Assembly (NCBI RefSeq): GCF_007993735.1
Contig: NZ_CP042453.1
Coordinates: 186,001 to 250,000, forward strand
Source of the DNA: Arenimonas daejeonensis
GTDB lineage: Bacteria; Pseudomonadota; Gammaproteobacteria; Xanthomonadales; Xanthomonadaceae
Direction: 5' to 3'
Length of the DNA: 64,000 nucleotides
This document shows, piece by piece, positions 1 through 64,000 of the stretch. The position numbers and the translations under genes were made by a program. Each line of letters starts with the position of its first letter. The first letter of the stretch is position 1. The notes under the pieces were generated by a model, which was not told the DNA's origin, did not search any database, and worked only from the letters and a program-made list of their open reading frames with translations.

Positions 1-184
1 CGGCGACATCGAGTCGGTCACCCCGGCCACTGGCCAGACCCCGGTCGAAGCCGCCGGCCCGCTGTGGCTGCCGGCCCGCGACAACCCGCCGGTGCTGACC
101 TGCGGCCGGGTGGAACGGGTGATGGACGTGGGCGACGTGGTACGGGCCTACCTGCATTACACCGAAGGCTGTCCGGCGGGCTGA
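1..184 (+). CDS. C-terminal fragment of an unidentified protein
   Basis: The reading frame is open from base 2 to a TGA at 182-184, giving the last 60 residues of a protein that begins outside the window. The tail contains a Cys-Gly-Arg-Val segment and ends CPAG. I do not recognise a family. It runs in the same direction as the next genes and is followed by a GNRA-type hairpin that could end its transcript. Confidence 0.55.
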   Translation, partial: GDIESVTPATGQTPVEAAGPLWLPARDNPPVLTCGRVERVMDVGDVVRAYLHYTEGCPAG

Positions 185-205
185 GCCACCGCCGCACCCC
201 TCCCG

Positions 206-232
206 ACGGGCCGCGCAAGCGGCCCGTCCTGT
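206..232 (+). terminator. Probable terminator hairpin after the first gene
   Basis: A perfect 9-bp stem (206-214 with 219-227) closes a GCAA tetraloop, 21 bases after the first stop codon. The following bases CCTGTTT are only weakly T-rich, so termination is plausible but not strong. Confidence 0.5.
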
Positions 233-348
233 TTCCGGTGGCGGGAAACGACAGGAAACGGCGAATCAGGTTCTGGTGGCAGCGTTCGCCGGGCCGGATC
301 CTGTCGGAAATCGCCCCGGACGGGCGGTTTGTCCGTTTTCACCCTTAT

Positions 349-366
349 AGTGGCGTTTTCGCCACT
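349..366. repeat. Inverted repeat upstream of the small secreted protein
   Basis: AGTGGCG (349-355) and CGCCACT (360-366) form a 7-bp inverted repeat around TTTT. It directly follows a possible -10 element TATAGT (346-351), so it could be an operator or part of the 5' leader of the gene at 436. No convincing -35 was found. The rest of 233-435 holds nothing else I can name. Confidence 0.3.
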
Positions 367-435
367 GCCGTTGGCCCCACCCCGGCGAGACGCTGTGCCT
401 GCCCCGGACCCCACCCGGAATGCATGGAGAACCCC

Positions 436-864
436 ATGAAGCGCCTGTTCACCACTGCCCTGCTGTCCCTGACCCTGGTTTCCACCGCCACCCGGGCCGC
501 CGCCCCCGTCGCCGACGAGGCCGTGTTCGTCGAAGGCGCGCGCTACAACGCGGTGCTCAGCCGCGGCGCGAATGCCTGGCGCCTGCTGCCCCTGCAGGGC
601 GACGACCGCAAACTCAGCGTCGCCGAACACTGCCGGGCCGGCCTGGAGCCACCCCGCGGCCTGTGGCTGCTGACCCGCAACGCCGAGGGCCTGCCGCAGC
701 TGGTGGCGCCTTCCGCCACCCCGCTCCCGGCCGGTCATCCCGGCCACATCCGGCTGGTCGAATGTGGCCAGCCCATCGCCGCCGACGAGGCCGTGCTCGC
801 GCTGCCGGTCGGCCTGATCGCCTGGCTGCAGCAGAACTCGGGAACCATCTATGTCACTGACTGA
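436..864 (+). CDS. Small secreted protein of unknown function
   Basis: 142 residues. The N-terminus MKRLFTTALLSLTLVSTATR followed by Ala-Ala-Ala is a classic Sec signal peptide, so the mature protein should be periplasmic or secreted. The start at 436 is chosen over an in-frame ATG at 424 because a GGAGA lies at a good distance before it. The mature part has two cysteines (in EHCRAG and VECGQ), suggesting one disulphide. No family is recognised. Its end overlaps the start of the GlxA-type regulator by 14 bases, so the two genes are probably co-translated. Confidence 0.7.
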   Translation: MKRLFTTALLSLTLVSTATRAAAPVADEAVFVEGARYNAVLSRGANAWRLLPLQGDDRKLSVAEHCRAGLEPPRGLWLLTRNAEGLPQLVAPSATPLPAGHPGHIRLVECGQPIAADEAVLALPVGLIAWLQQNSGTIYVTD

Positions 865-1873
865 AATCGCCCGCCCCCAGCAGCATTTCACCCTGGGCCT
901 GCTGGCCATGGACGGCTGCATCCTCTCCAGCCTGACCGGACCGATGGACATCCTCCGGGTCGCGCAGAAGCTGGCGGAAGTGCGCGACCCGGCCACGACC
1001 CTGCGGCTGCAGACCGTGCTGGTCGGCGCCCGCGGCCAGGCCACGGTCAGCGGCACTGGCGGCCTGAGCATCGGACCGGTGCAACCGCCGGTCGCCACGC
1101 CGGACCTGCTGCTGGTGCCGGGTTTCATGCACTCCAGTGCCGACGACCTGCTGGAGCGCCTGCGCGGCTACGGTCCGGAAATCGAACTGCTGCGCGCCAT
1201 GCACCTGCGCGGCGTGCCGCTGGCGGGCAGTTGCTGCGGCACCTTCCTTCTGGCCGAGGCCGGCCTGCTGGACGGCCGCGAGGCGACCTCGAGCTGGTGG
1301 CTGCACGCCGCCTTCCGCAAGCGCTACCCGCGGGTGAAGGTGGACATCGAACGCATGGTGGTCGAGGACGGCAACATCACCACCACCGGCGCCAGCACCG
1401 CGGTACTGAGCTACGTGCTGCAGCTGCTGGCGCGGCATGTCGATCCGGCGCTGGCCCAGCACACCGGCCGCATGATGCTGATCGACCCCGACCGCCAGAG
1501 CCAGGCGCCCTACATCAGCCTGGCGCTGACCGAACGCCCGCGCCATTCGCTGTCGGAGAAGGCGGAACATTTCCTGCAGAAGGAACTGCACCGCGAACTG
1601 AGCATCGGTGAACTGGCCGAGGCCTGCGGCACCAGCGAGCGCAGCCTGCTGCGGCACTTCCGCCAGCACTACGGCAATTCGCCGCTGGGCCACATCCAGC
1701 ACCTGCGGGTGGAAAGGGCGAAGGCGCTGCTGGAGACGACCCTGCTGAGCTTCGACGAGATCGTCGAACACTGCGGCTACAGCGACTCCTCCAGCTTCCG
1801 CAAACTGTTCAAGCGCGCCACCTCACTCACGCCCGCCGACTACCGCGAGCGTTTCCGGCTGCGGGCGGCCTGA
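851..1873 (+). CDS. GlxA-family transcriptional regulator (DJ-1/PfpI-like domain plus AraC helix-turn-helix)
   Basis: 340 residues. Residues about 10-190 form a DJ-1/PfpI-type amidase-like sensor domain: a GPMDILRVAQ segment near the start and the nucleophile-elbow-like AGSCCGTFLLAEAG. Residues about 230-335 form an AraC-type double helix-turn-helix (ELAEACGTSERSLLRHF, then FDEIVEHCGYSDSSSFRKLF, ending with TPADYRERFR). This family usually activates neighbouring catabolic or stress genes in response to a small molecule; the ligand here is unknown. It overlaps the preceding small secreted-protein gene and converges on the acyltransferase, whose predicted end overlaps it by 51 bases. Confidence 0.88.
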   Translation: MSLTEIARPQQHFTLGLLAMDGCILSSLTGPMDILRVAQKLAEVRDPATTLRLQTVLVGARGQATVSGTGGLSIGPVQPPVATPDLLLVPGFMHSSADDLLERLRGYGPEIELLRAMHLRGVPLAGSCCGTFLLAEAGLLDGREATSSWWLHAAFRKRYPRVKVDIERMVVEDGNITTTGASTAVLSYVLQLLARHVDPALAQHTGRMMLIDPDRQSQAPYISLALTERPRHSLSEKAEHFLQKELHRELSIGELAEACGTSERSLLRHFRQHYGNSPLGHIQHLRVERAKALLETTLLSFDEIVEHCGYSDSSSFRKLFKRATSLTPADYRERFRLRAA

Positions 1874-3009
1874 GGCCGTCCGCCGCTTGAGGCCGAACAG
1901 CGGCCGCAGCACGCCGACCCGGCGCACGAGTTCGTGGCCGAGCAGGCAGGCCACGAGCGTGCCGCCGACCACGAGCGTCGCTTCCAGCGGCGCGCCCAGC
2001 TGCATCGGCACCAGCCAGAAGGCCAGCAGCACCGTCGCGGTCTGGTGGATCACGTACCGGGGAACACCGCCTCGCTGGCGTAGGGCAGCCAGCGGAACGG
2101 GCGGTTCAAGACGTGCCGGCTCCAGGCCAGGATGGCCAGCAGCGTGGTCCAGACGAACAGGCCGCGCAGGCAGCGCATCGCCACCAGCGCCGGTTCGGGG
2201 AACTCGAGGTCCGACTTCAGCAGCGGCACGTAGACCAGCAGCATCGCCAGCGCCGCCCACAGCAGCGGCCGGCGCAGGCGCAGCAGCTCGTCCCAGAAAC
2301 CGGCCGAGCGCGCGAACACGTAGCCATAGAAGAAGACGGTGAAATATTCGGCGTTGCGGAACCAGTCGTCGACGAAGTTGCGGTCGGCGTCGCCGAAGGA
2401 CGGCAACAGCACGTTGAGCCAGAGCACAAGCGGCAGGGCCGGCAGCAGCACCAGCTTCCAGCCACGCAGCGCGCCGGCCCAGGACTGCGCGCGCCGTCCC
2501 GGCCCGGATTCCAACAGGGGCAGCAGCGCGGTCAGCACCAGGGTGTAGATCCAGAGGTAGGCCAGGAACCAGAGATGGTTCCAGGTCAGGTCATAACGAC
2601 CCGGCTCCAGGCCGGGCGGAAACGGCTGCACGCCCCAGTAGCTGAGCATGAAGTTCCAGAACCCCGGCGCCAGGTCGCCATTGGCCACGCCCTCGCAATA
2701 GGGCTGGATCGGAACCGTCACCAGCATGCCGAACACCAGCGGGACGAACAGCCGCCAGGTGCGGGCCAGGGCGAAGCGGGCCGGCGCCCGCCAGGGCTGG
2801 AACAGGCCGATGGCCAGGCCCGAGACCAGGAACAGGAGCGGCATGCGCCAGCGGTTCATGGCCAGCATCGGCCACTGCAGCCAGTCCTGCAGGTAGCTGC
2901 TCTTGAGGTGCCACTCCCACTCGGTCACGTACAACATGCCGCAGTGGTAGGCGATCAGCGAGACGAGGGCGAGCACGCGCAGGGCGTCGATGTCGTGGCG
3001 GCGTTGCAT
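1823..3009 (-). CDS. Membrane acyltransferase family 3 protein (one-base frameshift near 2058)
   Basis: About 395 residues after correction. The N-terminus (RRHDIDALRVLALVSLIAYH) is the typical start of acyltransferase family 3 / OpgC-like integral membrane proteins that move acyl groups onto glycans or lipids. About ten hydrophobic segments follow. The frame breaks inside ASEAVFP/WYVIHQ, where the plus strand reads TACCGGGG and one extra A (giving CCAGG) restores the conserved Trp-Tyr-Val-Ile-His. The restored tail supplies the last two membrane helices. It is divergent from the LytTR gene at 3161, a possible regulator. The acyl acceptor cannot be predicted. Confidence 0.75.
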
Positions 3010-3160
3010 GGGTCACTCCGTGGAAAGTCGGCGCCACACTGCCCGGGCGCGACCGCCCCGGACAGCGCGGAGGGACGCCCGGCGGGCCGCCGGGGACGAA
3101 TCGCGGACCGAAGGGACGAACGGAGGCGGCCCGAACGGGCCCAGCCCCTAGAATGACGCC

Positions 3161-4046
3161 ATGACCGACCCCGCCCCGTCCCACGCCCCCTCCCTGTACG
3201 AGCGTTACCTGCCCCACCGCCGCTGGGTCGAGATCGGCTACTGGGTCATCGCCGCGGCGGTGTCGGCCATCGGCAACACCCTCACGGTGACGATGGAGCT
3301 GACCCGGGCCGGGTACGAATTCCACCCCATGGAACCGGCGATCTGGGAGTGGAGCAGCAATCTGGTCATCCTGGCCCTGGTGCCGGCCGTGGCCTGGTTC
3401 ACCCGGCGCTTTCCTCTGCACCTGGACACCTGGCGCCGGCAACTGCCCTGGTACGCGCTGGCCAGCCTGGCCTATTGCCTGGTGCACGTGGTCGCCATGG
3501 TGGCGATCCGCAAGGCGATCTACCTGTGGGCCGGCGACAGCTACGACTTCGGCTCCTGGCCACGGCAGTTGCTCTACGAATACATCAAGGACATCCGCAC
3601 CTTCGCCGGGGCGGTGGTGGTGATCGAGGTCTACCGGTTCCTGCTGCGGCGCCTGCAGGGCGAGGCCCGCCTGCTCGACGCACCCGACGATGACACGCCG
3701 CCGGTGGAACCCGTCGAGCGACCGGAACGGTTCCCTGGTGCGCAAGCTGGGCCGGGAATTCTTGGTCGCCGCCAACGACATCGAGTCGCTGCAGGCTTCG
3801 GGCAACTACGTGAACCTGCGGGTGCGCGGCCGCGACTACCCGCTGCGCAGCACCATCGCGGCGCTCGAAGCGCGGCTGGACCCCGGCCGTTTCCAGCGGG
3901 TGCACCGCAGCCACATCGTCAACCTCGACCACGTGGCGATGATCGAACCGCTGGATACCGGCGACGCCCGCCTGCACCTGAAGGACGGCAGCACCCTGCC
4001 CTGCAGCCGCCGCTATCGCGCCACGCTGCGTGAACGCGTGGAGTGA
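3161..4046 (+). CDS. Membrane-anchored LytTR-family transcriptional regulator (frameshift near 3733)
   Basis: About 294 residues after correction. Residues 1-165 carry four membrane helices; residues about 195-294 are a LytTR DNA-binding domain (REFLVAANDIESLQASGNY, RFQRVHRSHIVNLDH, LPCSRRYRATL). No receiver domain is present, so the membrane part is presumably the sensor. The frame shift lies at TTCCCTGGTG; removing one C gives a continuous RFLVRKLGREFL, which fits the family. It is divergent from the acyltransferase and convergent with the cytochrome c gene, 6 bases from it. Confidence 0.78.
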
Positions 4047-4052
4047 CCGGGC

Positions 4053-4898
4053 TCAGCGGCGGTCGAGGTAGGCCTTGATCGCCGCGACTTCCTCGTCGGT
4101 GAAGGCCGGGAAGCGTTTCCGGCCCATCTCGGTCATCAGCCCACTGGTGCTTTCCGTGCCGGCCTTGGTGATGCCCGTGCGCATCAGCCGGTCGAATTCC
4201 TCGGGCGTGTAGGCCTTGGCCACCGCCAGGCCGGGCGTGCCTTCCTCCGGGTAGCCGGCCAGGTCCATGCCGTGGCATTCGGTGCAGGCCACCGTGACCA
4301 AGGTAGCGGCCGCGGTCGGCTTCCCTGCGGTCGGCGCGCACCGGCGGCGACTCGGTCGGGTCGGCATGCATGTCCTCCGGGGAATATTCGCCCGCGACGA
4401 TGCCGATACGGCCCAGCAGCCGGATTTCCGAGGGCGGGTGTTCGCTCGCCACCTCCGGCACTGCGCGCAGGTAGGCGATCAGGTCTGCCACGTCCTGGTC
4501 GCGCAGGCGCTGGAAGGCCTTGTTGGGCATCACCAGGGCCAGGCGGCCGTCGCGCTTCGCACCGGTGCGCAGCAGGCGCAGGAGGTGGGCGTCGGAATAA
4601 CGATGCCTGGCCTCGGTCAGGTTCGGCGCCACCAGCCGGAAGGCGTACGGGACTTCGGCGAACACGCCTCCCCGAGATCGTCGCGGTGGCAGCCCCGGCA
4701 GCCCAGTATCCGGGCCAGCCGCGCGCCTTCGTCGGCATTGCCGGGCGGCAGTCGGGTGGTCGCCAGCAGCGCGGTGGCCGGCACCTGCAGCGCGGCTTCC
4801 ACGGCAAGGAAGACGGCGCCATAGGCCATGCCAGCCAGTACCGCCAGCACGGACAGCGTGATCGCGACCCGGCGGATCCATTTCCAGTACTTCCCCAT
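4053..4898 (-). CDS. Dihaem cytochrome c (two compensable frameshifts)
   Basis: About 281 residues after correcting two indels. A start at 4898 gives MGKYWKW followed by an N-terminal membrane anchor. Two haem-binding motifs are visible, CRGCH (residue about 75) and CTECH (about 200), each followed by cytochrome-c features (RLRDQDVADLIAYL; FTDEEVAAIKAYLDRR at the end). The first break is a lost G in a G-run near 4671; the second is an extra T at CCTTGG near 4300 (minus strand), where CCTGG restores YLVTVACTECH. It is a membrane-tethered periplasmic electron carrier of the kind that serves dehydrogenases; no partner is adjacent. It is divergent from dinB. Confidence 0.78.
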
Positions 4899-4959
4899 GC
4901 CGGAAAGAACGTGCTGCCGGAGGTCGCTCGGCCAGTGCGCGCTGCGCGACAATGCCGCC

Positions 4960-6036
4960 ATGCTCATGCCCCGCAAGATCGTGCACGTGGACATGGATGC
5001 GTTCTACGCGTCGGTCGAACAGCGCGACGACCCGGCCTTGCGCGGCCGGCCGGTGGTGGTGGCCTGGCGCGGTGCGCGTTCGGTGGTGTGCGCGGCCAGC
5101 TACGAGGCGCGCAGGTTCGGCGTGCGTTCGGCGATGCCGGCGCTGCGGGCCGAGAAGCTGTGCCCCGAGGCGGTGTTCGTGCCACCGGATTTCGTGCGCT
5201 ACAAGGCGGTGTCGCGCCAGGTGCGTGAAATCTTCTCCCGCCACACCGACCTGATCGAGCCGCTGTCGCTGGACGAGGCCTACCTGGACGTCACCGTGAA
5301 CAAGCTGGGCCTGGCCAGCGCGACGGCGGTGGCCGAAGCCATCCGCGATGCAATCCGCGAAGAGACGAAGCTGACCGCCTCGGCCGGCATCGCCCCGAAC
5401 AAGTTCCTGGCCAAGATCGCCAGCGACTGGCGCAAGCCCGACGGCCAGTTCGTGATCAAGCCGGCGATGGTGCTCGACTTCCTGGCGCCGCTGCCGGTCG
5501 GCAAGCTGCCGGGCGTGGGCAAGGTGATGGAGGCGAAGCTGGCGCAGCTGGGCATCGGCTCCGTGGGCCAGCTGCGCACGCACGGCGGTGTCGAGCTGGA
5601 ACGGCGGTTTGGCCGCTGGGGCCGGCGCCTGCACGAACTCTCGCTCGGCATCGACGAACACGCCGTGGAAAGCGAGCGCCCTACCACCCAGGTCTCGGCC
5701 GAAGACACCTTCGCCACCGACGTACCGCTGGAAGCCACCACCGAAGCGATCACGCACCTGGCCGGGAAAGCCTGGGCCGCGGCGACGCGCGAAACCGACC
5801 GCAGCGGCCGGACCGTGGTGCTCAAGCTCAAGACCTCCGACTTCCGCATCCTCACCCGCAGCTTCACGCCGCAGCAGCCGCCGACTTCGCTGGAACAGGT
5901 GGTGGCGATCGCGCTGGAACTGCGTTCGCGGGTCGAACTGCCGGCGCGCACCCGCTACCGCCTGGTCGGCGTGGGCCTGGCCAACTTCCGTCGCCACGAA
6001 GAACTGCCGCCGCAGCCGGAACTGTTCGGCCCCTGA
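4960..6036 (+). CDS. dinB: DNA polymerase IV (Y-family, DinB)
   Basis: 358 residues, the usual Pol IV length. It starts MLMPRKIVHVDMDAFYASVE, carrying the first catalytic Asp pair (DMD), with the SLDEAYLDVT motif holding the second acidic set. The helix-hairpin-helix region LPGVGKVMEAKL and the little-finger domain follow. The C-terminus ELPPQPELFGP resembles a clamp-binding tail. It performs error-prone translesion synthesis. ATG codons at 4960 and 4966 are both possible starts. I see no LexA box in the 60 bases before it. A hairpin just downstream is oriented to terminate the opposite strand. Confidence 0.95.
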   Translation: MLMPRKIVHVDMDAFYASVEQRDDPALRGRPVVVAWRGARSVVCAASYEARRFGVRSAMPALRAEKLCPEAVFVPPDFVRYKAVSRQVREIFSRHTDLIEPLSLDEAYLDVTVNKLGLASATAVAEAIRDAIREETKLTASAGIAPNKFLAKIASDWRKPDGQFVIKPAMVLDFLAPLPVGKLPGVGKVMEAKLAQLGIGSVGQLRTHGGVELERRFGRWGRRLHELSLGIDEHAVESERPTTQVSAEDTFATDVPLEATTEAITHLAGKAWAAATRETDRSGRTVVLKLKTSDFRILTRSFTPQQPPTSLEQVVAIALELRSRVELPARTRYRLVGVGLANFRRHEELPPQPELFGP

Positions 6037-6053
6037 CCGGGACCGGCCGCCAG

Positions 6054-6080
6054 AAAAAACGGGCGGCCCGAAGGCCGCCC
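6054..6080 (-). terminator. Rho-independent terminator for the EF-hand gene
   Basis: An 8-bp GC stem (6061-6068 with 6073-6080) closes a four-base CGAA loop. On the minus strand it is followed by a run of six T, the classic terminator layout, 30 bases after the EF-hand stop codon. Confidence 0.85.
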
Positions 6081-6110
6081 GTGTGCTCCACGTGGGGGAC
6101 GTGTGCCGGT

Positions 6111-6413
6111 TTACTCCTCGGCTTCCTCCTCTTCCGGCGGGTCCTGGTAGGCGTTGAACTCATCGCGGCTCAGGCGCGAGTCCTGGTTGCTGTCGGCGAT
6201 GGCGAACTGCAGGGACAGCTCATGCTCGACCGGGATGTCGGTCTTGCTCACGTAGCCGTCGGCATCGGTGTCGAGCTGTTCGAAAGTGACCTCGGCGGGG
6301 GCCGATGGGATCATGGCCGGGTCGGTCGGGGGCGTTGTGGCGCTGGCGAACGCGGCACCGGACAGGGCCAGGGTCAACGAAGCGGCAAGCGCCGTCGAGT
6401 TGAACTTGTTCAT
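6111..6413 (-). CDS. Small secreted EF-hand calcium-binding protein
   Basis: 100 residues with a Sec signal peptide (MNKFNSTALAASLTLALSGA, cleavage near ASA). Two EF-hand loops are visible: DTDADGYVSKTD and DSNQDSRLSRDE, each with the Asp/Asn-rich 12-residue spacing and a terminal acidic residue. The tail is a run of glutamates (PPEEEEAEE). It is likely a periplasmic Ca2+-binding protein; the role is unknown. It has its own terminator, so it is probably a single-gene unit. Confidence 0.85.
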   Translation of the reverse strand: MNKFNSTALAASLTLALSGAAFASATTPPTDPAMIPSAPAEVTFEQLDTDADGYVSKTDIPVEHELSLQFAIADSNQDSRLSRDEFNAYQDPPEEEEAEE

Positions 6414-6579
6414 GTCGCACTCCTTTCGCTTGGGGGAATGAAGCCTCGGGCTTCGATGCCACCATGCAACAACGAAAACAACCCGCGCTGAGTAAAAAGT
6501 AATCGTTGCGTTAGCGCCGTTGAATGGTCAGAACATCCCCGCACCGCGGTCTGCAGCGTTCATGGTTTCCGGATGAAGG

Positions 6580-6602
6580 AAGGGCCGGCATGGCCGGCCC
6601 TT
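6580..6602 (-). terminator. Hairpin after the RcnB-like gene
   Basis: A perfect 10-bp GC-rich inverted repeat with a three-base loop (6580-6589 / 6593-6602) lies 28 bases beyond the stop of the RcnB-like gene. There is no clear T-run on the minus strand, so it may stabilise the 3' end rather than terminate. Confidence 0.5.
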
Positions 6603-6630
6603 CATATCTGCCGTGGTGACGCGACCGGGA

Positions 6631-7269
6631 TCAGTGGTACACGCCGTACAGCGCGTCGAGGATCAGGCCGGTCGCCAACGCGACCAGCACCACGTCGCGG
6701 TCCACGCGCACCCAGCCGTAACCGTAGGGCGGCGGCGGCAGGTGGTAGTGGCGGTAGTCCACGTAGTAGTGGCGCTGGTAGTACGGCGCCGGCAGGCGGT
6801 GGCCTACGCGCCAGTGGTACGGGCGGTAACCGTGCGGATGGACGTAACGCGCCGGCGCGCGATAGCGGTACTGCGGATACCAGTGGTAGCCGTTCCAGCG
6901 GCGGTCGTTGTGGCGCACGTAGTTGCCGTGGCCGCCGCGGTAGTCGCGGTAACGGTTGTCGTGGTGGCCGCGGTTGTCGTGACGGGCATACCTGTAGTCG
7001 TCGCGGCGGTCGTCACGGCGGTCGTAGCGGTGGTCGCGGTTGTCGGCGCGCCAGTCCCGGCGGTCGTTGCGGTAGTCGTGGCGTTCGCTGCGGTTTTCCT
7101 GGCGGTGGTCGCGGCCGTCGCCGCGATGACGGCCCTTGTCGCCCTGGCGCCCGCTGTCCTGCCAGGACGGCTCGCCACCGGCCCGGCGCTTGTCGACGTC
7201 GGCAGCCACCGGCAACGCGGTCGCGCCCGCCAGCAGCAAGCCCAGTGAAGCCATCATTATCTTGTTCAT
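6631..7269 (-). CDS. RcnB-family periplasmic protein with an Arg/Asp/His/Tyr-rich middle
   Basis: 212 residues from ATG 7269 (MNKIMMASLGLLLAGATALP, a Sec signal). The C-terminus YGYGWVRVDRDVVLVALATG is the RcnB signature; RcnB family proteins act in the periplasm and, in E. coli, affect nickel/cobalt homeostasis. Between residues about 45 and 150 the sequence is almost entirely R, D, H, Y, N and G in short repeats (DYRNDRRDWRADNRDHRYDR). Longer in-frame starts upstream lack a signal peptide. Metal binding by the His-rich part is plausible but unproven. Confidence 0.8.
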   Translation of the reverse strand: MNKIMMASLGLLLAGATALPVAADVDKRRAGGEPSWQDSGRQGDKGRHRGDGRDHRQENRSERHDYRNDRRDWRADNRDHRYDRRDDRRDDYRYARHDNRGHHDNRYRDYRGGHGNYVRHNDRRWNGYHWYPQYRYRAPARYVHPHGYRPYHWRVGHRLPAPYYQRHYYVDYRHYHLPPPPYGYGWVRVDRDVVLVALATGLILDALYGVYH

Positions 7270-7459
7270 CTTCCACCTCGGGGTCAGCCGTGGATCGGGC
7301 CTGCATCCACGGGGCGGACGTTGCACCCCGCGTCTGAATTCGGTTTGAATGTCTCCTCCTGTCCCGGGCACTGTTGCCCGCCAGTCAGGTTGACCGGCCT
7401 GCCCCCGGACCCGACCGCGGTTTAGAATCGGTCTCCGTCCCCACTATCACGCCGCCGCC

Positions 7460-7942
7460 ATGCCCTCCTTCGACGTCGTTTCGGAAGTCGATAAACACGA
7501 ACTCACCAATGCCGTGGACACCGCCAACCGCGAGCTCGGCAACCGCTTCGACTTCAAGGGCCAGGACGCGAGCTTCGAGCTCGACGGCTTCGTGGTCATG
7601 CAGAAGGCGCCCAGCGACTTCCAGCTCAAGCAGATGCTCGACATCCTGCGCGCGCGCCTGGTTGCCCGCGGCATCGACATCCGCTGCCTGGAGGCGGCCG
7701 AGCCCGAGGTGAACCTGGCCGGTGCGCGCCAGAAGGTCACCATCAAGCAGGGCATCGAGCAGAAACTGGCGAAGAAGATCGTCGCCACGCTCAAGGAGGC
7801 CAAGCTCAAGGTCGAGGCCCAGATCAACGGCGACAAGCTGCGGGTCAGCGGCAAGAAGCGCGACGACCTGCAGGAGGCGATGGCGTTGCTGCGCAAGGCC
7901 GAGCTTGAGATCCCGCTGCAGTTCGACAATTTCAGGGATTGA
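7460..7942 (+). CDS. YajQ-family nucleotide (cyclic di-GMP)-binding protein
   Basis: 160 residues, full family length, beginning MPSFDVVSEVDKHELTNAVD and ending EIPLQFDNFRD, both hallmark ends of YajQ. Members bind cyclic di-GMP, and in Xanthomonas one acts with a transcription factor in virulence control. It is cytoplasmic and single-domain (two RRM-like folds). Its stop overlaps the rsuA stop on the other strand by 11 bases. The window also encodes three GGDEF proteins and one HD-GYP protein. Confidence 0.93.
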   Translation: MPSFDVVSEVDKHELTNAVDTANRELGNRFDFKGQDASFELDGFVVMQKAPSDFQLKQMLDILRARLVARGIDIRCLEAAEPEVNLAGARQKVTIKQGIEQKLAKKIVATLKEAKLKVEAQINGDKLRVSGKKRDDLQEAMALLRKAELEIPLQFDNFRD

Positions 7943-8659
7943 TCTGGAGCGTCGGGGCTGAAGCCCCGAAGATCGCCGCGCGGTCGGTTTCGCCCAGTTC
8001 CGCCAGGCCCCGGGCGCCATGTCGCCCAGACCCAGCCCACCCAGCGAATGCCGGTGCAGTGTTTCGACGTGGTTGCCGACCGCCGCGAACATGCGCCGGA
8101 TCTGGTGATAACGGCCCTCGACCAATGTGATTCGCGCGCGCCTGGGCGCCAGTGCCTCGAACCCGGCCGGCGCCAGCGGCGTCTTCTCCGACTCCAGCAG
8201 CAGCGTGCCGCTTCCGAACACCTCGGCCTCGTCGCCGCGGAAATCCTGCGCCAGCGTCGCCTCGTAGACCTTGGGCAAGTGCGACTTCGGTGAAGTGATC
8301 CGGTGCAGCAACGCACCATCGTCGGTCATCAGCAGCAGGCCCGAAGTGTCGCGGTCGAGCCGGCCGACGGTGGACAGCACCGGATCACGCAGGCGGAAGC
8401 GCGGTGGCAGCAGGTCGTACACGACGCGGCCGGGATCCTTGGTCGAACAGGTGTAACCGGTCGGCTTGTGCAGCAGGATCAACAGCCCCGCCGGCGGATC
8501 CAGCGGCTCGCCGTCCACGCGCACGTCGGCATGCGCGATCGCGTCGTCGGCATACAGCACCTCGCCCTGCGGGTCGGTGATGCGGCCTTCGCGGAACATC
8601 AGGGCCACCTGTTTGCGGCTGCCGTAACCCAGGTTGGCGATCAGCTTCACCAGTTTCAT
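7932..8659 (-). CDS. rsuA: RsuA-type 16S rRNA pseudouridine synthase (frameshift near 7997)
   Basis: About 242 residues after correction. An N-terminal S4 RNA-binding domain (KLIANLGYGSRKQVALMFRE) is followed by the RsuA/RluB/E/F catalytic domain with GRLDRDTSGLLLMT (catalytic Asp) and the KVYEATL and GRYHQIRRM motifs. The frame is lost at TGGCGGAACTGG; one extra G gives WRELGETD and a normal stop at 7934-7932. It starts within the stop of the rsmC-like gene (ATGA overlap), so the two rRNA-modification genes are translationally coupled. Assignment as RsuA rather than RluE or RluF rests on overall similarity. Confidence 0.82.
7952..7969. repeat. Short palindrome containing GGGGCTGAAGCCCC (copy 1)
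   Basis: An 8-bp inverted repeat with a two-base GA centre lies in the last codons of rsuA, at its convergent junction with yajQ. The same 14-base core recurs at 26217-26230, again between convergent genes. This kind of GGGGCT/AGCCCC palindrome is common in intergenic DNA of Xanthomonadaceae. Confidence 0.55.
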
Positions 8660-9690
8660 GCCTTCACCGCCTCGATCACCTTGAAACCTTCGTGTTCCCG
8701 CACCGTGCGCATCGAGGAAAACCCGCGCGCCAACGCCTGTTCGTAGGCCAGGTGCCGGTTGGCCACCAGCCAGAAGCGGCCGCCCGGCCGCAGCGCGCGC
8801 GCCGCCGCGGCGATGAAGGCGCGCCCGAGTTCGGGATCGTCGGCGCGTCCCTGGTGGAAGGGCGGATTGGACACGACCACGTCATAGCCGCCGCCGGGCA
8901 GCCCGGCCGCGACGTCGTGCCAATGGAAGGACAGCGGCACCTGCGCGCCCGACAGGTTTTCACGCGCCAGCGCCAATGCACGCGCTTCCGCTTCGTACAG
9001 GTCCAGCGCCGTGATGCCGGGGCAGCGCGCCAGCAGTTCCGCCGCCAGGTAACCCCAGCCGGCGCCCAGGTCGGCGGCACGTCCGGCGAGATCGGCCGGA
9101 AAACATTCCGCCAGCAGCGCCGATGCCGCGTCGATGCGGTCCCAGGCGAACAGGCCCGGCCGGCTGCGGAAGCGACCGTCGGCGATCGGGCGCGGCGCAT
9201 CCAGCGCCAGCCACTCGTCCGCCAGTCCGCGGTCCACCGCATCGCCCAGCGGCGCGGTCCAGCAGACCCGGCAGTGACGCTTGGACAGGCTGTGCACCGG
9301 ACCCGCAAGCCGCACCAGGTCGTCCTCCATCGAGCGCGCGCCTTCCTTGTTGGCGGCGCAGGCCACCACCACGCCACCGGCCTCCGCCTGGGCCACGGCG
9401 CGCGCCAGCAGGGCGCGCGATTCGTCGCGCTGGCGCGGCGACAGCACCAGCACCCGCGCGAAACGCCCCGAATTCGATTCCGACACCGCCAGGCCATCGC
9501 GCTCCAGTGCCTCGGCCCAGGGTTTGAAGCTCTGCTCGCAGACCGGGCGCTGCCGGCGGGCGGCGTTCAGCGCCACGCCGGCGCGCGCGCGCAGGAACAG
9601 CGTCCCACCCGGCGCCGGCCACGAGAGGGCGCCGGCATCGAACGGCAGGAACAGCACCTCGAGGGCAGGATCGTCGGCGAACGTGGCCAA
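8656..9690 (-). CDS. rsmC: RsmC-like 16S rRNA guanine-N2 methyltransferase
   Basis: 344 residues from a TTG at 9690 preceded by GGAG; E. coli RsmC is 343. The N-terminal half is the degenerate RsmC-type domain, with conserved NKEGARS. The C-terminal half is the SAM-binding methyltransferase: DLGAGWGYLAAELL (motif I) and the catalytic VVSNPPFHQG. Longer starts upstream would run into the diguanylate cyclase frame and have no family support. It overlaps rsuA by four bases. RsmC modifies G1207 of 16S rRNA; RlmG or another close paralogue is the alternative. Confidence 0.82.
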   Translation of the reverse strand: MATFADDPALEVLFLPFDAGALSWPAPGGTLFLRARAGVALNAARRQRPVCEQSFKPWAEALERDGLAVSESNSGRFARVLVLSPRQRDESRALLARAVAQAEAGGVVVACAANKEGARSMEDDLVRLAGPVHSLSKRHCRVCWTAPLGDAVDRGLADEWLALDAPRPIADGRFRSRPGLFAWDRIDAASALLAECFPADLAGRAADLGAGWGYLAAELLARCPGITALDLYEAEARALALARENLSGAQVPLSFHWHDVAAGLPGGGYDVVVSNPPFHQGRADDPELGRAFIAAAARALRPGGRFWLVANRHLAYEQALARGFSSMRTVREHEGFKVIEAVKA

Positions 9691-9733
9691 GGCGGGGCTC
9701 CGCGGGAAAGGCGGCAATTCTAGCCCTGCGCGC

Positions 9734-10875
9734 TCAGGCGTCGGCGCGGATCGCCTGCACGCGGTTGCGGCCATGGGCCTTGGCTGCATACAGGGCCAGG
9801 TCCACGGCGCGGTACAGGCCGTCGGCATCGCCGTGTTCCGCCGGATCGAAGGCGCCGATGCCGATGCTGACCGTGAGGTCCAGGCGCCGGCCTTCGCATT
9901 CCAGCGGCCGCTGCGACAAGTCGAACCGGAAGGCCTCGGCCGTGGCCACCGCCACCCCGGATCGCCGGGCAACAGCACGCCGAACTCTTCGCCGCCCAGC
10001 CGCGCCAGCAGGGCCCCGGGCGTGGGCAAGGCGCGCTGCAGCCGGTCCGCCACCGCCACCAGGCAGGCATCTCCGACGACATGGCCGAATTGGTCGTTGA
10101 CGCGCTTGAAGTGGTCGATGTCCAGGATCAGCAGCGAAAACCCCTCGCCGCCCGCCGTGGCCTGCTGCGCGGCGGCTTCAAGCCGTGCGGTGAAGTGCCG
10201 GCGGTTGAACACGCCGGTCAGCGGATCGGTGCGGCTGAGCTGCTCGTACAGGTCGCGCTGCTCGCGCAGGGCCTGGTCCAGGTCCAGCCGGCGCCGGTAT
10301 TCGGCGTGGCTGCCCAGCAGCGCCCCGACCAGGTACAGCGCGTAGAAGGACATCGCGATCGCCAGCGCACGGTGCAGCGGATCGGCCCACAAAACCACCA
10401 GCACCGGCACGAACAGCAGTGCCGCGCCGATCGCCGACAGCGTGCGCACGGTCGAGTACATGTTCACGAACACGGTGGCGTAACCGATGGTGGCGATCAG
10501 CGCGACCAGGCGTGCACTGCCGTCGAACCGCGGGTCCAGCAGGATCCACACCTGCACCGCCGACCACAGCGCCGGCGCCAGCGGCAGCACCAGCGCGTAT
10601 TGCTTCAACCAGCGCCGGTTGGCCGCCGTGTCGGTCGTGCCCGGCGGCCGCAGGCGCAGCCGCAGTACGCCCATGGCCAGGAAAGCGGCGCCGATCGCCA
10701 GCGTCGCCGCGGGTTCGAAGTCGTAGGCATGGCCGAGCAGGGCCACCACCGCCCAACCGAACAGGTAGAGGAAACCCGCCAGCTTCGAGCGCTGGTAGGT
10801 GTCGGCGACCACCTGGCTGCGCCGCCAGTCGCGTGTGCCGGTCCTGGTTCCGGTATCTGGTGTATCCAGCGACAT
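9734..10875 (-). CDS. Membrane diguanylate cyclase (GGDEF; frameshift near 9958)
   Basis: About 380 residues after correction. Residues about 30-190 hold six membrane helices; a short coiled linker follows; residues about 215-375 are a GGDEF domain with SRTDPLTGVFNRRHF, the metal site ILDIDHFKRVND, and the active-site RLGGEEF. No RxxD inhibitory site is seen five residues before GGEEF. The frame breaks just after LLPGDPG, where a G-run has lost one base; restoring it gives a normal tail ending YAAKAHGRNRVQ. It should make cyclic di-GMP in response to an unknown membrane signal. Confidence 0.85.
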
Positions 10876-11025
10876 CGCTCTCCCCGGCGGCCAGCACCGC
10901 GGTACCGGCCCAGCGGCCACAGTCGGCCAGGGCGCCAGCTCCGTCAAGCGGTGGCCGACGCTGGGGGTCGCGCCGGGGCGCGGGGCCGGGCCACAATCAT
11001 CGCCCCCTCCTCCCGCTTTCCTCCG

Positions 11026-11898
11026 ATGATCGAGATCCTGCTGCTGGCCGCCGCCGCGGCCACCGTCGACACCACCCCGATCGAATGTTCGAACTGCGCC
11101 GCCTGGAACGAGCCCCAGGCCCCGTTCCGGCTGCACGGCGACAGCTGGTACGTCGGCACCCGGGGCCTGAGCGCCGTGCTGGTCGCCACGCCCAAGGGCC
11201 TGGTGCTGATGGACGGCGGCCTGCCGCAGAGCGCGCCGTTGATCGCCGCGAACATCGAGTCGCTGGGCTTCAGGCTCGGCGACGTGCGTTTCCTGCTGAA
11301 CTCGCACCCGCACTGGGACCACGCCGGCGGCCTGGCCGCGCTGCAGCGCCTGACCGGCGCGCCGGTGGTGACCAGTGCGATCGGTGCCGAAGCCATGCGC
11401 CGCGGCAATTCGCCGCACGGCGACCCGCAGGCCGGGTTCGGCGAAAAGGCCAATGACTATCCGCCGATCGCCGAGGTCGAAACCATCGAGGACGGCGCCA
11501 CCGTGCAGGTCGGCGGCATCACCTTCACGATGCACGCCACGCCCGGCCACACGCCCGGCGGCACCACCTGGACCTGGCGCAGCTGCGACGGCGACGATTG
11601 CCGCGACCTGGTGTTCGCCGACAGCCTGACCGCGGTCTCGTCGCCGGACTATCGTTTCAGCGAACACCCGGGACAGGTTTCGCAGCTGCGCACCTCCATC
11701 GCCAGGGTTGCCGCCCTGCCTTGCGACCTGGTGGTGTCGGCACATCCTTCCGCGGTGGGCCTGTTCGAAAAACTCGCACGCCGCGAACAGGACCCGCAGG
11801 CGATGTTCGACCCGCGATCCTGCGTCGCCTACGCCGCCGGCGGCACGTCCTGGCTGGACAAGCGGCTGGCCGACGAAGCCGGCTCCGGCAAGCCCTGA
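11026..11898 (+). CDS. Subclass B3-type metallo-beta-lactamase fold protein
   Basis: 290 residues with a short, weak signal-like start (MIEILLLAAAAATVDTTP). Zinc ligands of the MBL fold are clear: NSHPHWDHAGG (His-x-His-x-Asp-His), the ATPGHTPGG histidine and the SAHPS histidine near residue 245. The length, the N-terminal CSNCAAWN and the spacing resemble subclass B3 enzymes, which hydrolyse beta-lactams including carbapenems in the periplasm. The position after the first His is Pro-His-Trp, whereas most B3 members have Ala-His-Phe, so substrate use is uncertain. Two Cys pairs may form disulphides. Confidence 0.78.
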   Translation: MIEILLLAAAAATVDTTPIECSNCAAWNEPQAPFRLHGDSWYVGTRGLSAVLVATPKGLVLMDGGLPQSAPLIAANIESLGFRLGDVRFLLNSHPHWDHAGGLAALQRLTGAPVVTSAIGAEAMRRGNSPHGDPQAGFGEKANDYPPIAEVETIEDGATVQVGGITFTMHATPGHTPGGTTWTWRSCDGDDCRDLVFADSLTAVSSPDYRFSEHPGQVSQLRTSIARVAALPCDLVVSAHPSAVGLFEKLARREQDPQAMFDPRSCVAYAAGGTSWLDKRLADEAGSGKP

Positions 11899-12683
11899 GG
11901 CAACGGCGCGGCATCGGCCCCGTCGTCGGGTGCCCGCCATTCGAGCTGGCGGAAATCGAACCCCTGCTCGAGCCGCGGTTTCACCACCGCGAAAAACGGC
12001 GACACGTCGAAATCGCGCGGCGCGTACAGGCTGTGGTGGCGGATGTGCAGGATCTCGCGGCGCGCGTGCTCCATGCCGGGCGCCCTGGCGTCCACCAGTT
12101 CGACCTCGGGCAGGATCGGATAACGCACCGACGCGAAGGCCTGCGCCAGCAGGGTCGAGCAGATCGCCTTGGTCGGTTCGCCGCTGCCCAGCGCCAGTGC
12201 GCGCCGGCGCATCGAACCCGGCATCGGCGGCGTGCGGATGAAATAACGCGCCAGGTCGAAGATGTTCTTCAGGTCGTAGGTGATGCCCTTGCGATCGAGC
12301 ATGAAGCGGATCAGCGCGGCCACCTCGGCCTCACCCAGTCCGACCGGCCGACAGATCCGCGTGTGCAGCCCGGAGAACGCACTCAGCGGGATCGTGCGCA
12401 CGCCCTCGACCACGTCCACGTCCACCAGCACGCGCGGCTCCTCGCCCGCCGGTGGCGGCCCCAGCGTGTCGCCGATATAGAGCGCGGCATGCGACCAGGT
12501 GGATTGCGTCAGGTATTTGATCGCCGACGCAAAGCGACTGCTGCCCTCGACCAGAACCACATCGCCCTTGCGCAACGTCGCCGCCAGCAGCCCGTACGGA
12601 CTGGTGGGGATATGGCTGTTGCGATCGCGCGGCTTGGCGAGGAACGTCGCCAGCTGGCGCCCGAGATACTGCAGCGGCGACAT
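11829..12683 (-). CDS. YiiX-like permuted papain-fold (NlpC/P60-related) hydrolase
   Basis: 284 residues from ATG 12683. KGDVVLVEGSSR and STWSHAALYIGD are the typical start of YiiX/YebB-type permuted papain-like proteins (catalytic His in SHAALY), and the later segment GEPTKAICSTLLAQAF supplies the catalytic Cys. The family cleaves peptide or ester bonds, possibly in cell-wall peptides or lipids. No signal peptide is visible. The final 70 bases overlap the convergent B3-type gene, so the exact stop could differ if a sequencing error is present. Confidence 0.72.
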   Translation of the reverse strand: MSPLQYLGRQLATFLAKPRDRNSHIPTSPYGLLAATLRKGDVVLVEGSSRFASAIKYLTQSTWSHAALYIGDTLGPPPAGEEPRVLVDVDVVEGVRTIPLSAFSGLHTRICRPVGLGEAEVAALIRFMLDRKGITYDLKNIFDLARYFIRTPPMPGSMRRRALALGSGEPTKAICSTLLAQAFASVRYPILPEVELVDARAPGMEHARREILHIRHHSLYAPRDFDVSPFFAVVKPRLEQGFDFRQLEWRAPDDGADAAPLPQGLPEPASSASRLSSQDVPPAA

Positions 12684-12715
12684 GCCGGTTCCCGACCGAT
12701 AGTGAGGGCGACAGC

Positions 12716-13612
12716 CTAACGCAAGCACGCAGCCCCGGCAGCCCCAAGCACGCCGGTTCCGGAAGGCGCGGACCCGGCCGGAACTGTTGTCCGCCGCGTG
12801 TCGTCAGCCCTGCGGACGCTGCCCGCCAGCAGGCCGCGCAGTTCGCGCAGCTTCGTTTTCACCCGCACGGCATGGTCAGGCCCGATGCGCAGCAGGGCCT
12901 TGTGCCCGACGGAGGCACCCTCCAGCCGCGGATCCACGAACTCCAGCCGCGGCCGGCCGTTGGCGGGGCGCTGCAGTTCGATCGGGCCGGCGACTTCCGG
13001 CGCGACCAGCAGGTGGTCGATCACCTGGACCAGGCGGTCGTTGAACTCGCCGCCGGCGCCGACTTCGCGCCAGGCCTGCTGGAACAGCGGGTAGAAGCGC
13101 ACGTAGGCCGACACCAGCGCGCGCGAGTCGACCGCTTCGAACACGGCCACGGCGGTGTCGTAACGCGCGTAGTTGCCGGCGTCGAGCCACAGCTTGCCGT
13201 CGGCTTCGGCCACCGCCAGCGTGCCGGCGATCGGCTTCGCCGCGTAGGCCTGGCGGGTGACGCTGCTGCGCGGCAGGTTGTCGATGGTGGTGACCAGGCG
13301 CTGCACGACGTATTCCGACACCAGCCAGGTGGACACATCGGCGCCACCCATCAGCGCGCCGAGCGCCGCGAGCGCGGCGGCGTCGCTGTCGGCCAGCGCG
13401 GGCAAGGGCTCGACCGCTTCCTCCGGCAATACCGGCACCTGGTCGATCGGATGCTGGACTTCGGGCGCTTCGGCCGGTGCGGTGGCCAGCGCGGCCGGCG
13501 CTTCCGCGGCGGGTGCCGGCGTGGAACGCGGGAAGTAGAACCAGAGGGCTGCGCCGCTGGCGAGCAGCACCACGCCGGCAAGCCAGGGCCCGTAGTGGAA
13601 TCGATTGGCCAT
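12716..13612 (-). CDS. DUF3014 membrane-anchored periplasmic protein
   Basis: 298 residues. One N-terminal membrane helix (GPWLAGVVLLASGAALWFYF) is followed by an Ala/Pro-rich linker to about residue 70 and a DUF3014 domain (EYVVQRLVTTIDNLPR, YPLFQQAWREVG, FNDRLVQVIDHLL). The function of DUF3014 is unknown. The last 30 residues are low complexity and may not belong to the conserved fold. It lies 33 bases upstream of the YiiX-like gene in the same direction. Confidence 0.8.
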   Translation of the reverse strand: MANRFHYGPWLAGVVLLASGAALWFYFPRSTPAPAAEAPAALATAPAEAPEVQHPIDQVPVLPEEAVEPLPALADSDAAALAALGALMGGADVSTWLVSEYVVQRLVTTIDNLPRSSVTRQAYAAKPIAGTLAVAEADGKLWLDAGNYARYDTAVAVFEAVDSRALVSAYVRFYPLFQQAWREVGAGGEFNDRLVQVIDHLLVAPEVAGPIELQRPANGRPRLEFVDPRLEGASVGHKALLRIGPDHAVRVKTKLRELRGLLAGSVRRADDTRRTTVPAGSAPSGTGVLGAAGAACLR

Positions 13613-13770
13613 TGTTCACCTCGAATTGAGAAGCGGGTCACGGTTCGGGACACAGGCTGGCGGTTTCCGCCTGAAGTTCCGCCAAACACGCTGTTCATCC
13701 GACCACAACACACCCTCCCGGTTCCCCGGCAGGCGTATTCTTTTTGCATTGCCCGTCGCCCGGATCGCCC

Positions 13771-15228
13771 ATGACGCCCCTGCGCTGGCCCCTGATGCTG
13801 TTGAGCCTGGCCCTGGCCGCCGACGCGCGCGCCGAACCGCCGCCGCGTTTCCCGCCGCAGGCCGTGTGGCACCAGGACATCTCGGACGCCGCGGTGCATC
13901 CGCAGTCGGCGTCCATGATCGACACCTGGGTCGGGCTGGGCGGTTTCGGTTTCGGGCGCATGCAGATCGACTTCAGCTTCCACATCGTTCATGCGCCGGC
14001 GGGCGCGCCGACCCGCACGATCGTCGGCTACCCCTCGGCCGACGAGTACTACGCGCCGGATTGCGAACCCATCGGCACGCCGATGCCAGTGCCCCTGGAC
14101 GCCGCCATCGAGGGCCAGGACGGCCTGAGCTGCGCGAATGCCAACGGCGACTGCCACCTGCTGGTGGTGCAGGGCGACCGGCTGTTCGAGGCCTACCGTG
14201 CCAATGCCAGCGGCAGCGGCGGGCTGCAGGCGCAGTGCCTGGCGGTGTGGAAGCTCGAGCAGGTCTACCCGGCCGACAATCGCGGCGAGCACTGCACCAG
14301 CGCCGATGCCGCGGGTTTTCCCATCGCGCCGCTGCTGTTCAATGCCGACGAGGTCCACGCCGCCATGCAGGTCGCGAACGGCGACCTGGGCCATGCGATC
14401 CGCTTCATCCTTCCCAACCCGCGCATGGCCAGCACGGTCGTTTCCGGCAAGCGTTACGGCCAGTACGTGCGCCCCGCCAGCCATGCCGGTGGTCCCACCG
14501 GTCCGGTAGGCGCCGTGCCCTACGGCTCGCGACTGCGGTTGCGCGCCGACTTCCCGGTGAACCTCTATCCACCGGCGGCACGGGTGATCCTGCGCACCAT
14601 GCAGCGCTATGGCATCGTGCTGTCGGACGGCGGCAATGTCGCGCTGACCGCCGAGAGCGACCGCTACACCGACCATACCTGGGCCAGCCTGGGCATCGGT
14701 TCGCGCCTGTTCGACCAGGCGGTGCCGGCGGCGCCGGTGCGCCCGCAGGATTTCGTCGTGCTCGACACCGGGCCGCGCATCCTCGAGACCTGGGAGTGCG
14801 AGCGCAATCCCGAAACCAATGGGCCGACCGGGCTGCAGGCCCGGCTGTTCAAGGCCGGGAGCCGGCCCGGCATCCTCTGGCTGAACTGGAATGGCGGAAC
14901 GTCGCGGGTCGACATCTACCGCGGTGCCAGCTTCATCGGCAACGTGTCGAACAAGGGCGCATGGCGGGACAAGTCCCAGGCTGGCCTCACCGCCGCCTAC
15001 CGCGTCTGCAACGAGGACTCGACGATCTGCTCCGAAGCCGTCACGCCGGTGCTGCAACAGCCCATCGTTTACACGACCACGCCCAAACCGCCTAAAACCG
15101 CCACACCGCCCGCCACGACGTCCGGCGATGCCGTGCGGCCAGCCGCGACGCCCGCTGCCGATACCGGCAAGAACAAGCGGCCAGGCACCGCAACAAGACC
15201 CCGACCGCAGGCGTCGCTCGATCCCTAG
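13771..15228 (+). CDS. Large secreted protein of unknown function with a C-terminal fibronectin-like part
   Basis: 485 residues. A Sec signal (MTPLRWPLMLLSLALAADAR) is followed by a main domain (about 25-340) with HLLVVQGDRLFEAY, PYGSRLRLRADF and the conserved-looking QRYGIVLSDGGN. A shorter segment about 370-440 reads like a beta-sandwich (WNGGTSRVDIYRGASFIG). The Pro/Thr-rich tail looks disordered. I have seen similar unnamed secreted proteins but cannot give a function. An in-frame ATG at 13744 would spoil the signal peptide. It ends 113 bases before tldD. Confidence 0.65.
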   Translation: MTPLRWPLMLLSLALAADARAEPPPRFPPQAVWHQDISDAAVHPQSASMIDTWVGLGGFGFGRMQIDFSFHIVHAPAGAPTRTIVGYPSADEYYAPDCEPIGTPMPVPLDAAIEGQDGLSCANANGDCHLLVVQGDRLFEAYRANASGSGGLQAQCLAVWKLEQVYPADNRGEHCTSADAAGFPIAPLLFNADEVHAAMQVANGDLGHAIRFILPNPRMASTVVSGKRYGQYVRPASHAGGPTGPVGAVPYGSRLRLRADFPVNLYPPAARVILRTMQRYGIVLSDGGNVALTAESDRYTDHTWASLGIGSRLFDQAVPAAPVRPQDFVVLDTGPRILETWECERNPETNGPTGLQARLFKAGSRPGILWLNWNGGTSRVDIYRGASFIGNVSNKGAWRDKSQAGLTAAYRVCNEDSTICSEAVTPVLQQPIVYTTTPKPPKTATPPATTSGDAVRPAATPAADTGKNKRPGTATRPRPQASLDP

Positions 15229-15341
15229 GCCATTCGTCACTTGACGCTCCCAGGCGTGTTGCCCAGAGTCGGCCGGGCTTGATTCACTCCGTCGGCGGCG
15301 CGAACGCCCGCCGGCCCAGCCCACCCCGTTGGAGCGACACG

Positions 15342-16967
15342 ATGGACAGACGAGACTTCCTGACGATCTCGGGCGTCGGCCTTGCCGGCCTGATGATGCC
15401 CTACAGCCGCGCCATCGCCGCCGAGGAGCTGGTTTCCGGCCTCGACATCGCGATCAAGAAGGCGATCGCCGACGCCGCCCTGCAGGCCGCCACCGATGCC
15501 GGCGCCAGCTACTGCGACGTGCGCATCGGCCGCTACCTGCAGCAGTTCGTCGTCACCCGCGAGGACAAGGTCCAGAACGTGGTGAACACCGAATCCACCG
15601 GCGTAGGCATCCGCGTGATCGCCAACGGCGCCTGGGGCTTCGCCGCCACCCGCGACCTGAGCACCGCCGGCGTCGCCGCCGCGGCGCGCCAGGCCGCCGC
15701 CATCGCCAAGGCCAACTCCAGCCTGCAGGACAAGCCCGTGCAGCTGGCCCCGGTCAAGGGCGTCGGCGAGGTGAGCTGGAAGGCACCGATCAGGAAGAAC
15801 GCGATGGAAGTTCCGATCAAGGACAAGGTGGACCTTCTGCTGGCGGTCAACGCCGCCGCCATGAAGGCCGGCGCCGACTTCGTCAACTCGACCCTGTTCC
15901 TGGTCAACGAGCAGAAGTATTTCGCCTCCACTGACGGCAGCTACATCGACCAGGACATCCACCGCATCTGGGCCCCGTTCACCGTCACCGCGGTGGACAA
16001 GGAAAGTGGCAAGTTCCGCACCCGCGACGGCCTGTCGGCGCCGGTGGGCATGGGCTACGAATACCTCGACGGCGGCGGCAAGAAGTACGTGTCGCCCAAC
16101 GGTGTCATCAACTATGGCAACACCTACGACATGGTCGAGGACGCCGTCGCGGCCGCCAAACAGGCGCGCGAGAAGCTGACCGCGCAGTCGGTGAAGCCGG
16201 GCAAGTACGACCTGGTGCTCGACCCGACCAACCTGTACCTGACCATCCACGAAAACGTCGGCCACCCGCTGGAACTCGACCGCGTGCTCGGCTACGAGGC
16301 CAACTACGCCGGCACCAGCTTCGCCACGCTCGACAAGCGCCGCGACAAGTTCCAGTACGGCAGCAACATCGTCAACCTGTTCGCCGACAAGGTGCAGGAA
16401 GGCAGCCTGGGTGCCGTCGGTTACGACGACGAGGGCGTGAAGTGCAAAAAGTGGGACCTCGTCAAGGACGGCATCCTGGTCAACTACCAGGCCATCCGCG
16501 ACCAGGCCCACATCATCGGCGAAAGCGAATCGCACGGCTGCTGCTACGCCGACTCCTGGTCCAGCGTGCAGTTCCAGCGCATGGCCAACGTGTCGCTGGC
16601 GCCGGGCAAGACGCCGCTGAGCGTGGACGCGATGATCAAGGACGTCGAGAAGGGCATCTACATCGTCGGCGACGGTTCCTTCTCGATCGACCAGCAGCGC
16701 TACAACGCCCAGTTCGGCGGCCAGCTGTTCTACGAGATCGAGAACGGCAAGATCACCCGCATGCTCGAGGACGTGGCCTACCAGATCCGCACGCCGGAGT
16801 TCTGGAACGCCTGCGTGGCCATCTGCGACGAGTCCGACTACCGCCTGGGCGGCAGCTTCTTCGACGGCAAGGGCCAGCCGGGCCAGATCTCGGCCGTGTC
16901 GCACGGGTCGAGCACGACCCGTTTCAACGGCATGAACGTCCTCAACACCGCCCGCAACATCGGCTGA
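15342..16967 (+). CDS. tldD: TldD-family metallopeptidase with a twin-arginine signal
   Basis: 541 residues, about 60 longer than cytoplasmic E. coli TldD (481), the excess being mainly N-terminal. The start MDRRDFLTISGVGLAGLMMP is a Tat signal, predicting export of a folded, zinc-loaded protein. The TldD zinc site IHENVGHPLELDR (HExxxH) lies near residue 303 and the conserved GESESHGCCYAD follows. TldD forms the catalytic subunit of a heterodimeric peptidase with TldE, encoded 16 bases downstream. The neighbours DUF4159, MoxR and DUF58 continue the operon. Tat export is unusual for the textbook cytosolic TldD/E. Confidence 0.9.
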   Translation: MDRRDFLTISGVGLAGLMMPYSRAIAAEELVSGLDIAIKKAIADAALQAATDAGASYCDVRIGRYLQQFVVTREDKVQNVVNTESTGVGIRVIANGAWGFAATRDLSTAGVAAAARQAAAIAKANSSLQDKPVQLAPVKGVGEVSWKAPIRKNAMEVPIKDKVDLLLAVNAAAMKAGADFVNSTLFLVNEQKYFASTDGSYIDQDIHRIWAPFTVTAVDKESGKFRTRDGLSAPVGMGYEYLDGGGKKYVSPNGVINYGNTYDMVEDAVAAAKQAREKLTAQSVKPGKYDLVLDPTNLYLTIHENVGHPLELDRVLGYEANYAGTSFATLDKRRDKFQYGSNIVNLFADKVQEGSLGAVGYDDEGVKCKKWDLVKDGILVNYQAIRDQAHIIGESESHGCCYADSWSSVQFQRMANVSLAPGKTPLSVDAMIKDVEKGIYIVGDGSFSIDQQRYNAQFGGQLFYEIENGKITRMLEDVAYQIRTPEFWNACVAICDESDYRLGGSFFDGKGQPGQISAVSHGSSTTRFNGMNVLNTARNIG

Positions 16968-16983
16968 GCCCAGGAGCCTGACC

Positions 16984-18317
16984 ATGAGCATCTACACCGA
17001 AGAACAGGCCAAGGCCATCCTGGACAAGGTCCTGAAGCTGTCCACCGCCGACGAGTGCACCGCCACGCTGGCCGGCAACGTCACCGGCAACATCCGCTTC
17101 GCGCTGAACGCGGTCTCGACCAGCGGCAAGGTCAGCGACACCCAGCTGATCGTGCAGTGCGCGTACGGCAAACGCGAAGGCATCGCCACCATCAACGAGT
17201 TCGACGACGCCGCGCTGGAACGCGTGGTGCGCCGCGCCGAGGACCTGGCGAAGCTGGCCCCGGAGAACCCGGAGTACATGCCGGCCCTCGACAAGCAGAC
17301 CTACCGCCCCAGCCCGACCTTCGTGCAGGCCACCGCCGACATCACCCGGAGATGCGCGCCAGGGTCGCCGCGGCGTCCATCGGCCCGTGCAAGGACAACA
17401 AGCTGATCGCCGCCGGCTTCCTGCAGGATGACCAGACCTTCTACGCCTTCGCCAATTCCAAGGGCAACTTCGGCTACCAGCGCGCCACCAACCTCGACTA
17501 CACCTGCACGGTGCGCACCGAGGACGGCCGCGGCTCCGGCTGGGTGGCGCGCAACGCCGCCGACGTCGGCAAGTTCAAGGTCGAGGACGACATCCAGACC
17601 GCGATCCAGAAGGCGCGCGACTCGGCCGAGGCCAAGGCGCTGGAGCCGGGCAAGTACACCGTGATCCTGGAACCGGCCGCAGCCGCCGGCCTGATCAACT
17701 TCATGATGTTCTTCTTCGACGCCCGCCAGGCCGACGAAGGCCGCAGCTTCCTGTCCAAGAAGGGCGGCGGCACCAAGCTCGGCGAACAGGTGTACGACCC
17801 GCGTGTGAACATCGAGGCCGACCCCTGGCACCCGGAAGTGGCGGTGATGCCCTGGGACGGCAGTGGCCTGCCGCGCGAAAAGCACCCGATCATCAAGGAC
17901 GGCAAGGTCGAGTACCTGCAGTACTCGCGCTTCTGGGCCAAGGAAAAGGGCAAGCGCGCGGTCGGCCAGCCCGGCAACCTGATCATGTCCGGCGGCACGA
18001 AATCCACCGCCGAGCTGGTCAAGGGCACGCAGAAGGGCATCCTGGTCACGCGCACCTGGTACATCCGCCTGGTGGACCCGCAGACCGTGCTGCTGACCGG
18101 CCTGACCCGCGACGGCACCTTCTACATCGAGAACGGCGAGATCAAGCACCCGGTGAAGAACTTCCGCTTCAACGAGTCGCCGGTGATCATGCTCAACAAC
18201 ATCGAAGAACTGGGCAAACCGATCCGCCTGAGCGGCGACGAGTCGCCGTTCACGATGCTGATCCCGCCGATGAAGCTGCGCGACTTCACCTTCAGCTCCC
18301 TGTCCGACGCGGTGTGA
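16984..18317 (+). CDS. tldE: TldE/PmbA-family partner of TldD (frameshift near 17345)
   Basis: About 444 residues after correction, a normal TldE length. The start MSIYTEEQAKAILDKVLKLS has no signal peptide. Domain order matches PmbA/TldE: an N-terminal alpha/beta domain and a C-terminal beta-rich domain (EPGKYTVILEPAAAAGLINF, SGGTKSTAEL). No HExxxH is present, as expected for the non-catalytic subunit. The frame is lost at ATCACCCGGAG, where one more C gives DITPEMRARVAAA. If TldD is exported by Tat, this partner either rides along with it or stays behind; the sequence does not say which. Confidence 0.86.
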
Positions 18318-18322
18318 CGCTT

Positions 18323-18500
18323 CTTCTCCCTCCCCCGCTTGCGGGGAGGGTTGAGGAGGGGGCCCGCCGCCAAGCCACATCGCCCTCTCCCATGAATCCC
18401 GCTCCGCACTTCCCCCTCTCCCCAACCCCTCTCCCGCAAGGGGAGAGGGGCTTCGGCCCTGCTTCCCTCTCCCCTTGCGGGGAGGGGCCGGGGAGAGGGG
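18323..18500. repeat. Cluster of three GC-rich hairpins between tldE and the DUF4159 gene
   Basis: Three related inverted repeats built on CCCTCTCCCC/GGGGAGAGGGG with short CTTG, GCAA or TTGC loops occur at about 18327-18350, 18426-18451 and 18464-18500. They fill most of the 224-base gap. Such CTCTCCCC repeats are scattered in many proteobacterial genomes. Here they sit inside an otherwise tight operon and may act as partial terminators or mRNA stabilisers. Confidence 0.6.
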
Positions 18501-18541
18501 ACGCTCTTCGCCCGAACCTGCCGGCAAGAGAGGGCGCTCCC

Positions 18542-19237
18542 GTGAACCGCCGCCACTTCCTCGCCGCCCTCACCACCGCCCTTGCCGCCGGCGCCACGCG
18601 CCCGCTGCACGCGGCCAGCGCCGACTACGATTTCTGGTTCACGCGCCTGATGTACGACTCGGGCGACTGGGACGTGGACCAGCGCATGCCCGCGAACATC
18701 ATCACTTCGCTGATCGACTACACCCGGCTGCGCGTGGACCCGAAGGAACACGTGCTGGCCCTGGCCGACCCGCGCATGCTGCAGGCGCCGTTCTGCTACC
18801 TGTCCGGCCACAAGCTGGTGGAGTTCAACCCGGACGAGCGCCGAAACTTCGAACGCTACGTGCGCAGCGGCGGCTTCGTGTTCGTGGACGACTGCAACCA
18901 CGACATCGACGGCCTGTTCGCCAAGTCCTTCGAGGAGGAGATGGCGCGCATCTTCGGTCCGAAGGCGATGCAGAAGCTGCCGCCGCGGCATCCGATCTAT
19001 TCCAGCTTCTTTACCTTCGACGGCCCGCCCGCCACCGGTTTCGAACTCAACGGCTGGGGCGACGACCTGGTGCACGACTACCTGAAAGGCATCACGATCG
19101 ACGGCCGCCTGGGCGTGCTCTACAGCAACAAGGACTACGGCTGCGAGTGGGACTACGACTGGCGCAACAAGCGCTGGCTGGCCGAGGACAACACCAAGTT
19201 CGCCGTCAACATCGTGATGTATGCGCTGACGGCCTGA
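18542..19237 (+). CDS. DUF4159 protein with a Tat-like signal
   Basis: 231 residues from GTG 18542. The N-terminus reads [20 protein letters not shown], a twin-arginine-type signal like that of the upstream TldD. The rest is a DUF4159 domain, related to the class I glutamine amidotransferase-like fold ([41 protein letters not shown]). The biochemical role is unknown; members occur beside MoxR and BatA-type genes. The 224-base gap before it contains only hairpin repeats; moxR follows after 15 bases. Confidence 0.85.
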
Positions 19238-19252
19238 GACCAAGGACAACCA

Positions 19253-20247
19253 ATGAACCTGCCTTATTCCGATACCGACCTGCAGCAGCAACTGGCCCAC
19301 CTGGGCCCGCTGCGCGCCGCCATCGGCCAGGCCATCGTCGGCCAGCACGACGTGGTCGAACAGCTGCTGATCGGCCTGCTGGCCGGCGGCCACTGCCTGC
19401 TCGAGGGCGTGCCAGGCCTCGGCAAGACCCTGCTGGTGCGCACGCTGGGCCAGGCGCTGGAACTGCAGTTCCGGCGCGTGCAGTTCACGCCCGACCTGAT
19501 GCCCAGCGACATCCTGGGCACCGAGATCCGGAAGAGGACCACGGCACCGGCCACCGCCACTTCAAGTTCCAGCCCGGCCCGGTGTTCACCAACCTGCTGC
19601 TGGCCGACGAACTCAACCGCACGCCGCCGAAAACCCAGGCCGCGCTGCTGGAGGCGATGCAGGAAAAGACCGTCAGCTACGCCGGCGTCACCCACGAACT
19701 TCCCAGGCCCTTCTTCGTGCTGGCCACCCAGAACCCGCTGGAACAGGCCGGCACCTACCCGCTGCCGGAAGCCCAGCTCGACCGTTTCCTGCTGCACGTT
19801 CGCGTGGATTACCCGAGCGAAGCCGAGGAGCGCGACATCATCGAACAGACCACCGGCGCGAAATCGGCACAGGTGCCGCAGGTGATGCGCGGCGAGGATG
19901 TGCTGGCCCTGCAGGCGCGCGTGCGCGAGGTGCACCTGGGCGCCGACCTGCTGGACTGGATCACGCGCCTGGTGCGCGCCAGCCGGCCGCTGCCGGGCGC
20001 GTTGCCTGAAATCCAGCAGTTCGTGAAATGGGGCGCCGGCCCGCGTGCCGGGCAGTCACTGGTGCTCGCCGCGAAAGCGCGCGCCCTGCTGCACGGCCGG
20101 TTCGCCGCCACCCGCGAGGATGTGGTCGCGCTGGCCGCGCCGGTGCTGCGCCATCGCCTGCTGCTGTCCTTCGCCGCCGAGGCCGAACAGAAATCGGCCG
20201 ACGACGTGGTCGGCGTGCTGCTGCGCGGCGTGCCCTTCGCCGGCTGA
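19253..20247 (+). CDS. MoxR-family AAA+ ATPase (frameshift near 19531)
   Basis: About 331 residues after correction. Walker A is [15 protein letters not shown] (residue about 49), Walker B is [22 protein letters not shown], sensor 1 is [20 protein letters not shown], and the lid domain follows. The frame is lost at ATCCGGAAGAGG; one more G gives [17 protein letters not shown], the normal MoxR loop. MoxR ATPases act as chaperone-like partners of VWA/DUF58 proteins, and a DUF58 gene follows directly. Confidence 0.9.
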
Positions 20248-20253
20248 CGAACC

Positions 20254-21150
20254 GTGTCCGGCCCCGACTTCATCCCCGCGCCGGTGCGTGCCCGGCTAAA
20301 GGACCTGCGCCTGGCCGGGCGCCGGACCACGGGCGGGCATGGTTTCGGCCAGCACGCCAGCCGCAGCCGCGGCGCGGGCCTGGAGTTCGCGCAGTACCGC
20401 GCCTACGAGCCGGGCGACGAACTGCGGCAGATCGACTGGAAGCTCTACGCACGCTCCGACAAGTTCTTCGTGCGCGAGGCCGAACGCGACAGCCCACTCA
20501 CCGCCTGGGTGATCGTCGACTGCACGGCGTCGATGGCGCAGGGCGATGCGGCGCGGCCAGGCTGGTCGCGCCTGGACGCGGCACGTGCACTCGCCGCCTG
20601 CATCTTCGAACTGGCGCTGCGCCAGGGCGACCGCTTCGGCCTGGCGGCGATCGGTGGCGCCGGCCTGCGCCTGGTGCCGCCCGGCGCCGGCCCGCGCCAC
20701 CGCGACCGCTGCCTGCTCGAACTGCACGGCCTGCGCGCTGATGGCGACTGGCCTGCGGAAACCACGCTGCGCCCGCTCTGGGAACGCATCGGCGCCGGCC
20801 AACTGGTGCTGATGCTCAGCGACGACTTCGACGAGGCCGCCGTGGCGCTGTGTGAACGCCTCTCGGCCGCACGCCGCGAAGTCCTCAGCCTGCAGATACT
20901 CACCGCCGAAGAACGCGACTTTCCCTTCCGCGGTGGCCACCGCTTCCGCGACACCGAATCCGGCGCCGAACGGCTGAGCGACGGCGCCTCGGCGCGCGAG
21001 GCCTTCCTCGCGGCCTTCGCCGCGGCGCAGCGCACGCTGGCCGCCCGCCTTGCCGCCAGCGGCATCCGCCACACCACGCACGTGCTGGACGAAGCGCTGG
21101 ACGCGCCGCTGCGACGCCTGCTGGCTGCCTCCCCGGCGGAGCGCGCATGA
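20254..21150 (+). CDS. DUF58 protein (VWA-like MoxR partner)
   Basis: 298 residues from GTG 20254. The DUF58 signature YEPGDELRQIDWKLYARSD is near residue 65. It is followed by a VWA-like segment VIVDCTASMAQGD, a variant of the metal-ion-dependent adhesion motif, and a second strand LVLMLSDDFDEAA. No membrane helix is present, whereas many DUF58 proteins have two. It probably works with the upstream MoxR ATPase in maturing an unknown complex. Its stop overlaps the next start by four bases (ATGA). Confidence 0.9.
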   Translation: MSGPDFIPAPVRARLKDLRLAGRRTTGGHGFGQHASRSRGAGLEFAQYRAYEPGDELRQIDWKLYARSDKFFVREAERDSPLTAWVIVDCTASMAQGDAARPGWSRLDAARALAACIFELALRQGDRFGLAAIGGAGLRLVPPGAGPRHRDRCLLELHGLRADGDWPAETTLRPLWERIGAGQLVLMLSDDFDEAAVALCERLSAARREVLSLQILTAEERDFPFRGGHRFRDTESGAERLSDGASAREAFLAAFAAAQRTLAARLAASGIRHTTHVLDEALDAPLRRLLAASPAERA

Positions 21151-22302
21151 GCCTGGGCCTGTTGTTCCCGCTCGGCCTGGCGGCGCTGGCGGCGCTGCTG
21201 CTGCCGCTGCTGGTCCACCTGGTGCGGCGCGAGGAACAGCGCCCCACCGACTTCGCGGCGCTGCGCTGGCTGACGGCGCGGCTCAAGCCACGCGCGAAAC
21301 TGCGCTTCGAAGACCTGCTGCTGCTGGCCTTGCGCCTGTTGCTGGTCGCGGCCATGGCACTGCTGCTCGCCAGACCCGTGCTCTACGGCGGTACGGGCGA
21401 CGCGCCCTGGCTGCTGGTCGCACCCGGCGCCGATCCGGCGGCCGCGCCTTCCCTGCCCGAAAACACCGAACGGCGCTGGCTGGCGCCGGGTTTCCACGCT
21501 CGACACGCCGCGGCCACAAACCACGGATTCCATTTCCAGCCTGCTGCGCCAGCTCGATGCCGATCTGCCCGCGGCCACGCCGGTGACGGTGCTGGTGCCG
21601 GCGGTGATCATCGCCGACGGCGCACGGCCGCAGCTGGCGCGCACCGTGGACTGGCGCGTCGCACCGCTGGCCGGCACGCCCGAACCCACCCCGCCCGTCA
21701 GTGCGGAAAACTTCACGTTTGCCGTGCGCCACACGCCTGAACACGAACCCGCGCTGCGCTACCTGCGCGCGGCCGCCCGGGCCTGGCGCACGGATGACGC
21801 TTCGCCCGAAGTGGACATCGCCGGTACCGAAGCCCCGCTCGCGGCCGGCACGACCCGGCTGGTCTGGCTCGCGCCGGGCGAATTGCCCGCGACGGTGCGC
21901 GAATGGATCGCCGCGGGCGGGCATGCCCTGATCGATGCGCAGACCACCTGGCCCCAACCCGAAGCAGGCGTGGTCGTGTGGCGCGATGGCGAAGGCCGCG
22001 TGTTGGCGCGCTCCACCGCCTCGGGCCGTGGCCGCGTGACGCAGCTGCAGCAGGCACTGGCGCCCGCCAGCCTGCCGGCGCTGCTGGAAGCGGATTTCCC
22101 GCAGCGCCTGCGCGAGCTGCTGGACGGTCCACCCGCACCGCCGCGCCTCGCCGATGCCGCCGACCACGCCCCCATGGTTGGCGGTCCCGGTTTCCCGGAA
22201 AGCCCGCGCGAACTGGACACGCCGCTGCTGTGGCTGATCCTGGCCCTGTTCGCGCTCGAACGCTGGTTCGCGACGCGCGCCCGCCCCGAGGCCACGGCAT
22301 GA
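21147..22302 (+). CDS. BatA-like membrane protein (frameshift near 21491)
   Basis: About 384 residues after correction. The N-terminal 90 residues are the BatA domain, two membrane helices around HLVRREEQRPTDFAALRWL. A variable periplasmic or cytoplasmic middle follows, and the protein ends with one membrane helix (ELDTPLLWLILALFALERWF). Removing one T from GGGTTTCC near 21491 joins the two frames. No complete VWA domain is seen. It overlaps its neighbours at both ends by four bases, so it belongs firmly to the tldD-moxR operon. Confidence 0.78.
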
Positions 22303-24402
22303 GCGCCGAGTCCCGCCTGCAGCACGCGATGGCAGCCGCGCGACGCCGGCACGCCGGCATCGTCGCGCTGTTGGCGCTGGCGGCCGCCGCGGTGATCGTC
22401 ACGGCGGCCTGGCGTTTCGGCGGGGCCGCCACGATGGCGTGGACCGCGCTGGCGCTGTCCGCCGTGATCGTGGTGCTGGCCTGGCACGGCGCACGCGCAC
22501 TTGATGACCGCTGGTTCGCGCGCCGCCTCGACCGCCGCGCCGACATGGAGGACAGCGCCGACCTGCTGTTCGTCTCCGGCACGGAGCTCAACGGCCTGCA
22601 GGTGCTGCAGCGCGAGCGCCTGCGCGAACGCCTCGCCACCGGTCCCGCCCCGGACCTGCGAACGGCGTGGCCGCGGCGCGCGCTGCTGTCGGCCTGGATT
22701 CCGGCGCTGCTGCTGGCGGCCGGCCTGTGGCTGTGGCCGTCATCGCCGCCAGCACCGGTGGCACCCGCGCCCGTCACCGTCACCAGCGACGAAGAAGCCC
22801 CGACGCACACCACCCTGCTGGCCGCACGCCTGGCGATCGAACCGCCGGCCTACACCGGCCTGCCCGCGCGCGACGGCAATGAACTCTCCGACAAGGCGCC
22901 CACCGGCTCCCTGCTGCGTTGGACCCTGCGCTTCGCACCGCAGCCGCCCTCGGCCGAGATCGTGCTGCATGACGGCCGCCGGATCGTGCTCGTGCGCGAA
23001 GGCGAGGACTGGACCGGCGAACATCGCCTCGACCGTTCCGCGTTGTATCGCCTGGTGCCCGGCGGCCCGCTGCCGCTGCAGGACGACCGCCTGCACCGCC
23101 TGGACGCGATCGCCGACCAGCCGCCGCAGCTGCGCGTGATCACGCCCGAACGCAACCTCACGCTGCGCACCGACGGCCAGCGCGACTGGGCGCTGTCGTT
23201 CGAGGCCAGCGACGACTACGGGCTCGGCAACGCACGACTGCTGATCACCCTTGCCCAGGGCAGCGGCGAGCAGGTGACGGTGAGCGAACGCCGTTTCGCA
23301 CTGGCCGGCGAAGGCGACGGCAAGCAGCGCCGCTACACGCGCCGGCTCGACCTGGCCGCACTCGGCCTGGCCCAGGTGATGACCTGATCGTGCGGCTGGA
23401 AGTGGACGACAACCGCACGCCCGGCCCGCAGACCAGCCGCAGCGCCAGCTACATCCTGCGCTGGCCGATGCCACCCGCCACCGAGGCCACGGGCATGGAA
23501 GGCCTGGTGAAGAAGGCGCTGCCGGCCTATTTCCGCAGCCAGCGCCAGATCATCATCGACACCGAGGCCCTGGTCGGCGAACGCGCGCGGCTGGCCGCCG
23601 ATGATTTCATCGGGCGCTCGGACCGCATCGGCGTGGACCAGCGCATCCTGCGCATGCGTTACGGCCAGTTCCTCGGCGAGGAGAACGTCGGCGGCCCGGA
23701 ATCCGCCGGCGGCGAAGAACATTCCGAAGACGACGGCCACGACCATGGCGCCGAAGCACCGGCCGACTTCGGCGGCGCCATCAACGTGCTGGAGGAATAC
23801 GGCCATACGCACGACGACGCCGAAGCGGCGACCCTGCTCGACCGGAAACACGCGCGCTGCTGAAGCAGGCGCTGGACGCGATGTGGTCGTCGGAAGGTGA
23901 ACTGCGCCAGGGCCAGCCCGAACGCGCGCTGCCGCATGCCTACCGCGCGCTGGGTTTCATCAAGCAGGTGCAGCAGGCGTCGCGCATCTACCTGGCGCGG
24001 GTCGGGCTGGAGTTGCCGCCGATCGACGAGTCCCGTCGCATGAGCGGCGAGCGCAAGGGGCTGGGCGACCGTCGCGACGGCCTGGTGGCCGCAACCGCCG
24101 ACGAGGTGCCGGCGCTGGCGCTGTGGCAGGCCTTGGCGCCGGGCGCCGATGCGGGTGCGTCGCTGGAAAGTTTCGCCACCTGGCTGCAGGCCAACGAACA
24201 CCGTCTCGCCGATCCGCTGGACCTGGTCGCCGCGCTGGAAGTGGTACGTGCCGACCCGGCCTGCAGCGACTGCCGCCAGCGCCTGCGCGACCGACTGTGG
24301 CCGCTTCTGCCGCAACCGGCCGCGACGACGATGCCGCGCCCCGCGCCGGATGCGCGCGGGCAGGCCTATCTCGATGCACTGGCGCCGGAGGAAATCCGAT
24401 GA
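22299..24402 (+). CDS. DUF4175-type large membrane protein (two frameshifts near 23374 and 23849)
   Basis: About 701 residues after correction. The N-terminus has three membrane helices (residues about 20-60 and 130-150), then a large periplasmic-type region resembling DUF4175: ARLAIEPPAYTGLP, LSFEASDDYGLG, LEVDDNRTPGPQTS. An acidic His-rich stretch and a helical C-terminus (RALPHAYRALGFIKQVQQ) follow. Both breaks are lost G residues (CCAGGTG and CCGGAAAC); restoring them gives AQGDDLIVRLEVDD and LLDRETRALLKQAL. The function is unknown; members are found with MoxR/BatA genes. Confidence 0.78.
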
Positions 24403-26224
24403 GCACCGGTTTCGCGCTGGCGCTGGTCCTGGCAGCGATCGTGCTGGTCGCCGGGCTGCGCATCGTCATGGCTTCGCGCGGAAAACCTGGCGCCTGGCGC
24501 CGCACGGTCCCGCGCCTGGCCGGCATGATCGCCAGCGCCGTCCTGCTCCACGGTTTCCTGTTGCCCCCGGACCGCACGCCGCGTGCCCGGTCATTGACCG
24601 TGTTGACCGCGGACAGCCGAACCGCGGATGCCGCGACGGAGGCCGGCGGCATCGTCGTGGCATTGCCCGAAGCCCCCGTCATTCCGGGCGTCATGCGTGT
24701 GCCCGATCTCGCCACGGCGCTGCGGCGGCATCCTGGCGCCACGCCCCTGCGCGTGCGCGGCGCCGGCCTGCCGGCGCGCGACCAGGACGCGGCCGTCGGG
24801 CAGGACATCGAATTCACGCCGCCGCCGCTGCCGGCCGGCGTGGTCGAACTCCATGCGCCGGTGCAGGCAGGTCGCGGTCGACACTTCGTGCTGAGCGGCC
24901 GGGCGGAAGGCGCCACGCAAGGCCTGATCGAACTGCTGGATCCGGCCGGCGCACGGATCGACCAGGCGGTGCCCGACGACACGGGCCGCTTCCGACTGCT
25001 GGGCCGGGCCGGGCCAGTCGGACGCGTGGATTACCGCCTGCGCCTGAAGGCGAAAGACGGGCAAACGCTGGAAGAACTCGCGGTGCCGCTGGACGTGCGC
25101 GCCGGTGCGCCGCTGAAGATCTGGGTGCTGGCCGGCGGCCCCGGCCCGGAACTGAAATACCTGCGCCGCTGGGCCCGCGATGCCGGTCTCGCGCTGCACA
25201 CACAGATGGCCGTGGGCGGTGGCGTCGACCTGGGCGATCCGCCGCTGGCGATGACGCCGGCCACGCTGCACGGATTCGACCTGGTGCTGCTCGACGAACG
25301 CAGCTGGCGCGACCTGGGCGAACCGGGTCGGAACGTGTTGCGCGCCGCCGTGCGCGAAGGCCTGGGCGTGCTGCTGCGCCTGACCGCCGATCCGGGCGAA
25401 AACGATCGCCGCCTGCTGCAGGAATGGGGCTTCACCGTGGAGGCCGCCGACCTCCCCCGCAGCCTGCGCCTGCCGGGCAGCGAATCGGCGGATGCGAGCG
25501 TGCCAACGGGCGTCGTGGCGGACGCGCAAGCCCAGGCCACCGACACCGCGCCCCTGCTCAGCCGTCGGCCGCTGCGCCTGCGCGCCACCGATGGCCAGGC
25601 CCTGCGCCGCGCCCCCGACGGCGAACCGCTGGCCCTGTGGCGCCCCGAGGGCCGCGGGCGGATCGCGGTGTGGACGCTGTCGGACAGCTTCCGCCTGGTG
25701 CTTGCGGGTCGCCGCACGGCGCACGGCAGCCTCTGGGCGGAAGCGATCGCCACCCTGGCGCGGCCCTCGGGCCAGGCATCGAAGCCCGTGCCGGATGACG
25801 CACGCGCCGGCGAACGCATCGCGCTGTGCGGCGTGGGCGAAAACGCCAGCGTGTTGGCCCCGGATGGCACGCGAACCCCGCTGGTGCCCGACCCGGCCAG
25901 CGGGACGCGCGCCTGCGCGGCCTACTGGCCGACGCAGGCCGGCTGGCACGAACGGATCGAGGCCGACGTCCGCACGCCCTTCCCCGTGCGCGCCGCGGAG
26001 GCAACACCAGGCCTGGCCGCGGCGGCGATCGGCACGGCCACACAGATCCTGGCCATCGCCGCGCCCGATCCCACGACGGGCGCGCCGGCACCGATGCCCG
26101 GCCCACGCTGGCCTGGGGCCTGGCCTGGCTGCTGGCCAGCGCCGGATTGTGGTGGCTGGAACGCCGGCGTCACACGGCGGCAGGATCAGGCTCGGCCGCA
26201 GCGCGCGAACCGCTTCGGGGCTGA
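24399..26224 (+). CDS. Membrane protein of unknown function ending the MoxR operon (frameshift near 26101)
   Basis: About 608 residues after correction. Two N-terminal membrane helices (LALVLAAIVLVAGLRIVMAS; ASAVLLHGFLLPP) and one C-terminal helix (LAWGLAWLLASAGLWWLERR) flank a long soluble part. It contains LKIWVLAGGPGPELKYLRRW and GRIAVWTLSDSFRLVLAG, resembling the glutamine-amidotransferase-like folds seen in BatA-associated proteins. The tail is recovered by adding one C in GGCCCACG. Its start overlaps the DUF4175 stop (ATGA). I cannot assign a name. Confidence 0.65.
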
Positions 26225-26230
26225 AGCCCC
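26217..26230. repeat. Short palindrome GGGGCTGAAGCCCC (copy 2)
   Basis: An identical 14-base core to the palindrome at 7952-7969, here at the junction of two convergent genes. It is followed by TCCTACGACC. The position fits a bidirectional 3'-end element. Confidence 0.5.
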
Positions 26231-26232
26231 TC

Positions 26233-27855
26233 CTACGACCGTGCGGCGTCCGCCGCGGCCAGCTCCGCCGCCAGCTCGGGCGGGACACCGGGAATGCGGC
26301 TCCAGTCGATGGCGTCGATCTGCTCCGGCGGCAGGAAACGCCGTGCGTAATCCAGATAGACCCGCTCGCGCAGGAACACCTCGAACAGGTCCGGGTCCAC
26401 GTGGTGGTCGAGTTTCATGCGGCCCAGGATGGCCAGCGACTCGCTGAGCGTCTTGCCGGGTTTGTAGGGCCGGTCGCTGGCGGTGAGCGCCTCGAAGATG
26501 TCGGCGATGCCCATCACCCGCGCCGGCACGCTCATCTGCTCGCGGGTCAGGCCGCGCGGATAACCCTTGCCGTCCATACGTTCGTGGTGGCCGCCGGCGT
26601 ACTCGGGCACGCGCGCCAGGTGCGCCGGCCAGGGCAGCGCCTCCAGCAGCCGGATGGTCATGACGATGTGGTGGTTGATGATCTCGCGCTCGGCAGCGGT
26701 GAGCGTGCCGCGGCGGATGGTGAGGTTCTCGACCTCGTCGGCGGACAGGAAGGGCTGGTCGCTGCCGTCCGGGCCGCGCCAGGTGCGGGCGGCGATGCGG
26801 TGGATGGCGCTGACCTTGGCGTCGTCCATGAATTCGCCGCCGGTGTTGGCCTGGCGGATGACTTCGCGGTCGGCGTCGAGCTGGGCCAGGCGCTCGACGT
26901 AGGTGCGGTCGTCGAGTTCGCCGTGCAGGTGGGCGATCTGGGCATCGCGCTTCAGCACTTCGAACCGGGTGTCTATCAGCTCGATGCGGTCGAACAGCGT
27001 CTGCAGCTTGGTGGCCTTGTCCACCACGTGCACCGGCGTGGTGATCTTGCCGCAGTCGTGCAGCAGGCCGGCGATCTTGAGTTCGTAGCGGTCGGCTTCG
27101 TCCATCGTGAACGACGCCAGCGGGCCCACCGTGGTGCGCGCCGCCGCGTCGGCCAGCAGGCTGGTCAGCACCGGCACGCGTTCGCAGTGGCCGCCGGTAT
27201 AGGGCGACTTCTCGTCGATGGCGGTGTTGACCAGCTTGATCAGGGCCTCGAACAGGGTCTCGAGCTGGTCGATCAACTGGCGGTTGTTGAGCGCGATCGC
27301 CGCCTGCGAGGCCAGCGACTCCACCAGCCGCTGCTCGGACTCGGTGAAGGCATCCACCTCGCCGGCGGCGTTCTTGGAGTTGATCAGCTGCAGCACGCCG
27401 ATCACCCGGCCGTCGTGGTCCTTCATCGGCACGGTGAGGAAGGACTTCGACCGGTAACCGGTCCTGGCGTCGAAGGCACGCGTGCCGCTGAAGTCGTAAC
27501 CCTCGGCGGTGTAGGCGTCGGGGATGTTGACGGTCCGGCCGGTGAGCGCGGCGTGCGCGACGACCATGTTGTGGTTGGGCTGGCCGTCGGGCTGGTACAG
27601 CGGCAGTGGCTTGAAGGTGATCGGCGCACCGTGTTTCCCGCCCAGGATGAAGCCGAGGCTGTGATTGCGCAGCACCTCGAACACCAGCTCGTCGCCCTGC
27701 ACGCGGTAGAGCGTGCCGCCGTCGGCGTTGGCGAATTCGCGAGCGGTTTCCAGGATGCGTTCGAGCAGGGTCGCCAGGTCGCGTTCGTGCGACAGCGCCA
27801 CGCCGATGGCGTTGAGGGTTTCAAGACGTCGGAGGATGTCGTGTTCGCGGGTCAC
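26233..27855 (-). CDS. GAF-HD-GYP cyclic di-GMP phosphodiesterase
   Basis: 540 residues. A GAF sensor domain (about 5-170: ANADGGTLYRVQGDEL, FLTVPMKDHDGRVIGVLQLI) precedes an HD-GYP domain (about 200-500) with the metal-binding HDCGKITTP and the defining HHERMDGKGYPRGL. All the HD and GYP residues I expect are present, so it should hydrolyse cyclic di-GMP. An unusual insert of about 70 residues lies between the HD motif and the HHE/GYP part. There is no membrane helix. Its start is 126 bases from the divergent serine hydrolase. Confidence 0.93.
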   Translation of the reverse strand: MTREHDILRRLETLNAIGVALSHERDLATLLERILETAREFANADGGTLYRVQGDELVFEVLRNHSLGFILGGKHGAPITFKPLPLYQPDGQPNHNMVVAHAALTGRTVNIPDAYTAEGYDFSGTRAFDARTGYRSKSFLTVPMKDHDGRVIGVLQLINSKNAAGEVDAFTESEQRLVESLASQAAIALNNRQLIDQLETLFEALIKLVNTAIDEKSPYTGGHCERVPVLTSLLADAAARTTVGPLASFTMDEADRYELKIAGLLHDCGKITTPVHVVDKATKLQTLFDRIELIDTRFEVLKRDAQIAHLHGELDDRTYVERLAQLDADREVIRQANTGGEFMDDAKVSAIHRIAARTWRGPDGSDQPFLSADEVENLTIRRGTLTAAEREIINHHIVMTIRLLEALPWPAHLARVPEYAGGHHERMDGKGYPRGLTREQMSVPARVMGIADIFEALTASDRPYKPGKTLSESLAILGRMKLDHHVDPDLFEVFLRERVYLDYARRFLPPEQIDAIDWSRIPGVPPELAAELAAADAARS

Positions 27856-27980
27856 GGCGGCGGTGGCGGTTGGCAGGACGCGCCAACACTGACGCCAAAC
27901 CGGGGGCCGTGCAATCGGTCAGGTTTGGCAGCAAGGCCCGGCAGGCATTAGGGTGGGCTTCCCTGCCGGAGGCCGACCCG

Positions 27981-29381
27981 ATGATGGCGCGTTGGATCCT
28001 GGTTCTGCTGCTGTGCGCCGCCCCCTTCGCCCACGCCCGGACGCAGGTGCCGGACACGCCGGCCGGCCGCGCCTTCAGCGCCTGGCTGCAGGCCTTCAAC
28101 CAGGCCGACCGGGCGCAACTGGAAACCCTGCAACAGGCCTTCACCGAGGTCGAATCGGTGGACGACACCCTTGGTTTCCGCGACTTTACCGGCGGCTTCA
28201 CCCTGCAGGCAGTCGAAGCCAGCGAGCCGCGCCGGTTGACCGTGCGCGTGCAGGAACGCGATGGCCGCATGGCGCCGGTTCGCCTGGTAGTGAGCGTGGA
28301 CGCAGGCGAACCGGCGAAGCTGTTGTCGGTGATGCCGGAGAGCCTGGATATCCCGCGGCTGGACACGGACGCCGCCATCGCTGGCCTGGTCGCGCGCGCG
28401 GAGGCGCTGGCGGCAGCGGACGAATTCGCAGGCGCCTACCTGATCGCCCGCGACCGCCGGGTGCTCGCACAGGCGGCGCTCGGCCTTGCGGACCGCACCG
28501 CTGGCACCGCCAACACCCTCGATACGCGTTTTCGCTTCGGGTCCGCCGGCAAGATGTTCACCGCGGTCGCGGTGCTGCAGCTGATCGAAGCGGGGAAGCT
28601 CTCACTCGATGGCACGGTCGACACCTACCTGGCCGGCTATCCGAACCGCGAGATCGCCAAGGTGACGCTGCACCAGCTGCTGACCCACACCGGCGGCACC
28701 GGCGGCATCGACATCTTCGGAGCGGAATTTGCCGACAACCGCAAGTTGCTGCGCACGCATGCCGATTACCTCGAACACCACGGCACGAAGGGCCCGGCCT
28801 TCCCACCCGGCTCCAAGGTTGACTATTCGAACTACGGTTTCGTTCTGCTTGGCGCCATCCTGGAGAATGTCAGCGGACAGGACTACTACACGCTGCTTCA
28901 GGACAAGGTCTTCGCTCCCGCGGGCATGACCCGCACCGGAGCGGAGCCCGAATCGTCGAAGGTCGAGGGCCTTGCCGTTGCTTATCAGCGCAGGAGCGGG
29001 ACCTGGGTGGATGCCTCTGAAACGCTGCCCTGGCGCGGCATGGCAGCGGGCGGCGGCTACACCACGGTAGGCGACCTGCTGAAGTTCGCGCAGGCGCTGC
29101 AGGCCGGCAAGCTGTTGTCGCCAACCATGCTCAGGCAAGCCACATCGCCGCAGATGGAAGAGAACTGGTACGGCTTCGGCTTCATCACCGTAGGGGAGGG
29201 CCCGCTGCGCCGCTACGGACATGGCGGTGATTCCGATGGGATGAATGCCGACTTCCGCGTCTTCCCCGACTCGGGCTGGGTGCTGGTGAGCCTGAGCAAT
29301 CTCGACCCGCCGGCTGCCTACCGCCTCACGCGCTGGTTCGAACCACGCATGCCGCTGAAGCCGGAGCCGATCGTCGAGTGA
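27981..29381 (+). CDS. Secreted serine hydrolase of the class C beta-lactamase / DD-peptidase fold
   Basis: 466 residues. It has a Sec signal (MMARWILVLLLCAAPFAHAR), then an extra domain of about 130 residues, then the penicillin-binding fold. Catalytic motifs are S-x-x-K in FGSAGKMFTA, Y-x-N in KVDYSNYGF, and HGG in RYGHGGDSDG. This family includes esterases, D-aminopeptidases and beta-lactamases; true beta-lactamase action is not implied. It heads a same-strand run: its stop overlaps the pepsin homologue's GTG, and the borosin pair lies further downstream. Confidence 0.88.
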   Translation: MMARWILVLLLCAAPFAHARTQVPDTPAGRAFSAWLQAFNQADRAQLETLQQAFTEVESVDDTLGFRDFTGGFTLQAVEASEPRRLTVRVQERDGRMAPVRLVVSVDAGEPAKLLSVMPESLDIPRLDTDAAIAGLVARAEALAAADEFAGAYLIARDRRVLAQAALGLADRTAGTANTLDTRFRFGSAGKMFTAVAVLQLIEAGKLSLDGTVDTYLAGYPNREIAKVTLHQLLTHTGGTGGIDIFGAEFADNRKLLRTHADYLEHHGTKGPAFPPGSKVDYSNYGFVLLGAILENVSGQDYYTLLQDKVFAPAGMTRTGAEPESSKVEGLAVAYQRRSGTWVDASETLPWRGMAAGGGYTTVGDLLKFAQALQAGKLLSPTMLRQATSPQMEENWYGFGFITVGEGPLRRYGHGGDSDGMNADFRVFPDSGWVLVSLSNLDPPAAYRLTRWFEPRMPLKPEPIVE

Positions 29382-30629
29382 CCGCCGCCGCGATCGAGCT
29401 CGAAACCACCCTCGCCCATGCCCAGGGCGCCTACACCGTGGCGATGCGCTTCGGCAGCGGGCAGCATCCGGCGAACCCTGGTGCTGGACACCGGCAGCAG
29501 CAGCCTGGCGAGGCTGCAGGGTGCGTACGATCCGTCCGGTGACGAGACGCTGCAGGCCACGCCGTACGCGCAGGAAGTGATCTACGGCGGCGGCGCCTGG
29601 GCCGGTCCGGTATTGCGCTCGGCGCTGTGTTTTGGCCACGGCCACCACGAGCGGCGCATCGACGACGCGCTGTTCGCGCTGATCGAGTCCGAAGGCCGCC
29701 CCTTCCGCGGCGCCGACGGCATCCTTGGCCTGGCCTACCGCGACCTCAATCCGGCCTACGACCTGTCGACGCTGCTGCAGCAGCGGGGCGTCGAACCGCC
29801 GGTGAACTGGCCCTGGCCCTTTCCCGCCGGGCACGACCTGGACCTGGCGAAGTTCAAGGACTTCCTGCACAAGCATCCCCGCACGACGCTGACACCGGTG
29901 TTCAGCGCACTGGAGGAAGAAGGCGTGCTGCGCGACCGTTTCGCGCTGACCGTGGGCCGCGCCGTCGTGCACGTCACCGAAGACCGCGCTTCGCCGCATT
30001 CATTGGCTGCCGACCCGCTCAACCGCGGCGCACTGGTGCTGGGCGGCGGACCGGAACACCAGCACCTCTACCACGGCGCCTTCCACGATGTGCAGGTCCT
30101 GCACGACCTGTACTACAACGCGAACCTGCGCGCGGTGCGGGTCGGCGGCCAGGACCCGATCCCGGTGCCGCCACTGGACGCCGGCGACGTCGCCAGCCGT
30201 CACAGCAACGCCCTGCTCGATACCGGCAGCAGTTTCCTGGTGCTGGAGTCGTCCACGTACGCCGCCGTGCTCGCGGCGCTGGGCCGGCACGATGCGCGGC
30301 TGCCGGACCTGGTCGCGCAAAGCCAGGCCGCGCTGCGGGAAGACCGCGGCCTGCCCAACCACGCCGTCGACCCACGCCACTGGCCCGACCTGCACCTGCA
30401 CCTGGAAGCGCCGGACGGCCGCGACACCGTGCTGCGCATCGCCGCCTCGCACTACTGGCCGCACAACGCCTTGCACGCCGGCCAGACGATCTGCCTGCTG
30501 ATGGCGCAGCTGCCGCATTTCCCGAAGCAGTCGATCCTGGGGCTGCCGCTGTTCGCGGGCCGCTATACCGTTTTCGACCGGCAGGCGGGCGGTGGACCTG
30601 GCGTGGTGCGGCTGGCGACGGCGGCATGA
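29378..30629 (+). CDS. Bacterial pepsin-like aspartic protease (family A1; frameshift near 29486)
   Basis: About 416 residues after correction, from GTG 29378 inside the upstream stop. Both catalytic motifs of pepsin-family proteases are present: LVLDTGSSSL (residue about 40) and ALLDTGSSFLVL (about 285). Between them are a flap-like VIYGGGAWAG, the ADGILGLAYR strand, and near the end SILGLPLF with YTVFDR, matching the pepsin C-lobe. Removing one C from AACCCTGGTG joins QHPAN to LVLDTGSS. No signal peptide is seen, as in the cytoplasmic bacterial pepsins (shewasins). A1 proteases are rare in bacteria. Confidence 0.87.
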
Positions 30630-31162
30630 ACCAGGCGCTCGCGACCGCGCGCCTGCAGCTGCGTCCACTGGCGAGCGGCGACGAGGCGTTGTACGTACGC
30701 CTGTACACCGACCCCGTGAGCATGGCGCACATCACGATGGCGCAGACGCCCGACGCGGCGACGCGTGGCTTCCGGGCCGCGCTGGCGGCGCAGGCGCAGG
30801 TTCCGCCGCAGCGCCTGTTCTGGGTGTTGTACGACCACGTCCTGCAAGAGCAGGTCGGCCTGCTGGGCCTGGACCTGGACGAACCCGGCGGCGGCGAAGT
30901 CGGCGCCCTGATCCCACCCGAACACCAGGGCCGCGGCTACGCCACCGATGCGATCACCGCCCTGGCCGACCACGCCTTCGGCACACTCGGCCTGCGAAGG
31001 CTGCACACGCGCCACGCCGCCGGCCACGGCCTGGCGCACGGTCTGATGCAGGGCCTGGGCTTCCAGCCGGGCGATCCGGTGCCGGGCCCGCATCCGCAGC
31101 GCTGGTCACTGACCCCGGAAACCTGGGCCCGGCGACAAGGCAACTGCGATCCGCTAACCTGA
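30626..31162 (+). CDS. GNAT-family N-acetyltransferase (RimJ/RimL-like)
   Basis: 178 residues. The N-terminus ATARLQLRPLASGDEALYVR and the acetyl-CoA-binding segment ALIPPEHQGRGYATDAITAL (Q/R-x-x-G-x-G/A) identify a GNAT of the RimJ/L type, which acetylates protein N-termini or small amines. The start overlaps the pepsin homologue's stop (ATGA), and the borosin-type methyltransferase starts 32 bases after its end. A role in peptide modification is possible but only an inference from position. Confidence 0.85.
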   Translation: MNQALATARLQLRPLASGDEALYVRLYTDPVSMAHITMAQTPDAATRGFRAALAAQAQVPPQRLFWVLYDHVLQEQVGLLGLDLDEPGGGEVGALIPPEHQGRGYATDAITALADHAFGTLGLRRLHTRHAAGHGLAHGLMQGLGFQPGDPVPGPHPQRWSLTPETWARRQGNCDPLT

Positions 31163-31194
31163 ACGGGCCTCTTTCAAGACGGCCACCGGGGATC

Positions 31195-31989
31195 ATGGAA
31201 AAACGGGGAAGCCTGGCCTGCGTCGGCCTCGGCATGACGCTGGGCGCGCACATCAGTCCGCGTTCGCGCAGCCACATCGAGCAGGCCGACGTGGTGTTCG
31301 CGGCCGTCTCCGATCCGCTGGTGGAACTGTGGCTGCAGCAGATGCACGCCGACGTGCGCAGCCTGCAGCCCTACTACGGCGAAGGAAAATCGCGCCAGGA
31401 CACCTACCGCGAGATGGTCGAGGCCATGCTGGCCGAGGTGCGCGCGGGAAAGACGGTCTGCGGCGCCTTCTACGGCCACCCGGGCGTGTTCGCGCTGGCG
31501 CCGCACCGGGCCATCGAGAAGGCGCGTGCGGAGGGATTCGAGGCCCGCATGGAGCCCGGCATCTCGGCCGAGGACTGTCTGTACGCCGACCTGGGCATCG
31601 ACCCGGGCACGGTCGGCTGCCAGCACTACGAAGCCAGCCAGCTGATGTTCTACCGGCGGCGCATCGACCCCTCGGCCTACCTGGTGCTGTGGCAGGCCGG
31701 CATCGCCGGCGACCGCAGCTTCCGCCGGTTCGCCACCCCGGCGGCCTACCGGCAGCTGCTGGTTGACCTGCTGGCCGCCGACTACCCGTTGGACCATCCG
31801 TGCACGATCTACGAGGCCGCGACCCTGCCGATCAATGCACCGCGCGTCGAGGCTGTCGCCCTGGGCGACCTGGCCCGGGCCGAGCTCAGGCTGCAGTCCA
31901 CCCTGGTGCTGCCGCCGGCCCGGCCCTTGGAGCAGAATCCTGCCATGCTGGCCCGGCTGGCCGAGCTTGACGCCCTCGCCGCATCCTGA
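31195..31989 (+). CDS. Borosin-type peptide backbone alpha-N-methyltransferase (stand-alone, split type)
   Basis: 264 residues, a single tetrapyrrole-methylase-fold domain (SLACVGLGMTLG near the start). It matches the borosin enzyme OphMA, not porphyrin methylases: YYGEGKSRQDTYREM, then CGAFYGHPGVFALAPHRAIE, EARMEPGISAEDCLYADLGI and YEASQLMFYR. Tyr61, Arg67, Tyr71 and Tyr93 sit at a constant offset of five from OphMA residues 66, 72, 76 and 98, reported as catalytic. Unlike fungal borosins there is no fused core peptide; the protein stops after the methylase domain. A likely separate substrate is encoded 36 bases downstream. It should use SAM to methylate peptide backbone amides. Confidence 0.9.
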   Translation: MEKRGSLACVGLGMTLGAHISPRSRSHIEQADVVFAAVSDPLVELWLQQMHADVRSLQPYYGEGKSRQDTYREMVEAMLAEVRAGKTVCGAFYGHPGVFALAPHRAIEKARAEGFEARMEPGISAEDCLYADLGIDPGTVGCQHYEASQLMFYRRRIDPSAYLVLWQAGIAGDRSFRRFATPAAYRQLLVDLLAADYPLDHPCTIYEAATLPINAPRVEAVALGDLARAELRLQSTLVLPPARPLEQNPAMLARLAELDALAAS

Positions 31990-32025
31990 GTTCCGATCCA
32001 CCACTACCGCAAAGGGGAGTAGAAG

Positions 32026-32313
32026 ATGACGAACGTGATCGCTTTTCTCGAAGCCATGGGCCAGGACGCCGGCAAGAGCCGACTCCAGGGCGAAGACTAC
32101 GCCGCTGCCGTGGATGCGCTGGGTCTGGACGACGCACCGCGCCAGGCGCTGCTGCAGCGTGACGCCTCGGCCATCGGCGACCTGCTGGGCGGGCGCATGA
32201 AGATGATGTGCCTGCTCTTCCCGGCCGACGGCGACGAAAAGAAGGACGACCAGCAGGACGCTCCCGGCGACGATGAGAAGAAGGAATCCATCCAGCCGTA
32301 CGGCCGCCACTGA
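32026..32313 (+). CDS. Putative borosin precursor peptide (SonA-like leader plus core)
   Basis: 95 residues with a strong GGGGAG ribosome site. Residues 1-56 are a compact helical leader (VIAFLEAMGQDA, DALGLDDAPRQALLQRD, IGDLLGG), like the borosin-binding domain of split precursors such as Shewanella SonA; such proteins are often misannotated as LigA-like. Residues 58-67 (MKMMCLLFPA) form the only hydrophobic stretch after the leader and are the likely methylated core, at about the same distance from the N-terminus as in SonA. A highly charged tail (residues 68-95) follows, ending QPYGRH. Its position directly after the methyltransferase supports the pairing. Chemistry is unproven. Confidence 0.82.
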   Translation: MTNVIAFLEAMGQDAGKSRLQGEDYAAAVDALGLDDAPRQALLQRDASAIGDLLGGRMKMMCLLFPADGDEKKDDQQDAPGDDEKKESIQPYGRH

Positions 32314-32333
32314 GTAAGCGGGGCGCAGCGCAC

Positions 32334-34086
32334 ATGCACAGGAGCCTGCTCCTGCTGTTGATGGCGATGGCCCTTTGCCTGGCGGCGCCGCGTTCCGCGG
32401 CGTCGCCGGCATTCGAAGCCATGCTGCGCCAGGCGGAGGACGTGCGCAGCGCCGACCCGGCACAGTTCGAGTCGCTGCTGGGACAACTCAACGCCAGCGT
32501 CGGGGCCGCCACGCCCTCGCAACGCCAGCAACTGCAGTATCTCAAGGCCTACCACCTGGCCTACACCGGCCGGTTCGACCTGGGCATCGCCGCCGCCAAG
32601 GCCCTGTTCGACGAAGCCACCGACGTCAACATCAAGTTCCGCGCCGGCTCGCTCATCGTCAACGGGTATGCGGCGACCCGCGAGTTCACCGAAGGGCTGC
32701 GCTACCTGGACCAGACGCTGGCACTTGTAGACCGCATCCAGGACGCCGAGCTCCGGCACCATGGCTGGTCGGCGGCAGGCGTCATCTACAACCAGGTCGG
32801 GCAGTTCGAGCTGGGCAGGGAGTTCGCGGAGCGCATGCTGGCGGACAACCCCAGCCCGCGCACCCGCTGCTTCGCCGGCGCCCTGCGCCTGGAGTCCCTG
32901 TACAACCTCGGGCCGCTGACCGGCGAGGACGCGGCGATCAGCGCCCTCATGCAGGCCTGCACCGAAGTCGACGAACCGGTTGCCGCGAATTTCGCACGCG
33001 CCCAGCTGGCCAGGCTATGGGCCGACCAGGGTGATCGCGCGCGGGCCATCCGCACGCTCAACGAACGCCTCGGCGAGATCGAGGCCACCCGCTACCCCCG
33101 CCTGATCGGCGAGATCCATTCGCTGCTGGCCGAACTCAACGCGGCGGAAGGTTTCGTGGAGGAGGCCGACCACCATGCGCGGCTGGCAATCGAACAGAGC
33201 CATGGCATCGTGCATTCGCTGCCGCTGGTCGCGGCCTATCGTGTGCTGTACCGGACCGCGCTGGACCGCGGCGACCCGGTGGCTGCCCTCGAGCACTACC
33301 GCAACTTCGCCGAGGCCGACAAGGCGTATCTGGACAACGTCAAGGCCCGCGAACTGGCATTCCAGCTGGTCAGGCACGAGACCCAGCAGAAGAGCCAGAC
33401 CATCGAACTGCTGAACAAGCAGAACGAGGTGCTGCAGCTCGAACGCAGGGTCGCGACCCAGAACGCGCGCAACACGCAACTGCTGATCGCCCTGTTGGCC
33501 GTGCTGCTGGCGTCGATCGGTTTCTGGGCCTACAAGACCAAGAAGACGCAGCTTTCGTTCCGTCGCCTGTCGGAAACCGACACCCTGACCGGCGTCAGCA
33601 ACCGGCACCACTTCAGCCGCTGCGCGGGGATCGCACTCGAATACTGCCAGCGCACGCGCGACCCTGCGCCCTGGTGATGTTCGACCTGGACGAGTTCAAG
33701 ACCATCAACGATCGCCACGGCCACGCCACGGGCGACTGGGTGCTCCAGCAGGTGGGATCCGCCTGCCGCAGCGTCTGCCGCAAGAACGACCTGTTCGGGC
33801 GGCTGGGCGGCGAGGAGTTCGCCTTCCTGCTGACCGGCGCGGACTCCGCGTCGGCCCTGCAGCTGGCACAGGATTGCCGCAGGCGCCTGGCGCAGATCGA
33901 CACCGCCGACACCGGCGCCAAGTTCCGCATCACCGCCAGTTTCGGCGTCGCCGCCACGGCCGACAGCGGCTACGACTTCCAGATGCTGCTCGCGCGTGCG
34001 CCGAGGCCATGTACCGGGCCAAACGCGAAGGCCGCGACCGCGTCAGCGTGCACGTGCCGGCTTCGCTGGACCCGCGGTTGGCCTGA
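32334..34086 (+). CDS. Periplasmic TPR-sensor diguanylate cyclase (two frameshifts near 33666 and 34001)
   Basis: About 584 residues after correction. A Sec signal (MHRSLLLLLMAMALCLAA) is followed by a periplasmic tetratricopeptide-like helical region (about 25-350), a coiled coil (LLNKQNEVLQLERRVATQNA), one membrane helix (LLIALLAVLLASIGFWAYK) and a cytoplasmic GGDEF domain: SETDTLTGVSNRHHF, MFDLDEFKTINDRHG, RLGGEEF. An inhibitory RxxD site (RKND) lies five residues before GGEEF. Lost bases (C near 33666, G near 34001) are restored to give CALVMFDLDEF and AAEAMYRAKREG. It begins 20 bases after the precursor gene, so it may share its transcript. Confidence 0.86.
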
Positions 34087-34092
34087 GACCCG

Positions 34093-34617
34093 ATGTCGCA
34101 CCTGATCCTGGAAACCGAACGGCTGCGCCTGCACGAACTGGCCGGCACCGACACCGGCTTCATCCTGGAATTGCTCAACGACCCCGATTTCCTGCGCTTC
34201 ATCGGCGACCGCCAGGTGCGCACGCACGAGGACGCGCTGCGCTATCTCGCTGAAGGACCCCTCGCCAGTTACGCCGCCAACGGCTACGGCCTGTGGCGGG
34301 TCGAACGGCGCAGCGACGGCAGGGTCATCGGCATGTGCGGGCTGGTCCGGCGCGAGACGCTGCCGCACCCGGACATCGGCTACGCCTACCTGCCGGCGTT
34401 CCGCGGCCAGGGTTACGCGGTCGAAGCGGGCGCCGCGGTGCTGCGCCACGGCTTCTCGCACCTGGGCCTGCCGCGCATCCTGGCCATCGTCACCGACGCG
34501 AATGCCGGCTCGGTGCGCGTGCTCGAAAAACTCGGCCTCATGCCGCAGGGCCGGCAGTCCTTCGGTGGCGAACCCCTGCTCGTCTACGGCTGCGACGCTC
34601 CCGGCGCCATCGCCTGA
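34093..34617 (+). CDS. GNAT-family N-acetyltransferase
   Basis: 174 residues beginning MSHLILETERLRLHELAGTD, the classic RimJ/L-type start. GYAYLPAFRGQGYAVEAGAA holds the acetyl-CoA pyrophosphate loop, and NAGSVRVLEKLGL is the conserved late helix. It starts 6 bases after the GGDEF gene, continuing the same-strand run that began at 27981. The substrate is unknown. Confidence 0.87.
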   Translation: MSHLILETERLRLHELAGTDTGFILELLNDPDFLRFIGDRQVRTHEDALRYLAEGPLASYAANGYGLWRVERRSDGRVIGMCGLVRRETLPHPDIGYAYLPAFRGQGYAVEAGAAVLRHGFSHLGLPRILAIVTDANAGSVRVLEKLGLMPQGRQSFGGEPLLVYGCDAPGAIA

Positions 34618-34747
34618 CGCGACGCCTTCGCGCTGTCCGGCATCCTGGTAATGCTGGCCGGAATCACCCGGATCCGGCGGAAACGACCGGGGCACGCACG
34701 AGATTCGCTGCGTATCGTCGCCCCGCCCCCTTGAGTGAGCTGCCGTG

Positions 34748-36034
34748 ATGCGACTGCCGATCAGACTGCCCCTGTTCCTGAGCCTGGCCGGGTTCGGCCC
34801 ATTGGCGCTGGCCGCGCCGCCCGACCTGCGGCTGGCCGCGGCCGCCTTCGAGGAAGCCCAGGCAACCTGTCACGCCGACGCCCAGGCGCTCTGGGGCCGC
34901 GAGGTGTGCGTGCCGCTGCTGTTCGCCGACCCCGTCACCCGCACCGTCATCGCCAGCCAGGCCGGACAGGGCGACGCGCTGAAGCCGCAGGACGGCGTCT
35001 TCACCGGGCGCCTGCCGGAACAGCACAACATCGCCAACACCGCCCTGGACTGGGACGGCGTGCGCTGGGCGATGATCGTCTGGCCGCTGCCGGATGACCC
35101 GGCGTCGCGGCGGTCGCTGATGCTGCACGAGTCCTGGCATGCCATCCAGGATTCGCTGGGCCTGCCGATGCGTTCGCCCAACCCCGCGCACCTGGCCAGC
35201 GTGCACGGCCGGGTGGCGATGCGCATGGAATGGCGCGCGCTGGCCGCCGCCCTGCGCGCCACGAATCCGGAAAGCGAGCGCCTCGCGATCGCCGACGCAC
35301 TGGCCGCGCGCGCCTGGCGCCGCCGGCTCGACGCCGATGCCGGCGCGCTGGAGAACCAGCTGGAACTCAACGAAGGCCTGGCCCAGTTCACCGGCGAACA
35401 ATTGAGCGGGCGCGACGACCTGGACGCCTGGCTGGCCGCCGATCTCAAGCGCCGCGAAAGCGGGCCCAGCTTCGTGCGCAGCTTCGCCTACGGCTCCGGC
35501 CCGGCCTACGGCCGTTTGCTGGAACGGCACGCGCCGGGCTGGCGCCAGCGCCTCGACGCCGATGCGGACCTGGGCTTGATGCTGGCGCAGGCGCTGGCAC
35601 TGGATACGCCCGCCACGCGCCAGGAGCTGCCCGATGTCACCGCGACACGACTTGGCCTGGCCGGCGTGCTGGCCGAGGAACAGGCGATCGCGCTGGCACG
35701 GGCGGAAACCACCGCGCGCTGGCGCCAGCGGCTGGTGGACGGGCCCACGGTGCACCTGCCGTTCCAGCAGATGAAGATTTCCTTCGATCCCGGCCAGGTG
35801 TTCGCACTGCCGCCGCAGGGCACCGTGTATCCGGTGCTGCGCGTGGTGGATGCCTGGGGCGTGCTGGAAGCCTCAGACGGCGCGCTGATCGCCGACAGCT
35901 GGGGCGGCGTCACCCTGCCCGGACCGGCAACCCGCGACGGCGACCGCTGGCAGGGACCAGGCTGGACCCTGGCGCTGGCCGAGGGCTGGGAACTGGACAA
36001 CGCAGGCCCGGAGCCGGGCCTGCGCAAACGCTGA
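34748..36034 (+). CDS. Secreted gluzincin-like zinc metallopeptidase of unknown family
   Basis: 428 residues from ATG 34748 (a GTG one codon earlier is also possible). A Sec signal (MRLPIRLPLFLSLAGFGPLA) precedes the domain. LMLHESWHAIQ near residue 125 is an HExxH zinc motif, and LELNEGLAQFTGEQL about 80 residues later supplies the third glutamate ligand, as in gluzincins. The C-terminal 100 residues look like a beta-rich extra domain. I cannot place it in a named peptidase family. It converges with the aldo/keto reductase, whose stop is immediately adjacent. Confidence 0.72.
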   Translation: MRLPIRLPLFLSLAGFGPLALAAPPDLRLAAAAFEEAQATCHADAQALWGREVCVPLLFADPVTRTVIASQAGQGDALKPQDGVFTGRLPEQHNIANTALDWDGVRWAMIVWPLPDDPASRRSLMLHESWHAIQDSLGLPMRSPNPAHLASVHGRVAMRMEWRALAAALRATNPESERLAIADALAARAWRRRLDADAGALENQLELNEGLAQFTGEQLSGRDDLDAWLAADLKRRESGPSFVRSFAYGSGPAYGRLLERHAPGWRQRLDADADLGLMLAQALALDTPATRQELPDVTATRLGLAGVLAEEQAIALARAETTARWRQRLVDGPTVHLPFQQMKISFDPGQVFALPPQGTVYPVLRVVDAWGVLEASDGALIADSWGGVTLPGPATRDGDRWQGPGWTLALAEGWELDNAGPEPGLRKR

Positions 36035-37069
<1,035 letters not shown>

Positions 37070-37166
37070 GGGGTATCTCCTGCGGGGGAAGGCCGCCATT
37101 GCAGCCCATCGCCCGGGCCCGCCACAAGCGCGCGCCCGGGATTCTGCGTTGCCGGCCGCAAAAGGA

Positions 37167-37198
37167 ACGGGGCGGGCCGCTTGCGCGACCCGCCCCGT
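37167..37198 (-). terminator. Rho-independent terminator after the HU gene
   Basis: A 10-bp GC stem (37167-37176 with 37189-37198), read on the minus strand 45 bases after the HU stop, is followed by TCCTTTTG. Confidence 0.75.
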
Positions 37199-37242
37199 GA
37201 TTGTCGCGATGCGGCGGCGTCAGCCGCGCATCCGCGCGGTCA

Positions 37243-37623
37243 TCAGGCCGCGGCGTCCTTGAGCTTCTTGAGCGGACGCACCTTCACCTTGACGGTGGCC
37301 GGCTTGGCGGCGAACCACTGCTCTTCCTTGGTGAACGGGTTGATGCCCTTGCGCTTCGGCTTGGCCGGCACGTTGACGACGGTGATCTTCAGCAGGCCCG
37401 GCAGGGTGAAGCTGCCCGCGCCCTTCTTGCTGACCGAACCGTGCACCGCGCCTTCCAGCGAACCGAGCACGGCGCGCACGTCCTTGGCGGCAACACCGGT
37501 GGCCTCGGCGATGTGCGAGACCAGGCCCGACTTGCTGAGCGCTTCCTTGATCGGCTTCGGCGCGGCCGGCTTCGCAGCGGCCTTCGGGGCAGCCTTCTTC
37601 TTCGCAGCTTTCTTGGTAGCCAT
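37243..37623 (-). CDS. HU-family DNA-binding protein with a Lys/Ala-rich N-terminal tail
   Basis: 126 residues from ATG 37623. Residues 1-28 are almost pure Lys, Ala and Pro (ATKKAAKKKAAPKAAAKPAA), like a histone H1-type tail. Residues about 29-115 are an HU/IHF fold: ALSKSGLVSHIAEATGV, GSFTLPGLLKITVV and the DNA-contacting arm GINPFTKEEQWFAAKPATVK. It is a nucleoid protein; the basic tail should strengthen DNA binding. A good promoter lies at 37688-37716 and a terminator follows, so it is a single-gene unit. Confidence 0.92.
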   Translation of the reverse strand: MATKKAAKKKAAPKAAAKPAAPKPIKEALSKSGLVSHIAEATGVAAKDVRAVLGSLEGAVHGSVSKKGAGSFTLPGLLKITVVNVPAKPKRKGINPFTKEEQWFAAKPATVKVKVRPLKKLKDAAA

Positions 37624-37687
37624 GTTTTTTGTTCCCGTTGATGCTTGATGGGTTATTGGGGTGCCTGGAAAACCCTCCGGCACAGCG

Positions 37688-37716
37688 AATGTAGGCCAAG
37701 TCGAGCGCGCCGCCAA
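37688..37716 (-). promoter_or_regulatory. Sigma-70-type promoter for the HU gene
   Basis: On the minus strand, TTGGCG (37716-37711) and TACATT (37693-37688) are separated by exactly 17 bases. This places the transcript start about 60 bases before the HU start codon. The rest of 37624-37777 is AT-richer than average and holds no gene. Confidence 0.6.
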
Positions 37717-37777
37717 GCCCGGAAGGGCAAAAAAGCAGGGTTTTTTATCGCGTCGGCGGCACGGCACCGCCACCGGT

Positions 37778-38017
37778 TCAGCGCGGACCCTTGTCGCCCC
37801 AATCGCGCCTGGCCGGACGGCGGTCCTCTTTGGTCCGCCGGTCGGCCTGGTAACGCAGCTTCTCGCGCCGGTCCTCATGATGCCGGCGATCGTTGCCGTC
37901 CCGGGTATTGGCGCTGAACCTGGCCCGCCCGGTGACCGGCGCGGGTGGCGCCTCGCCCTCCAGGGGCTCCAGTGCGAGCTGGTCGAAGGGAATGTCGGGC
38001 AGTCTGGTCGATGGCAT
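37778..38017 (-). CDS. Small hydrophilic protein of unknown function
   Basis: 79 residues from ATG 38017, preceded by GGAG. The first half is ordinary (LPDIPFDQLALEPLEGEAPP); the second half is very rich in Arg, Asp and Glu (NDRRHHEDRREKLRYQADRR). It looks like a real short protein, because the start, ribosome site and codon use fit, but no family is recognised. It is divergent from the BlaI/BlaR1 operator region. Confidence 0.5.
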   Translation of the reverse strand: MPSTRLPDIPFDQLALEPLEGEAPPAPVTGRARFSANTRDGNDRRHHEDRREKLRYQADRRTKEDRRPARRDWGDKGPR

Positions 38018-38090
38018 GGCGGACTCCAGGCCGGTGGCGCGATCGATATTCCCACCAACGCATTCCGGTGCCGGGATGTGCCATCAGTCA

Positions 38091-38118
38091 TAGACAATTT
38101 GTTCTAGACAATTTGTTC
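38091..38118. promoter_or_regulatory. Tandem BlaI-type operator upstream of the repressor gene
   Basis: The 14-base unit TAGACAATTTGTTC occurs twice in perfect tandem (38091-38104 and 38105-38118), each containing the palindrome ACAA-T-TTGT, and is followed by a weaker TATACGGTC. It lies 40-70 bases before the BlaI-like gene, in the only AT-rich stretch nearby. Dimeric BlaI/MecI repressors bind such dyads, so autoregulation is likely. Confidence 0.72.
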
Positions 38119-38158
38119 TATACGGTCTAGGCTTCCTTCCGTCGCCAACACGCATCGG

Positions 38159-38550
38159 ATGGACATGGCCCGCAAACCCGCCCCGCCCAAGCCCACCCCG
38201 GCCGAACTGGACCTGCTGCGCGTGCTGTGGCCGCTCGGCGCCGCCACCGCCAAGCAGGTGCACGAGATCGCCCAGCGCGAGCGCCCGGACCTGGCCTACG
38301 CCACCGTGCTGCGGCTGCTGCAGATCATGCACGGCAAGGGCCTGCTGGTCCGCGACGAAAGCGAACGCTCGCATGTCTATGCGCCGGCGCACGAGCAGGA
38401 TTCGCTGCGCACCAACCTGCTCAAGGACCTGATCCACAAGGCCTATTCCGGCTCCGGCAAGGAACTGGTGATGGCGGCGCTGCGTGGCCACGTCAGCAAA
38501 AGGAAGAAAAGGAAGAGATCCGCAAACTGCTGCAGGAGGACGGGAAATGA
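38159..38550 (+). CDS. BlaI/MecI/CopY-family repressor (frameshift near 38500)
   Basis: About 130 residues after correction. A winged-helix domain covers residues 12-85 (TPAELDLLRVLWPLGAATAK, YATVLRLLQIMHGKGLLVRD), followed by the dimerisation helices. The last part is restored by adding one A in AGCAAAAGGAAG, giving SKEEKEEIRKLLQEDGK. The stop overlaps the BlaR1-type gene (ATGA), so sensor and repressor are co-translated. It should repress its own operon through the tandem dyads upstream until cleaved or released. Confidence 0.86.
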
Positions 38551-40316
38551 TCGCCGCGCTTTCCGGATTCACCGCCACGCTCGGCTGGGCGCTGGTGCAT
38601 TTCCTCTGGCAGGGGCTGCTGGTCGGGCTGGCCGCCGCACTGGCGCTGGCGCTGCTGGGCAATGCCCGGCCCCAGCTGCGTTATGCCGTGGCCTGCGCGG
38701 CGCTGGCGCTGTGCCTGGTACTGCCGGTGGCTACGGTACTGCGCGGAACGACGGCGGTCGACGCGCCGTCGGTCTTGCTGGTTGCGGGCGATGGCGCCGC
38801 CCCCGGCACCGCAGGCGTGGTCGAACGCCTGCGCCAGCCGATCGTCGAGAACAGCCGCGCATGGCGCGTACGACTGCAGCCCTGGCTTCCCGGCATCGTC
38901 GCGCTCTGGTCGCTGGGCACCGGCCTGTTCGCGCTGCGCATGGCCCTGGGCCTGGCCTGGGTCGCGCGCGCCGCCGGTCCCGGCCATGGCCGCACGCATC
39001 CCTATTGGCAGGCGCAGCTCGATGCGCTGGCCGAACGTATGGAACTGCCGCGGCGCGTGCTGCTGCGCGTGGTGGACGAACTCGACGGACCGGTCGTGGC
39101 GCGCATCTGGCGCCCGGTGGTGATCGTGCCGGCCGCGCTGGTCGCCCGCCTGCCCGCCGACCTGCTCGAGGCCCTGCTCGCGCACGAACTCGCGCACGTG
39201 CGCCGCCACGACTACCTGGTGAACCTGGTGCAGAGCGCGGTCGAAGCGCTGCTGTTCTACCACCCGGTCGTGTGGTGGCTGTCGCGCCGCATCCGCATCG
39301 AACGCGAGCAGATCGCCGACGACCTGGCCGCCCAGGCCCTGGGCGAACCGCGCCGGCTCGCGCTCGCGCTCAACGAACTGGCGCAATTCCGCGCCCCCAC
39401 CCCGCATCTGGCGCCCGCCGCCCATGGAGGTCAACTCATGTCCCGCATCCAACGCCTTGTCCGTCCGCGCAAGCAGACGCTCAGCTGGAAACTCGCCCTG
39501 CCCATCCTCGCGCTCAGCGCCGCCGGCATGACGGTGTTCGCGCAGGGCCATGCCGCCGTTGCCGCCGACGTCGTCGCGAAGGCGGAAGAGCCGACCCGTA
39601 TTTCGTTGCGCGCCGGGCAGGGCACCGACTACGCCGTGGTCGGTGAAAACGAAGAGGATTCGATCAAGTTCACCGGCCACTACGACCAGATCACCGACGT
39701 GCGCAAACTGCGCCGCGAGCTCGGCGGCAACTTCATCTGGTTCCGCCGCGACGGCCGCGCCTACGTCATCCGCGACCCGGCGCTGGTGGCCCGCGCGCGC
39801 CAGGCCTGGCAGCCGACTCAACCGGTCGGCGACAAGATGGACGCCTTGGGCGACCAGATGGAAGTGCACGGCGAGAAGATGGAAGCCATCGGCGAACGCA
39901 TGGAAAGCGCCACTGCCGGCAGCGAACCGATCAGCGCCGAGATGGAAAAGCTCGGCGAGCAGATGGGCGCACTGGGCGAACGCATCGAGCCGTTGACCGA
40001 GGCGATGCTGCGTGCCGATAACGACGCCGAGCGCGACCGGCTGAGTGCAGAGATGGACCAGGTGAGCGCGCAGATGGAGACACTGGGCGAACGCATGGAA
40101 ACCCTGGGGGCACAACTCGAGGCCGCGCATGCACCGCTGGAAGCCCTGGGCAAGGAGATGGAACTCGCCGGCAAGCCGATGGAGGACCTCGGTGCGCAGA
40201 TGGAAGTGCTGGGCAAGGAAATGGAAATCCTCAGCGACGCCGCCAACCGCGAAACGCTGGGCCTGATCGACCAGGCGCTGCGCGACGGCAAGGCCGAAGC
40301 GATCGAGCGGCTCTGA
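38547..40316 (+). CDS. BlaR1/MecR1-type M56 membrane metallopeptidase with a long repetitive tail
   Basis: 589 residues. Four membrane helices lie in residues 1-125 and one near 315. The M56 zinc site is LLAHELAHVRRHDYLVN (HExxH), with the third ligand in EREQIADDLAA. No penicillin-binding sensor domain is present. Instead residues about 430-570 are an imperfect 7-residue repeat of the type M-E-x-L-G-E-x (for example GERMETLGAQLEAAHAPLEA), probably a long periplasmic coiled coil. It presumably senses envelope stress and inactivates the BlaI-type repressor encoded just before. Confidence 0.86.
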   Translation: MIAALSGFTATLGWALVHFLWQGLLVGLAAALALALLGNARPQLRYAVACAALALCLVLPVATVLRGTTAVDAPSVLLVAGDGAAPGTAGVVERLRQPIVENSRAWRVRLQPWLPGIVALWSLGTGLFALRMALGLAWVARAAGPGHGRTHPYWQAQLDALAERMELPRRVLLRVVDELDGPVVARIWRPVVIVPAALVARLPADLLEALLAHELAHVRRHDYLVNLVQSAVEALLFYHPVVWWLSRRIRIEREQIADDLAAQALGEPRRLALALNELAQFRAPTPHLAPAAHGGQLMSRIQRLVRPRKQTLSWKLALPILALSAAGMTVFAQGHAAVAADVVAKAEEPTRISLRAGQGTDYAVVGENEEDSIKFTGHYDQITDVRKLRRELGGNFIWFRRDGRAYVIRDPALVARARQAWQPTQPVGDKMDALGDQMEVHGEKMEAIGERMESATAGSEPISAEMEKLGEQMGALGERIEPLTEAMLRADNDAERDRLSAEMDQVSAQMETLGERMETLGAQLEAAHAPLEALGKEMELAGKPMEDLGAQMEVLGKEMEILSDAANRETLGLIDQALRDGKAEAIERL

Positions 40317-40342
40317 ACCGGAAACTTTTTTTCCGAAACCTA

Positions 40343-40370
40343 TTGACAGCGCGATACAAAGGCGTATCGT
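40343..40370 (+). promoter_or_regulatory. Strong sigma-70-type promoter for the RNA-repair locus
   Basis: TTGACA (40343-40348) and TATCGT (40365-40370) are separated by 16 bases. The spacer and -10 contain the partly palindromic CGATACAAAGGCGTATCG, which might bind a regulator. It lies 27 bases after the BlaR1-type stop and drives transcription toward the structured RNAs and slipin-rtcB. I found no convincing sigma-54 promoter or RtcR gene, which control rtcBA in enterobacteria. Confidence 0.7.
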
Positions 40371-40414
40371 GCGCAACCTTCGCCAATGACGGCGAAGAAA
40401 AAAGCAGAACACAC

Positions 40415-40534
40415 ATGACCCTCCGTAGCCCGCACATCGCCGACCTGCGACTTCCGAAGCCCGAAAGCTTCGGCGCGGACGAGTGCGCCCCGGCGAACCA
40501 TCGCCGGTCGCTGGACGGCGTCATTCCAGACTGA
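40415..40534 (+). CDS. Possible short leader peptide
   Basis: 39 codons from ATG 40415 to a TGA at 40532-40534. It begins MTLRSPHIADLRLPKPESFG and overlaps two hairpins (CGAAGC/GCTTCG and CCGGCGA/TCGCCGG). The ribosome site is weak. It sits between the promoter and a terminator with a competing upstream stem, as leader peptides do. It could equally be chance coding inside a structured RNA. Confidence 0.3.
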   Translation: MTLRSPHIADLRLPKPESFGADECAPANHRRSLDGVIPD

Positions 40535-40567
40535 TCCCCACGCACGGGAGATCGGTCACCCCGATTT

Positions 40568-40618
40568 CCCGAGGCCTCGCGAACGCCCTCGGGTTCCGCC
40601 CCGGGGGCGTTTTGTTTT
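40568..40618 (+). terminator. Intrinsic terminator with a mutually exclusive upstream stem (candidate attenuator)
   Basis: The terminator stem pairs 40584-40593 with 40600-40609 (10 bp, one GU pair) and is followed by TTTTGTTTT. An alternative stem pairs CCCGAGG (40568-40574) with CCTCGGG (40587-40593), which would use up most of the terminator's 5' arm. This switch layout is what a transcription attenuator needs. The transcript from the 40343 promoter would either stop here at about 240 nt or continue into the RNA array and slipin-rtcB. Confidence 0.65.
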
Positions 40619-40638
40619 GGGCGTTCGCACAGGAAAAG

Positions 40639-40772
40639 AATCGGCGATTCCCTTCCCGCCACGAAGCACCCGGACCGGCGGTCCGAGGTAACGGCGAGAT
40701 CCGCAAGACGGCGCTGGCAGCGCTGTGCCTGGGTGCTTCGGCACGGGCGGAGACGGAAGGAAACCGCGAATG
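40639..40772 (+). ncRNA. Structured RNA with a three-way junction
   Basis: A perfect 10-bp stem pairs 40662-40671 with 40731-40740. Inside are two hairpins with the same GGC loop: GGACC/GGTCC (40672-40684, one further C-G pair below) and GCGCT/AGCGC (40711-40723). Outside, CCCGCC/GGGCGG and CCTTC/GAAGG extend the closing stem. No reading frame here has coding character. I do not recognise the family. It lies about 200 bases upstream of the tRNA-like pair, on the presumed same transcript. Confidence 0.6.
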
Positions 40773-40775
40773 GAT

Positions 40776-40927
40776 CGGATCGAAGGATCCGGACGATTTG
40801 CCGCCGGGCGACCGGCGGCAGAACGGAGCAATGAACGGACGAACCACTGCGGTACGGGTTCCCAAGCCCGTCCGGTGCGCGCGGCGCTGCCGTGGCGTAT
40901 GCCCTGGCCGTCGGATCCTGCTCCGCG
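40776..40927 (+). other. Hairpin-rich spacer between the junction RNA and the tRNA-like elements
   Basis: It contains CGGATC-GAAG-GATCCG, then an 8-bp stem capped by a GCGA tetraloop of the GNRA class (40800-40819), and ACGGG/CCCGT flanking eight bases (about 40855-40872). No credible gene is present. The density of stable stems continues that of the flanking RNA elements. Confidence 0.45.
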
Positions 40928-40997
40928 ACGACGATAGCTCAGCCAGGGAGAGCAGGCGGGAAACCGCCGTGACGCCGGTTCGAATCCGGCTCGTCTT
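40928..40997 (+). ncRNA. tRNA-like element 1: tRNA fold with a GAAA tetraloop in place of the anticodon loop
   Basis: All tRNA arms are present: acceptor 40928-40934/40991-40997 (6 of 7 pairs), TA at positions 8-9, D-stem GCTC/GAGC (40937-40940, 40950-40953), and a perfect T-arm with TTCGAAT loop (40974-40990). The anticodon arm is a 5-bp stem GGCGG/CCGCC closed by GAAA, four bases instead of seven, so it cannot decode. No CCA is encoded. It looks like a tRNA mimic, comparable in idea to the tRNA-like modules of bacterial Y RNAs found near rtcB. Confidence 0.75.
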
Positions 40998-41070
40998 GTA
41001 TGGATAGCTCAGACGGTCAGAGCACAGCGCTGTGAACGCTGCGGTCGCGGGTTCGATTCCCGCTCCACAC
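40998..41070 (+). ncRNA. tRNA-like element 2: tRNA-His-like (anticodon GTG) without CCA
   Basis: It abuts element 1 with no spacer. Acceptor 40998-41004/41064-41070 pairs at 6 of 7 positions (one A-C mismatch). The D-stem is GCTC/GAGC, the anticodon stem CAGCG/CGCTG with loop CTGTGAA (anticodon GTG, His), and the T-arm GCGGG-TTCGATT-CCCGC. The base after the acceptor is C, as in tRNA-His. There is no encoded CCA and no G at -1, and the acceptor is weak, so I doubt it is the cell's working tRNA-His. It may be a mimic or an RtcB-related substrate decoy. Confidence 0.72.
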
Positions 41071-41072
41071 CA

Positions 41073-41160
41073 CTGCTTGCAAAGCAGAGAAGCAACACCG
41101 GGCGAAAGCCCAAAGGGAAACGCCCCGCGCGTGACGCGGTTCGAACCAGCACACCGGCGA
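41073..41160 (+). ncRNA. Possible third, degenerate tRNA-like/structured element
   Basis: Hairpins CTGCTT-GCA-AAGCAG (41073-41087), GGGC-GAAA-GCCC (41100-41111) and CCGCG-CGTGA-CGCGG are followed by GGTTCGAACC, a T-arm-like sequence. The GAAA-capped stem and T-loop echo element 1, but no acceptor or D-arm can be drawn. From 41161 to 41432 I see only more GC-rich stems (for example CGGAGC/GCTCCG) and no gene. Confidence 0.4.
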
Positions 41161-41432
41161 GAACAGCGACACGCACGCCGCCCACACCGGGCGGCCGCCT
41201 TCGCCAGGCGCCGGGACGCGCGGAACGCCACGCACGCGGGCCAGGACGGCCAGCATGCGCGGCGGAAAGCGCCGACCGCCGCCACGCGCACGCGGCCGGT
41301 TCCGTGCGGACCCGGCGCAGGGGCGTTCCCACTTTTTCCGGAGCAACCGCTCCGAACACGACGCGCCCGGGCGACCCGACGGCGCGGCGCGCAGACACCG
41401 GGTCGAACCATCAATCAATCAAGGAGGACGCG

Positions 41433-42551
41433 ATGTTGATGATCCGCAAGGTCGTGGTCGGCGATGCCGAGCGCGCCCTCGTTTACAGGAACCGTCGGTT
41501 CCAGCGTGTGCTGGCCCCGGGCGTGTACCGCCTCTGGGGCTTCGGCCTGCAGGTGGTCGTGCACGACCTGGCCATCGCCGAATACGCCGGCAAGGACACC
41601 GAGGCGCTGGTGCAGGCCCTGGGCGCGAAGCTGGCGGAAACCTTCCAGCTGGTCGACCTGGGCATGCAGGAGATCGGCCTGGTGCACAAGCAGGGCAAGC
41701 TGGTGGATGTGCTGTCGCCGGGCAGCCGCAAGCTGTACTGGAAGGGCCTGAGCGAGATCACCGTGCAGCGCATCGCGCTGGCCGATGGCCTCGAGGTCGA
41801 GTCCGGCATCGCCCACCGCCTGCGCCAGCTCAACGTGCTCGACAAGCTGGCGGTGGCGGTGACGGTGCCGTCGGAGTCGGCCGGCCTGCTGTTCGTGGAC
41901 GGCAAGTTCGCGCGCGTGCTGGCGCCCGGTGCGGCGAGCTTCTGGAACCTCCGGAAGAACGTCGCGGTGGATGTGGTGGACCTGCGCGTGCAGGCGATGG
42001 AAGTTTCGGGCCAGGAACTGCTGACCCGCGACAAGGTGTCGCTGCGCGTGAACCTGGCGGCCAGCGTGCGCGTGACCGACCCGGTCGCCGCGCGCAGCAA
42101 GGTGGCCAAGTACACCGACCAGGTCTATCGCGAACTGCAGTACGGCCTGCGCAAGATCGTCTCCGCCAGGTCGCTGGACGAACTGCTGGGCGACAAGGCC
42201 TCGCTGGACGCGGACATCTTCGCGTACGTGCGTGGCCAGGTGACCGGTTTCGGCGTCGAGGTGATCGGCGTCGGCATCAAGGACGTGATCCTGCCGGGTG
42301 AGATGAAGGACATCCTCAACGGGGTGGTGCAGGCGGAGAAGGCGGCCCAGGCCAACGTCATCCGTCGTCGCGAGGAGGCGAACGCCACGCGTTCCCTGCT
42401 CAACACCGCACGCCTGGTGGAGGAGAGCCCCACGCTCATGCGCCTCAAGGAACTCGAGGCACTGGAGAAGGTCACCGAGAAGATCGACAAGCTCACCGTG
42501 TTCGGCGGCCTGGACGGCGTGCTGAAGCAGCTGGTGTCGTTGAAGCAGTAA
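41433..42551 (+). CDS. Slipin (SPFH/band-7) family protein
   Basis: 372 residues from ATG 41433, with an ideal AAGGAGG ribosome site. The start MLMIRKVVVGDAERALVYRN is not a standard membrane anchor. The SPFH domain covers about 125-310 (VAVTVPSESAGLLFVDGKFA, LLTRDKVSLRVNLAASVRVT, DIFAYVRGQVTGFGVEVIGV), and the C-terminus is helical (NVIRRREEANATRSLLNTAR). Slipins scaffold membrane complexes, but genes of this type also recur next to rtcB, as here, suggesting a role in RNA-repair stress. An intrinsic terminator separates it from rtcB. Confidence 0.9.
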   Translation: MLMIRKVVVGDAERALVYRNRRFQRVLAPGVYRLWGFGLQVVVHDLAIAEYAGKDTEALVQALGAKLAETFQLVDLGMQEIGLVHKQGKLVDVLSPGSRKLYWKGLSEITVQRIALADGLEVESGIAHRLRQLNVLDKLAVAVTVPSESAGLLFVDGKFARVLAPGAASFWNLRKNVAVDVVDLRVQAMEVSGQELLTRDKVSLRVNLAASVRVTDPVAARSKVAKYTDQVYRELQYGLRKIVSARSLDELLGDKASLDADIFAYVRGQVTGFGVEVIGVGIKDVILPGEMKDILNGVVQAEKAAQANVIRRREEANATRSLLNTARLVEESPTLMRLKELEALEKVTEKIDKLTVFGGLDGVLKQLVSLKQ

Positions 42552-42554
42552 GCT

Positions 42555-42590
42555 CCGGGAGGCGGCAGGGACGCCGCTTCCCGGTTTTTT
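42555..42590 (+). terminator. Intrinsic terminator between slipin and rtcB
   Basis: CCGGGA and GCGGC (42555-42566) pair with GCCGC and TCCCGG (42573-42584), leaving one bulge, and are followed directly by TTTTTT (42585-42590). It is as strong as any terminator in the window and lies only 17 bases before the rtcB start codon. Confidence 0.85.
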
Positions 42591-42607
42591 CAAGGAAGGA
42601 AGAGGAC

Positions 42608-43828
42608 ATGAACGGACACAACTACGAACTGCTGCACGCCGAAGGCAGCCCGACCCCGATCAAGGGCTGGGTGAAGGGCGTGCCGCTGGAAGCGCAGGCG
42701 CACCGCCAGCTGCAGAACATCGCCGGCATTCCCTTCGTGGGGCCGTGGGTGGCGGTGATGCCCGACGTGCACCTGGGCAAGGGCGCGACCGTGGGTTCGG
42801 TGATCCCGACCCGTGGCGCGATCATCCCGGCGGCGGTCGGCGTGGACATCGGCTGCGGCATGGCCGCGGTGCGGACCACGCTGCACGCCAACCAGCTGCC
42901 CGACGACCTGGCGCCGATCCGCGCCTCGCTCGAGCGCGCCATCCCGGTCGGCAACGGCCGTGGCGGCGAACACTGGAAGATCCCGGACAGCGTCGGCACG
43001 CGGCTGGTGGACTCGGGGCTGGAAGCGCGGCTGCAGGCCATCCGCGCGGAGCATCCGAAGATCCGCCCGGACAAGCTGGACAAGCAGCTGGGCACGCTCG
43101 GCGGCGGCAACCACTTCATCGAACTCTGCCTCGACGAGGCCGACCAGGTGTGGGTGATGCTGCATTCGGGCTCGCGCGGCACCGGCAACCTGATCGGCAC
43201 GTACTTCATCGAGCTGGCGCGTCGCCAGCTGGAAAAGCGCGTGCTCGGTTTCCACCTGCCCGACCAGGACCTGGCCTTCTTCATGGAAGGCGAGCCGCTG
43301 TTCGAGGACTACGTGGAGGCGGTGTCGTGGGCACAGGACTACGCGCGCCACAACCGTGAGTCGATGATGGCGCGGGTGCTGCACGACCTGCGGCACAAGC
43401 TGCCGAAGTTCCAGCTGGAGAAGATGGCGGTCAATTGCCACCACAACTATGTCAACCGCGAGACCCACTTCGGCCAGGAACTTCTGGTGACCCGAAAGGG
43501 CGCCGTCAGCGCGAAAGCCGGCGAGCTGGGCATCATCCCGGGCAGCATGGGCACGCGCAGCTACATCGTGCGGGGCAAGGGCAATGCCGACAGCTTCCAC
43601 AGCTGCAGCCACGGGGCCGGCCGCGTCATGAGCCGTACCGAGGCCAGGCAGCGGATCACGCTGAAGGAGCACCGGGAAGCAACCGCCCACGTCGAGTGCC
43701 GCAAGGACGCCAGCGTGGTGGACGAATCCCCCGCCGCCTACAAGTCCATCGACGCGGTCATGGCCGCGCAGTCGGACCTGGTGGAGGTGGTGCACACGCT
43801 GCGGCAGGTGGTCTGCATCAAGGGTTGA
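42608..43828 (+). CDS. rtcB: RtcB RNA ligase
   Basis: 406 residues (E. coli 408). Metal and nucleotide sites are visible: MPDVHLGKGATVGSVIPTRG, VGVDIGCGMAAVR (Asp, Cys ligands), GGGNHFIELCLDE, LHSGSRGTGN, VNCHHNYVNRE, and SFHSCSHGAGRVMSR with the histidine that becomes guanylylated. It joins RNA 2',3'-cyclic phosphate ends to 5'-OH ends using GTP and Mn2+, repairing broken tRNA and rRNA. No rtcA, rtcR or archease gene is visible nearby. Two tRNA-like RNAs lie upstream on the same strand. Confidence 0.96.
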   Translation: MNGHNYELLHAEGSPTPIKGWVKGVPLEAQAHRQLQNIAGIPFVGPWVAVMPDVHLGKGATVGSVIPTRGAIIPAAVGVDIGCGMAAVRTTLHANQLPDDLAPIRASLERAIPVGNGRGGEHWKIPDSVGTRLVDSGLEARLQAIRAEHPKIRPDKLDKQLGTLGGGNHFIELCLDEADQVWVMLHSGSRGTGNLIGTYFIELARRQLEKRVLGFHLPDQDLAFFMEGEPLFEDYVEAVSWAQDYARHNRESMMARVLHDLRHKLPKFQLEKMAVNCHHNYVNRETHFGQELLVTRKGAVSAKAGELGIIPGSMGTRSYIVRGKGNADSFHSCSHGAGRVMSRTEARQRITLKEHREATAHVECRKDASVVDESPAAYKSIDAVMAAQSDLVEVVHTLRQVVCIKG

Positions 43829-43833
43829 ACCGG

Positions 43834-43861
43834 CGCCGCCCCGGAAGGGGCGGCGTTTTTT
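43834..43861 (+). terminator. Rho-independent terminator after rtcB
   Basis: A 9-bp stem (43834-43842 with 43847-43855) around a GGAA tetraloop is followed by six T, five bases after the rtcB stop. Confidence 0.9.
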
Positions 43862-43916
43862 GTTCTCACGCGACAAGGTGGACTGGCACACTCTGCCCAT
43901 CCCCATGGAGTCCGCC

Positions 43917-45447
43917 ATGACCCTTTCGCGCGCCTTGCTCGTCCTCCTTCTTGCCATTGCGGGCACCGGGGCCCAGGCCGGCGAAAAGACGCTGTCGAAC
44001 TTCAGTCCCTGGGAAAAACCACTGCCGAACAGTGAAAGCGATCCGCTCCGGCATGCGATCGTGGAAGCCTGGGGTGCGCTCGATCGTGGCGATGCCGCGG
44101 CCGCCGCGGCGTCCTTCGACACCATCCTGGCCGATCCCCGCCTCGCGACCCAACCGGACAACTGGCAGCGTGATGTGCTCGCCGGCGCGGGAACCGCCGC
44201 CTTGCAGCTGGACCGCAACGATGTCGCCCTGCGCCATTTCCGCGCCGCCACGGCAAGCCCCGCGAACACGGCCTACGACTGGCAGCATCTGGTGCTTCTC
44301 GAATATCTGGACGACCGCCTGGAGCCAGCGGCCCAGGCACTGCACACGCTGGCGACCCGCTGGCCCGAAACCGCCAGGGACACCAACAAGGTCCTGGTCG
44401 GGCAGTTGATCTATCGGCTGTCGGCCTCCACGGCCATCAGCGGCGAAATGATCGAGGCGATGCTGCAGGCCGGCTGGACCCCCGACGTCGGGGGCGAGAG
44501 CAGCGTGGCGTACCGGCTTGCACTGGCGCAGGTGATCGCCGGCCGTCGCGATGCCGCACGCCGGACCCTGGAGGCAGTGGACGACCCGGATTCCCTCTTG
44601 ATGGTGCGCGCCGACCTGCGCTTCGACGGGTTGTACGAGGTCTCGGACCTGCGCTGGGACGTGGGCGCGGCGGCCCGGCGCCGCGTGTCGGACCTGCGTG
44701 CCGAGGCGATCCTGGCGCCGGAACAGCTCGAACCAGTGTCGGCGCTTGCCAATGCGATGCTGGTGGTGGGCGACCACGAAGACCTGATCGCCATGGTCGA
44801 CGAGGTCAAGGCCACGCTCGCGCAGGCGACCGCAGGCAAGCCGCCCTATCGCGACGCCGGTGAACATCTGCCCTGGCTGCTGAACACGCGCTCGATCGCG
44901 TTGCTCCGGCTCGGCCGCTTCGACGAAGCCCTTGCCCAGCTAGTGGAGGCGGCCAGCCAGCCCGAGTACGGCCAGCCCAACGTCAGCCAGGTGCTGAACC
45001 CTGGGGGTGCTGCAGTGCGCGATGCAGCGGCCGGACGAGGCGCTTTCCACCCTGGAACGCGCCGGCGCGATGAGCGGCTACGGCCGCATGGTGATGACCC
45101 TCGTGCAGCAATGCGCTGCGATCCAGAAGAACGACCGGCAGGCCGCCGATACCGCATTGGCGACCTTGCGCAGGGAATACGCCGAGTCTCCCGGCGTGCT
45201 GCTGGAAGGCCTGCTGCGCGTGGGCCGGCTGGACGAAGCCGCCAAGGTCCAGATCGCTTGGCTGGACTCGACCGACCGCCGTGGCGAAGCCCTGGCATCG
45301 GTGCAGGACTACCGCGACGTCCCGAAGCTGCCCGGCGAGTTCGAACACGACGCCCATCTAGAGCAACTGCTGGCCCGTGACGACGTGCAGGCCGCGATCC
45401 GCCGCGCGGGCCGGGTGCTGTCCGTGCCCATCTACTCCCTCGAGTAA
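43917..45447 (+). CDS. Secreted helical-repeat (TPR-like) protein of unknown function (frameshift near 44999)
   Basis: About 509 residues after correction. The start at 43917 follows GGAG and gives a clear signal peptide (MTLSRALLVLLLAIAGTGAQ). The rest is tandem helix pairs with TPR-like spacing (AWGALDRGDAAAAAASFDTI, NTRSIALLRLGRFDEALAQL, MQRPDEALSTLERAGAMSGY). Removing one C from AACCCTGGG gives QVLNLGVLQCAMQ. It is probably a periplasmic protein-interaction scaffold. It begins 55 bases after the rtcB terminator, so it is an independent unit. Confidence 0.75.
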
Positions 45448-45492
45448 GGCAAGGGCTATCATTCGCCTCCCCGACCACACCCGGATCCGAAC

Positions 45493-45729
45493 ATGAGTGA
45501 CACCCCTCCCGACCGCCTCTCCGTCAACCCGCGCAGCCCGCACTACGACGCGGCAGTGCTCGAACGTGGCATCGGCGTGCGCTTCAACGGCACCGAGCGC
45601 CACAACGTCGAGGAATACTGCATCAGCGAAGGCTGGGTGCGGCTGCCGGTGGGCAAGTCGCTCGACCGGCATGGCAACGCCATGACCATGAAGGCCAACG
45701 GCACCGTCGAGGTCTGGTTCCTGACCTGA
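45493..45729 (+). CDS. DUF3297 family protein
   Basis: 78 residues, the full family length. The sequence DRLSVNPRSPHYDAAVLERG and GWVRLPVGKSLDRHGNAMTM are typical of DUF3297, a small cytoplasmic proteobacterial family of unknown function, sometimes labelled glutathione peroxidase without evidence. It is followed 45 bases later by the DoxX gene. Confidence 0.9.
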   Translation: MSDTPPDRLSVNPRSPHYDAAVLERGIGVRFNGTERHNVEEYCISEGWVRLPVGKSLDRHGNAMTMKANGTVEVWFLT

Positions 45730-45774
45730 CCGGGACCGTATGATCGGGTCGTCACCATTCAAACCGGAGCGGCC

Positions 45775-46168
45775 ATGAACCAGAACCACCAGGACCTCGG
45801 CAAGCTGATCCTGCGTCTTTCGCTCGGCCTGTTCGTGCTGCTGCACGGCGTGGCCAAGATCACCGGCGGCATCGGCTTCATCACCCAGGTCGTGCAGGGC
45901 GCCGGCCTGCCGGGTTTCGTCGCCTACGGCGTCTATATCGGCGAGATCGTCGCACCGATCCTGGTCATCCTCGGCCTGCATGCCCGCATCGGCGCGGCGG
46001 TGGTCGCGGTGAACATGCTGTTCGCCATCTTCGGGATTGCATTCGGCCGAGCTGTTCGCGCTGGGCCAGACCGGCGGCTGGGCGCTGGAGCTGCAGGGCA
46101 TGTTCCTGTTCGGCGCCATCGCGATCGCGCTGATGGGCCCGGGCCGCTTCAGCGTCAACAACAAGTAG
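45775..46168 (+). CDS. DoxX-family membrane protein (frameshift near 46050)
   Basis: About 130 residues after correction, normal for DoxX. Four membrane helices: LILRLSLGLFVLLHGVAKIT (with the conserved His-Gly), VYIGEIVAPILVILGL, a third near residue 75, and LQGMFLFGAIAIALMGPGRF. An extra C at TTCGGCCGAGCTG breaks the frame; removing it gives GIAFGELFALGQTGGWALEL and a TAG at 46166-46168. DoxX proteins are linked to quinone and redox stress, but the role is unclear. Confidence 0.84.
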
Positions 46169-46187
46169 CCCTGGCGGCAGCCGGAAG

Positions 46188-46214
46188 AAAAACGGCGGGG
46201 CTTTCGCCCCGCCG
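46188..46214 (-). terminator. Rho-independent terminator for the fasciclin gene
   Basis: A 9-bp GC stem (46193-46201 with 46206-46214) around TTTC is followed by five T on the minus strand, 25 bases after the fasciclin stop. Confidence 0.85.
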
Positions 46215-46239
46215 CAACCGTGCGTCCCTGCAGCGGTGC

Positions 46240-46689
46240 TTACTGCCTGGTCGGGATGTTGACCTTGTCGATGCCGTGCAGCACGCCGTTGCTGGACGCG
46301 ATGTCCGTCGACACGAGGCCGGCCTCACCGAAGGTGATCTTGCCCGCCTCGAGCTTGATCGGCGCCATCGCGCCGTTCGCCGTCCTGGCTTCGGTCATCT
46401 TGCCGATCTCGGCGGCGCTGGAGCGGCCGGCGAGCACGTGGTAGTTCAGGATCGAGATCAGTTCCTTCTTGTTCTCCGGCTTGAGCAGGTTTTCGAGCCT
46501 GCCGCTGGGCAGCTGCTCAAAGGCCGCGTCGGTCGGCGCGAACAGGGTGAACGGACCCGCGCCACGCAGGGTGTCGGCCAGGCCGGACTCACGCAGCGCC
46601 TTGCCGAAGGTCTTGAACGAGCCGTTGGCGGCGGCGTTGTCCACGACGTTCTTGGTGGCAACGGAGGTGTTGTTGGTGGGGGTGTTCAT
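46240..46689 (-). CDS. Fasciclin (FAS1) domain protein
   Basis: 149 residues from ATG 46689 (MNTPTNNTSVATKNVVDNAA). One FAS1 domain carries the two family signatures: TLFAPTDAAFEQLP and ILNYHVLAGRSSAAEIG, ending NGVLHGIDKVNIP. Most bacterial FAS1 proteins have a signal peptide; none is visible here, nor in the nine upstream in-frame codons. These domains mediate adhesion or surface association. It has its own terminator. Confidence 0.9.
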   Translation of the reverse strand: MNTPTNNTSVATKNVVDNAAANGSFKTFGKALRESGLADTLRGAGPFTLFAPTDAAFEQLPSGRLENLLKPENKKELISILNYHVLAGRSSAAEIGKMTEARTANGAMAPIKLEAGKITFGEAGLVSTDIASSNGVLHGIDKVNIPTRQ

Positions 46690-46936
46690 GGAGATTCCTT
46701 CTCTGGAGCGCGCCAAGGGATCGGCGCGCAGATGGCCGTAGCCAGACCCCCGCAGGGGGCGGGGGCAAGATGCTCAGTGCGGGTGGGAGGAGGTTCGCGG
46801 CTGAGTCGCCGTCACGACATTGCGTCGCAGTGCCCGTGGACAGTGCGCCCTCCGGCGTGATCATTGTGTTATCCGGTACCGGACGCCGCAGCGCAGGTTC
46901 AGGCAGCCACGCGTTCCAAGAGGCGCGGGCAGATCC

Positions 46937-48078
46937 TCAGTGGCGCCGTGCCTTCGCGAGTGCCACCTTGCGCCCGACGACGCGATTGCGGCCATGCGCC
47001 TTGGCGGCATAAAGCGCGCGGTCGGCGGCGGCGACCAGCCGCTCCGGCCCCGCCGCCGCGTCCGGCCAGGCCGTTGCCACGCCGATGCTGATGGTGACGT
47101 GCGTGGCCACGGTGGACGCCGGGTGCGCCATGGCGGCCGCTTCCACCTGTCGTCGCAGGCGCTCGGCCACGGCCTTGGCCTGGCGCAGGTCGCGCCCCGG
47201 CAGCAGCAGCGCCAGCTCCTCGCCACCATATCGTGCGGCCAGGTCGTCGGAGGTTTCGGCGGCATCGGCACACAGGCGCGCCAGCTCGCGCAGGCATTCG
47301 TCGCCGTGCTGGTGGCCCGGGGGCGTCGTTGAGCGGCTTGAAACAGTCGGCGTCGAGCAGCAACAGGGCCAGCGGCCGGCCCTCGCCGGCCAGGCGCCGC
47401 CAGTCGTCCTGCAGCTGCTGGTCGAAGCGGCGGCGGTTGGCGATGCCGGTCAGGCCGTCGATCATCGACAGCTGCTCCAGCCGGCGGTTGGCCTCGCCCA
47501 GCTCGTTAACCACGCGCGCAAGATGGATGGCGCCGCCGATCTGGGCGGCGACCGCATCGAACACCGTGCGCGCCTCGGCGACGAAAAATCCGACTCGGTG
47601 CTTTCCAGGTTCAGCACGCCGAGCAGGCGGCCGTGGTGGCGGATCGGCATAAGGTATTCCGCGCGCACCGAATCGTGCCCGGGCACGTAGTCCGGGTCGT
47701 CGTCCACGTCGGTCAGCAGCTGGGCCTGGCCGGTGCGGGCGCAGCGGCCGGCGGCACCCTTGCTCACCGGCCAGGGCTCGCTGCCGGGTGCGCCTGCGGG
47801 CTGGTCCAGGTCCAGCTTGCCGGCCCAGACTTCGTGCACGAAAAACGCGGCTTCGTCGTCGAGCAGGATGATGCTGGCCAGCGCCACCGGCAGCCGCCGC
47901 AGCAGGCAGTCCACGATGGCCTGCAGCACGGCGTCCAGGCCCTCGCCCTGCAGCGCCTCGCGCGACACCTGGGCCAGGATCCCGGTCAGCATGGCTTGGC
48001 GCGCGTGCGCGTCGCGCTGGGCCCAGGGCAGGCCGGTGTCGTCGGGGATCGGTACGGGATGGGCGTCGGGGTCGCCAT
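46937..48078 (-). CDS. GAF-GGDEF protein (three indels near 48058, 47590 and 47320)
   Basis: About 380 residues after correction. A GAF domain (about 45-195: LPVALASIILLDDEAAFFVH, YLMPIRHHGRLLGVLNLEST) precedes a GGDEF domain: SMIDGLTGIANRRRF, LLLDADCFKPLND, and ARYGGEELALLLPG. The active motif is GGEEL, with Leu in place of the usual Phe, and no RxxD site is seen. The start at 48078 follows AAGAGAG and requires one lost G at CCCGTACC; the other breaks are a T-run and a G-run. Diguanylate cyclase activity is likely but not certain. Confidence 0.75.
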
Positions 48079-48137
48079 CGGGAAACTCTCTTGGGCGGGC
48101 AGTCTAGCGCCGTGACCGGGCCGGCACGATGGCGGGA

Positions 48138-48690
48138 TCAGCCAGCCGCGAAGCGGGCGAAATCGTCGAGGAACCCGCGCAGGTTTTCCCGGACGGCGTC
48201 GTCCACAAGATTGCCTTCGGCATCGAAGGCCTTGGCCGCGCGCGACACCATCAGCCGGCCACCGAAAAACGGCCGCGTGCGGAGCGTGCGCAGCACCGGC
48301 CACCAGGCGTTCTGCGCCAGGATGGTGCCGAAACCGCCGGGCGAGGCGCCGATCACCGCCACCGCGCGGCCGCCGAACACGCGCATGGCGTCTTCGTTCG
48401 GGCGCGACAGCCAGTCGATGCCGTTCTTGAACACGCCCGGGATGCCGTTGTTGTATTCCGGCGTCACCAGCAGCAGGCCGTCGCAGGCGACCACCTTTTC
48501 CTTCAGCGCCTGCACCGTTTCCGGCAGGCCCTGGGCGGTTTCCAGGTCGGCGTCGTAGAGCGGGATGCCGTGCAGGGTCGCGACCTCCAGGGTCACGCCG
48601 TCGGGCACCGCCCGCGCGGCGGGCGCGCAGCAGCGCGGTGTTGAACGAGCCCTGGCGCAGGCTTCCGGAAATTCCGAGCAGTCGGGTCAT
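48138..48690 (-). CDS. NADPH-dependent FMN reductase (frameshift near 48620)
   Basis: About 183 residues after correction. A flavodoxin-like fold: LLGISGSLRQGSFNTALLRA (phosphate loop for FMN), LLLVTPEYNNGIPGVFKNGI (the family signature) and AVAVIGASPGGFGT. It resembles ChrR/azoreductase-type quinone and chromate reductases that protect against redox stress. Removing one G in GCGGGCGG joins the N-terminal part to VPDGVTLEVATL. It lies 126 bases beyond the kinase stop, in the same direction. Confidence 0.88.
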
Positions 48691-48816
48691 GGGGGTCTCC
48701 GGGGGCGGGTACGGGTCACTTTAACGTGCAAACCGTGGTTTTCTGGCCGTTTCGCGTGGCGCTGCCACTCGAACCCTTGCCACCACGCGGAGCGCCCGCT
48801 TCGGAAGCTGCGGCCT

Positions 48817-50192
48817 TCAGCCGCTGGTGGGCCAGCGGAACGTCACCAACAAACCTCCCAGCGTCGAGCCGCCGAGCTCGATGCTGCCACCGGTGGCTTC
48901 GGCGAGTTCGCGCGCGATCGCCAGACCCAGGCCGGTGCCGCTGCCCGATTCGTCCAGGCGGCCGCCGCGCGCCAGGGCGGCGCGCATCTGTTCGCTGGCG
49001 ATGCCGGGGCCGTCGTCCTCGACCGCCACGACCAGGGTGCCGTCTTCGGTCGCCGCGCTGACGCGCACCTGGCGACGGGCATGGCGCACGGCGTTCTCCA
49101 GCACGGCGCCGAGCAGTTCCGACAGGTGTTCCGCCGGCATGGCCACCGTCAAGGTGGCGGGCATGTCGATCGAAAACGCCAGTTCACCGCCGCGCTCGGT
49201 GTGCTCGAGCACGGTGACCAGTCGCTCGACCGTTTCGCGCAGTCCGGTGCGGACGTCGCGGCCGCTGTCCACTGCGGCCAGCCGTGCGCGCGCGAGTTCG
49301 GCATCAATGGTGCCGGCGATGGCGGCAATGGCGCGGTCCATGCCGTCGGCCGCGGCCTGGGCGCCGGCCTCGCGGGCGCGCCGGCTCTGCGCGGCGATGG
49401 CGGCCAGCGGCGTCTTCAGGCCATGCGCCAGGTCGGCGGCGCGGCGGCGTGCGCGTTCGAGATCCTGTTCGCGCGCATCGGCCAGGGCATTGATCGCGTC
49501 CACCAGCGGCTGCACTTCGCGCAGGCTGGCTTCGGGCAGGCGCTGGCGCGCACTGGCGCGCAGCGTGGCCAGTTCGCCGCGCACGCCGCCGAGCGGACGC
49601 AGGCCCAGCGCCACCTGCACCCAGGCCGCGGCCGACAGCACCAGCCAGAGGATCGCAAGGAAAGCCGCGATCTCGCGTCCGAATTCCGCGCGTGCCGTGC
49701 GCAGCGGCCGGGTATCCTGCGCCAGCTGCACGATGACCGCGGTCGAATCCGGATCCAGCTCAACCGTCGTTCGACCACCGCCAGCGTCTGGTCGAAGGGT
49801 CCATCGATGTGCCGCAGCCGCCAGTCGTCGCCGGGCACATCCATGGTGACCGGCAGCGCGGCGTCCCAGAGCGAGCGCGAACGAAGCTCGCCCGATGGCG
49901 TCGACACCTGCCAATACACGCCGCCGGCCGGCGTCTGCAGCCGCGGGTCGGACAGGCCGCCTTCGATCACCGCGGTACCGGTGGCCGACAGCGACAGGTC
50001 GGCGACCAGGGCCAGCGCGTCGCGGACCAGTTCGTCTTCCAGCCGGCGCTCCAGGTGCCGTTCGAACAGCAGGGTCATGAACACCCAGGCCACGCCCAGC
50101 GCCAGCAGGATCGCACCGGTGGCGCCCAGCAGCAGGCGCCAGCGCAGCGAGGGGTGATCACTCGCCCGGCTCCAGCAGGTAACCGAAACCAC
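48817..50192 (-). CDS. Sensor histidine kinase (frameshift near 49765)
   Basis: About 458 residues after correction. Two membrane helices (LLLGATGAILLALGVAWVFM and IAAFLAILWLVLSAAAWVQV) enclose a periplasmic sensor of about 120 residues. A HAMP-like linker, H-box ADLAHGLKTPLAAIA, N-box LGAVLENAVRHARR, and the G-boxes VEDDGPGIASE and GSGTGLGLAIA follow. Adding one G in the sensor restores the frame. The only good start (GTG 50192) overlaps the regulator gene by 35 bases. It partners the OmpR-type regulator upstream. Confidence 0.87.
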
Positions 50193-50820
50193 GCCGGGTG
50201 GCGACGATGTCGGCGCCGAACTTGCGCCGCAGCCGCGCCACGATCGCCTCGATCGCGTTGGCGTCGCCGCCGTCGCTGGTGCCGTACAGATGATCGGCCA
50301 GCTCGCCCGCCGACACCGGGCGGCCCGGCTGGTGCGCGAGGTAATCGAGCAGGCGGAATTCCAGCGGCGACAGCCGCGCGGGTGCGCCGTCGCAGGCGGC
50401 AGTCATGCGCACCGTGTCCAGGCGCAGGCGCCCGACCGTGACCACGTTGCTGGCGCGGCCGGCACCACGGCGCACCAGGCCGCGCACGCGCGCGACCAGT
50501 TCGCCCATCTGGAAGGGTTTGGCCAGGTAGTCGTCGGCGCCCGATTCGATGCCCTCGACCTTTTCGGTCCAGTCGCCGCGCGCCGACACCACGATCACCG
50601 GGAAGGCGCGGCCGGCGGCGCGCCAGCGGCGCAGCACGCTCAGGCCGTCGAGCCGCGGCAGGCCCAGGTCGAGGATGGCGGCGTCGTAGTCCTCGACGTC
50701 GCCCTGGTACCAGGCGGTTTCACCGTCGGCGACCGCGTCCACCGAAAATCCGGCGGCTTCCAATGCACGCTGCAGGTCGGCCCGGATGTCGGCATCGTCC
50801 TCGACCACCAGGCAACGCAT
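50158..50820 (-). CDS. OmpR/PhoB-family response regulator
   Basis: 220 residues. Receiver domain: MRCLVVEDDADIRADLQRAL (acidic pocket), phosphoacceptor Asp in AAILDLGLPRLDGL, Thr/Ser in VIVVSARGDW and Lys in DYLAKPFQMGEL. The C-terminal winged helix (LSPLEFRLLDYLAHQPGRPV, ANAIEAIVARLRRKFGAD, TRRGFGYLL) binds direct repeats. It starts at the base where the PepSY gene's stop ends, and overlaps the kinase gene, so all three are one operon. Confidence 0.93.
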   Translation of the reverse strand: MRCLVVEDDADIRADLQRALEAAGFSVDAVADGETAWYQGDVEDYDAAILDLGLPRLDGLSVLRRWRAAGRAFPVIVVSARGDWTEKVEGIESGADDYLAKPFQMGELVARVRGLVRRGAGRASNVVTVGRLRLDTVRMTAACDGAPARLSPLEFRLLDYLAHQPGRPVSAGELADHLYGTSDGGDANAIEAIVARLRRKFGADIVATRRGFGYLLEPGE

Positions 50821-51146
50821 CAGTCGTCCTTGAGTTTGATCAGCCTGCCGTCACGCGCGTCCAGGGTGACTTCGCGCACACGGCCGGTGGGCGTGAGCAC
50901 CTTGACCTGGTATTCCCAGACGCCGTCGTCGCGGTCGAGTTCGACTTCGATGACGTCGCCGGGTTCGATGCGCTGCACCAGTTCCAGCACCTGGGCCAGG
51001 GGCAGGATCTCGCCGCGCTGAAGCAGGGCGCGGGCTTCCTCGTGGTCGTCGTCGTCGGCCAGTACGGCCGGCGCGGAAACGAACAGGAAAACCGCCACGA
51101 GGGCGAGCGGAAGGACAGACCAGCGGCGGGTGCGGGATGTGTTCAT
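50820..51146 (-). CDS. Secreted PepSY-domain protein
   Basis: 108 residues. A Sec signal (SVLPLALVAVFLFVSAPAVL) leads to a single PepSY domain (EARALLQRGEILPLAQVLEL, WEYQVKVLTPTGRVREVTLD, ending GRLIKLKDD). Such small periplasmic proteins often precede PhoPQ-like two-component genes and are thought to modulate the kinase or a protease. First gene of the three-gene operon. Confidence 0.9.
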   Translation of the reverse strand: MNTSRTRRWSVLPLALVAVFLFVSAPAVLADDDDHEEARALLQRGEILPLAQVLELVQRIEPGDVIEVELDRDDGVWEYQVKVLTPTGRVREVTLDARDGRLIKLKDD

Positions 51147-51169
51147 GCGGCGAGCATGCGAGGACCGAC

Positions 51170-51208
51170 CTGACAGGGAGCTGACACCGGCCCGGGCCGG
51201 GATGTCAG
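51170..51208. promoter_or_regulatory. Candidate response-regulator binding sites between the PepSY operon and the receptor gene
   Basis: CTGACA occurs at 51170-51175 and 51181-51186, exactly 11 bases apart (one helical turn), and its inverse TGTCAG at 51203-51208. OmpR-type regulators bind direct repeats with this spacing. The cluster lies in the 107-base divergent gap, 24 bases from the operon's first start codon and 45 bases from the receptor start, so it could control both. Confidence 0.55.
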
Positions 51209-51253
51209 CACGGCCAGTCTAGCCTTGGCGCATCGAACAGGGGTAACACCACC

Positions 51254-53299
51254 ATGCGGGCTCGCGCCACGCCACTACTGCTCTGCCTCGGTCTGGCCCT
51301 GGCCGTCCATCCGGCCGGGCCTGCCCACGCACAGGACGAGGCCGGCCCGGGCCAGCGCCGCTACGAGCCCGACTTTTTCGCGGCGTCCGCGCCCGCCAAT
51401 GCCTACGACATGGTGCAGCGCCTGCCCGGCTTCACCCTGGTGGATGCCGATCCCGACGTGCGCGGCTACGCCGGCGCACTGGGCAACGTGCTGGTGGACG
51501 GCGTGAGGCCGGCTAGCAAACACGACGAGCTGTCCACGCTGCTGCGGCGCATCCCGGCGGGTGCCGTGCAATACATCGAACTGCTGCGCACCGGCGAAGA
51601 CGGCATCGACATGGCTGGCCACGCACTGCTGGCCAACGTGGTGCGCCGTGCCGATCCCGCGCCCGAGATGGCGGTGGAGTTCGGCCTGGCCCTGGCCACC
51701 GACGGCTGGGCCGCGCCAGGCGGTGAATTCGAATACGGTCGCCACCGCGACGACCGTGCGCTGGAGCTGGCCTTTTCCACCCGCGCCGAACCCGACGAGG
51801 ATGGCGGCGAAGGCGAACGGCTCACCACGGCACCGGATGGCCAGGTACTGGAGCGCGCGCACAGCGACGACCACAGCATCACCCGGCAGCACGACGCCTC
51901 GCTGCACTGGCGCCAGCCCTGGGCGGGCGGGCGGCTCAACCTGCATGCGAACGCGCTGCAGGAAGTGCTGGACTTCGACGGCCGCCTGCGTTTCAGCGAG
52001 CCCGCACCGGCCGAGGAACGTGTCGAGGAAGACGAGGACCTGCGCCGCGCGGAAGTCGGCGCGCGGTATTCGCGCCTGCTGGCCGGCAATTCGACCCTGA
52101 GCGTGATGGCCAGCCAGCAGTCGGGCTGGCTGGACATCCGCGAGTCGTCGCGCGAAGGCGACGACGAGGAGCACTTCCGCGAAGACACGCGCCTGGGCGA
52201 AACCCTCGCCGGCATCGGCCTGGCCTGGCAGCAGGCGCCGCGGCTGTCGTTCAACGCCAGCCTGGAGCTGGCCTGGAACCTGATCGACAGCCGCACCGAG
52301 CTGGTCGAGAACGGCGTCGCGGTGGACCTGCCCGGTTCGGACGTGCGGGTCGAGGAGCAGCGCATCGAGGGCGCCCTGCTGGCCACCTGGCAACCCGCGG
52401 ACGACTGGCAGGTCGAGGGCGGCCTGCGCCTGGAAGCCTCGCGCCTGCAGCAGACCGGCGACAGCACCCTGACCCGCCGTTTCAGCTATCCCAAGCCGCA
52501 GCTCAGCCTCACCCACGACATCGGCGACCGGCACGAACTGCGCGTGTCGCTGTCGCGCGAAGTTGGCCAGCTGGACTTCGGCGACTTCGTGGCCTCGGCC
52601 TCGCTCGACAGCGGCGACGTCAGTGCCGGCAACGCCAGCCTGGAACCCGACAAGACCTGGCGCAGCGAACTGGCGTGGAAATTCGGGTTCGGCGAAGACG
52701 GTGCGCTGGTGCTGGCCTGGACCCACGACCGCATCAGCGACGTGATCGACCGCGTACCGGTGCTCGCCGACGACGGCGACCTCTACGACGCCCCCGGCAA
52801 CATCGGCGACGGCACGCGCGACGGCCTGGCGCTGGAACTGGGCAGTTCGCTGCACGCCTTCGGCTGGCCGAGCCTGCGCTTCAACGCCACCGTGCTGTGG
52901 CAGCGCAGCCGCGTGCGCGACCCCAGCACCGGCCAGCACCGCGAAATCTCCGAAGACAAACCGCTGGAGGGCGAACTGTCGCTGGTTCAGACGCTGCCGG
53001 CGTGGCGGCTGAGCTGGGGCCTGAGCGTGGACCTGGCCGAATCCGAAACCTCGTACCGCTACGACGAGATCGCCAGCGAGACCGAGGGCCGGTCCTGGCA
53101 ACTGTTCGCGGAACGGCGCTTCGGCAGCCAATGGCGCCTGCGCGCCGAACTGAGCGACCTGGACGGCCGCACGATCCGCGAACGCCGCGACCGCTACGAC
53201 GACCTGCGCGGCACCGGCCCCGCCGACGAGATCGAAACCCGGCGGCACCGCGCGCCGGGCCTGCTGATGTTCAGCCTTCGCCGGGATATCGGCGCTTAG
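51254..53299 (+). CDS. TonB-dependent receptor-like outer-membrane protein
   Basis: 681 residues. A Sec signal (ATPLLLCLGLALAVHPAGPA) is followed by a plug-like domain (AYDMVQRLPGFTLVDADPDV, GNVLVDGVRPASKHDELSTL, RIPAGAVQYIELLRTGEDGI) and a long beta-barrel of alternating strands. The plug is short and I see no clear TonB box, so energised transport is uncertain. The barrel middle carries acidic loops (PDEDGGEGE; EERVEEDEDL) that might bind cations or basic ligands. It is divergent from the PepSY two-component operon, its likely regulator. The last 29 bases overlap the convergent phoD gene. Confidence 0.8.
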   Translation: MRARATPLLLCLGLALAVHPAGPAHAQDEAGPGQRRYEPDFFAASAPANAYDMVQRLPGFTLVDADPDVRGYAGALGNVLVDGVRPASKHDELSTLLRRIPAGAVQYIELLRTGEDGIDMAGHALLANVVRRADPAPEMAVEFGLALATDGWAAPGGEFEYGRHRDDRALELAFSTRAEPDEDGGEGERLTTAPDGQVLERAHSDDHSITRQHDASLHWRQPWAGGRLNLHANALQEVLDFDGRLRFSEPAPAEERVEEDEDLRRAEVGARYSRLLAGNSTLSVMASQQSGWLDIRESSREGDDEEHFREDTRLGETLAGIGLAWQQAPRLSFNASLELAWNLIDSRTELVENGVAVDLPGSDVRVEEQRIEGALLATWQPADDWQVEGGLRLEASRLQQTGDSTLTRRFSYPKPQLSLTHDIGDRHELRVSLSREVGQLDFGDFVASASLDSGDVSAGNASLEPDKTWRSELAWKFGFGEDGALVLAWTHDRISDVIDRVPVLADDGDLYDAPGNIGDGTRDGLALELGSSLHAFGWPSLRFNATVLWQRSRVRDPSTGQHREISEDKPLEGELSLVQTLPAWRLSWGLSVDLAESETSYRYDEIASETEGRSWQLFAERRFGSQWRLRAELSDLDGRTIRERRDRYDDLRGTGPADEIETRRHRAPGLLMFSLRRDIGA

Positions 53300-54728
53300 G
53301 CCAGCCGGATGCCTGGTCGAAGCCGTAATACCCCTTGCCGTCCTTGAAACGCTGCAGGCGCTCGAGTTCGACCGGATCAGCCTTCCTGTCCCAGGTGCGC
53401 ACGCCGTTGCGCAGGTCGGCCGGCGTCAGCACCAGCGGGTCCCACACCGCTTCGCCCAGGATGTCGTGCAGGGTGTAAGTCAAAGTCGGTGTGTCGCCGG
53501 TGAGGTCGAAACGCATCACGCCGACATTCACGCTGCGGGTCCAGGTGTCGCGGATGCGCACTTCCGGGGCCTGCCGGGTGTTCTTTGCGGCCGGCATCTG
53601 CGCCAGCGGCGAGGAACAGAAATCGTAGATGTCGTAACCGCCGGCATCCGAACGCGGGATGCAGTTGAGTTCGCCCATGTGCGAGTCGCCGGAGATGCAG
53701 ACCACGCCGGAAATGCCGTTGTCGCGGATGAAGTCGAAGATCTCGTCGCGCTCGGTGGCGTACACCGCCCAGGAGTCGCCGCCGGATTCGTTTTCGGCCG
53801 ACGACCAGCCGCCGCCGATCGCCAGCACCTTGAAGGGCGTGGTGCTCGCCAGCAGTTCGCGCTTGAGCCAGGCCTTCTGCGCGGCGCCGAGCATGGTCTT
53901 GGCGGCGGTGTCGGGCCGGCGGGTCGGGTCGCGGTGGTAACGTCCGTCGAGCACGAAGAAGTCCACGCCGCCGTAGTGCTGCTTGAAATAGACGCCGGGA
54001 TTGTTGCTTTCGCCGTAGGACGGGTTGGCCCAGAAGTTCCTGAAGACCCGCAACGACTCCGCCTTGAACGGATTGTCCCCGTCGGAATCGTTGTAGCCGA
54101 AATCGTGATCGTCCCAGGTGGCCAGCTGCGGGGTCGAACGCAGGAAAGGCTCCAGCCGTTCGACCGCGCGGCCGCGGCCGTACAGGTCCACCAGCGCCTC
54201 CACGTTGTCGCTGTCGGCGTAGATGTTGTCGCCGAGCCAGAAGAACAGGTCCGGTTCGAGCGTGCGCACGGCGTTCCAGATCTTCTGGTCCGGGTCGTAC
54301 TGGATGCGGCAGCAGGAACCGAAACCGATGCGGAAGTCGGCATTGCCGGCCGGCGCGGTGCGGGTGCGGTGCGGCAGGGTCTGGTAGCGGTCGTACTGGC
54401 CGTCATAGACCAGGCGGTACCAGTAGTCGGTGCCGGGTTTCAGGCCCTCGGCGCGCAGCACGATGCAGCACTGGTCCGCCGCTTGCGCCATTGCGCTGGA
54501 ACCGGGGATGACGGTGTCGAAATCACGATGTTCCGACACCTCCAGCTTCACCTCGAACGCGCCGCTGGCGCGCACCCACACCGTGATGTGCTCCGGCCCT
54601 GGCGCACCCACCATCGGGCCCTGCAGCGCGCGCGGATAGCCGAGCGCGGCGGCGACCAGGCGCGGCATGGCCGAGGCCAGCGCGGCGAAGATGCCGGTGG
54701 CGAGGAAAGTCCTGCGTGGGATCTTCAT
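53271..54728 (-). CDS. PhoD-like alkaline phosphatase/phosphodiesterase with a Tat signal
   Basis: 485 residues. The Tat signal is IPRRTFLATGIFAALASAMP. The PhoD fold follows: IGFGSCCRIQYD, DLFFWLGDNIYADSDN, TWDDHDFGYNDSDGD and VCISGDSHMGELN, giving Asp, Asn and His ligands for iron and calcium. PhoD enzymes are periplasmic or secreted and cleave phosphodiesters including lipid headgroups. Its start codon overlaps the stop of the inositol monophosphatase gene, so it is the last gene of the inositol operon and may release inositol phosphate outside the membrane. Confidence 0.9.
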   Translation of the reverse strand: MKIPRRTFLATGIFAALASAMPRLVAAALGYPRALQGPMVGAPGPEHITVWVRASGAFEVKLEVSEHRDFDTVIPGSSAMAQAADQCCIVLRAEGLKPGTDYWYRLVYDGQYDRYQTLPHRTRTAPAGNADFRIGFGSCCRIQYDPDQKIWNAVRTLEPDLFFWLGDNIYADSDNVEALVDLYGRGRAVERLEPFLRSTPQLATWDDHDFGYNDSDGDNPFKAESLRVFRNFWANPSYGESNNPGVYFKQHYGGVDFFVLDGRYHRDPTRRPDTAAKTMLGAAQKAWLKRELLASTTPFKVLAIGGGWSSAENESGGDSWAVYATERDEIFDFIRDNGISGVVCISGDSHMGELNCIPRSDAGGYDIYDFCSSPLAQMPAAKNTRQAPEVRIRDTWTRSVNVGVMRFDLTGDTPTLTYTLHDILGEAVWDPLVLTPADLRNGVRTWDRKADPVELERLQRFKDGKGYYGFDQASGWPKRRYPGEG

Positions 54729-55540
54729 CAGGCGCCCTGCCCTGCCAGCGCGGCGTTGAGCTGCCCGATGAGGGCATCGTGCAGCACGCCGTTGCTGACG
54801 CAGACGTTGTTGTTCTCCAGCACCAGGTCGCTGCCGGTGACCGAAGTCGCGCGACCACCCGCTTCCTGCACCAGGATCACGCCCGGCGCCATGTCCCAGG
54901 CGTTGAGCATGCGTTCCCAGTACGCGTCCCAGCGGCCGGCCGCGACCCAGGCCATGTCCACCGCGCAGGCACCGGTGCGGCGGATGCCGGAGACGTGGTC
55001 GGTCAGCCGGGCCATCTCGCGTGCGAACACCGGGTGGTCGGGTTTGCCGTTGAACGGGATGCCGCAGGCCAGCACCGATTCCTTCAGCGTCGAACGCGAA
55101 GACACATGGATGCGGCGACCGTTGAGCCAGGTGCCCTTGCCGGTTTCCGCGACATACAGCTCATCGAGCATCGGCAGGAAGGTGACGCCGGCGATGACCT
55201 TGCCGTCCTGGGCCAGCGCCACGTTCACACCCCACAGCGGCGAGCCGAACAGGAAGTTGGTGGTGCCGTCGAGCGGGTCCACGATCCATTGCCGCGTGCT
55301 GTCCCGTCCACCCGAGACCCCGCCTTCTTCACCGAGGAAGGCGTAGTCGGGCCGTGCCGCCGCGAGCATCGTGCGACAGGTCTGCTCCGCCTCTTCGTCG
55401 GCGATCGAGACCAGGTCGGCCGGCCCGCTCTTGGCCCGGATGGAGAGTTCGGCGATCTCGCCGAAACGCGCCTGCAGCCCTTTGCCGGCGGCGCGGGCGG
55501 CGTCGATCATGGACGCGAGGTCCTGCGATGGCGAAAACAT
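54728..55540 (-). CDS. Inositol monophosphatase family protein
   Basis: 270 residues. Magnesium and substrate motifs of the IMPase family: FLGEEGG, WIVDPLDGTTNFLFG (the DPLDGTTN signature) and AWDMAPGVILVQEAGG near the end. It hydrolyses myo-inositol phosphates, though SuhB-type relatives also have an rRNA-processing role. Context favours catabolism here, because it lies between a sugar-phosphate-type transporter (3-base gap) and PhoD in the iol operon. Confidence 0.92.
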   Translation of the reverse strand: MFSPSQDLASMIDAARAAGKGLQARFGEIAELSIRAKSGPADLVSIADEEAEQTCRTMLAAARPDYAFLGEEGGVSGGRDSTRQWIVDPLDGTTNFLFGSPLWGVNVALAQDGKVIAGVTFLPMLDELYVAETGKGTWLNGRRIHVSSRSTLKESVLACGIPFNGKPDHPVFAREMARLTDHVSGIRRTGACAVDMAWVAAGRWDAYWERMLNAWDMAPGVILVQEAGGRATSVTGSDLVLENNNVCVSNGVLHDALIGQLNAALAGQGA

Positions 55541-55543
55541 GGT

Positions 55544-56890
55544 TCAGTCCCTCAGGCGCGTGCGCCACAGGCTCGCGGCCAGCAGCATGGAAAGTACCGA
55601 CGAACCGATCCAGAACCAGATCACCGGGCCGAAATCATAGCTGCGCACGTCGCCGACCACGGTCATGCCACGTTCGATCAGCGCGCCCGACACCTGTTCC
55701 TGGATGCCGGCGCCGATGTAGCTGAAGATGCCGATCACGCCCATCGCCGCGCCGGCCACGCGCTTGGGCGCGATATCCACCGCGAACAGGCCGCCGAGCG
55801 AAGTCACCAGTCCGGTCAGGCCCATGCCGAACAGCAGCATGCCGGTGATCAGCCAGGGCACGCTGGTGGGCCCGAAGAAGATGATGCCCAGGCCCAGCAG
55901 TTCGACCAGCGCGAAGATCAGGTTGGCCGGCGGACGGCGCGCATCGAAGAACTTGTCGGAAATGAAACCGAAGGCGACGGCGCCGGCGATGCCAGCCAGG
56001 GTGCTGGTCATCAGCAGCGTGCCGGCCATCGGCAGGCTGAAGCCGCGCTCTTCCTGCAGGTAGAGGATGCCCCAGGAGTTGATGGCGTAACGCGTGACAT
56101 AGGTGGTCGCACTGGCCAGGCACAGGATCCAGATCGCCGGCAGCTTCAGGATGGACAGCTGCAGGCCCAGCACCGTTTCGGCCGCCGGGCGTGGCGCTTC
56201 ATTGTAGAAGTCCTGTTTCCACGCATTGACCGAGGGCAGGCCCAGCGTCTGCGGCCGGTCCTGCAGCAGCCAGTACACGCCGGCGGCGGTGAGCAGGCCG
56301 ATCAGGCCCGGACCCCAGAACCCCCAGCGCCAGCCCAGCACCGCAACCAGCGTGCCAACGCCGAGGAAGGTCAGGCCTTCGCCGAGCGAATGCGCGGTGC
56401 TCCAGATGCCGTAGGCGCGGCCACGTTCCTTGTTCGAGAACCAGGCCGTCATCGCCACCACGCCGCCGGGCGCACCGAAACTCTGGAACCAACCGTTCAG
56501 GCCCCACAGCAGCACCGCCGCCCACAGCACGGTGTTGAAGCCCATCGCCAGGTTGCACAGCGCGGTCAGGGTGAAGCTGAAGGCCAGGAACACGCGCATG
56601 TTGGCGTGGTCGGACAGGAAGCCGTTGGTCAGCTTGCCGATGGCATAGGTGTAGAACAGCGCGGAACCGATCAGCCCCAGTTCCGTCGGCGAGAACACAC
56701 CCGCGTCGATCAGCGGCTTCTTCACCACGCCCAGCGCCAGCCGGCAGGTGTAGATCAGGCCGTAACCCAGGGTGATCGCCAGCATCACGCGCAGGCGGTG
56801 TTTGCGGAAAAGTTCGTTGATGCGGGATTGATCGGTGATTTCGGGCAGGTCCGGTCCGGTGCTGAAGAACTTCAGGATGGCATTGGCCAC
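55544..56890 (-). CDS. MFS transporter of the organophosphate:phosphate antiporter (GlpT/UhpT-like) group
   Basis: 448 residues with about twelve membrane helices. The N-terminal signature LGYGLIYTCRLALGVVKKPL, with Arg after the Cys, and SDHANMRVFLA resemble GlpT/UhpT, whose paired arginines bind organic phosphate. NGWFQSFGAPGGVVAMTAWF is the OPA-type loop. Common inositol permeases (IolT) are of the sugar-porter type, which this is not. Position in the iol operon with an IMPase suggests uptake of an inositol phosphate or glycerophosphoinositol. Confidence 0.87.
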   Translation of the reverse strand: MANAILKFFSTGPDLPEITDQSRINELFRKHRLRVMLAITLGYGLIYTCRLALGVVKKPLIDAGVFSPTELGLIGSALFYTYAIGKLTNGFLSDHANMRVFLAFSFTLTALCNLAMGFNTVLWAAVLLWGLNGWFQSFGAPGGVVAMTAWFSNKERGRAYGIWSTAHSLGEGLTFLGVGTLVAVLGWRWGFWGPGLIGLLTAAGVYWLLQDRPQTLGLPSVNAWKQDFYNEAPRPAAETVLGLQLSILKLPAIWILCLASATTYVTRYAINSWGILYLQEERGFSLPMAGTLLMTSTLAGIAGAVAFGFISDKFFDARRPPANLIFALVELLGLGIIFFGPTSVPWLITGMLLFGMGLTGLVTSLGGLFAVDIAPKRVAGAAMGVIGIFSYIGAGIQEQVSGALIERGMTVVGDVRSYDFGPVIWFWIGSSVLSMLLAASLWRTRLRD

Positions 56891-56920
56891 GTTGCATTCC
56901 CTCCCAGGAATCAGCGGGTG

Positions 56921-58419
56921 TCAGCGCATCGTCGGGATGACGAAACTCTGGTCGGAAACCGCCCCGCCTTTTGGCCAGCGCTGGGTGACGGTCTTGGTGC
57001 GGGTGTAGAAACGCACGCCGTCCTGGCCGTACTGGTTGAGGTCGGAAAAACCGGAACGTTTCCAGCCGCCGAAGCTGTGGTACGCGACCGGCACCGGGAT
57101 CGGCACGTTGATGCCGACCATGCCGACTTCGACCTGGTCGGCGAACTCGCGCGCGGCATCGCCGTTGCGGGTGAAGATGGCCACGCCGTTGCCGTACTGG
57201 TGCCGCGAGGCCAGGCCCAACGCCTGCTCCAGGCTGTCGGCGCGCACGATCTGCAGCACCGGCCCGAAGATCTCCTCGTGGTAGCTGGCCATGCCTTCGC
57301 GCACGTGGTCGAACAGCGTGGGCCCCAGGAAAATCCGTTCTCGTGGCCGGGCAGCTTGAAGCCGCGGCCGTCGAGCACCAGTTCGGCACCCTCGTCCACG
57401 CCGGTCTGGATGTGACTTTCGATGCGCGCCTTGTGCGCGGCGGTCACCACCGGGCCGTAGTGCGCCTGATCGTCGCTGGACACGCCGATGCGAAGTTTCG
57501 CGATCGCCGCCAGCAGTTTTTCCCGCAGTGCCACCGCGGTCGCCTCGCCCACCGGCACGACCACCGGCAGCGCCATGCAGCGCTCGCCCGCGGACCCGTA
57601 GGCGGCGCCGATGATGTCGGCCACGGTCTGGTCCAGGTCGGCGTCGGGCATGACGATGCCGTGGTTCTTGGCGCCGCCCATGGCCTGCACGCGCTTGCCG
57701 TGAGCGGCGCCCATCGCGTACACCGACTGCGCGATGTCGGAGGAACCGACGAAACTCACGGCCTTGATGTCGCGGTGGCGCAGGATCGCCTCGACGATCT
57801 CCTTGTCGCCCTGCACCACGTTCAGAACGCCCGGCGGCAGGCCGGCTTCGATCATCAGTTCCGCCAGCCGCACCGGCACCGACGGATCGCGCTCGGACGG
57901 CTTGAGGATGAAGGCGTTGCCACAGGCGATGGCCGGGCCGAACATCCACATCGGGATCATGGCCGGGAAATTGAACGGCGTGATGCCGGCGACCACGCCC
58001 AGCGGCTGGCGCGCGGAGTACACGTCGATGCCCGGGCCGGCGCCCTGGGTGTATTCACCCTTGGTCAGGTGCGGGATGCCGCAGGCGAACTCGATCACTT
58101 CCAGCCCGCGCTGGATGTCGCCGCGGCTGTCGGCGTGCACCTTGCCGTGTTCGCTCGACAGCAGCGCGGCCAGTTCGTCCATGTGCACTTCCAGCAGGCG
58201 CTTGAACTCGAACATCACCCGCGCGCGGCGCTGCGGATTGACCTGGGCCCAGCCGCGCTGCGCGGCCACGGCATCGGCGATGGCATGTTCGAGTTCCGCC
58301 TGTGTCGCCAGGGCAAGTTCCGCCTGCACGGCACCGGTATTCGGATCGAACACCTCACTCCAGCGTTGCGGTTCGCCGGCCATGTGTCGGCCTGCGATGA
58401 AATGTCCCACCTTGCGCAT
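56921..58419 (-). CDS. mmsA: CoA-acylating methylmalonate-semialdehyde dehydrogenase (frameshift near 57335)
   Basis: About 499 residues after correction. Aldehyde dehydrogenase fold: [20 protein letters not shown], the nucleotide site [11 protein letters not shown], and catalytic Cys in [33 protein letters not shown] is typical of MmsA/IolA. Adding one T in GATTTTCC (minus strand) gives [13 protein letters not shown]. It converts malonate semialdehyde, the end product of inositol breakdown, to acetyl-CoA and CO2, as well as methylmalonate semialdehyde to propionyl-CoA. It starts 2 bases after iolB. Confidence 0.9.
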
Positions 58420-58421
58420 GT

Positions 58422-59234
58422 TCAGCCCTTGGGTTTGCGGACGATCCAGTCGTGCGCCGGATCGTTTCGGAAGATCCACTCGCGCGTCGGGCCGGCCATG
58501 ACGTTGAGGTAATAGAGGTCGTAGCCGTGCGGCGCGCCGACCGGGTGGTAACCACGCGGCACCATCACCAGGTCACCGTCCTCGACGCAGACGGTTTCGT
58601 CCAGCGAACGGTCGTCGGTATAGACGCGCTGGAAGGCGAAACCCTGTGGTGGCTGCAGCCGGTGGTAATAGGTTTCCTCCAGCGCGGTCTCTTCGGCCGT
58701 GGTGGCGGTGTCGTGTTTGTGCGGCGGGTAACTCGACCAGTGGCCGCCCGGCGTGATCACCTCCACCACCAGCAGGCTGTCGGCCGGCTGGGTCTGCGGC
58801 AGGATGTTGCGCACGTGGCGGGTGTTGGTGCCGGTGCCGCGGGTTTCGCGCGACATGTCGGCATCGGCGATCAGGCGCGGTTCGCCGGCGCCACGGCCGG
58901 GCGCGCTGCAGACCGCCAGTTCGACCGGGCCGCGGGCGATCACGGTGTAATCGGTGCCGGCCGGCACGTACACGGCACCGGGCGCACGGTCCTCGAACGG
59001 CGTGGCGCGGCCGCCGATGCCGTCGAAACGCACGTCGCCCGCCTGCACGTCGGCCGCGCCGGACACCAGCACCAGGCAGGTTTCGCGAGCCGGTTCACCG
59101 CCGGAAAAACGTTCGCCGTCCGCAAGCTTCACCAGCCGGAACCCGACATGCGACCAGCCGGCGCTCTGTGGCGTCACCTCCAGCACGGTGCCGGTGGCGT
59201 CGCGGGTATGCGGGCGGACACGCAGCGTGGCCAT
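58422..59234 (-). CDS. iolB: 5-deoxy-glucuronate isomerase
   Basis: 270 residues. Bicupin fold of IolB, with metal ligands in PPHKHDTATTAEETALEETY and RGYHPVGAPHGYDLYYLN. The start overlaps the iolE stop by one base. It converts 5-deoxy-glucuronate to 2-deoxy-5-keto-gluconate, the substrate of IolC. Confidence 0.93.
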   Translation of the reverse strand: MATLRVRPHTRDATGTVLEVTPQSAGWSHVGFRLVKLADGERFSGGEPARETCLVLVSGAADVQAGDVRFDGIGGRATPFEDRAPGAVYVPAGTDYTVIARGPVELAVCSAPGRGAGEPRLIADADMSRETRGTGTNTRHVRNILPQTQPADSLLVVEVITPGGHWSSYPPHKHDTATTAEETALEETYYHRLQPPQGFAFQRVYTDDRSLDETVCVEDGDLVMVPRGYHPVGAPHGYDLYYLNVMAGPTREWIFRNDPAHDWIVRKPKG

Positions 59235-60124
59235 CAGGCCAGGCCCGCCTCGGCCGCGCGGGTTTTCAGGGTCGCCAGGCCGAGGTCGGCGTAGGCGCGC
59301 GGATCGGCCAGCACCGGATCCTGCTCGGCTTCGATCACGATCCAGCCGCTGTAGCCGATCGCCTTCAGCGCCTGCATCACCGCCGCGTAATCCAGGCTGC
59401 CGTCGCCGGGCACGGTGAACATGCCGGCCAGCACACCCTCGAGGAAACTCGCGCCCTTGCCGCGCGCCTCGGTGTGCACGTCGCGGCGGATGTCCTTGCA
59501 GTGAACGTGGGCGATGCGCGCCGGCTGCTCGCGGATCACCTGCACCGGGTCGATGCCGCCGAGCGCGGCGTGGCCGGTGTCCAGCGTCAGGCCGACGCTG
59601 GGGCCGGTGTGCGCGAGGAAATGCTTCAGGTCGTCGGCGGTCTCGACCACGGTGCCCAGATGATGGTGGTAGGCGAAGCGCAGGCCGCTGGACCGGATGT
59701 AGTCGGCCACTTCGGTCAAACGCCGGCCGAACTCGGCCCATTCCTCGGCGGCCAGGCGCGGCGTGCCGGTCATTGGCGTCGCCTTGTCGCCATGCACGGC
59801 GTTGGAGGTTTCCGCGAACACGAACACCGTGCTGCCCATGGCCTTGAGCAGGCGCAGGTGCGGCTGCAGCGCGGCGATCTCGGCGGTGGCGTCCTGGTGC
59901 AGCAGCGAGCCGCTGTACCAGCCGCCGATCAGGTCCAGGCCGTAGCTTTTCAGCAACGGCGCCAGCGTTGCCGGATCGCGCGGGAACTTGCCGCCCAGTT
60001 CGACGCCGGCGAAACCGACGTCGCGGATGTCGGCCAGGATGTCGGCCAGCGGCGTGTCGCCGCCCAGCTCGGGCATGTCGTCATTGGCCCAGGCGATGGG
60101 GCTGACGCCGAAACGGATGCTCAT
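59234..60124 (-). CDS. iolE: Inosose dehydratase
   Basis: 296 residues. Xylose-isomerase-like TIM barrel beginning SIRFGVSPIAWANDDMPELG, with GVELGGKFP, the metal-binding HHHLGTVVE, LTLDTGHAALGG and HVHCKDI, ending with WIVIEAEQDP. It dehydrates 2-keto-myo-inositol. Its start overlaps the iolD stop (ATGA). Confidence 0.94.
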   Translation of the reverse strand: MSIRFGVSPIAWANDDMPELGGDTPLADILADIRDVGFAGVELGGKFPRDPATLAPLLKSYGLDLIGGWYSGSLLHQDATAEIAALQPHLRLLKAMGSTVFVFAETSNAVHGDKATPMTGTPRLAAEEWAEFGRRLTEVADYIRSSGLRFAYHHHLGTVVETADDLKHFLAHTGPSVGLTLDTGHAALGGIDPVQVIREQPARIAHVHCKDIRRDVHTEARGKGASFLEGVLAGMFTVPGDGSLDYAAVMQALKAIGYSGWIVIEAEQDPVLADPRAYADLGLATLKTRAAEAGLA

Positions 60125-61965
60125 GACAGGTCTCTTTTCATTTTCACGCCGGCCTCGTAGGCCTGGCGAGCCGCCCTGACTTCGGGGCGTTCGGATACTT
60201 CGGGCACGGCCACGTCCCACCACCAGCCGCCGGCTTCGGTGGTCTTGCGCGGGTCGGTCTCGATCACGATCACGGTGCTGCGGTCGGCGGCCCGTGCGTG
60301 CCTGAGCGCCTCTTCCAGTTCGCCGAGATGGGTGGCGTATTCGGCCAGTGCGCCGAGGCTGCGCGCGTGTGCCACGAAGTCGATTTCTGCCGGCCGTTCC
60401 TGCCGGCTGTCGGCCAGCAGATTGTTGAAACCGGGCGTGCCGGTGGCCTGCTGCAGGCGGTTGATGCAACCGAAGCCGCGGTTGTCGAGCAGCACTACGA
60501 TGAGCTTGCGTCCCAGCATCACCGAGGTGGCCAGCTCCGAGTTCATCATCAGGTAGCTGCCGTCGCCGACCATCACCACGACCTCGCGCGCGGGTTCGGC
60601 GAACTTCACGCCCAGGCCGCCGGCGATCTCGTAGCCCATGCAGGAGTAGCCGTATTCGAGGTGGTAGCCGCCCGGCGCCGAAGTGCGCCAGAGCTTGTGC
60701 AGCTCGCCCGGCAGTCCGCCGGCGGCGCAGACCACGACGGCGTCATCGGCCACGCCACGCTGCACGGCGCCGATCACCTGGGCATCGCTGGGCCGCGCGG
60801 TGTCGCGCGTGCCGGCGGTGGCGGCGGTGACGGCGGCGTTCCATTCCCTCATCGCTGCGATGTCGGCCGTGTGCACTTCATCGGGCACCATCCAGTCGGC
60901 CAGGCGCGTGGCCAGCGCTTCCAGCACGAGCCGCGCATCGCCGAGCACTGGCGAGGCGCCGTGCTTGTGCGCATCTGCGACCTGCACGTTGACCTGGAAC
61001 AGCCGCGCATCCGGGAACAGGCTGCGCGAGCCGGTGGTGAAGTCCTGCAGGCGCGTGCCCACCGCCACGACCACGTCGGCGGCACGCGCCGCGGCATTGG
61101 CGGCGCTGGAACCGGTGACGCCGATCGAACCCAGCGACTGCGCATGGTCCCAGCGCAGCACGCCCTTGCCCGCCTGCGTTTCCGCCACCGACAGGCCGGT
61201 GCTTTCCGCCAGCGCGGCCAGCGCGCCTTCGGCCAGGCTGTAACGCACGCCGCCGCCGGCGATCAGCAGTGGGCGCTTCGCCCCGCGCAGGGCCTGCACC
61301 AGCGCGTCCAGTTCACCGGCATCGGCGGGCTGGCGCCGCTCGGGCCACAGGCGCGGCGCGAAGAAGTCTTCCGGATAGTCGAAGGCCTCGGCCTGCACGT
61401 CCTGGCAGAAGGCCAGGGTCACCGGGCCGCAGCCGGCGGGATCACGAAGCACGGCCATGGCGCGCGGCAGCGCGTCGAGCAGTTGTTCGGGGCGGGTGAT
61501 GCGGTCGAAATAACGCGACACCGGACGGAAGCAGTCGTTGGCCGAGACCGTGCCGTCGCCGAAATCCTCGATCTGCTGCAGCACCGGATCGGGCCGGCGG
61601 CTGGCGTAGACATCGCCCGGCACCAGCAGCACCGGCAGGCGGTTGACGTGCGCCAGCGCCGCGGCGGTGACCATGTTGGTCGCGCCCGGACCGATCGAGG
61701 TGGTGCAGACCATCGCGCGCTGGCGCCGCAGCTGCTTGGCATAGGCGATGGCGGCATGCGCCATGCCCTGCTCGTTGTGCGCGCGCCAGGTCGGGAATCG
61801 TTCGCGCTCGGCATACAGCGCCTCGCCCAGCCCGGCGACATTGCCATGGCCGAAGATGGCCCAGGCGCCGGCGAAGTAGTTCACGGTTTCGCCATCCACC
61901 ACCACGTTCTGCGCGGTGAGCCAGCGCACCATGGCCTGGGCGGCGGTGAGGCGGGTCGTCTTCAT
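60121..61965 (-). CDS. iolD: Thiamine-diphosphate-dependent cyclohexane-1,2-dione (THcHDO) hydrolase
   Basis: 614 residues. ThDP-enzyme fold: N-terminal domain FGHGNVAGLGEALY and RAHNEQGMAHAAIAYAKQ (cofactor-activating Glu), and C-terminal binding motif VVMVGDGSYLMMNSELATSV to DNRGFGCIN (GDG...N). It opens the inositol ring to 5-deoxy-glucuronate. It starts one base after the iolC stop. Confidence 0.95.
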   Translation of the reverse strand: MKTTRLTAAQAMVRWLTAQNVVVDGETVNYFAGAWAIFGHGNVAGLGEALYAERERFPTWRAHNEQGMAHAAIAYAKQLRRQRAMVCTTSIGPGATNMVTAAALAHVNRLPVLLVPGDVYASRRPDPVLQQIEDFGDGTVSANDCFRPVSRYFDRITRPEQLLDALPRAMAVLRDPAGCGPVTLAFCQDVQAEAFDYPEDFFAPRLWPERRQPADAGELDALVQALRGAKRPLLIAGGGVRYSLAEGALAALAESTGLSVAETQAGKGVLRWDHAQSLGSIGVTGSSAANAAARAADVVVAVGTRLQDFTTGSRSLFPDARLFQVNVQVADAHKHGASPVLGDARLVLEALATRLADWMVPDEVHTADIAAMREWNAAVTAATAGTRDTARPSDAQVIGAVQRGVADDAVVVCAAGGLPGELHKLWRTSAPGGYHLEYGYSCMGYEIAGGLGVKFAEPAREVVVMVGDGSYLMMNSELATSVMLGRKLIVVLLDNRGFGCINRLQQATGTPGFNNLLADSRQERPAEIDFVAHARSLGALAEYATHLGELEEALRHARAADRSTVIVIETDPRKTTEAGGWWWDVAVPEVSERPEVRAARQAYEAGVKMKRDLS

Positions 61966-61966
61966 C

Positions 61967-63901
61967 TCAGGCGGTTCCACGCTGCAGCGGTTGCTCGGCC
62001 CGGGCGTCGCGCCAGGCATCCACGAGGACGCCGAAGCGGCGCACCAGGTCGGCGATCGCGGCTTCGTCGTCGATGCGGCCCGCCAGCCACTGCTCGGCCG
62101 CGTCGGCCCAGATCGTGCGGCCGACCGCGAAGCCCTTGATGATCGGCGAGCGCGCGGCGACCGCGAAACCCGCCACCAGTTCGTCTTCCGGCGCCGACAG
62201 GCCCAGCAGCACCACGCCGCGGCAGCGCGGGTCGTTGGCTTCGATGGTGGCCTGCACGCGATCCCAGGCCGCGAGGCTGTCGCTGGGTTCGAGCTTCCAC
62301 CAGTCGGGACGCATGCCCAGATCATAGAGCCGCTGCAGCACGCGCGACACCGTGGTTTCGTCCACCGGCCCGTGGCGGGTGGCGATGATCTCCACCAGCA
62401 GTTCGTGCCGGGTCTTGCGCGCGGCGTCCTGCAGGCGCAGCAGCTGGCGCTCCTGGCGCTCGCGCAGGTCCTGCGGATCATCCGGGTGATAGAACGCGAG
62501 GCACTTCACCACGTGGTTCGCGGGCCAGGTCGCCAGCTCGGTGGCGACGTCGGCGGAACATTCGAATTCCAGCGGGCGTGAACCAGGGCGTTCGATCGGC
62601 CGGCCGATCCAGTACGGCGTATCGGCCGCGGCTTCCAGCCCGCGCATGCCGAAACGCCCGTCCAGCAACACGCCGAAGCGCGGATCGCCCTCCGCCAGCT
62701 GGTGCACGGCCTGCAGCGCCAGCGCCTTGAAGGCCTGGATGCGCGCCGGATCGGCGCCCAGCTGTTCGCACAGGGTCTCGAACTGGCTGCGGTGGTCCAT
62801 CGCCAGCACGGTCAGTTCGTCCCACTGGCCGCTGCGGGTCGAGGCCCAGTGCAGCTGTTCCAGCGCGGCATCGTCGCGCAGCAGGTACGGACGCTGCTCC
62901 GCGACCAGGAAGGCCTGCAGCTCGTCCCAGGTCGGCATCGCCGGCGAACAGCCGTGGCGCGAGACCACGATCGCGCCGCAGGCATTGGCATAGCCGCAGC
63001 TGGTTTCCAGCGGCTCGCCGCGCAGCCAGCCGCGCAGGAAACCGGCCATGAAGGCGTCGCCCGCACCCAGCACGTTGAACACTTCCACTTCGAATCCGCG
63101 TCCGACCACGCCCTGGTCGAGGCTGTCCGGAATGTCGCCGGGGAAGGCCGAACAGCCCAGCGCACCCCGCTTGCAGACCAGCAGCGCCGGCGTGCGCGCG
63201 CGGATGGCGCGCAGCGCGGTGGTCGTGTCGGTGCTGCCGCCGAGAATGTGGATCTCTTCTTCCGTGCCCACCACCAGGTCGCACAGCGGCAGCACCTGCT
63301 GCAGGCGTTCGGTGACCGCGGCGGCGGCGACGAAGCGGTCCTCGCCGCGGTCCTTGCCAGCCAGGCCCCACAGCACCGGCCGGTAGTCGATGTCGAACAC
63401 CACGCGGCCGCCGCTGGCGCGCGCGATCTCGCAGGCGCGCACCGAAGCCGCGAACACGGATGGCGTGGACAGATGGGTGCCGTTGACCAGCACCGCCGAC
63501 GCCGAGGCGATGAAGGCGGGATCCAGGTCGTCCGCGGCCAGCGCCATGTCGGCGCAGTCCTCGCGGTAGAAGATCAGCGGAAAAGTGTCGGGGTCGCGGA
63601 TGCCGAGGAAAACCAGGGCGGTCAGGCGCGCGGGGTCGGTCAGCACGCCCTGCACGTCCACGCCTTCGCGCTGCAGCTGTTCGCGGATGAAACGACCGAA
63701 GTGGTCGGCGCCGACCCGGGTCACCAGGCCCGTGCGCAGCCCGAGCCGCGAAGCGCCGACGCTGGTGTTGGTGGGGCTGCCGCCGATGTACTTGGCAAAG
63801 GACAACATGTCCTCCAGCCGGCCGCCGACCTGTTCACCGTAAAGATCGATGCCCGACCGGCCGAGGGTGATCAGGTCCAGCCGGTGTTTGCTCGCCGCCA
63901 T
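61967..63901 (-). CDS. iolC: IolC: 5-dehydro-2-deoxygluconokinase fused to a DUF2090 aldolase-like domain
   Basis: 644 residues. Residues 1-330 are a PfkB/ribokinase-fold kinase (IYGE-like YIGGSPTNTSVGASRLG, signature VEVFNVLGAGDAFMAGFLRG with the catalytic Asp). Residues about 340-640 are DUF2090 (LAMDHRSQFETLC, GVLLDGRFGMRGLEAA, IIATRHGPVDE), related to class I aldolases. The fusion probably phosphorylates 2-deoxy-5-keto-gluconate and then cleaves it to DHAP and malonate semialdehyde, replacing a separate IolJ. First gene of the operon; no iolG dehydrogenase or iolR is in the window. Confidence 0.94.
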   Translation of the reverse strand: MAASKHRLDLITLGRSGIDLYGEQVGGRLEDMLSFAKYIGGSPTNTSVGASRLGLRTGLVTRVGADHFGRFIREQLQREGVDVQGVLTDPARLTALVFLGIRDPDTFPLIFYREDCADMALAADDLDPAFIASASAVLVNGTHLSTPSVFAASVRACEIARASGGRVVFDIDYRPVLWGLAGKDRGEDRFVAAAAVTERLQQVLPLCDLVVGTEEEIHILGGSTDTTTALRAIRARTPALLVCKRGALGCSAFPGDIPDSLDQGVVGRGFEVEVFNVLGAGDAFMAGFLRGWLRGEPLETSCGYANACGAIVVSRHGCSPAMPTWDELQAFLVAEQRPYLLRDDAALEQLHWASTRSGQWDELTVLAMDHRSQFETLCEQLGADPARIQAFKALALQAVHQLAEGDPRFGVLLDGRFGMRGLEAAADTPYWIGRPIERPGSRPLEFECSADVATELATWPANHVVKCLAFYHPDDPQDLRERQERQLLRLQDAARKTRHELLVEIIATRHGPVDETTVSRVLQRLYDLGMRPDWWKLEPSDSLAAWDRVQATIEANDPRCRGVVLLGLSAPEDELVAGFAVAARSPIIKGFAVGRTIWADAAEQWLAGRIDDEAAIADLVRRFGVLVDAWRDARAEQPLQRGTA

Positions 63902-63948
63902 TCGGCCCGCCTCTGCTCTGCCTGGGGCGCCCACCGCCCGGCCGATGT

Positions 63949-63979
63949 AAAATATATTCTATTTTCAGAACGTCGGCAA
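63949..63979 (-). promoter_or_regulatory. Promoter and operator-like dyad of the inositol operon
   Basis: On the minus strand TTGCCG (63979-63974) and TATATT (63956-63951) are 17 bases apart, a good sigma-70 promoter. The -10 lies inside an inverted repeat AAAATA-N5-TATTTT (63949-63965), where a repressor of the IolR type could block polymerase. This is the most AT-rich stretch of the window. Transcription starts about 45 bases before the iolC start. Confidence 0.72.
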
Positions 63980-64000
63980 CATTCGTTTCATTTCTTGGTC

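Follow-up and report, generated by a model that had tools for sequence, protein, structure and literature searches.

A split borosin locus of Arenimonas daejeonensis with a conserved TPR-GGDEF gene: a possible peptide-sensing module

INTRODUCTION

Type IV split borosins were defined by Miller et al. (2021; PMC8429565) and are typified by SonM and SonA of Shewanella oneidensis, in which the methyltransferase and a precursor carrying a borosin-binding domain (BBD) are separate proteins. According to the passages of that paper that were covered, the SonA BBD comprises residues 1-53, folded as a bundle of five helices, and methylation occurs at L63 and I65. A 2024 review, in the part covered, deals with borosin types IV-X. 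The fungal enzymes OphMA, dbOphMA, and MroMA possess the same methyltransferase fold and catalytic residues as the protein described below; their substrate is fused to the enzyme, whereas ours is separate. The literature passages covered discuss bacterial split borosins as enzymes and tools and assign them no biological role.

The text covered of PMC8429565 contains no match for “GGDEF,” “cyclase,” or “signal.” A literature search combining borosin with diguanylate, c-di-GMP, or Lysobacter returned no paper, and the combination with GGDEF returned only Xu et al. (2024), in which the legend to Figure 1, within the part covered, explains GGDEF as a domain in borosin architectures (PMC11395268). 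A borosin-GGDEF link is thus already in print, and part of the association reported here may be known. Within the passages covered, no mention was found of a precursor paired with a TPR sensor, of the kinase variant, or of a ligand role; we refrain from calling the association unpublished.

A second point of comparison is provided by the RRNPP(A) systems of the Firmicutes (Rap-Phr and NprR-NprX), where, in the sources covered, a propeptide gene lies beside the gene for a TPR receptor. Those receptors are cytoplasmic and, according to the part covered of PMC12998947, were thought to read unmodified peptides only. In the locus described here the peptide comes with a backbone methyltransferase of its own, and the TPR domain is predicted to be periplasmic and membrane-bound, with a GGDEF or kinase output.

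RESULTS AND DISCUSSION

The methyltransferase

The window, that is the whole 64,000-nt stretch of DNA analyzed, originates from a genome represented by one contig of 3.03 Mb with an estimated completeness of 86%. A first-pass annotation had described a 264-residue enzyme with two borosin motifs at a constant offset from the fungal catalytic residues, followed 36 bases later by a 95-residue protein, and had compared the pair to SonM and SonA. The two open reading frames were located in the same frame on the plus strand (31195-31989 and 32026-32313) with a gap of 36 nt, and the enzyme and precursor are consequently distinct proteins, as in other split borosins.

31195-31989, plus strand: split-borosin peptide backbone alpha-N-methyltransferase of the SonM family, 264 aa (phmmer, PF00590, AF2)

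The motifs GKSRQDTYREM and FYGHPGVF occupy residues 64-74 and 92-99. A phmmer search against PDB returned SonM as the best match (E 1.8e-80), followed by fungal MroMA, dbOphM, and OphMA (E 7e-53 to 7e-48). Residues Y61, R67, Y71, and Y93 align with SonM Y58, R67, Y71, and Y93, the catalytic set expected of a SonM/OphMA homolog, and correspond to OphA Y66, R72, Y76, and Y98 (residues as given in PDB titles) minus exactly five in all four cases, which bears out the constant offset. All four are unchanged in 62/62 aligned rows. The two proteins share 52% identity in the Foldseek alignment, and the AF2 model superimposes on SonM with a TMt of 0.95 and an rmsd of 1.2 Å.

The only point in favor of a cobalamin or sirohaem methylase, accompanied by an unrelated small ORF, is the Pfam match (PF00590, 77 bits), a family which takes in borosin and tetrapyrrole methylases alike. 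The closest cobalamin enzyme in PDB, a precorrin enzyme, is found at E 0.0015 by phmmer, many orders of magnitude behind the borosin enzymes; the precorrin and sirohaem models of NCBIfam reach 11-19 bits, their curated cut-offs being 163-400, and the top NCBIfam model, YabN, scores 41.6 against 525, which rules out a tetrapyrrole methylase. Kinship of this sort had been named in advance as fatal to the borosin reading; as borosin enzymes come first among solved structures, the probability left to a tetrapyrrole methylase is practically nil. On these comparisons 31195-31989 encodes a split-borosin N-methyltransferase.

In one scan of genome_contigs 426 stretches encoding relatives were confirmed; the best 80 of the 426, and hence the most similar ones, are the “named loci” of the following sections. 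Close named relatives belong to Arenimonas, then to Lysobacter, Pseudoxanthomonas, Rhodanobacter, Dyella, and others.

The precursor

The product of the second gene has no match of its own in Pfam or NCBIfam, and its features were assigned by comparison with SonA, by family alignments, and from models.

32026-32313, plus strand: borosin precursor, SonA-like, 95 aa (profile matches to SonA, family alignments)
32026-32193, plus strand: leader, residues 1-56, predicted to form a borosin-binding domain of five helices (AF2 tethered read-through model)
32197-32226, plus strand: core, residues 58-67, MKMMCLLFPA (SonA comparison, conservation in relatives)
32218-32220, plus strand: F65, predicted methylation site (SonA sites)
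32212-32214 or 32215-32217, plus strand: L63 or L64, respectively, predicted second methylation site (SonA sites)
32227-32310, plus strand: acidic C-terminal tail, residues 68-95 (translation; tails in aligned relatives)

When PDB was searched with a profile built from the precursor of the window and those of its close named relatives (23 in all, Shewanella-like rows left out), SonA was the top match at a weak E of 0.0076. A profile which includes SonA-like rows from other families finds SonA at E 4.9e-17, a partly circular result. An intermediate precursor (L142) matches SonA by itself at 1.3e-10. A precursor homolog is present at 79/80 named methyltransferase loci, the contig of the remaining one stopping at the methyltransferase; this supports the pairing of enzyme and substrate, which had originally been drawn from position and leader form. 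Taken together, the sequence comparisons assign the small protein at 32026-32313 to the SonA family of borosin precursors, and the likeness to SonM/SonA put forward at the outset holds for both partners, including the gene order.

A helical leader, a hydrophobic core at residues 58-67, and a charged tail had also been anticipated. The AF2 model contains helices at residues 1-13, 15-18, 22-30, 36-43, and 47-53, with block-mean pLDDT values of 82-92 across residues 4-53; core and tail are disordered. Five helices within residues 1-53 are what the SonA domain would lead one to expect, the profile match to SonA being only E 0.0076. The complex was run as a tethered read-through model of enzyme plus precursor; both folds were formed, the core had a pLDDT below 50 with a placement that is not trusted, and superposition over fused OphMA chains (Foldseek alignment) gave an rmsd above 6.

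SonA I65 corresponds to window F65 whether residues are matched by number or through the profile alignments. Matching by number, like the two-residue spacing, places SonA L63 at window L63, whereas the profile alignments, which set compensating gaps, place it at L64. By analogy, N-methylation is likely at F65 and at L63 (or L64). Proline (P66) has no amide proton and would close the methylated stretch.

The core had been said to differ from that of SonA. This stands, in that it contains a Cys three residues ahead of F65 and FPAD behind, and can now be qualified, since it is the usual core of its group: among 12 Arenimonas-group loci M60 is conserved in 12, C62 in 11, L64 in 12, F65 in 10, P66 in 12, and A67 in 12, and the window core is therefore typical. 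The 28-residue acidic tail represents another difference, SonA (71 aa) having no such tail; aligned relatives also possess acidic tails, of varying length.

The sensor gene

The locus was originally taken to be a two-gene unit. While both genes are borne out, the description is incomplete; a third gene had been missed, and the conserved unit consists of three.

32334-33677, plus strand: receptor, first piece, with N-terminal hydrophobic segment, TPR domain (residues 25-329), transmembrane segment (379-403), and the start of the GGDEF domain (conservation, AF2, hydropathy)
33674-34105, plus strand, in another frame: receptor, second piece, GGDEF domain with GGEEF motif (PF00990, E 1.8e-27)

The window gene is broken in frame between its two ORFs, and its end runs on in yet another frame; in most relatives the sensor is a single ORF of about 600 aa. 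Six further GGDEF matches in the same genome are likewise split into two adjacent halves, and assembly indels are for this reason likelier than decay. The GGEEF motif is found in 82/85 members of the sensor cluster and in the window piece, so that a GGDEF domain with the GG[D/E]EF site of diguanylate cyclases is present, frame-broken in the window copy.

AF2 modeling of residues 1-415 (pLDDT 87.7, pTM 0.77) predicted a solenoid made up entirely of helices (residues 25-329) and a long membrane helix. Crude hydropathy analysis of the sensor cluster detected an N-terminal hydrophobic segment in 57/85 members and a later transmembrane segment in 79/85, from which the TPR domain is predicted to lie on the periplasmic side. 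Residues C179 and C209, which are invariant in 62/62 rows, sit on neighboring helices in the model and would fit a periplasmic disulfide.

The first Foldseek match in PDB is a Rap in complex with the CSF pheromone (E 4.3e-5, TMt 0.64, 10% identity), a resemblance of fold only. The top 50 matches also include phi3T Rap, NprR-NprX, and RapF-peptide entries, the Rap matches having TM values of about 0.5-0.6 at 10-13% identity, together with LGN and APC/C TPR proteins. TPR solenoids resemble one another generically. The modeled fold thus fits a peptide-binding TPR domain, which is compatibility rather than proof.

Linkage within the family

The sensor lies on the same strand at a median of 427 nt past the methyltransferase in the 80 named loci. 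Automatic gene calling placed it at 76/80, and direct search added two (L065 and L073), resulting in 78/78 testable loci; the contigs of the others (L043 and L066) end shortly past the precursor or at the methyltransferase. No other neighbor family besides precursor and sensor reaches half of the 80 named loci. In the named loci and the window combined, the precursor lies immediately 5′ of 83/86 sensors, the propeptide gene adjoining the TPR receptor gene as in RRNPP-type systems; the three exceptions are each the second sensor of a Pseudoxanthomonas locus.

Across 297 genomes of the family, the methyltransferase was found in 104 and the sensor part in 100; 98 genomes carry both, six the methyltransferase only, two the sensor only, and 191 neither (Fisher p 2e-68, uncorrected for phylogeny). 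One of the six (G088) carries a divergent sensor-GGDEF-methyltransferase fusion below the reach of the search. In the window's genus, 10 of 17 genomes have both, one the sensor only, and six neither. At 82 of 108 places encoding a methyltransferase the sensor follows within 4 kb on the same strand, and at 18 it lies upstream within 3.5 kb; eight of the latter were fetched and all proved to be fusions. In ten divergent loci, hand-picked mostly for long open frames (that of L117 being 450 aa), nine encode a GGDEF-methyltransferase fusion; 8/9 fusions include the TPR part in their open frame (in L113 it occupies another), and a precursor lies directly upstream in 8/9 (none detected in L112). A plasmid search returned eight records, every one below 60% identity.

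Thirteen sensors lie apart from any methyltransferase gene. A precursor accompanies three of them (L123, L124, and L139, the last two near contig ends), one is cut by the contig start (L133), and nine have none detected and no contig cut; the sensor can exist without the peptide, which weakens strict pairing.

The simplest account would be that of a plain split-borosin locus, next to which the TPR-GGDEF gene is an inherited, functionally unrelated neighbor. The data are all genomic and many of the loci are of shared descent, both of which speak for it. It sits poorly with the presence of the sensor at every testable locus while other families, the precursor aside, stay below half, with the co-variation of presence and absence across the family and inside the genus, with the GGDEF-methyltransferase fusions, and with the recurrence of the pairing in other families with a different output domain (see below). 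We regard it as very improbable.

Outside the family

A class-level sample of 369 genomes contained ten positives: the window's own, one from the same order, and eight others. The locus from the same order (L141) possesses the identical three-gene set, and the sensor is present in two of the other eight. In a second gammaproteobacterial family 60/147 genomes were positive, and in an order-level sample 70/295; from each set of positives 20 loci were hand-picked for spread and fetched, and a sensor homolog occurs in 20/20 and 17/20, respectively. Those of the second family lie near the methyltransferase and share its strand (profile E 1e-109 to 1e-3); a precursor profile match (E up to 0.1) was obtained at ten of these 20 loci, an unmatched small ORF occupies the precursor's position at seven, and none was seen at three. 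Beyond the family, the sensor is therefore present at 39 of the 48 fetched loci (8 + 20 + 20) and missing at nine.

Eight loci (L170-L177) derive from one genus, which is taken to be Shewanella because the L175 precursor is nearly identical to SonA. The sensor was found in seven of the eight, including all six with a SonM-like enzyme (in pieces in L172), where the TPR-type gene sits after the precursor. In the two loci with an enzyme nearer that of the window, one contains the sensor (L176) and the other two precursors and no sensor (L177).

Nine long sensors, including those of L142 and L143, were examined, and 9/9 have HisKA, HATPase, and receiver domains replacing GGDEF. From these domain assignments, the TPR part is constant and the output domain varies.

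Proposed function

Because the borosin pair lies nearly always beside a membrane sensor gene, we read the modified peptide as a possible signal. The identity of enzyme and precursor, gene conservation, co-occurrence, the exchange of outputs, and the correlation of core and sensor are seen in the sequences; methylation, cleavage, export, and binding are predictions. A borosin-based peptide-sensing module is in our opinion the best explanation of the locus, at roughly even odds (about 0.5). The module would consist of three genes, for methyltransferase, precursor, and TPR receptor. Judging from SonM-SonA, the methyltransferase would dock the five-helix leader of the precursor and N-methylate the backbone of the core at F65 plus L63 or L64. 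The core would then be freed, with the LGG-R junction or its vicinity as a possible cleavage site, and would pass to the periplasm. There it would bind as a ligand to the TPR domain of the receptor encoded alongside, and binding would change c-di-GMP via the cytoplasmic GGDEF domain; in some relatives the same TPR sensor would feed a histidine kinase and phosphorelay instead.

Extended to gammaproteobacterial split borosins in general, SonM-SonA included, the proposal would make these peptides N-methylated signals, ligands of dedicated periplasmic TPR receptors with exchangeable outputs (GGDEF or hybrid histidine kinase). This broader version is more tentative and falls somewhat short of an even bet.

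A receptor gene next to almost all of the copies examined in these families offers split borosins a concrete, testable role, in which a ribosomal N-methylated peptide would be sensed by a TPR protein setting a c-di-GMP or kinase output. If correct, this would represent a new class of peptide signal for Gram-negative bacteria and an RRNPP counterpart at the membrane; N-methylation would gain a reason, namely protease resistance in the periplasm, and many matched ligand-receptor pairs would be on offer, given the 426 relative-encoding stretches. Should only the genomic part hold, a gene set is nevertheless defined for studies of SonM-like enzymes.

Core-sensor correlation

Coevolution was assessed with the 62 of 81 loci (80 named plus the window) that have exactly one methyltransferase, precursor, and sensor, 61 remaining after removal of one duplicate. 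Rank partial Mantel tests, which were not corrected for phylogeny and are liberal under shared descent, gave a correlation between core and TPR domain of 0.52 with the methyltransferase controlled for, of 0.45 when the leader was controlled for as well, and of 0.43 when GGDEF was added to these two (p 0.002, the lowest value attainable with 499 permutations). When one divergent precursor type was omitted (48 loci), the value given methyltransferase and leader was 0.32. By comparison, core and GGDEF correlate at 0.26 given the methyltransferase, at 0.19 when the leader is controlled for too, and at -0.13 once the sensor is included as well; core and methyltransferase alone correlate at 0.17 (61 loci). 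Leader distance likewise follows that of the sensor (0.43 with methyltransferase and core controlled for), and for this reason the precursor and sensor genes may simply move together.

These values bear on the possibility that the sensor regulates the making of a borosin which acts elsewhere, as an antibiotic, a metallophore, or an anti-predator defense, while the TPR domain reads some other cue and its GGDEF or kinase output turns peptide production on. Biosynthetic clusters frequently include their own regulators. Tandem precursors and variable cores occur among the loci, and one locus (L135, read from the sequence and a C39 match) has a C39-type ABC exporter adjoining the methyltransferase and no sensor. 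The core, on the other hand, varies with the TPR domain and not with GGDEF or the methyltransferase, and is kept within a genus group, unlike that of a fast-diversifying weapon. Furthermore, in four loci with two sensors (L076, L091, L096, and L107) each sensor is preceded by its own precursor. We consider production control unlikely, albeit worth bearing in mind.

It could also be envisaged that the precursor is a small cytoplasmic partner, a BBD-like protein which, methylated or unmethylated, binds the receptor or its output domain, with methylation as the switch and no secreted signal. In keeping with this, no signal peptide is evident in the precursor as read from its sequence, no constant exporter accompanies the loci, the GGDEF-methyltransferase fusions set the enzyme next to GGDEF and would unite the two on the cytoplasmic side, and it is the leader, not the core alone, that correlates with the sensor. 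The correlation is nevertheless with the TPR domain, across the predicted membrane from GGDEF, and that between core and GGDEF is gone once the sensor is removed, which makes a purely cytoplasmic partner decidedly less probable than the secreted ligand that we favor.

Neighboring genes, protease and export candidates

No exporter or protease is constant across the loci, which weighs against the proposed module, as does the lack of an evident signal peptide in the precursor. Two further genes precede the methyltransferase in the window.

29418-30629, plus strand: pepsin-like aspartic protease; optional neighbor, at most a candidate maturation protease (PF00026, 3e-11)
30626-31162, plus strand: GNAT acetyltransferase, separated by 32 nt from the methyltransferase that follows; common but optional neighbor (PF13302, 5.9e-19)

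The pepsin-like protease was rejected as a general maturation enzyme, being located within 1.5 kb upstream in only 14/80 named loci. A C39 exporter was likewise rejected as a general export route (a GG or GA junction stands ahead of the core in 32/62 rows): it is present in 64/104 genomes with the methyltransferase versus 143/193 without, and is if anything rarer in the former (Fisher p 0.03, uncorrected for phylogeny), and it is absent from five of the ten methyltransferase-positive genomes of the window's genus. The window genome does contain a C39 and HlyD-like pair elsewhere, the likeness to HlyD being judged by eye. A homolog of the GNAT acetyltransferase adjoins the methyltransferase in at least 25/80 named loci.

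Precursor Variety

A second type of precursor, with a leader beginning I-E/D/K-L-L-E and a polar, Gln/Pro-rich core, was found in the loci L055, L067, L069, L085, L090, L092, L093, L095, L097, L101, L103, L105, and L109. This core replaces the Cys-containing hydrophobic one, while the borosin methyltransferase and the receptor (the TPR-transmembrane-GGDEF sensor) are unchanged in kind. Two to five precursors per locus are present in L009/L038, L107, L091, and L058, and core-like stretches are duplicated within some of these precursors. The precursor of Tahibacter aquaticus (L056, 11367-11786) ends at its C-terminus in tandem repeats of a DKDEEEIR-type unit, each containing a short hydrophobic segment; this single precursor possibly carries several cores.

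Optional Neighbors of the Methyltransferase

Three genes of the window have counterparts near the methyltransferase in part of the 80 named loci, which are the best 80 of 426 confirmed stretches encoding relatives:

26233-27855, minus strand, GAF/HD-GYP-like protein
29418-30629, pepsin-like aspartic protease
30626-31162, GNAT acetyltransferase, adjoining the methyltransferase

At least 25 of the 80 have the acetyltransferase beside the methyltransferase, upstream of it in most and after it in four; it may provide an extra tailoring step. Pepsin-like aspartic proteases are not commonly known from bacteria; one is found upstream in 14 of the 80. The minus-strand protein, by its motif, resembles a c-di-GMP phosphodiesterase of the GAF/HD-GYP kind, and its homologues occur no more than 7 kb from a borosin methyltransferase in nine other named loci.

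Divergent Layouts

Two loci encode the methyltransferase in other settings:

L135 (genome G022), 4891-9479, methyltransferase, then a C39-type peptidase/ABC exporter, then a 432-residue protein
L117 (genome G271), 3926-5278, minus strand, 450-residue protein with an N-terminal methyltransferase and a long C-terminal extension

In L135, the exporter and the 432-residue protein, HlyD-like by eye, occupy the place of the sensor. The L117 protein shares 41% identity with the window methyltransferase; a search of this locus for the sensor and precursor revealed neither. What is apparently another split layout is seen in L145, L146, and L148, from low-GC genomes, where a small ORF lies directly 5′ of a divergent methyltransferase, followed in L145 by an MFS gene (Pfam).

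Frame Breaks in the Receptor Gene

The frame of the window receptor gene is broken (33640-34105). Six further GGDEF matches in the same genome likewise take the form of two adjacent halves. Together with the broken receptor, this suggests that the assembly contains indel errors.
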